Below, one piece after another: positions 1 to 12,905 of a DNA stretch of 12,905 nt. Positions within the stretch are counted from its first letter, which is position 1, and each line of letters starts with the position of its first letter. The notes below the pieces were generated by a model that made no database searches, was not told the origin of the DNA, and saw nothing but the letters and a program-made list of their open reading frames with translations. Source of the stretch: Aquificota bacterium (GTDB taxonomy: Bacteria; Aquificota; Aquificia; Aquificales; Hydrogenothermaceae); NCBI GenBank assembly GCA_013153635.1, contig JAADDZ010000027.1, positions 1 through 12,905 of the forward strand, read 5' to 3'. The position numbers and the translations under genes were made by a program.

Positions 1-2
1 TT

Positions 3-90
3 GGAGGGTTGGCCGAGCGGACGAAGGCGGGTGATTTGAAATCACTTGAGGGTTAACAGCCCTCCGGGGGTTCGAATCCCTCACCCTCCG
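3..90 (+). tRNA. tRNA-Ser (anticodon UGA)
   Basis: The sequence folds as a class II tRNA. The acceptor arms GGAGGGT (3-9) and ACCCTCC (83-89) pair perfectly, with discriminator G at 90. The anticodon stem GGTGA/TCACT (30-34 and 42-46) closes a 7-nt loop TTTGAAA whose middle triplet, TGA at 37-39, reads serine codon UCA. A long variable arm (GAGGG/CCCTC) is typical of tRNA-Ser, and the T-loop is TTCGAAT at 71-77. The CCA end is not encoded. The gene is followed by very AT-rich, accessory-looking DNA. I found no second copy of its 3' end in the window that would mark an integrated element. Confidence 0.97.
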
Positions 91-156
91 TTATTAATAT
101 TAATTTTCAGTTTTTTTGTTAAATATTCAAAAATTCTAATGCTTTTTAGCCATTGA

Positions 157-279
157 ATATCAATAGTTATAGAGGACTTTAACAAAAAGTTGAACAATCT
201 AATTGAAAATTATAAATTTCCTAAAAAATGGGACAGTTTTGTTATGGAGCAAAAATGTTTGAGATTGTTCTTACAATAG
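157..279 (+). pseudogene. possible short gene remnant, unrecognised
   Basis: This is an open stretch of 40 codons between a TGA (154-156) and a TAG (277-279). It has no good start codon at its 5' end. The translation has a protein-like hydrophilic, helical composition with a run N-Y-K-F-P-K-K-W-D-S-F in the middle. It could be the remains of a decayed gene between the tRNA and the toxin-antitoxin pair, or chance in AT-rich DNA. Apart from this I see nothing coding in 91-383. Confidence 0.15.
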
Positions 280-383
280 TTAGTTTGAGAAATCAGTAAT
301 ATCATTTTTGGGTTCAAATAGAAATAAATTGCAGAATCTTATAAAGAGTTTTAAATTAAATGTATAAATATTTTTAAATCAAG

Positions 384-755
384 GTGAAGATTTTGGAAAT
401 TGTATTAACAGAATTTGGAAACATAGATACGGTATTAAAAGATACAATAAAAGCAATAGGTAAACTTATACCTATACAAAAAAGGAATATAAACTTACTT
501 GCAAAAAAAATAGAAGATATATATGAAAAAAATGAAAACATACCAGAATTCAAAGATGCCTTTGAAAACTTATTAATAGAACTTATGGAAACAGAAGACA
601 TAAAAACAGTTTACACATTATTTTTACTCTTGCCAATAAAAGAAAGAATAAAAAGAGAAATAATACAAGACCTAAAAGAAGCAGAAAAAACTCTTAAAAT
701 AAAGAAATCCCTACAAAATCATAAAGAATTAGAAGAAATTCTTGAAAATATATGA
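384..755 (+). CDS. unrecognised helical protein, candidate antitoxin of a RelE-type pair
   Basis: A 123-residue, highly charged protein predicted to be almost entirely alpha-helical. I do not recognise its family: there is no visible helix-turn-helix, AbrB, Phd/YefM or RelB signature. Its partner role is inferred from context, because its last codons overlap by 4 bp (ATGA, 752-755) the start of a RelE/ParE-type toxin, the usual coupling of type II toxin-antitoxin operons with the antitoxin first. The start is GTG at 384, three codons after an in-frame TAA (375-377), with only a weak AAG just upstream as ribosome site; a TTG at 393 is an alternative. It is larger than most antitoxins (70-100 residues). 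It could instead be a truncated or unrelated protein. The nucleotide composition is more A-rich than the housekeeping genes downstream. Confidence 0.6.
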   Translation: MKILEIVLTEFGNIDTVLKDTIKAIGKLIPIQKRNINLLAKKIEDIYEKNENIPEFKDAFENLLIELMETEDIKTVYTLFLLLPIKERIKREIIQDLKEAEKTLKIKKSLQNHKELEEILENI

Positions 756-1132
756 ATATCAAAGAAATTATCGTCTGTAAATGTTTCAAGAAAGATATAA
801 AAGAATTACAGAAAAAATGCAGAAATTCAGCTTTGGAAAAGGAAATTATCAATCATTTACTTGACGTTATCAGAAATGGGGATTACAAACACAGCATACC
901 AAAAATTTATGAAAGCAAAATTGGAGTATTATTTAAAAGTAGATTTAAAGGTTGTAGTGGAAAAGGAAAAAGAGGTGGATTTAGGATAATTTGGGGACTA
1001 AAACAGGAGAAATTTATATTAGTGAAGATGTATTCAAAATCTCAAGTTGAGAGTATACCAATAGAAGAACTTGTAAATGAACTTATAAATTGTTTAAAAA
1101 ACTCTGATTTTGAAAAATACCCTAAAAAGTAG
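752..1132 (+). CDS. RelE/ParE-superfamily toxin
   Basis: A 126-residue small basic protein resembling RelE/HigB-type toxins, which typically cleave mRNA at the ribosome or, in the ParE branch, poison gyrase. The recognisable block is in the C-terminal half: a Lys/Arg-rich strand F-K-S-R-F-K-G around 61-67, then G-K-G-K-R-G-G-F-R-I-I-W at 70-81, and the terminal strand L-V-K-M-Y-S-K-S at 90-97, which matches the family pattern of 'GGFRvIY...iYsKsek'. Basic residues K71, K73, R74, R78 and Tyr94 are candidates for RNA binding or catalysis. The ATG overlaps the stop of the upstream gene, so translation is probably coupled. The stop TAG (1130-1132) directly abuts the stop of a convergent frame on the other strand. 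Family assignment is fairly secure; whether it acts as ribonuclease or gyrase poison is not visible. Confidence 0.75.
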   Translation: MNIKEIIVCKCFKKDIKELQKKCRNSALEKEIINHLLDVIRNGDYKHSIPKIYESKIGVLFKSRFKGCSGKGKRGGFRIIWGLKQEKFILVKMYSKSQVESIPIEELVNELINCLKNSDFEKYPKK

Positions 1133-1489
1133 TTATTTTTTATAAACTTCCTGTAAATAATCAGGTAGAAGCTCTTTTGGATAACTTCCTTTAGCAATTT
1201 TGTGTAAGTGCCACCACCATTTTTCAAGAGGCTGGCTGTTATCATCATGAATAGCTGGATTAACCTCAATAATTTCTTTTATATCTTCTATAAGCCATCT
1301 ATCGTGTTTTTGTATCTCTTCATACCATTCATAACCATCAAGTTCATTTCTTAAAGCTGAAATATCTGCCAGAAAAATATCTGGGTCTGCTAACACTCGT
1401 ATATATTCCATCAACCAAGCATCTTCATCTTCAGTAAGTTTTTGGTTATTTCTCTTTTGTTCTTCATCTTTTCCATTTTGGATAGTTTC
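1133..1489 (-). pseudogene. 5'-truncated or start-less gene, unrecognised family
   Basis: On the minus strand a frame with clearly protein-like content runs from 1489 down to a TAA at 1133-1135. The part from a TTG/ATG pair (1412-1414, 1409-1411) encodes about 93 residues rich in acidic and aromatic residues, with a striking Trp triplet in L-E-K-W-W-W-H-L-H-K and a C-terminal P-K-E-L-L-P-D-Y-L. The frame continues 25 more codons upstream with similar composition to an in-frame TAG at 1490-1492, without any good start codon. The ATG at 1409 has no ribosome binding site. The simplest reading is the C-terminal remnant of a longer gene whose 5' end was lost. It could also be a short functional gene using the TTG or ATG. 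I do not recognise the family. Confidence 0.5.
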
Positions 1490-1496
1490 CTAGATA

Positions 1497-1515
1497 TTTA
1501 AGTTTATAACTTAAA
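1497..1515. repeat. 8-bp perfect inverted repeat, 3-nt spacer
   Basis: TTTAAGTT-TAT-AACTTAAA is a perfect dyad just upstream (minus-strand sense) of the broken frame at 1133-1489 and about 180 bp upstream of the globin gene. The left arm plus flank, ATTTAAGTTT (1496-1505), recurs at 1554-1563, followed by TAATACTTA, which gives a weaker second dyad. It could be an operator of the lost gene or chance in AT-rich DNA. The remainder of 1415-1615 holds nothing else I can support. Confidence 0.35.
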
Positions 1516-1615
1516 CAATAAATTTAAATTGGTGTTTTGTAAAGTCTTGGTTTATTTAAGTTTTTAATACTTATTTTTAAAGTTAGAAAAAACACAAATC
1601 AATCTAGAAACTTTT

Positions 1616-1629
1616 ATGATAAACATCAT
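1616..1629. promoter_or_regulatory. FNR/CRP-family-type operator upstream of globin
   Basis: ATGAT-AAAC-ATCAT is a perfect 5-4-5 dyad that contains the TGAT-N4-ATCA core of the FNR/DNR consensus TTGAT-N4-ATCAA. Its centre (1622.5) lies about 42 bases upstream of the start point expected from the TATAAT at 1653-1658, which is the classical position for class II activation by FNR-type regulators. The regulator itself is not in the window. Confidence 0.55.
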
Positions 1630-1636
1630 TTTTATA

Positions 1637-1650
1637 TTCGAATATTCGAA
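1637..1650. promoter_or_regulatory. 14-bp perfect palindrome in globin promoter spacer
   Basis: TTCGAATATTCGAA is a perfect palindrome located between the FNR-type dyad and the -10 box, centred near -21. A protein bound there would block RNA polymerase, so a repressor operator is the natural inference. It does not match an operator consensus I can name with confidence. Confidence 0.45.
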
Positions 1651-1652
1651 AT

Positions 1653-1658
1653 TATAAT
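1653..1658 (+). promoter_or_regulatory. -10 box of globin promoter
   Basis: A perfect TATAAT lies 40 bp before the globin start codon. At the normal 17-bp distance upstream the -35 region is only TTTTAT, a poor match. That is expected for a promoter that depends on an activator bound at the -42 dyad. Confidence 0.6.
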
Positions 1659-1697
1659 AAAAGACAAATAATTCTTAAATATAAAAAGGAGATATGT

Positions 1698-2120
1698 ATG
1701 TTAGACCCAAAAACTATCGAAATCGTAAAACAGACTGCCCCTTTGCTAAAAGAAAAGGGAGAAGAGGTTACAGTAAGAATGTATGAAATTTTGTTTTCAA
1801 AGTACCCTCAAACAAAGGAACTTTTTAAAAATGCACCTGAAGACCAATACAAAAGATTGGCAAATGCAATTATATCTTATTCTGCTAATGTTGATAATCT
1901 TGATGCTTTACAAAATGCTATTGAAAAAATGGCTGTTAAACATGTACAAACAAATGTAAAACCGGAACATTACCCTTTTGTAAAAGATGCTCTACTGTCA
2001 GCTATAAGCGACGTGTTAAATCCTCCTGAAGAGGTTTTAAAAGCTTGGGAAGAAGCTTATGATTTTTTAGCTGATGTTTTAATAAAGAGGGAAAGGGAAC
2101 TTTACGCTTCTGCAGAGTAA
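1698..2120 (+). CDS. single-domain globin (thermoglobin-like bacterial haemoglobin)
   Basis: A 140-residue haem protein with a single globin fold and no reductase domain, expected in the cytoplasm to bind O2 and NO and to serve nitric oxide detoxification or oxygen handling. Conserved globin residues fall where expected: Tyr29 (B10), Phe43 (CD1), Gln50 (E7), proximal His82 (F8) in K-H-V-Q-T-N-V, then P-E-H-Y-P (89-93). Length and sequence are very like the A. aeolicus thermoglobin as I remember it, and also fit Vgb/Cgb-type globins. The start at 1698 is supported by AAGGAG (1686-1691) with good spacing. An out-of-frame ATG sits at 1694. The gene stands alone, converging on rsmA, with only 5 bp between the stop codons. 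The upstream dyads suggest control by an FNR/CRP-type sensor. Confidence 0.93.
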   Translation: MLDPKTIEIVKQTAPLLKEKGEEVTVRMYEILFSKYPQTKELFKNAPEDQYKRLANAIISYSANVDNLDALQNAIEKMAVKHVQTNVKPEHYPFVKDALLSAISDVLNPPEEVLKAWEEAYDFLADVLIKRERELYASAE

Positions 2121-2125
2121 TCCTG

Positions 2126-2902
2126 TCAGGGCTTTTCGCCCTGCTTCCCCAAAGAATATAATTTTATAAAATCTTGTATTGTTAATTCTTCTACTCTAGA
2201 TGTCTCTTTTATATTTGCTTTTTGTAGTATCTGGGTATCTATTTTGCTTTTTAGCATTTTTCTTCTGTTTGTAAATAATGTAGTTAAAAATTCTTGATAA
2301 TTTCTGATGTCTTTTATTGGTACATTTTCTTTTGGTACGAGTTTTACTACTGCTGACACGACTTTTGGTGGGGGTTTGAAGAATCTAGATGGAACACTCA
2401 TTACATATCTGACATCAAAAAATGTTTGTACGAATACAGATAAAAAGGAATACTGTTTTGTTTTTGGCTTTGCTATTAATTTTTGGGCTACTTCTTTTTG
2501 TAGCATGAATACTGCTGTTTTTATTAGGTCTTTATGCTCTACAGTTTTAATTAAAATTAATGCTCCTATGTTGTATGGGAGATTTCCTACGAGTTTGATT
2601 TTTTGGTGGTTAACTAACTGGTATAGGTCTAAGGCTAGAAAATCTTGTTCTACTAGGATAAAGTTTTTGTAGTCTTTGAATCTCTCTTTTATTATTGGAT
2701 AGGCTGTTTTATCTACTTCTATTCCATAGAGGATTTTTGGAGCTTTATTTAGTAATACTTCTGTTAGTTGACCTGTACCTACTCCTATTTCTACTATTAT
2801 ATCTGTAGGTTCTATCTGTAGTTCGTCTGCTATTTTTTCTAAAACTCCTTGGGATATTAATATGTGCTGTCCTAGATGTTTTTTTGTTCTAAATTTTTTC
2901 AT
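2126..2902 (-). CDS. rsmA: 16S rRNA dimethyladenosine transferase RsmA (KsgA)
   Basis: The enzyme dimethylates two adjacent adenines in the 3'-terminal helix of 16S rRNA with S-adenosylmethionine, a late step of 30S assembly. All hallmarks are visible in 258 residues, normal length for the family: N-terminal K-K-H-L-G-Q-H-I-L (7-15), SAM motif E-I-G-V-G-T-G (38-44), the acidic ribose-contact G-I-E-V-D (60-64), Q-D-F (86-88), and the catalytic N-L-P-Y-N-I (107-112), followed by F-M-L-Q-K-E-V-A. The C-terminal T-N-R-R-K-M-L is also typical. The residue after N-L-P-Y-N-I is Gly where Ser is common. It is the last gene of the minus-strand operon and its start overlaps the galU end by 14 bp, implying coupled translation. 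Its C-terminus encodes the hairpin at 2127-2143. Confidence 0.97.
   Translation of the reverse strand: MKKFRTKKHLGQHILISQGVLEKIADELQIEPTDIIVEIGVGTGQLTEVLLNKAPKILYGIEVDKTAYPIIKERFKDYKNFILVEQDFLALDLYQLVNHQKIKLVGNLPYNIGALILIKTVEHKDLIKTAVFMLQKEVAQKLIAKPKTKQYSFLSVFVQTFFDVRYVMSVPSRFFKPPPKVVSAVVKLVPKENVPIKDIRNYQEFLTTLFTNRRKMLKSKIDTQILQKANIKETSRVEELTIQDFIKLYSLGKQGEKP
2127..2143. terminator. GC-rich hairpin at convergent gene ends
   Basis: CAGGGC-TTTTC-GCCCTG forms a perfect 6-bp, mostly G:C stem with a 5-nt loop in otherwise AT-rich DNA. It lies in the last codons of rsmA and just after the globin stop, so it could end transcription from both sides. No clear T-run follows on either strand, so it is not a textbook intrinsic terminator. 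Confidence 0.4.
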
Positions 2903-3782
2903 TCTCTATTTGTTTAACTATGTCTACTAGTAGGTTTCTCATGTAGTCTTTTGTATCTTCTCTGGTAAGGGCAAAGTTTACGATGGCTTCTAGGTATCCG
3001 TATTTGTTCCCTGTGTCAAATCTTTTTCCTTCTATGTCTTTTGCATAGATAGCTTCGCTTTCTCTTAGAACCATTAGAGCATCGGTTAGTTGGAGTTCTC
3101 CTCCTTTTCCAAAAGGTGTCTTTTTTAGGGCTTCAAATATTGACGGCGTAAGTACATATCTACCTATTATCGCTGAATTGGAGGGAGCTTCGTTTGGTTC
3201 TGGTTTTTCTATTAGGTAGTTTACTAATCTAACACTGTCTTCTATTTTTGCTCCGTCTATTATTCCGTATTTGTATACTTCTTCTTTTGGTACTTCTGTT
3301 GTTCCTAGTACAGATTTTCCAAATTTTTTGTATATCTCTATGAGTTGTCCTATTCCCGGATTTATAGGATTTATTATTAATTCATCTCCAAGTAAAACTG
3401 CAAAAGGTTCATTTCCTACTACTCTCTCGGCTGTAAGAATGGCATGTCCTAAACCTAGTTGTTCTTTTTGTCTTATATAGACAAAATTTGCCATATCACT
3501 TATTTCTCTTATTATTTTGAGTAAATCTTCTTTTCCGTTTTTTTCTAGGGCGTATTCTAAGTCTGGTGCATAATCAAAGTGGTCTTCTATCGCTCTTTTG
3601 TGTCTTCCTGTAACAAATATAATAGTTTCTATACCAGCGGATACAGCTTCTTCTACTATGTATTGGATTATTGGTTTATCTACTATTGGCATCATCTCTT
3701 TTGGGGTTGCTTTTGTAGCAGGCAAAAATCTTGTTCCAAAACCTGCTACTGGGATTACAGCTTTTTTGACTTCTAACATCAT
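2889..3782 (-). CDS. galU: UTP-glucose-1-phosphate uridylyltransferase GalU
   Basis: A cytoplasmic nucleotidyltransferase making UDP-glucose from UTP and glucose-1-phosphate, a precursor for LPS, exopolysaccharide and glycolipids. The 297-residue protein is of standard length. The N-terminal nucleotide-binding signature G-F-G-T-R-F-L-P-A-T-K (14-24) is followed by P-K-E-M and D-K-P. The metal-binding L-G-D-E is at 131-134, E-K-P at 192-194, G-E-L-Q-L-T-D (228-234) and F-D-T-G-N-K (255-260), all diagnostic of GalU rather than RmlA or GlmU. There are two adjacent ATGs (3782 and 3779). A G-run, GGGGG, lies only 2 nt from the first and 5 nt from the second, so the second Met may be the true start. 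It begins 6 bp after the purC stop and overlaps rsmA. Confidence 0.95.
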   Translation of the reverse strand: MMLEVKKAVIPVAGFGTRFLPATKATPKEMMPIVDKPIIQYIVEEAVSAGIETIIFVTGRHKRAIEDHFDYAPDLEYALEKNGKEDLLKIIREISDMANFVYIRQKEQLGLGHAILTAERVVGNEPFAVLLGDELIINPINPGIGQLIEIYKKFGKSVLGTTEVPKEEVYKYGIIDGAKIEDSVRLVNYLIEKPEPNEAPSNSAIIGRYVLTPSIFEALKKTPFGKGGELQLTDALMVLRESEAIYAKDIEGKRFDTGNKYGYLEAIVNFALTREDTKDYMRNLLVDIVKQIENEKI

Positions 3783-3788
3783 GTCCCC

Positions 3789-4496
3789 CTAGTCTGTAAT
3801 TTTTTCTAGAACTTTTTTATATCCTTCTAAAAGGTCTCCTAAATCAAATCTGAATCTGTCTTTATCTAGTTTTTCTCCTGTCTTTATGTCCCACAACCTA
3901 CATGTGTCTGGAGATATTTCATCAGCTACTACTATACTTCCGTCAGGTCTTTTTCCGAATTCTAATTTGAAATCTACTAACAGTATCCCATGGTCTTTAA
4001 AAAATTTGCTTAATATATTGTTTACTTCTAAGGCTAGATGTTTCATTTTTTCTATTTCGTCTTCTTTTGCTAGTTTCATAGCAAGTATATGCTCTTTGCA
4101 TATAATTGGGTCGTGAAGCTGGTCATTTTTTAGATAAAACTCTACAAGCGGTGGTTTAAAAGGGATTTTTTCTGGAATTCCTAATCTTTTTACTATAGAA
4201 CCGGCGGCGATGTTTCTTACTACTACTTCTACAGGTATTATTTCTACTTTGTGGACTAGCATCTCTCTATCAGAGAGTTTTTTTATAAAATGGGTTGGAA
4301 TTTTGTTTTGATTCAACAGTTGGAATATTATGGAAGATAGTGTATTGTTTAATGCTCCTTTTCCTTTTATTGTAGCTTTTTTTATAGCGTCAAAGGCTGT
4401 AGCCGAATCTTTAAAATAGGCTATAAATTTGTCTGGGTCATCTGTTTTATATAATATTTTTGCTTTTCCTTCGTAAAGCTTTTGTGATTTTTTCAT
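3789..4496 (-). CDS. purC: SAICAR synthase PurC
   Basis: Phosphoribosylaminoimidazole-succinocarboxamide synthase joins aspartate to CAIR using ATP in de novo purine synthesis. The 235-residue length is typical for the bacterial single-domain enzyme. Signatures seen in order are Y-E-G-K-A-K (8-13), V-E-V-V-V-R-N-I-A-A-G-S (89-100), L-V-D-F-K-L-E-F-G (173-181) and the nucleotide/metal segment A-D-E-I-S-P-D-T-C-R-L-W-D (191-203). It lies second in the minus-strand operon, 32 bp after the TPR gene and 6 bp before galU. Nothing in the sequence suggests purine-specific regulation; no riboswitch-like leader is present in the short gaps. Confidence 0.97.
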   Translation of the reverse strand: MKKSQKLYEGKAKILYKTDDPDKFIAYFKDSATAFDAIKKATIKGKGALNNTLSSIIFQLLNQNKIPTHFIKKLSDREMLVHKVEIIPVEVVVRNIAAGSIVKRLGIPEKIPFKPPLVEFYLKNDQLHDPIICKEHILAMKLAKEDEIEKMKHLALEVNNILSKFFKDHGILLVDFKLEFGKRPDGSIVVADEISPDTCRLWDIKTGEKLDKDRFRFDLGDLLEGYKKVLEKITD

Positions 4497-4528
4497 TACT
4501 TTTATTTCCTCTCTTGGTAAATATATAT

Positions 4529-5173
4529 TTATAGGTTTTCTCTTGCAACTAGTTTAAAGTACTGGTATGTAGATGTTTGACTAATCTCTTCAAATAAGGT
4601 TTTTGCTTCCTTTTCTTTTCCTAATTTTTTGTACGCAAAAGCTTTTAGAAGCTGTGCGGATATATAGTTGAAGTGGTCTTTTTTTATTTTTGAGAGGGTT
4701 TGTATACTTTCTTGCGGTTTGTCCATAGCATAGCTTAAATATCCGTCATACTCTATGAATGCTGATTTTAGATGTTTTGTTTTGAGTTTTTGCTGAAGTT
4801 CTTTTGTGATTGTTTTTTGGTAATCTAGTTTTTCTTTTTTTGCTTTTAGTATTAATAGCTCATAGGATAAAGCGAGCTTTATGTATGGGGTATTAGAAAA
4901 TTGCTGTTTAAAATTTTTAATCAATTTTAGAGCCTCATCATACTTTTCTTGTGCGTACAAATCTCCTATCTGATATACAATCGCTGACGCTTGATTATAG
5001 GTTTTTTCTTTCTCTTTTTTGTAGTAAAAAAAGGCTGTTACAGCTATCAAGATAGCAATGGCAAGCCCTAATAGAATTTTGTGATACTTTTTGATGTAAT
5101 CTAATAACATATATATCTTGTATTCGAACTCTATATCTACATCTTTTTCTAAGGGTAGATGTTTCTTTTTCAT
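4529..5173 (-). CDS. membrane-anchored TPR protein, YfgM-like
   Basis: A 214-residue protein with a charged N-terminal cytoplasmic tail, one transmembrane helix at about 33-51 (I-L-L-G-L-A-I-A-I-L-I-A-V), then K-K-E-K-E-K and a helical outer domain with tetratricopeptide-like repeats (for example A-Q-E-K-Y-D-E-A-L around 74-82 and A-Y-K-K-L-G-K-E-K-E-A near the C-terminus). This layout matches YfgM/TPR_21 proteins, which sit in the inner membrane facing the periplasm and associate with the Sec translocon or periplasmic chaperones in E. coli. That role is by analogy only. ATG 5171-5173 has an AGGAG site. It is the first gene of the minus-strand operon with purC, galU and rsmA. Confidence 0.7.
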   Translation of the reverse strand: MKKKHLPLEKDVDIEFEYKIYMLLDYIKKYHKILLGLAIAILIAVTAFFYYKKEKEKTYNQASAIVYQIGDLYAQEKYDEALKLIKNFKQQFSNTPYIKLALSYELLILKAKKEKLDYQKTITKELQQKLKTKHLKSAFIEYDGYLSYAMDKPQESIQTLSKIKKDHFNYISAQLLKAFAYKKLGKEKEAKTLFEEISQTSTYQYFKLVARENL

Positions 5174-5242
5174 AAATACTCCTTTAAAATCTTTTTAGAA
5201 ATTTTATAAATAATTATAGAATAAAATAACAGGAGATATAGC
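5174..5242. promoter_or_regulatory. divergent promoter region
   Basis: These 69 bp separate two operons transcribed away from each other, so both must start here. On the minus strand a TATAAT occupies 5218-5213, giving a leader of about 33 nt before the TPR gene; its -35 region is poor. On the plus strand a weaker TATAGA at 5215-5220 overlaps it and could serve cutA. The overlap implies that the two promoters compete for polymerase. Confidence 0.4.
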
Positions 5243-5563
5243 ATGGAATATATAGTTGTGTACGTAACTACCCCAAATTACGACACTGCAAAAAATATAG
5301 CCGAGTCTCTGATTAACAGTAAACTTGCCGCATGTGTAAATATTGTAGAGAGCATATTTTCTGTATATTTTTGGCAAGGTAATATTGAAAGAGACAATGA
5401 AAGTTTGATGATTATTAAAACAAAAGCTAATCTATTTGAAAAACTAGAAGAAAAGGTAAAATCTCTTCACCCTTATTCAGTACCAGAGATTATAGCTATG
5501 CCTATAGTAAAAGGCTCTACAGATTATCTAAAATGGATAGATGACACCGTTAACGAGGAGTAA
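5243..5563 (+). CDS. cutA: CutA1 family protein
   Basis: A small trimeric cytoplasmic protein of the CutA1 family, named for divalent-cation tolerance in E. coli but of unsettled function. Its 106 residues include the family pattern in full: Y-V-T-T-P-N (7-12), K-L-A-A-C-V-N-I (27-34), Y-F-W-Q-G-N-I-E (42-49), M-I-I-K-T (56-60), [10 protein letters not shown] (76-85) and Y-L-K-W-I (95-99). The Ser in H-P-Y-S replaces the more usual Glu. The start is supported by AGGAG at 5231-5235 with spacing of 7. It is first in a plus-strand run and is separated from the SPFH gene by only 2 bp. Confidence 0.93.
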
Positions 5564-5565
5564 AA

Positions 5566-6438
5566 ATGAAAATAATAAAGGATTTACTTCCTATAATAAT
5601 TTTTGGAGCGATATATCTTCTTTTTATATATGGGTCAGACATTTTAGCAAGTATTCCCAAAATCATTGGAGGTAACAGTATGAGTGTAGGAGTAATAGCT
5701 GTTATAGTGCTGATTGTTATAATTTTGGCAACAGCAATAAAGATTTTACCAGAGTACGAAAGAGGTGTTATCTTCCGTCTAGGTAGAGTGATAGGTGCCA
5801 AAGGTCCCGGAGTGGTTTTCCTTATACCTATAATAGATAAAATGGTAAGAGTTTCTCTAAGGGTTGTAACCCTTGATGTACCTACGCAAGATGTGATAAC
5901 AAAAGATAACGTTTCTGTAAAAGTAGATGCGGTGGTGTATTTTAGAGTAGTAGACCCTGTAAAAGCTATCGTTAATGTAGAAAATTATTATTATGCTACA
6001 TCACAAATATCTCAAACAACCCTTAGGAGTATCTGTGGTCAGGCAGAGTTAGATGAGCTTCTATCAGAGAGAGAAAAAATCAATATGAAACTTCAAGAGA
6101 TTATAGATAGAGAGACTGATGCATGGGGAGTGAAAGTTGTATCTGTAGAGCTGAAAAAAATAGACCTACCAGAAGAATTAGTAAAAGCGATGGCAAGGCA
6201 GGCTGAAGCAGAGAGGGAACGAAGAGCGAAGATTATAGCCGCAGAAGCAGAATACCAAGCGGCTCAAAAATTAGTAGAAGCGGCACAGCTTTTAGCAAAA
6301 AATCCTATATCTATCCAGTTAAGATATTTAGAGACATTAAGCACTATCGGTCAAAACAATGCAAAAACTATAGTATTCCCATTTCCTACAGAAATTGCTG
6401 AAATCTTTTTAAACAAAAAACCACAGGAAAAATCCTGA
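5566..6438 (+). CDS. SPFH/stomatin-like (slipin) membrane protein
   Basis: A 290-residue member of the stomatin/prohibitin superfamily, expected to assemble into large membrane-bound rings that organise membrane microdomains. Two hydrophobic segments lie at about 7-24 and 41-60. The SPFH domain follows, with [15 protein letters not shown] (60-74), G-P-G (80-82), [11 protein letters not shown] (104-114) and V-D-A-V-V-Y-F-R (120-127). A charged Ala/Glu-rich coiled coil spans about 203-245. The first ATG (5566) has GGAG upstream. A second ATG at 5680 (Met39) is preceded by a perfect GGAGGT and would give the one-helix, 252-residue form usual for slipins. The common partner gene nfeD is not adjacent. 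Confidence 0.9.
5668..5682 (+). promoter_or_regulatory. strong internal ribosome site and alternative start of the slipin gene
   Basis: GGAGGT (5668-5673) followed by 6 nt and ATG (5680-5682) is the strongest Shine-Dalgarno arrangement I noticed in the window. It lies in frame inside the SPFH gene and would skip the first hydrophobic helix. Confidence 0.6.
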
Positions 6439-6459
6439 TTTTAGGCTATATTTTTAAGC

Positions 6460-7392
6460 ATGAAACTTATAGGACACGAACATGCAAAAGACTTGATATT
6501 AGGTTTTTTAGAGAAAAATTACGATTCGTACTCATTCATATTCGAAGGGAAAAACTGTATCGGAAAAAAATTAATCTCTCTATACACCGCCCGTGGATTT
6601 CTATGTGATAAAAAAACAGGATTTGGTTGTGGCGAATGTAATAGCTGTAGATTAGTTAACAACACTATCGAAAATATATATGAAAATCAAGACAAAAACC
6701 CACACCCAAATATAAAAGTAATATTACCACAAGACAATAAAACAATAAAAATAGACCAGATAAGAGAAGCTATAAAATTTCTAAGATTAACTAGCGAAAA
6801 AGGAAAAGTTCTGATTATAGATGAAGCTGAAAAAATGAATGTAGAAGCATCAAACGCTCTTTTAAAAACCTTAGAAGAACCACCACAAAACAGTATGTTA
6901 ATTTTGATAACATCAAATCATAATAAACTTCTACCTACTATTGTCTCTAGATGTAAAAAAATCAGATTTAAACCTCTAACAGATGAAGATATAAGACAGA
7001 TTCTAGACTTAAAAGGTTTCCCTCACACAAAAATAGAAAAAGCTGTAAAAATATCAGATGGAAGCTTATGTCTCCCGATAGGAATTATGGAAAACGAAAA
7101 GATATATAATTACAGTAAAGACCTGTTTAATCTCTTGGTTTTATATATAGAAAAAAAAGAAATACACAGCGAAGGTATTATAAGTCTTTCACAATTAATA
7201 GACAACCTAGATAATGAAAGTATATTTAATATTATTAGCATATTAGAAACTTTCTTTTTAAAAAAGAGAAATATAGACCCTATTTTTTATGAAAATTTAT
7301 TAAAGGAGTTAGATAAACTAAAAACATCTATTTTAAAAGGTGTAAAAAAGAAACTCGCTTTTGAAGGATTTTATTTTAACCTTGTGAGGTAA
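6460..7392 (+). CDS. holB: DNA polymerase III subunit delta' (clamp loader)
   Basis: An AAA+ subunit of the replicative clamp loader that works with gamma/tau and delta to place the beta clamp on DNA. In 310 residues one sees F-E-G-K-N-C-I-G-K-K at 28-37, a degenerate Walker A lacking the Thr/Ser after the Lys. A four-Cys zinc knot follows at C49, C57, C60 and C63. Then come H-P-N-I (82-85), Walker B L-I-I-D-E-A-E (118-124), N-A-L-L-K-T-L-E-E-P-P (132-142), sensor 1 L-I-T-S-N (149-153) and the S-R-C motif (163-165). Loss of the ATPase P-loop with retention of the S-R-C arginine finger is normal for delta'. The start has a weak ribosome site. The next gene is ricT, 6 bp away, a neighbour also found next to holB in Bacillus. 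Confidence 0.92.
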   Translation: MKLIGHEHAKDLILGFLEKNYDSYSFIFEGKNCIGKKLISLYTARGFLCDKKTGFGCGECNSCRLVNNTIENIYENQDKNPHPNIKVILPQDNKTIKIDQIREAIKFLRLTSEKGKVLIIDEAEKMNVEASNALLKTLEEPPQNSMLILITSNHNKLLPTIVSRCKKIRFKPLTDEDIRQILDLKGFPHTKIEKAVKISDGSLCLPIGIMENEKIYNYSKDLFNLLVLYIEKKEIHSEGIISLSQLIDNLDNESIFNIISILETFFLKKRNIDPIFYENLLKELDKLKTSILKGVKKKLAFEGFYFNLVR

Positions 7393-7398
7393 AAAGCT

Positions 7399-8262
7399 AT
7401 GATGGCATCTAGCGTAGAAATAAAAACAGTAAGAATTAGATTCCTAGACACAAACAAATTTTCAGAAGTAGAAGTACCTAGATACATAAAAAGAGGAGAC
7501 TTTATAGTAGTCAAAACTCAAAAAGGAGAAGAATTAGTAATCGTATTAGGTAACAGCATACCTATGGAACAAAATGAAGATATAGAATTTGTCCGAAAAG
7601 CTACACAGGAAGATATACAACTGTTTGATTACTTAGAAAAAGAAGCAGAAAAAGCTTTGGAAATATGTAAAACATTAGTAGAAAAACACGGCTTAAAAAT
7701 GAATTTAATAAGAGCATATATTCCCCTTAGTAAAAATAAAGTAATGTTTTATTACATAGCAGAAGGGAGAGTAGACTTTAGACAATTAGTAAAAGACCTA
7801 GCAAAAAAGCTAAAAAATAGGATAGAAATGAGGCAGATTGGAGTTAGAGATGGAGTAAAAATGGCAGGAGCTATAGGTCCCTGTGGTAATCAAACATGCT
7901 GTTCTGTCTTTTTGGACAAGTTTGAATCAATCGGTGTTGAAATCTTAGAAGAAGAAAATCTACCTCCAACACCAGCAAAATTTACAGGTATATGTGGGAG
8001 ACTTATGTGCTGTTTAGCATTTGAAAAAGAAAATTATTCAATAAGACAAAACCTACCAGAGATAGGGTCTACAATAGAGATAGACAACAAACCTCTAAAA
8101 GTCCAATCTTATGACTTTATAAAAGAAGCTGTTATCTTTACGAACGAAGAAGGACACAAAATAGAAATTACCTTTGATACGCTAGACCAACTAAATATAA
8201 TAAAGTCCCCGTGTACAGAATGCGCCGGGGGAAGCTGTAATCAGTTCTTGGAGGTAACATGA
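7399..8262 (+). CDS. ricT: RicT/YaaT, PSP1-domain Fe-S-associated regulatory protein
   Basis: A 287-residue PSP1-domain protein. In Bacillus the orthologue RicT (YaaT) forms a complex with RicA and RicF that carries iron-sulfur clusters and assists RNase Y in mRNA maturation; the role in this lineage is not established. The conserved Cys core is G-P-C-G-N-Q-T-C-C (160-168) and G-I-C-G-R-L-M-C-C-L (197-206), typical for the family. An additional cluster C272, C275, C280 lies in the last 16 residues. The usual S-I-K-M-A-K segment between the two Cys blocks is replaced by a divergent G-V-E-I-L-E-E. ATG 7399 has GAGGT at 7386-7390; a second Met follows immediately. The stop overlaps kdsD by 4 bp (ATGA). 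Confidence 0.9.
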   Translation: MMASSVEIKTVRIRFLDTNKFSEVEVPRYIKRGDFIVVKTQKGEELVIVLGNSIPMEQNEDIEFVRKATQEDIQLFDYLEKEAEKALEICKTLVEKHGLKMNLIRAYIPLSKNKVMFYYIAEGRVDFRQLVKDLAKKLKNRIEMRQIGVRDGVKMAGAIGPCGNQTCCSVFLDKFESIGVEILEEENLPPTPAKFTGICGRLMCCLAFEKENYSIRQNLPEIGSTIEIDNKPLKVQSYDFIKEAVIFTNEEGHKIEITFDTLDQLNIIKSPCTECAGGSCNQFLEVT

Positions 8263-9245
8263 AAACAAAATCAAATACAAACCTAACCGAAAAAATCATA
8301 AATATAGGAAAAAAAGTTATACAAGAAGAAAAAGAAGCACTTGAACAAACAAAAGAAGCTATAGATGAAAATTTTGCTAAAGCTGTAAAAATAATATTAA
8401 AAACAAAAGGAAAAGTTATCGTAACAGGTATGGGAAAATCTGGATTAATAGGGCAGAAAATAGCCGCTACTTTATCCTCTACAGGAACACCTGCCTTTTT
8501 CCTACACCCAGCAGAAGCTATTCATGGAGACTTAGGAGTAATATCAAAAGAAGATATAATCTTAGCTATATCTAACAGTGGAGAAACTCCAGAACTACTT
8601 AACATTATACCTACCATAAAAAGATGGGGAAACACTGTTATAGCCATAACAAACAACAAAAACTCCTCCTTAGCTAAACAAAGTGATATACACCTTTTTT
8701 TAAATGTAAAAAAAGAAGCCTGTCCCTTGAACTTAGCCCCAACCTCTACTTCTACCTCTACCCTAGCGTTAGGAGATGCTCTATCTGTAGCCCTTTTAGA
8801 ATTAAGAGGCTTTAGAGAACAAGACTTTGCCCAACTACACCCGGGAGGAAGTCTTGGAAAGAAACTAATGAAAGTAGAAGAGATAATGCATACTGGAGAT
8901 GAATTACCAATAGTTTATCCAGATACTCCTTTGAGAGAAACAGTACTTATAATGTCAGAAAAAGGGTTTGGAGCCGCACTCGTGGTAGACAAAGACAAAA
9001 ACCTAGTGGGAATAATCACAGACGGTGATTTAAGAAGATTCTTAGAATCTGGTGGAAGTATAGACAACTGCCTCACAGAAAAACCAATGACAAAAAATCC
9101 AAAATATGTAACCAAAGATAGACTCGTAGTAGAAGCCTTAGAACTAATGGAAAGATACAACATAACAGTTCTACCTGTAGTAGAAAACGGAAAACCAGTA
9201 GGAATCATACATCTTCACGATATTCTCAAAGCTGGGGTTGTCTAA
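8259..9245 (+). CDS. kdsD: D-arabinose-5-phosphate isomerase (KdsD/KpsF family)
   Basis: The enzyme interconverts ribulose-5-phosphate and arabinose-5-phosphate, the first step toward Kdo, the core sugar of LPS. The 328 residues comprise a SIS domain (about 45-185) and two CBS domains (about 207-265 and 272-326). Key segments are T-G-M-G-K-S-G (56-62), S-N-S-G-E-T (105-110), A-P-T-S-T-S-T-S-T (160-168) and A-Q-L-H-P-G-G (191-197). K60, E112, E153 and H194 fall one position after the E. coli residues I recall as catalytic. CBS domains may sense a nucleotide or sugar effector. Translation is probably coupled to ricT, and the 3' end overlaps the kinase gene on the other strand by 20 bp. GutQ-type paralogues share this layout, but with galU nearby an LPS role is likely. 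Confidence 0.93.
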   Translation: MKTKSNTNLTEKIINIGKKVIQEEKEALEQTKEAIDENFAKAVKIILKTKGKVIVTGMGKSGLIGQKIAATLSSTGTPAFFLHPAEAIHGDLGVISKEDIILAISNSGETPELLNIIPTIKRWGNTVIAITNNKNSSLAKQSDIHLFLNVKKEACPLNLAPTSTSTSTLALGDALSVALLELRGFREQDFAQLHPGGSLGKKLMKVEEIMHTGDELPIVYPDTPLRETVLIMSEKGFGAALVVDKDKNLVGIITDGDLRRFLESGGSIDNCLTEKPMTKNPKYVTKDRLVVEALELMERYNITVLPVVENGKPVGIIHLHDILKAGVV

Positions 9246-9837
9246 ACAAATAATCTACAATCTTACGAAAATTATTATCGTTAGGTTGTCTTCTGTATTC
9301 TTTTGCTAATGCGATGACTGTCTCTTTGTCTATCTTGTCAAAAAAATCTCTACCCTTAGTTATAACAAAGTGCAAAAGTTGAGTTACATTGTGCGTTTTT
9401 TCACAATATTTAGCCCTTTCAAAATCTATAAGATGTATATTGTCAAACTTATCTACCAAAACATTCTTATACGGTCTATGCATCTCATCTTTTGAAATAC
9501 CAATTTTGTCCATTTTTCTAGCTGTACAAAAAAGTTGATGCAAAAGTTTTGAAGCGTTTTGTTTATTTAGTACCTTGTTAAGAGGCTTTCCATCTATAAA
9601 TCTGTAAGCAAAAAAATCTTCTCCAGTTAACTCTAATTTTCCACCTATTCCATACTTATTTAACTCCCTTAGGAGGTATGCCTCTTTATTTATCGCTTTT
9701 TTGTGTATCTCTTCTCTAGGAACTTTAAAAGCCAAATCCTTCCCTTTATAAAAACCTCTATAAACAATACCTCTCCAACCTTTACCTATAACTTGGAGAT
9801 TATCAATCTGATTCTTAATCTGGTTAAACCTCAACAC
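9226..9837 (-). CDS. small atypical RIO/Bud32-like protein kinase
   Basis: A 203-residue protein with a minimal protein-kinase-like fold. The glycine loop reads I-G-K-G-W-R-G-I-V-Y (17-26), the VAIK-type Lys is K38 in A-F-K-V, and a helix-C Glu is probably E52. The catalytic loop region is M-H-R-P-Y-K-N-V-L-V (119-128), and I-D-F-E (137-140) replaces D-F-G, as in RIO, Bud32 and Kdo-kinase-like proteins. Aligning on N125, the position of the usual HRD Asp is His120; Asp117 lies three residues earlier. I think this is the group of predicted archaeal Ser/Thr kinases (COG2112), but that is from memory. A lipopolysaccharide-kinase relative is an alternative, given kdsD next door. The start GTG (9835-9837) lies inside the lipoprotein gene, 14 bp before its end, implying coupling. 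Confidence 0.7.
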   Translation of the reverse strand: MLRFNQIKNQIDNLQVIGKGWRGIVYRGFYKGKDLAFKVPREEIHKKAINKEAYLLRELNKYGIGGKLELTGEDFFAYRFIDGKPLNKVLNKQNASKLLHQLFCTARKMDKIGISKDEMHRPYKNVLVDKFDNIHLIDFERAKYCEKTHNVTQLLHFVITKGRDFFDKIDKETVIALAKEYRRQPNDNNFRKIVDYLFRQPQL

Positions 9838-10207
9838 CTTGCTCTTTTTTGTTATTTTCTTTAAGTTTTTTTCTTAATTCATCAAGTTTTTTCTCTAACT
9901 CTTCTAATTCCTTTTTTAGCTCCTCTTTAAACTTTTTAAATTCCTCACTATCTAATTTCTTTTTCAATTCATCTATTTCTTTTTCTAACATCTCAATCTG
10001 TTTTTTTAAAGCTTCTCTTAATTTTTTTAAATCTTCATCTGTCTCCAGTTTTTTCTTTAAGCCTTCTAAAATCTCTTTTAATCCTTCATTTAGTTTTCTT
10101 AGACCTTCTTCAATCTGGGTTTCTGGCTTCCCTTCTTGAGGTTCTTCAGCACACCCTACATAAAAAATCACCAAGAGAGAGAAAAAAACAGCTCTTAATA
10201 TCTTCAT
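9824..10207 (-). CDS. small coiled-coil lipoprotein, unrecognised
   Basis: A 127-residue protein with an N-terminal signal peptide (K-I-L-R then a hydrophobic run 6-18) ending in Y-V-G-C, giving a lipobox with Cys19 as the lipidated residue; the Tyr at -3 is atypical. From about residue 30 to 118 the protein is almost pure heptad-repeat coiled coil of Leu, Lys and Glu, like Lpp-style or stalk-like envelope proteins. It is predicted to sit on the periplasmic side of a membrane. The start ATG is preceded by GAGGAG. It is the first gene of a two-gene minus-strand operon with the kinase, which overlaps it. Low-complexity composition makes family assignment impossible by eye. Confidence 0.75.
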   Translation of the reverse strand: MKILRAVFFSLLVIFYVGCAEEPQEGKPETQIEEGLRKLNEGLKEILEGLKKKLETDEDLKKLREALKKQIEMLEKEIDELKKKLDSEEFKKFKEELKKELEELEKKLDELRKKLKENNKKEQGVEV

Positions 10208-10241
10208 ACTTACAACTCCTCACCGTTGCCTTTTGAAATAT

Positions 10242-10247
10242 ATTATA
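10242..10247 (-). promoter_or_regulatory. -10 box of lipoprotein-kinase operon
   Basis: On the minus strand TATAAT occupies 10247-10242, about 35 bp before the lipoprotein start, giving a leader of roughly 28 nt that holds the GAGGAG ribosome site. No good -35 is present at 16-18 bp; that place is taken by the inverted repeat at 10252-10268. Confidence 0.5.
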
Positions 10248-10251
10248 GGCT

Positions 10252-10268
10252 TGCAGAATATATCTGCA
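10252..10268. promoter_or_regulatory. inverted repeat, probable operator
   Basis: TGCAGA-ATATA-TCTGCA is a 6-5-6 dyad covering the spacer and -35 region of the lipoprotein promoter and lying just upstream of the promoter for the plus-strand gene at 10340. It could control both. It matches no operator consensus I know. Confidence 0.4.
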
Positions 10269-10272
10269 CCCC

Positions 10273-10301
10273 TTGTAACTTTTAAAAATAAAAAATATAG
10301 C
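10273..10301 (+). promoter_or_regulatory. promoter for gene at 10340 and downstream peptidase
   Basis: TTGTAA (10273-10278) and TATAGC (10296-10301) are separated by 17 bp, each matching the consensus at four of six positions. They lie at a suitable distance upstream of a strong GGAGGG ribosome site at about 10329. Confidence 0.35.
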
Positions 10302-10339
10302 TTATATTTAGATAGTTAAAAAATCACGGAGGGAGAAAA

Positions 10340-10666
10340 ATGGAAGTAATTAAGCAATGGGACATTAACTTAGAACTAGTTAAAACTAGAACAGGAGCTT
10401 TACTGTACAAAATCACCGTATCTGAAGACCACTTCTTTTTGGAACAAAACCCACTAAAAGACAGCAAATACGGTTTTGCTTATAGAAAACTAAAAGAAAA
10501 ATACCCCGAGTTTTACATGTTTTGGGAAATAAAAAATAACAGATACACAGGAAGGCTCTTAACAGGTATCTTTTTAGAAAAAGAGGACATAGACCAATTT
10601 ATACAAAAACAGCTCCAAAGTGAGGAATTTAAAAAATATGAAGACATAAAAGAAGATTTAGACTAA
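10340..10666 (+). CDS. small conserved-looking protein of unknown function
   Basis: A 108-residue soluble protein that I do not recognise. The N-terminal half looks beta-rich (alternating I-N-L-E-L-V-K, A-L-L-Y-K-I-T-V, H-F-F-L-E-Q-N). An aromatic, mixed middle follows (Y-G-F-A-Y-R-K-L, F-Y-M-F-W-E-I-K), then an acidic helical C-terminus. There is no signal peptide, membrane helix or Cys motif. The start has one of the stronger ribosome sites in the window (GGAGGG, 5-6 nt spacing), and codon use resembles its neighbours, so it is very probably a real gene. It lies 38 bp upstream of the M3 peptidase and likely shares its transcript. Confidence 0.8.
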   Translation: MEVIKQWDINLELVKTRTGALLYKITVSEDHFFLEQNPLKDSKYGFAYRKLKEKYPEFYMFWEIKNNRYTGRLLTGIFLEKEDIDQFIQKQLQSEEFKKYEDIKEDLD

Positions 10667-10704
10667 TTAAAAGGCAAAATTACTAAAACTTAGGAGTAAT
10701 AAAG

Positions 10705-12705
10705 GTGAAAACCCAAGATATATTCTTAGAATTTAAAATTTCACAAGATAATCTAGCACAAGAAAAAGAAAAAGTTTTAAACCAGATAGAAGAAAATAAA
10801 AAAACAATAGAAAAACTATTAAAAATAGAAAACAAAACCTATCAAAACTTCGTAAAACCTTATCAGCTGATACATGAGAGACTAAACTGGTACTTTAAAC
10901 CTATAGCTCATCTAAACTACGTCAAAAACAGTAAACTCACTCAAGAAGTATATACCCAATTATTACCAGTCCTAACAACCTACTACACAGAACTAGGGCA
11001 GAATCAACAGCTGTACCAAGCATTTAAACATATATACAATACCCAAAAAGACTCTTTAACCCAAGCTCAAAAAAAAGTACTAGAAGACCTAATTACAGAT
11101 TTTGAACTCAACGGAGTAAACCTAGCAAAAGAAAAAAAAGAAAAACTTAAAAACATCAACATTCAGCTAAGTAATCTCCAAAACCAGTTCGCCCAAAATC
11201 TCCTAGATGCTACAGACAACTACGAAATGCTAATAGAAAATTACGAAGATATAAAAGAATTACCTCAAGAGGAAAAAAACAGAGCAAAAACAAAAAAAGG
11301 AGAAAAAACTGTTTACAGGTTTACCCTCCATGCCCCAAGTTATATATCATATATGACCTATGGTTCAAATAGAGAAAAAAGACAGCAGTTATACAAAGCC
11401 TATGTTACAAGAGCATCTCAAAATGAGAAAATACTAGAGCAGATACTAAAACTAAGACATGAAAAGGCTAACTTGCTTGGATTTAAGAACTATGCAGAAT
11501 TATCTCTAAAGAAAAAAATGGCTTCTTCCCCAGAAGAAGTACTATCCTTTTTAAAAGAGCTAGCCAAAAAATCAAAGCCAAAAGCAGAAGAAGAATTTCA
11601 GCAATTAAAAGAATTCGCAAAAAAACATGGGTTAAATGATGAATTTCAAGCATACGACTTATCCTACTACACAGAAAAATTAAAAAAAGAAACTTTAAAC
11701 ATAAACGAAGAAGAATTCAAACCATACTTTGAAAAAAATAAAGTGATAGAAGGCTTATTTGAATTTTTAAATAAACTTTTCAAACTCCAATTTAAAAAAG
11801 TAAATACTAGCGTATGGCACGAAAAAGTAGATGTATACGACTTATACAAAAACGATAAACTAATCGGAAGACTTTATATGGACTTAGAAGCTAGAGAAGG
11901 AAAAAGAGACGGTGCGTGGATGGACGAATGGGTGACCCACTGTACAGATGAAGAATGTAATACAATACTACCTATCGCCTTTATAGTGGCAAATTTTTCT
12001 CCCTCCACCGAAGAACTACCATCACTACTTAGACATTATGATGTTGTTACTCTCTTTCATGAAATGGGACACGCCCTTCATCACCTTTTAAGTGAAGTAG
12101 AAGAGCCTTTTGTAAGCGGTATATCTGGAGTAGAATGGGACGCTGTAGAGTTCCCTTCTCAATTCTTAGAAAACTTTGCCTATGACAAAGAAGTTTTATC
12201 ATTGTTTGCTAAACACTACAAAACAGGAGAACCTTTGCCTAAAGACAAAATAGAAAAATTACAAAAACTTAGAAACTTCCTTTCTGGAATGGCAATGGTT
12301 CGTCAACTTGAATTTGCACTGTTTGATTTGCTTATACACATGGACAGTTATACAGCAGAAGAAGTACAGGATATACTAAACAAAGTAAGAGAAGAAGTAG
12401 CAGTAATAAAACCACCCCCTTATAACAAATTCCAATGGAGCTTTAGCCACATATTTGCTGGAGGATATGCGGCTGGTTATTACAGCTATAAATGGGCAGA
12501 AGTACTAAGTGCAGATGCTTACTTTATGTTTATTGACAATGGAATATACAACGATGAGCTAGCAGACAGTTTCTACGAAGAAATACTAAAAAAAGGAGGT
12601 AGTAAGCCTGCAAAAGAAATATTCTACAGCTTTGCAAAAAGACAACCGGATATAAACGCAATATTACGACTAAGTGGTATAACAAATGAAAAAAATGATA
12701 ACTAA
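10705..12705 (+). CDS. M3-family zinc oligopeptidase (oligopeptidase A-like)
   Basis: A 666-residue cytoplasmic thimet-oligopeptidase-family metallopeptidase that degrades short peptides, including proteolysis products and possibly cleaved signal peptides. The zinc site is complete: H452-E-M-G-H456 within L-F-H-E-M-G-H-A-L-H-H, and the third ligand E482 in V-E-F-P-S-Q, 30 residues after the first His as in thimet oligopeptidase. The C-terminal substrate-binding stretch H-I-F-A-G-G-Y-A-A-G-Y-Y-S-Y and W-A-E-V-L-S-A-D-A is intact. Length is close to E. coli OpdA/PrlC (about 680). It could equally be named prlC/opdA; PepF-type members are shorter. The start is GTG at 10705 with TAGGAG at 10691-10696. 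It follows the small unknown gene and precedes the Rpn-like gene by 15 bp. Confidence 0.93.
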   Translation: MKTQDIFLEFKISQDNLAQEKEKVLNQIEENKKTIEKLLKIENKTYQNFVKPYQLIHERLNWYFKPIAHLNYVKNSKLTQEVYTQLLPVLTTYYTELGQNQQLYQAFKHIYNTQKDSLTQAQKKVLEDLITDFELNGVNLAKEKKEKLKNINIQLSNLQNQFAQNLLDATDNYEMLIENYEDIKELPQEEKNRAKTKKGEKTVYRFTLHAPSYISYMTYGSNREKRQQLYKAYVTRASQNEKILEQILKLRHEKANLLGFKNYAELSLKKKMASSPEEVLSFLKELAKKSKPKAEEEFQQLKEFAKKHGLNDEFQAYDLSYYTEKLKKETLNINEEEFKPYFEKNKVIEGLFEFLNKLFKLQFKKVNTSVWHEKVDVYDLYKNDKLIGRLYMDLEAREGKRDGAWMDEWVTHCTDEECNTILPIAFIVANFSPSTEELPSLLRHYDVVTLFHEMGHALHHLLSEVEEPFVSGISGVEWDAVEFPSQFLENFAYDKEVLSLFAKHYKTGEPLPKDKIEKLQKLRNFLSGMAMVRQLEFALFDLLIHMDSYTAEEVQDILNKVREEVAVIKPPPYNKFQWSFSHIFAGGYAAGYYSYKWAEVLSADAYFMFIDNGIYNDELADSFYEEILKKGGSKPAKEIFYSFAKRQPDINAILRLSGITNEKNDN

Positions 12706-12720
12706 TAAAGTAAAATATAA

Positions 12721-12905
12721 ATGGGCAAACTAGACATCACCCTAAGAGACGCAATAAGCAAAATACCCCAAAAATTCATACAAATACTAACGGGACAGAA
12801 GGGCAAAACTATCCTAGATAACACATTCCCTTCCACTAAAGAAAGAAAAGCAGACCTTATCCTACAGCTTCAAGACGACTCTATATTCCACCTAGAACTC
12901 CAAAC
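12721..12905 (+). CDS. Rpn-family PD-(D/E)XK nuclease / transposase-like protein, 5' part only
   Basis: Only the first 61 codons are present; the gene runs off the window. The sequence fits the N-terminus of the Rpn/YhgA-like family, PD-(D/E)XK nucleases that promote recombination in E. coli and occur in many copies in some genomes. The first active-site Asp is D45 in K-A-D-L-I-L, and the second half of the site is E59-L-Q61 in I-F-H-L-E-L-Q, the usual D...ExQ form. ATG 12721 directly follows an in-frame TAA (12718-12720), so the start is certain if the frame is coding. No Shine-Dalgarno sequence is visible. It lies 15 bp after the peptidase and may be read through from it. Confidence 0.75.
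   Translation, partial: MGKLDITLRDAISKIPQKFIQILTGQKGKTILDNTFPSTKERKADLILQLQDDSIFHLELQ

Follow-up and report, generated by a model that had tools for sequence, protein, structure and literature searches.

The promoter of a single-domain globin gene in a member of the Hydrogenothermaceae carries two putative regulatory sites that are conserved among its relatives: a CRP/FNR-type dyad at a class II activator position and a predicted operator that lies over the predicted transcription start. We consider it reasonably likely that this promoter combines class II activation by a CRP-family protein with repression by an NsrR-like Rrf2 protein, and that the encoded thermoglobin removes NO. The CRP-family protein would bind positions 1616-1629 and, from this class II position beside a weak -35 hexamer, activate transcription of the globin gene, while the Rrf2 repressor would occupy positions 1658-1679 and block the start; upon NO meeting the iron-sulphur cluster of the Rrf2 protein, the repressor would leave the DNA, and the active activator together with the NO-lifted repression would allow the globin to be made and NO to be removed. 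The initial annotation had placed globin control in the dyad alone, and while the class II placement of this site stands, the second operator had been overlooked.

Thermoglobin is the oxygen-avid globin of a hyperthermophile. The globin studied here was found in a window of 12,905 nucleotides (the whole stretch of DNA that was analysed), which is contig C18 of a 1.69-Mb, 96% complete genome (G000); its globin places this genome closest to Hydrogenothermus sp. and other Hydrogenothermaceae metagenome-assembled genomes. The globin matches Pfam Globin (54 bits) and the globin domain of flavohaemoglobin (161 bits over residues 1-139), with the thermoglobin of Aquifex aeolicus as the best solved match (7dih, E = 5e-53); the relationship spans the full length of the protein and there is no reductase domain, as in single-domain globins of the thermoglobin/flavohaemoglobin type. 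Thermoglobin is mentioned in a review (PMC3820574), and no regulatory or promoter study of it was found in the literature, which is weak evidence given that subscription papers lay largely outside the search. Elsewhere in the window (384-1132), two overlapping small ORFs of 123 and 126 aa have no Pfam match; the second looks, on inspection by eye, like a RelE/HigB-type toxin, and the pair may constitute a toxin-antitoxin module. Another globin domain is fused to the C-terminus of a molybdopterin oxidoreductase of ~826 aa that is widespread in Hydrogenothermaceae (L024 1-1914, G000:C17:16674-17066 region; L063 2302-3402, G015; L009-L026), and its nearest profiles are those of assimilatory nitrate reductase and formate dehydrogenase.

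Table 1. Features of the globin locus, in window coordinates
Feature	Position	Strand	Basis or remark
CRP/FNR-type dyad ATGAT-AAAC-ATCAT (1616-1620, 1621-1624, 1625-1629)	1616..1629	.	conserved core TGAN6TCAT (1617-1629), centre 1622.5
Weak -35-like hexamer TTTATA, 16 bases before -10	1631..1636	+	consensus match only
Palindromic ATTCGAAT-type element (TATTCGAATATT; TTCGAATATTCGAA at 1637-1650)	1633..1650	.	common to rrf2 promoters of the genus as TATWCGAATATW
-10 hexamer TATAAT	1653..1658	+	predicted start near 1665; spacing conserved
Predicted Rrf2-type operator TAAAAGA-CAAATAAT-TCTTAAA	1658..1679	.	diverged from family consensus TTTAAGA-N8-TCTTAAA; profile score
Ribosome-binding site AAGGAG	1686..1691	+	direct reading
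Single-domain globin, thermoglobin type, 140 aa	1698..2120	+	Pfam, profile and structure matches

The TGAT-N4-ATCA core from which the dyad had originally been recognized is indeed present, but only once in the window, against 0.24 sites expected, and at least one such site occurs in 42 of 200 window shuffles. By itself, the window dyad is thus weak evidence, and it is its conservation that raises it above chance. The four-base core moreover proved to be the wrong pattern. When the globin promoters of four Hydrogenothermaceae genomes (G000, G013, G019 and G023; dyads TGATAAACATCA, TGACAATTCTCA and, twice, TGAGTTTTCTCA) were aligned, T1617, G1618 and A1619 together with T1626, C1627, A1628 and T1629 were invariant and the inner bases varied, the conserved core being TGAN6TCA(T); the anticipated conservation in globin promoters of relatives therefore holds for TGA and TCAT in all four. 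In a fifth close relative (G003), hemerythrin, rrf2 and globin genes form an operon in that order, and the core (TGATAATAATCA) is present in the operon promoter as well. Promoters of rrf2 in G000, G001 and G002 have the same TGAN6TCAT core with different inner bases (TGACAAATATCA, TGATTAATGTCA), and so does the hemerythrin-rrf2 operon promoter of G013 (TGATATTTGTCA). A search for the dyad at other NO or respiration genes had been suggested; within the family, the core recurs at promoters of rrf2 and of hemerythrin-rrf2 operons, but genome-wide TGATN4ATCA is not enriched in G000 (40 sites versus 56 for the reversed control). Likewise, TGAN6TCA with TANNNT at class II distance occurs at background level across the genome (11 and 9 versus 11 and 12), so the case rests on the conserved promoters. 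A comparably placed dyad was present in 4 of 105 background promoters taken from 400 kb of genome stretches, and with a leave-one-out profile of dyad and -10 hexamer the window promoter ranked first of 141, the other eight dyad promoters taking ranks 1-6. Outside NO genes, the top scores in G000 belonged to iscU-like (L221, around 16022) and moeA-like (L227, around 18608) promoters; these genes, identified by eye, may be further targets of the CRP-family protein and would point to a larger regulon. Globin relatives outside Aquificota have no common dyad; FNR-type boxes (TTGAYN4RTCAA) lie 5′ of globin genes in Sulfurovum, Sulfuricurvum and another Campylobacterota-type genome (L142, L144, L150, L158). 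The globin genes of more distant relatives within the order, belonging to other families (L006, L007, L008), have neither a TTTAAGA operator nor an evident TGAN6TCAT-type dyad, and show a different dyad of upstream TTAACA/TGTTAACA-like repeats.

Given the predicted start at 1665, the two-fold TGAN6TCA-type site is centred at -42.5, one base off the class II position, in agreement with the placement first proposed relative to the TATAAT hexamer. The -35 region is as poor as had been described, with four of six consensus matches and 16-base spacing; promoter-like sites occur in the window about as often as in shuffles. Exactly 29 bases past the dyad centre, an NANNNT hexamer begins in eight of the nine dyad promoters, which places the dyad at -41.5 if this hexamer is the -10, while in the window promoter TATAAT begins 30 bases past the centre. 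Other offsets in the range 6-54 gave a mean of 1.6 of nine promoters, the next best reaching six. Because the nine promoters represent only about six independent lineages, we estimate the strength of this spacing conservation, allowing for their non-independence, at roughly one in a thousand. In the operator-bearing CopD promoters of genus g7, by eye, the dyad is absent and the -35 is better (TTGATT, 18 bases, TATATT), as expected if the dyad substitutes for a weak -35.

A CRP/FNR-family regulator, whose existence the dyad had implied, is encoded in G000, where a single HTH_Crp_2 protein was detected on contig C15 (241 aa, with a cNMP-binding fold and a Crp helix-turn-helix). The two other species of the genus, each 99% complete, also have a single relative of this protein, and it is present in every related genome examined, whether or not a globin is encoded. 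Its recognition helix, TTVETAIR, is identical in 14 orthologues from Hydrogenothermaceae. According to the residue rule of Rodionov and colleagues, E181 corresponds to the A in the TGA half-site, and a non-R residue at position 180 to a base other than G ahead of TGA (PMC1274295); V180/E181 of the protein is compatible with nTGAN6TCAn under this rule, and the sites agree. By elimination within a 96%-complete genome, the dyad is the predicted site of this protein, making TGAN6TCAT the predicted binding motif of a regulator found throughout the related genomes. The protein has one cysteine, inside the sensor domain, and lacks the N-terminal 4Fe-4S cluster cysteines of FNR; all 17 orthologues have a single cysteine. 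FNR-type oxygen sensing, and with it the oxygen-responsive control initially suggested, is therefore not supported, this being the only family member detected. An identification as FNR was rejected on the lack of the four cluster cysteines and a score far below the Fnr equivalog cut-off, and one as cAMP-CRP on a score of 77.9 bits against a cut-off of 266 and the lack of G before TGA in the sites.

The second operator emerged from comparison of rrf2 and globin promoters, which yielded the palindrome TTTAAGA-N8-TCTTAAA. Across 61 genomes, its exact form occurs in 34 copies, all in Hydrogenothermaceae, versus one copy of the reversed pattern. A few of the exact copies are inside genes; most lie just upstream of CopD-like, hemerythrin, DUF2249, prismane/CO-dehydrogenase-type and globin genes, at 13-22 bases from the start codon, and the operator also heads the rrf2-holding operons of G003, G013 and G015. 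Occurrence both at NO-defence-type genes and at operons that hold rrf2 is a pattern typical of NO-defence repressors that control their own synthesis, and rrf2 is probably autoregulated. Genera g7 and g8 have the operator but not the dyad. No exact copy was found in the genus of the window, and two-mismatch matches in G000 remain at background level (43 sites versus 65 in the control); it is position and profile score that single out the globin operator. It lies over the predicted start, 18 bases before the ATG, and a profile trained on other genera only gave it 15.1 bits and the first rank, the best of 178 background promoters reaching 4.1. In G000, the gene divergent from rrf2 scored 12.8 bits by the operator profile and a hemerythrin gene has a two-mismatch operator at its start codon, while the rrf2 promoter proper of the genus scores low. 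An 82-aa zinc-ribbon/helix-turn-helix protein (L235 1550-1798, G000:C1) is encoded divergently to rrf2 in G000, G001 and G002, and its gene has a near-perfect TTTAAGA operator at its start. Apart from an unrelated iron-regulation paper, we found no literature linking Rrf2 with TTTAAGA, again weak evidence, as subscription papers were largely outside the search.

The Rrf2 protein of G000 (143 aa, contig C1) matches Pfam Rrf2 and scores 93 bits against the Rrf2 superfamily profile (cut-off 73.3), and the Rrf2 proteins compared, that of G000 included, have three C-terminal cysteines in a C-x6-C-x5-C arrangement. In Hydrogenothermaceae, rrf2, hemerythrin and globin genes are linked in operons. Assignment to NsrR itself was rejected on two grounds: a score of 43.7 bits against the equivalog cut-off of 182, and an operator that does not match the NsrR consensus gATGyAT-N5-ATrCATc (PMC1274295). 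The Rrf2-family regulator is more likely to be the NO sensor than the CRP-family protein, and the second operator, tied to it through operon structure, probably belongs to this NsrR-like repressor.

An unlikely alternative, that of the initial annotation, is that an activator similar to FNR or NssR/DNR acts alone through the dyad, responding directly to oxygen or NO, without any repressor. The conserved class II dyad would fit such an activator, as would the precedent of NssR, a single-cysteine CRP-family protein that activates a related globin in Campylobacter (PMC4601167), the CRP-family protein here likewise having one cysteine. However, the lack of FNR cluster cysteines, the high-scoring operator over the start with its ties to rrf2 operons, and the relatives that have the operator but not the dyad all argue against it.

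A different possibility concerns the third element, between the dyad and the -10 hexamer. The globin promoter shares TATWCGAATATW with the rrf2 promoters of the genus (G000, G001 and G002; L061, L060, L062), and in G001 and G002 the element also lies 5′ of a gene for a TauE-like permease. It matches G000 at only four places, several matches lying inside genes, on which ground it was rejected as a regulon motif; it may be a further operator. If the Rrf2 protein of the genus had switched to this element, the TTTAAGA-like site would be a decaying relic, a scenario favoured by the rarity of the element and its sharing between globin and rrf2 promoters, by the lack of exact TTTAAGA-N8-TCTTAAA in the genus and by an Rrf2 helix slightly unlike that of other genera. 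We nevertheless hold this to be quite improbable: the TTTAAGA-type sites at the globin gene and at the rrf2-divergent gene still rank first against background, and TATWCGAATATW stands at no fixed distance from the -10, in addition to its intragenic matches. Finally, although window-shuffle and genome counts at background would be compatible with a chance palindrome in AT-rich DNA and a globin expressed constitutively from the TATAAT promoter, the core is conserved and its spacing fixed across about six independent lineages of promoters, which makes this very improbable.

The reading with both an activator and a repressor resembles two known systems, and is, by its sequence features, a member of neither, the defining operators of both being unmatched. 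In line with the logic originally likened to NssR control of Cgb, a globin promoter here has a CRP-family dyad at the class II position, with a different site. As in the NssR-Cgb/Ctb system of Campylobacter jejuni, a single-cysteine CRP-family protein is paired with the promoter of a single-domain globin (PMC4601167). Yet NssR recognizes TTAACN4GTTAA with A180/Q181 (PMC1274295), whereas the present system has TGAN6TCAT and V180/E181, its regulator belongs to the conserved core of the genomes irrespective of the globin, and a second operator overlaps the start. With NsrR-hmp, the system shares an Rrf2-family protein with three C-terminal cysteines and a palindrome over the starts of globin, hemerythrin and DUF2249-type genes, but it differs in operator and in its low NsrR score. 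The CRP-family protein is also akin to the HcpR1/DNR/FNR group in its TGA half-site and its non-R/E pair at 180/181, and its nearest solved relatives include DNR (E = 1.5e-17); it departs from this group in the variable base after TGA (T, G or C), in lacking Fe-S cysteines and in scores that fall well short of the equivalog cut-offs for Fnr and Crp.

Extending these observations to the family, we see an even chance that Hydrogenothermaceae run an undescribed NO regulon, in which an Rrf2 repressor recognizes a distinct operator, TTTAAGA-N8-TCTTAAA, over the starts of globin, hemerythrin, DUF2249, CopD-like and rrf2-operon genes and acts in several genera together with a class II site for a conserved CRP-family core regulator that lacks an FNR cluster; in this deep-branching lineage of thermophiles, two regulators would then jointly gate NO defence. 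The operator supplies a predicted regulon for an Aquificota Rrf2 protein, and the conserved two-site promoter, shared with hemerythrin and DUF2249 genes, points to a testable role in NO defence during nitrogen-oxide metabolism.
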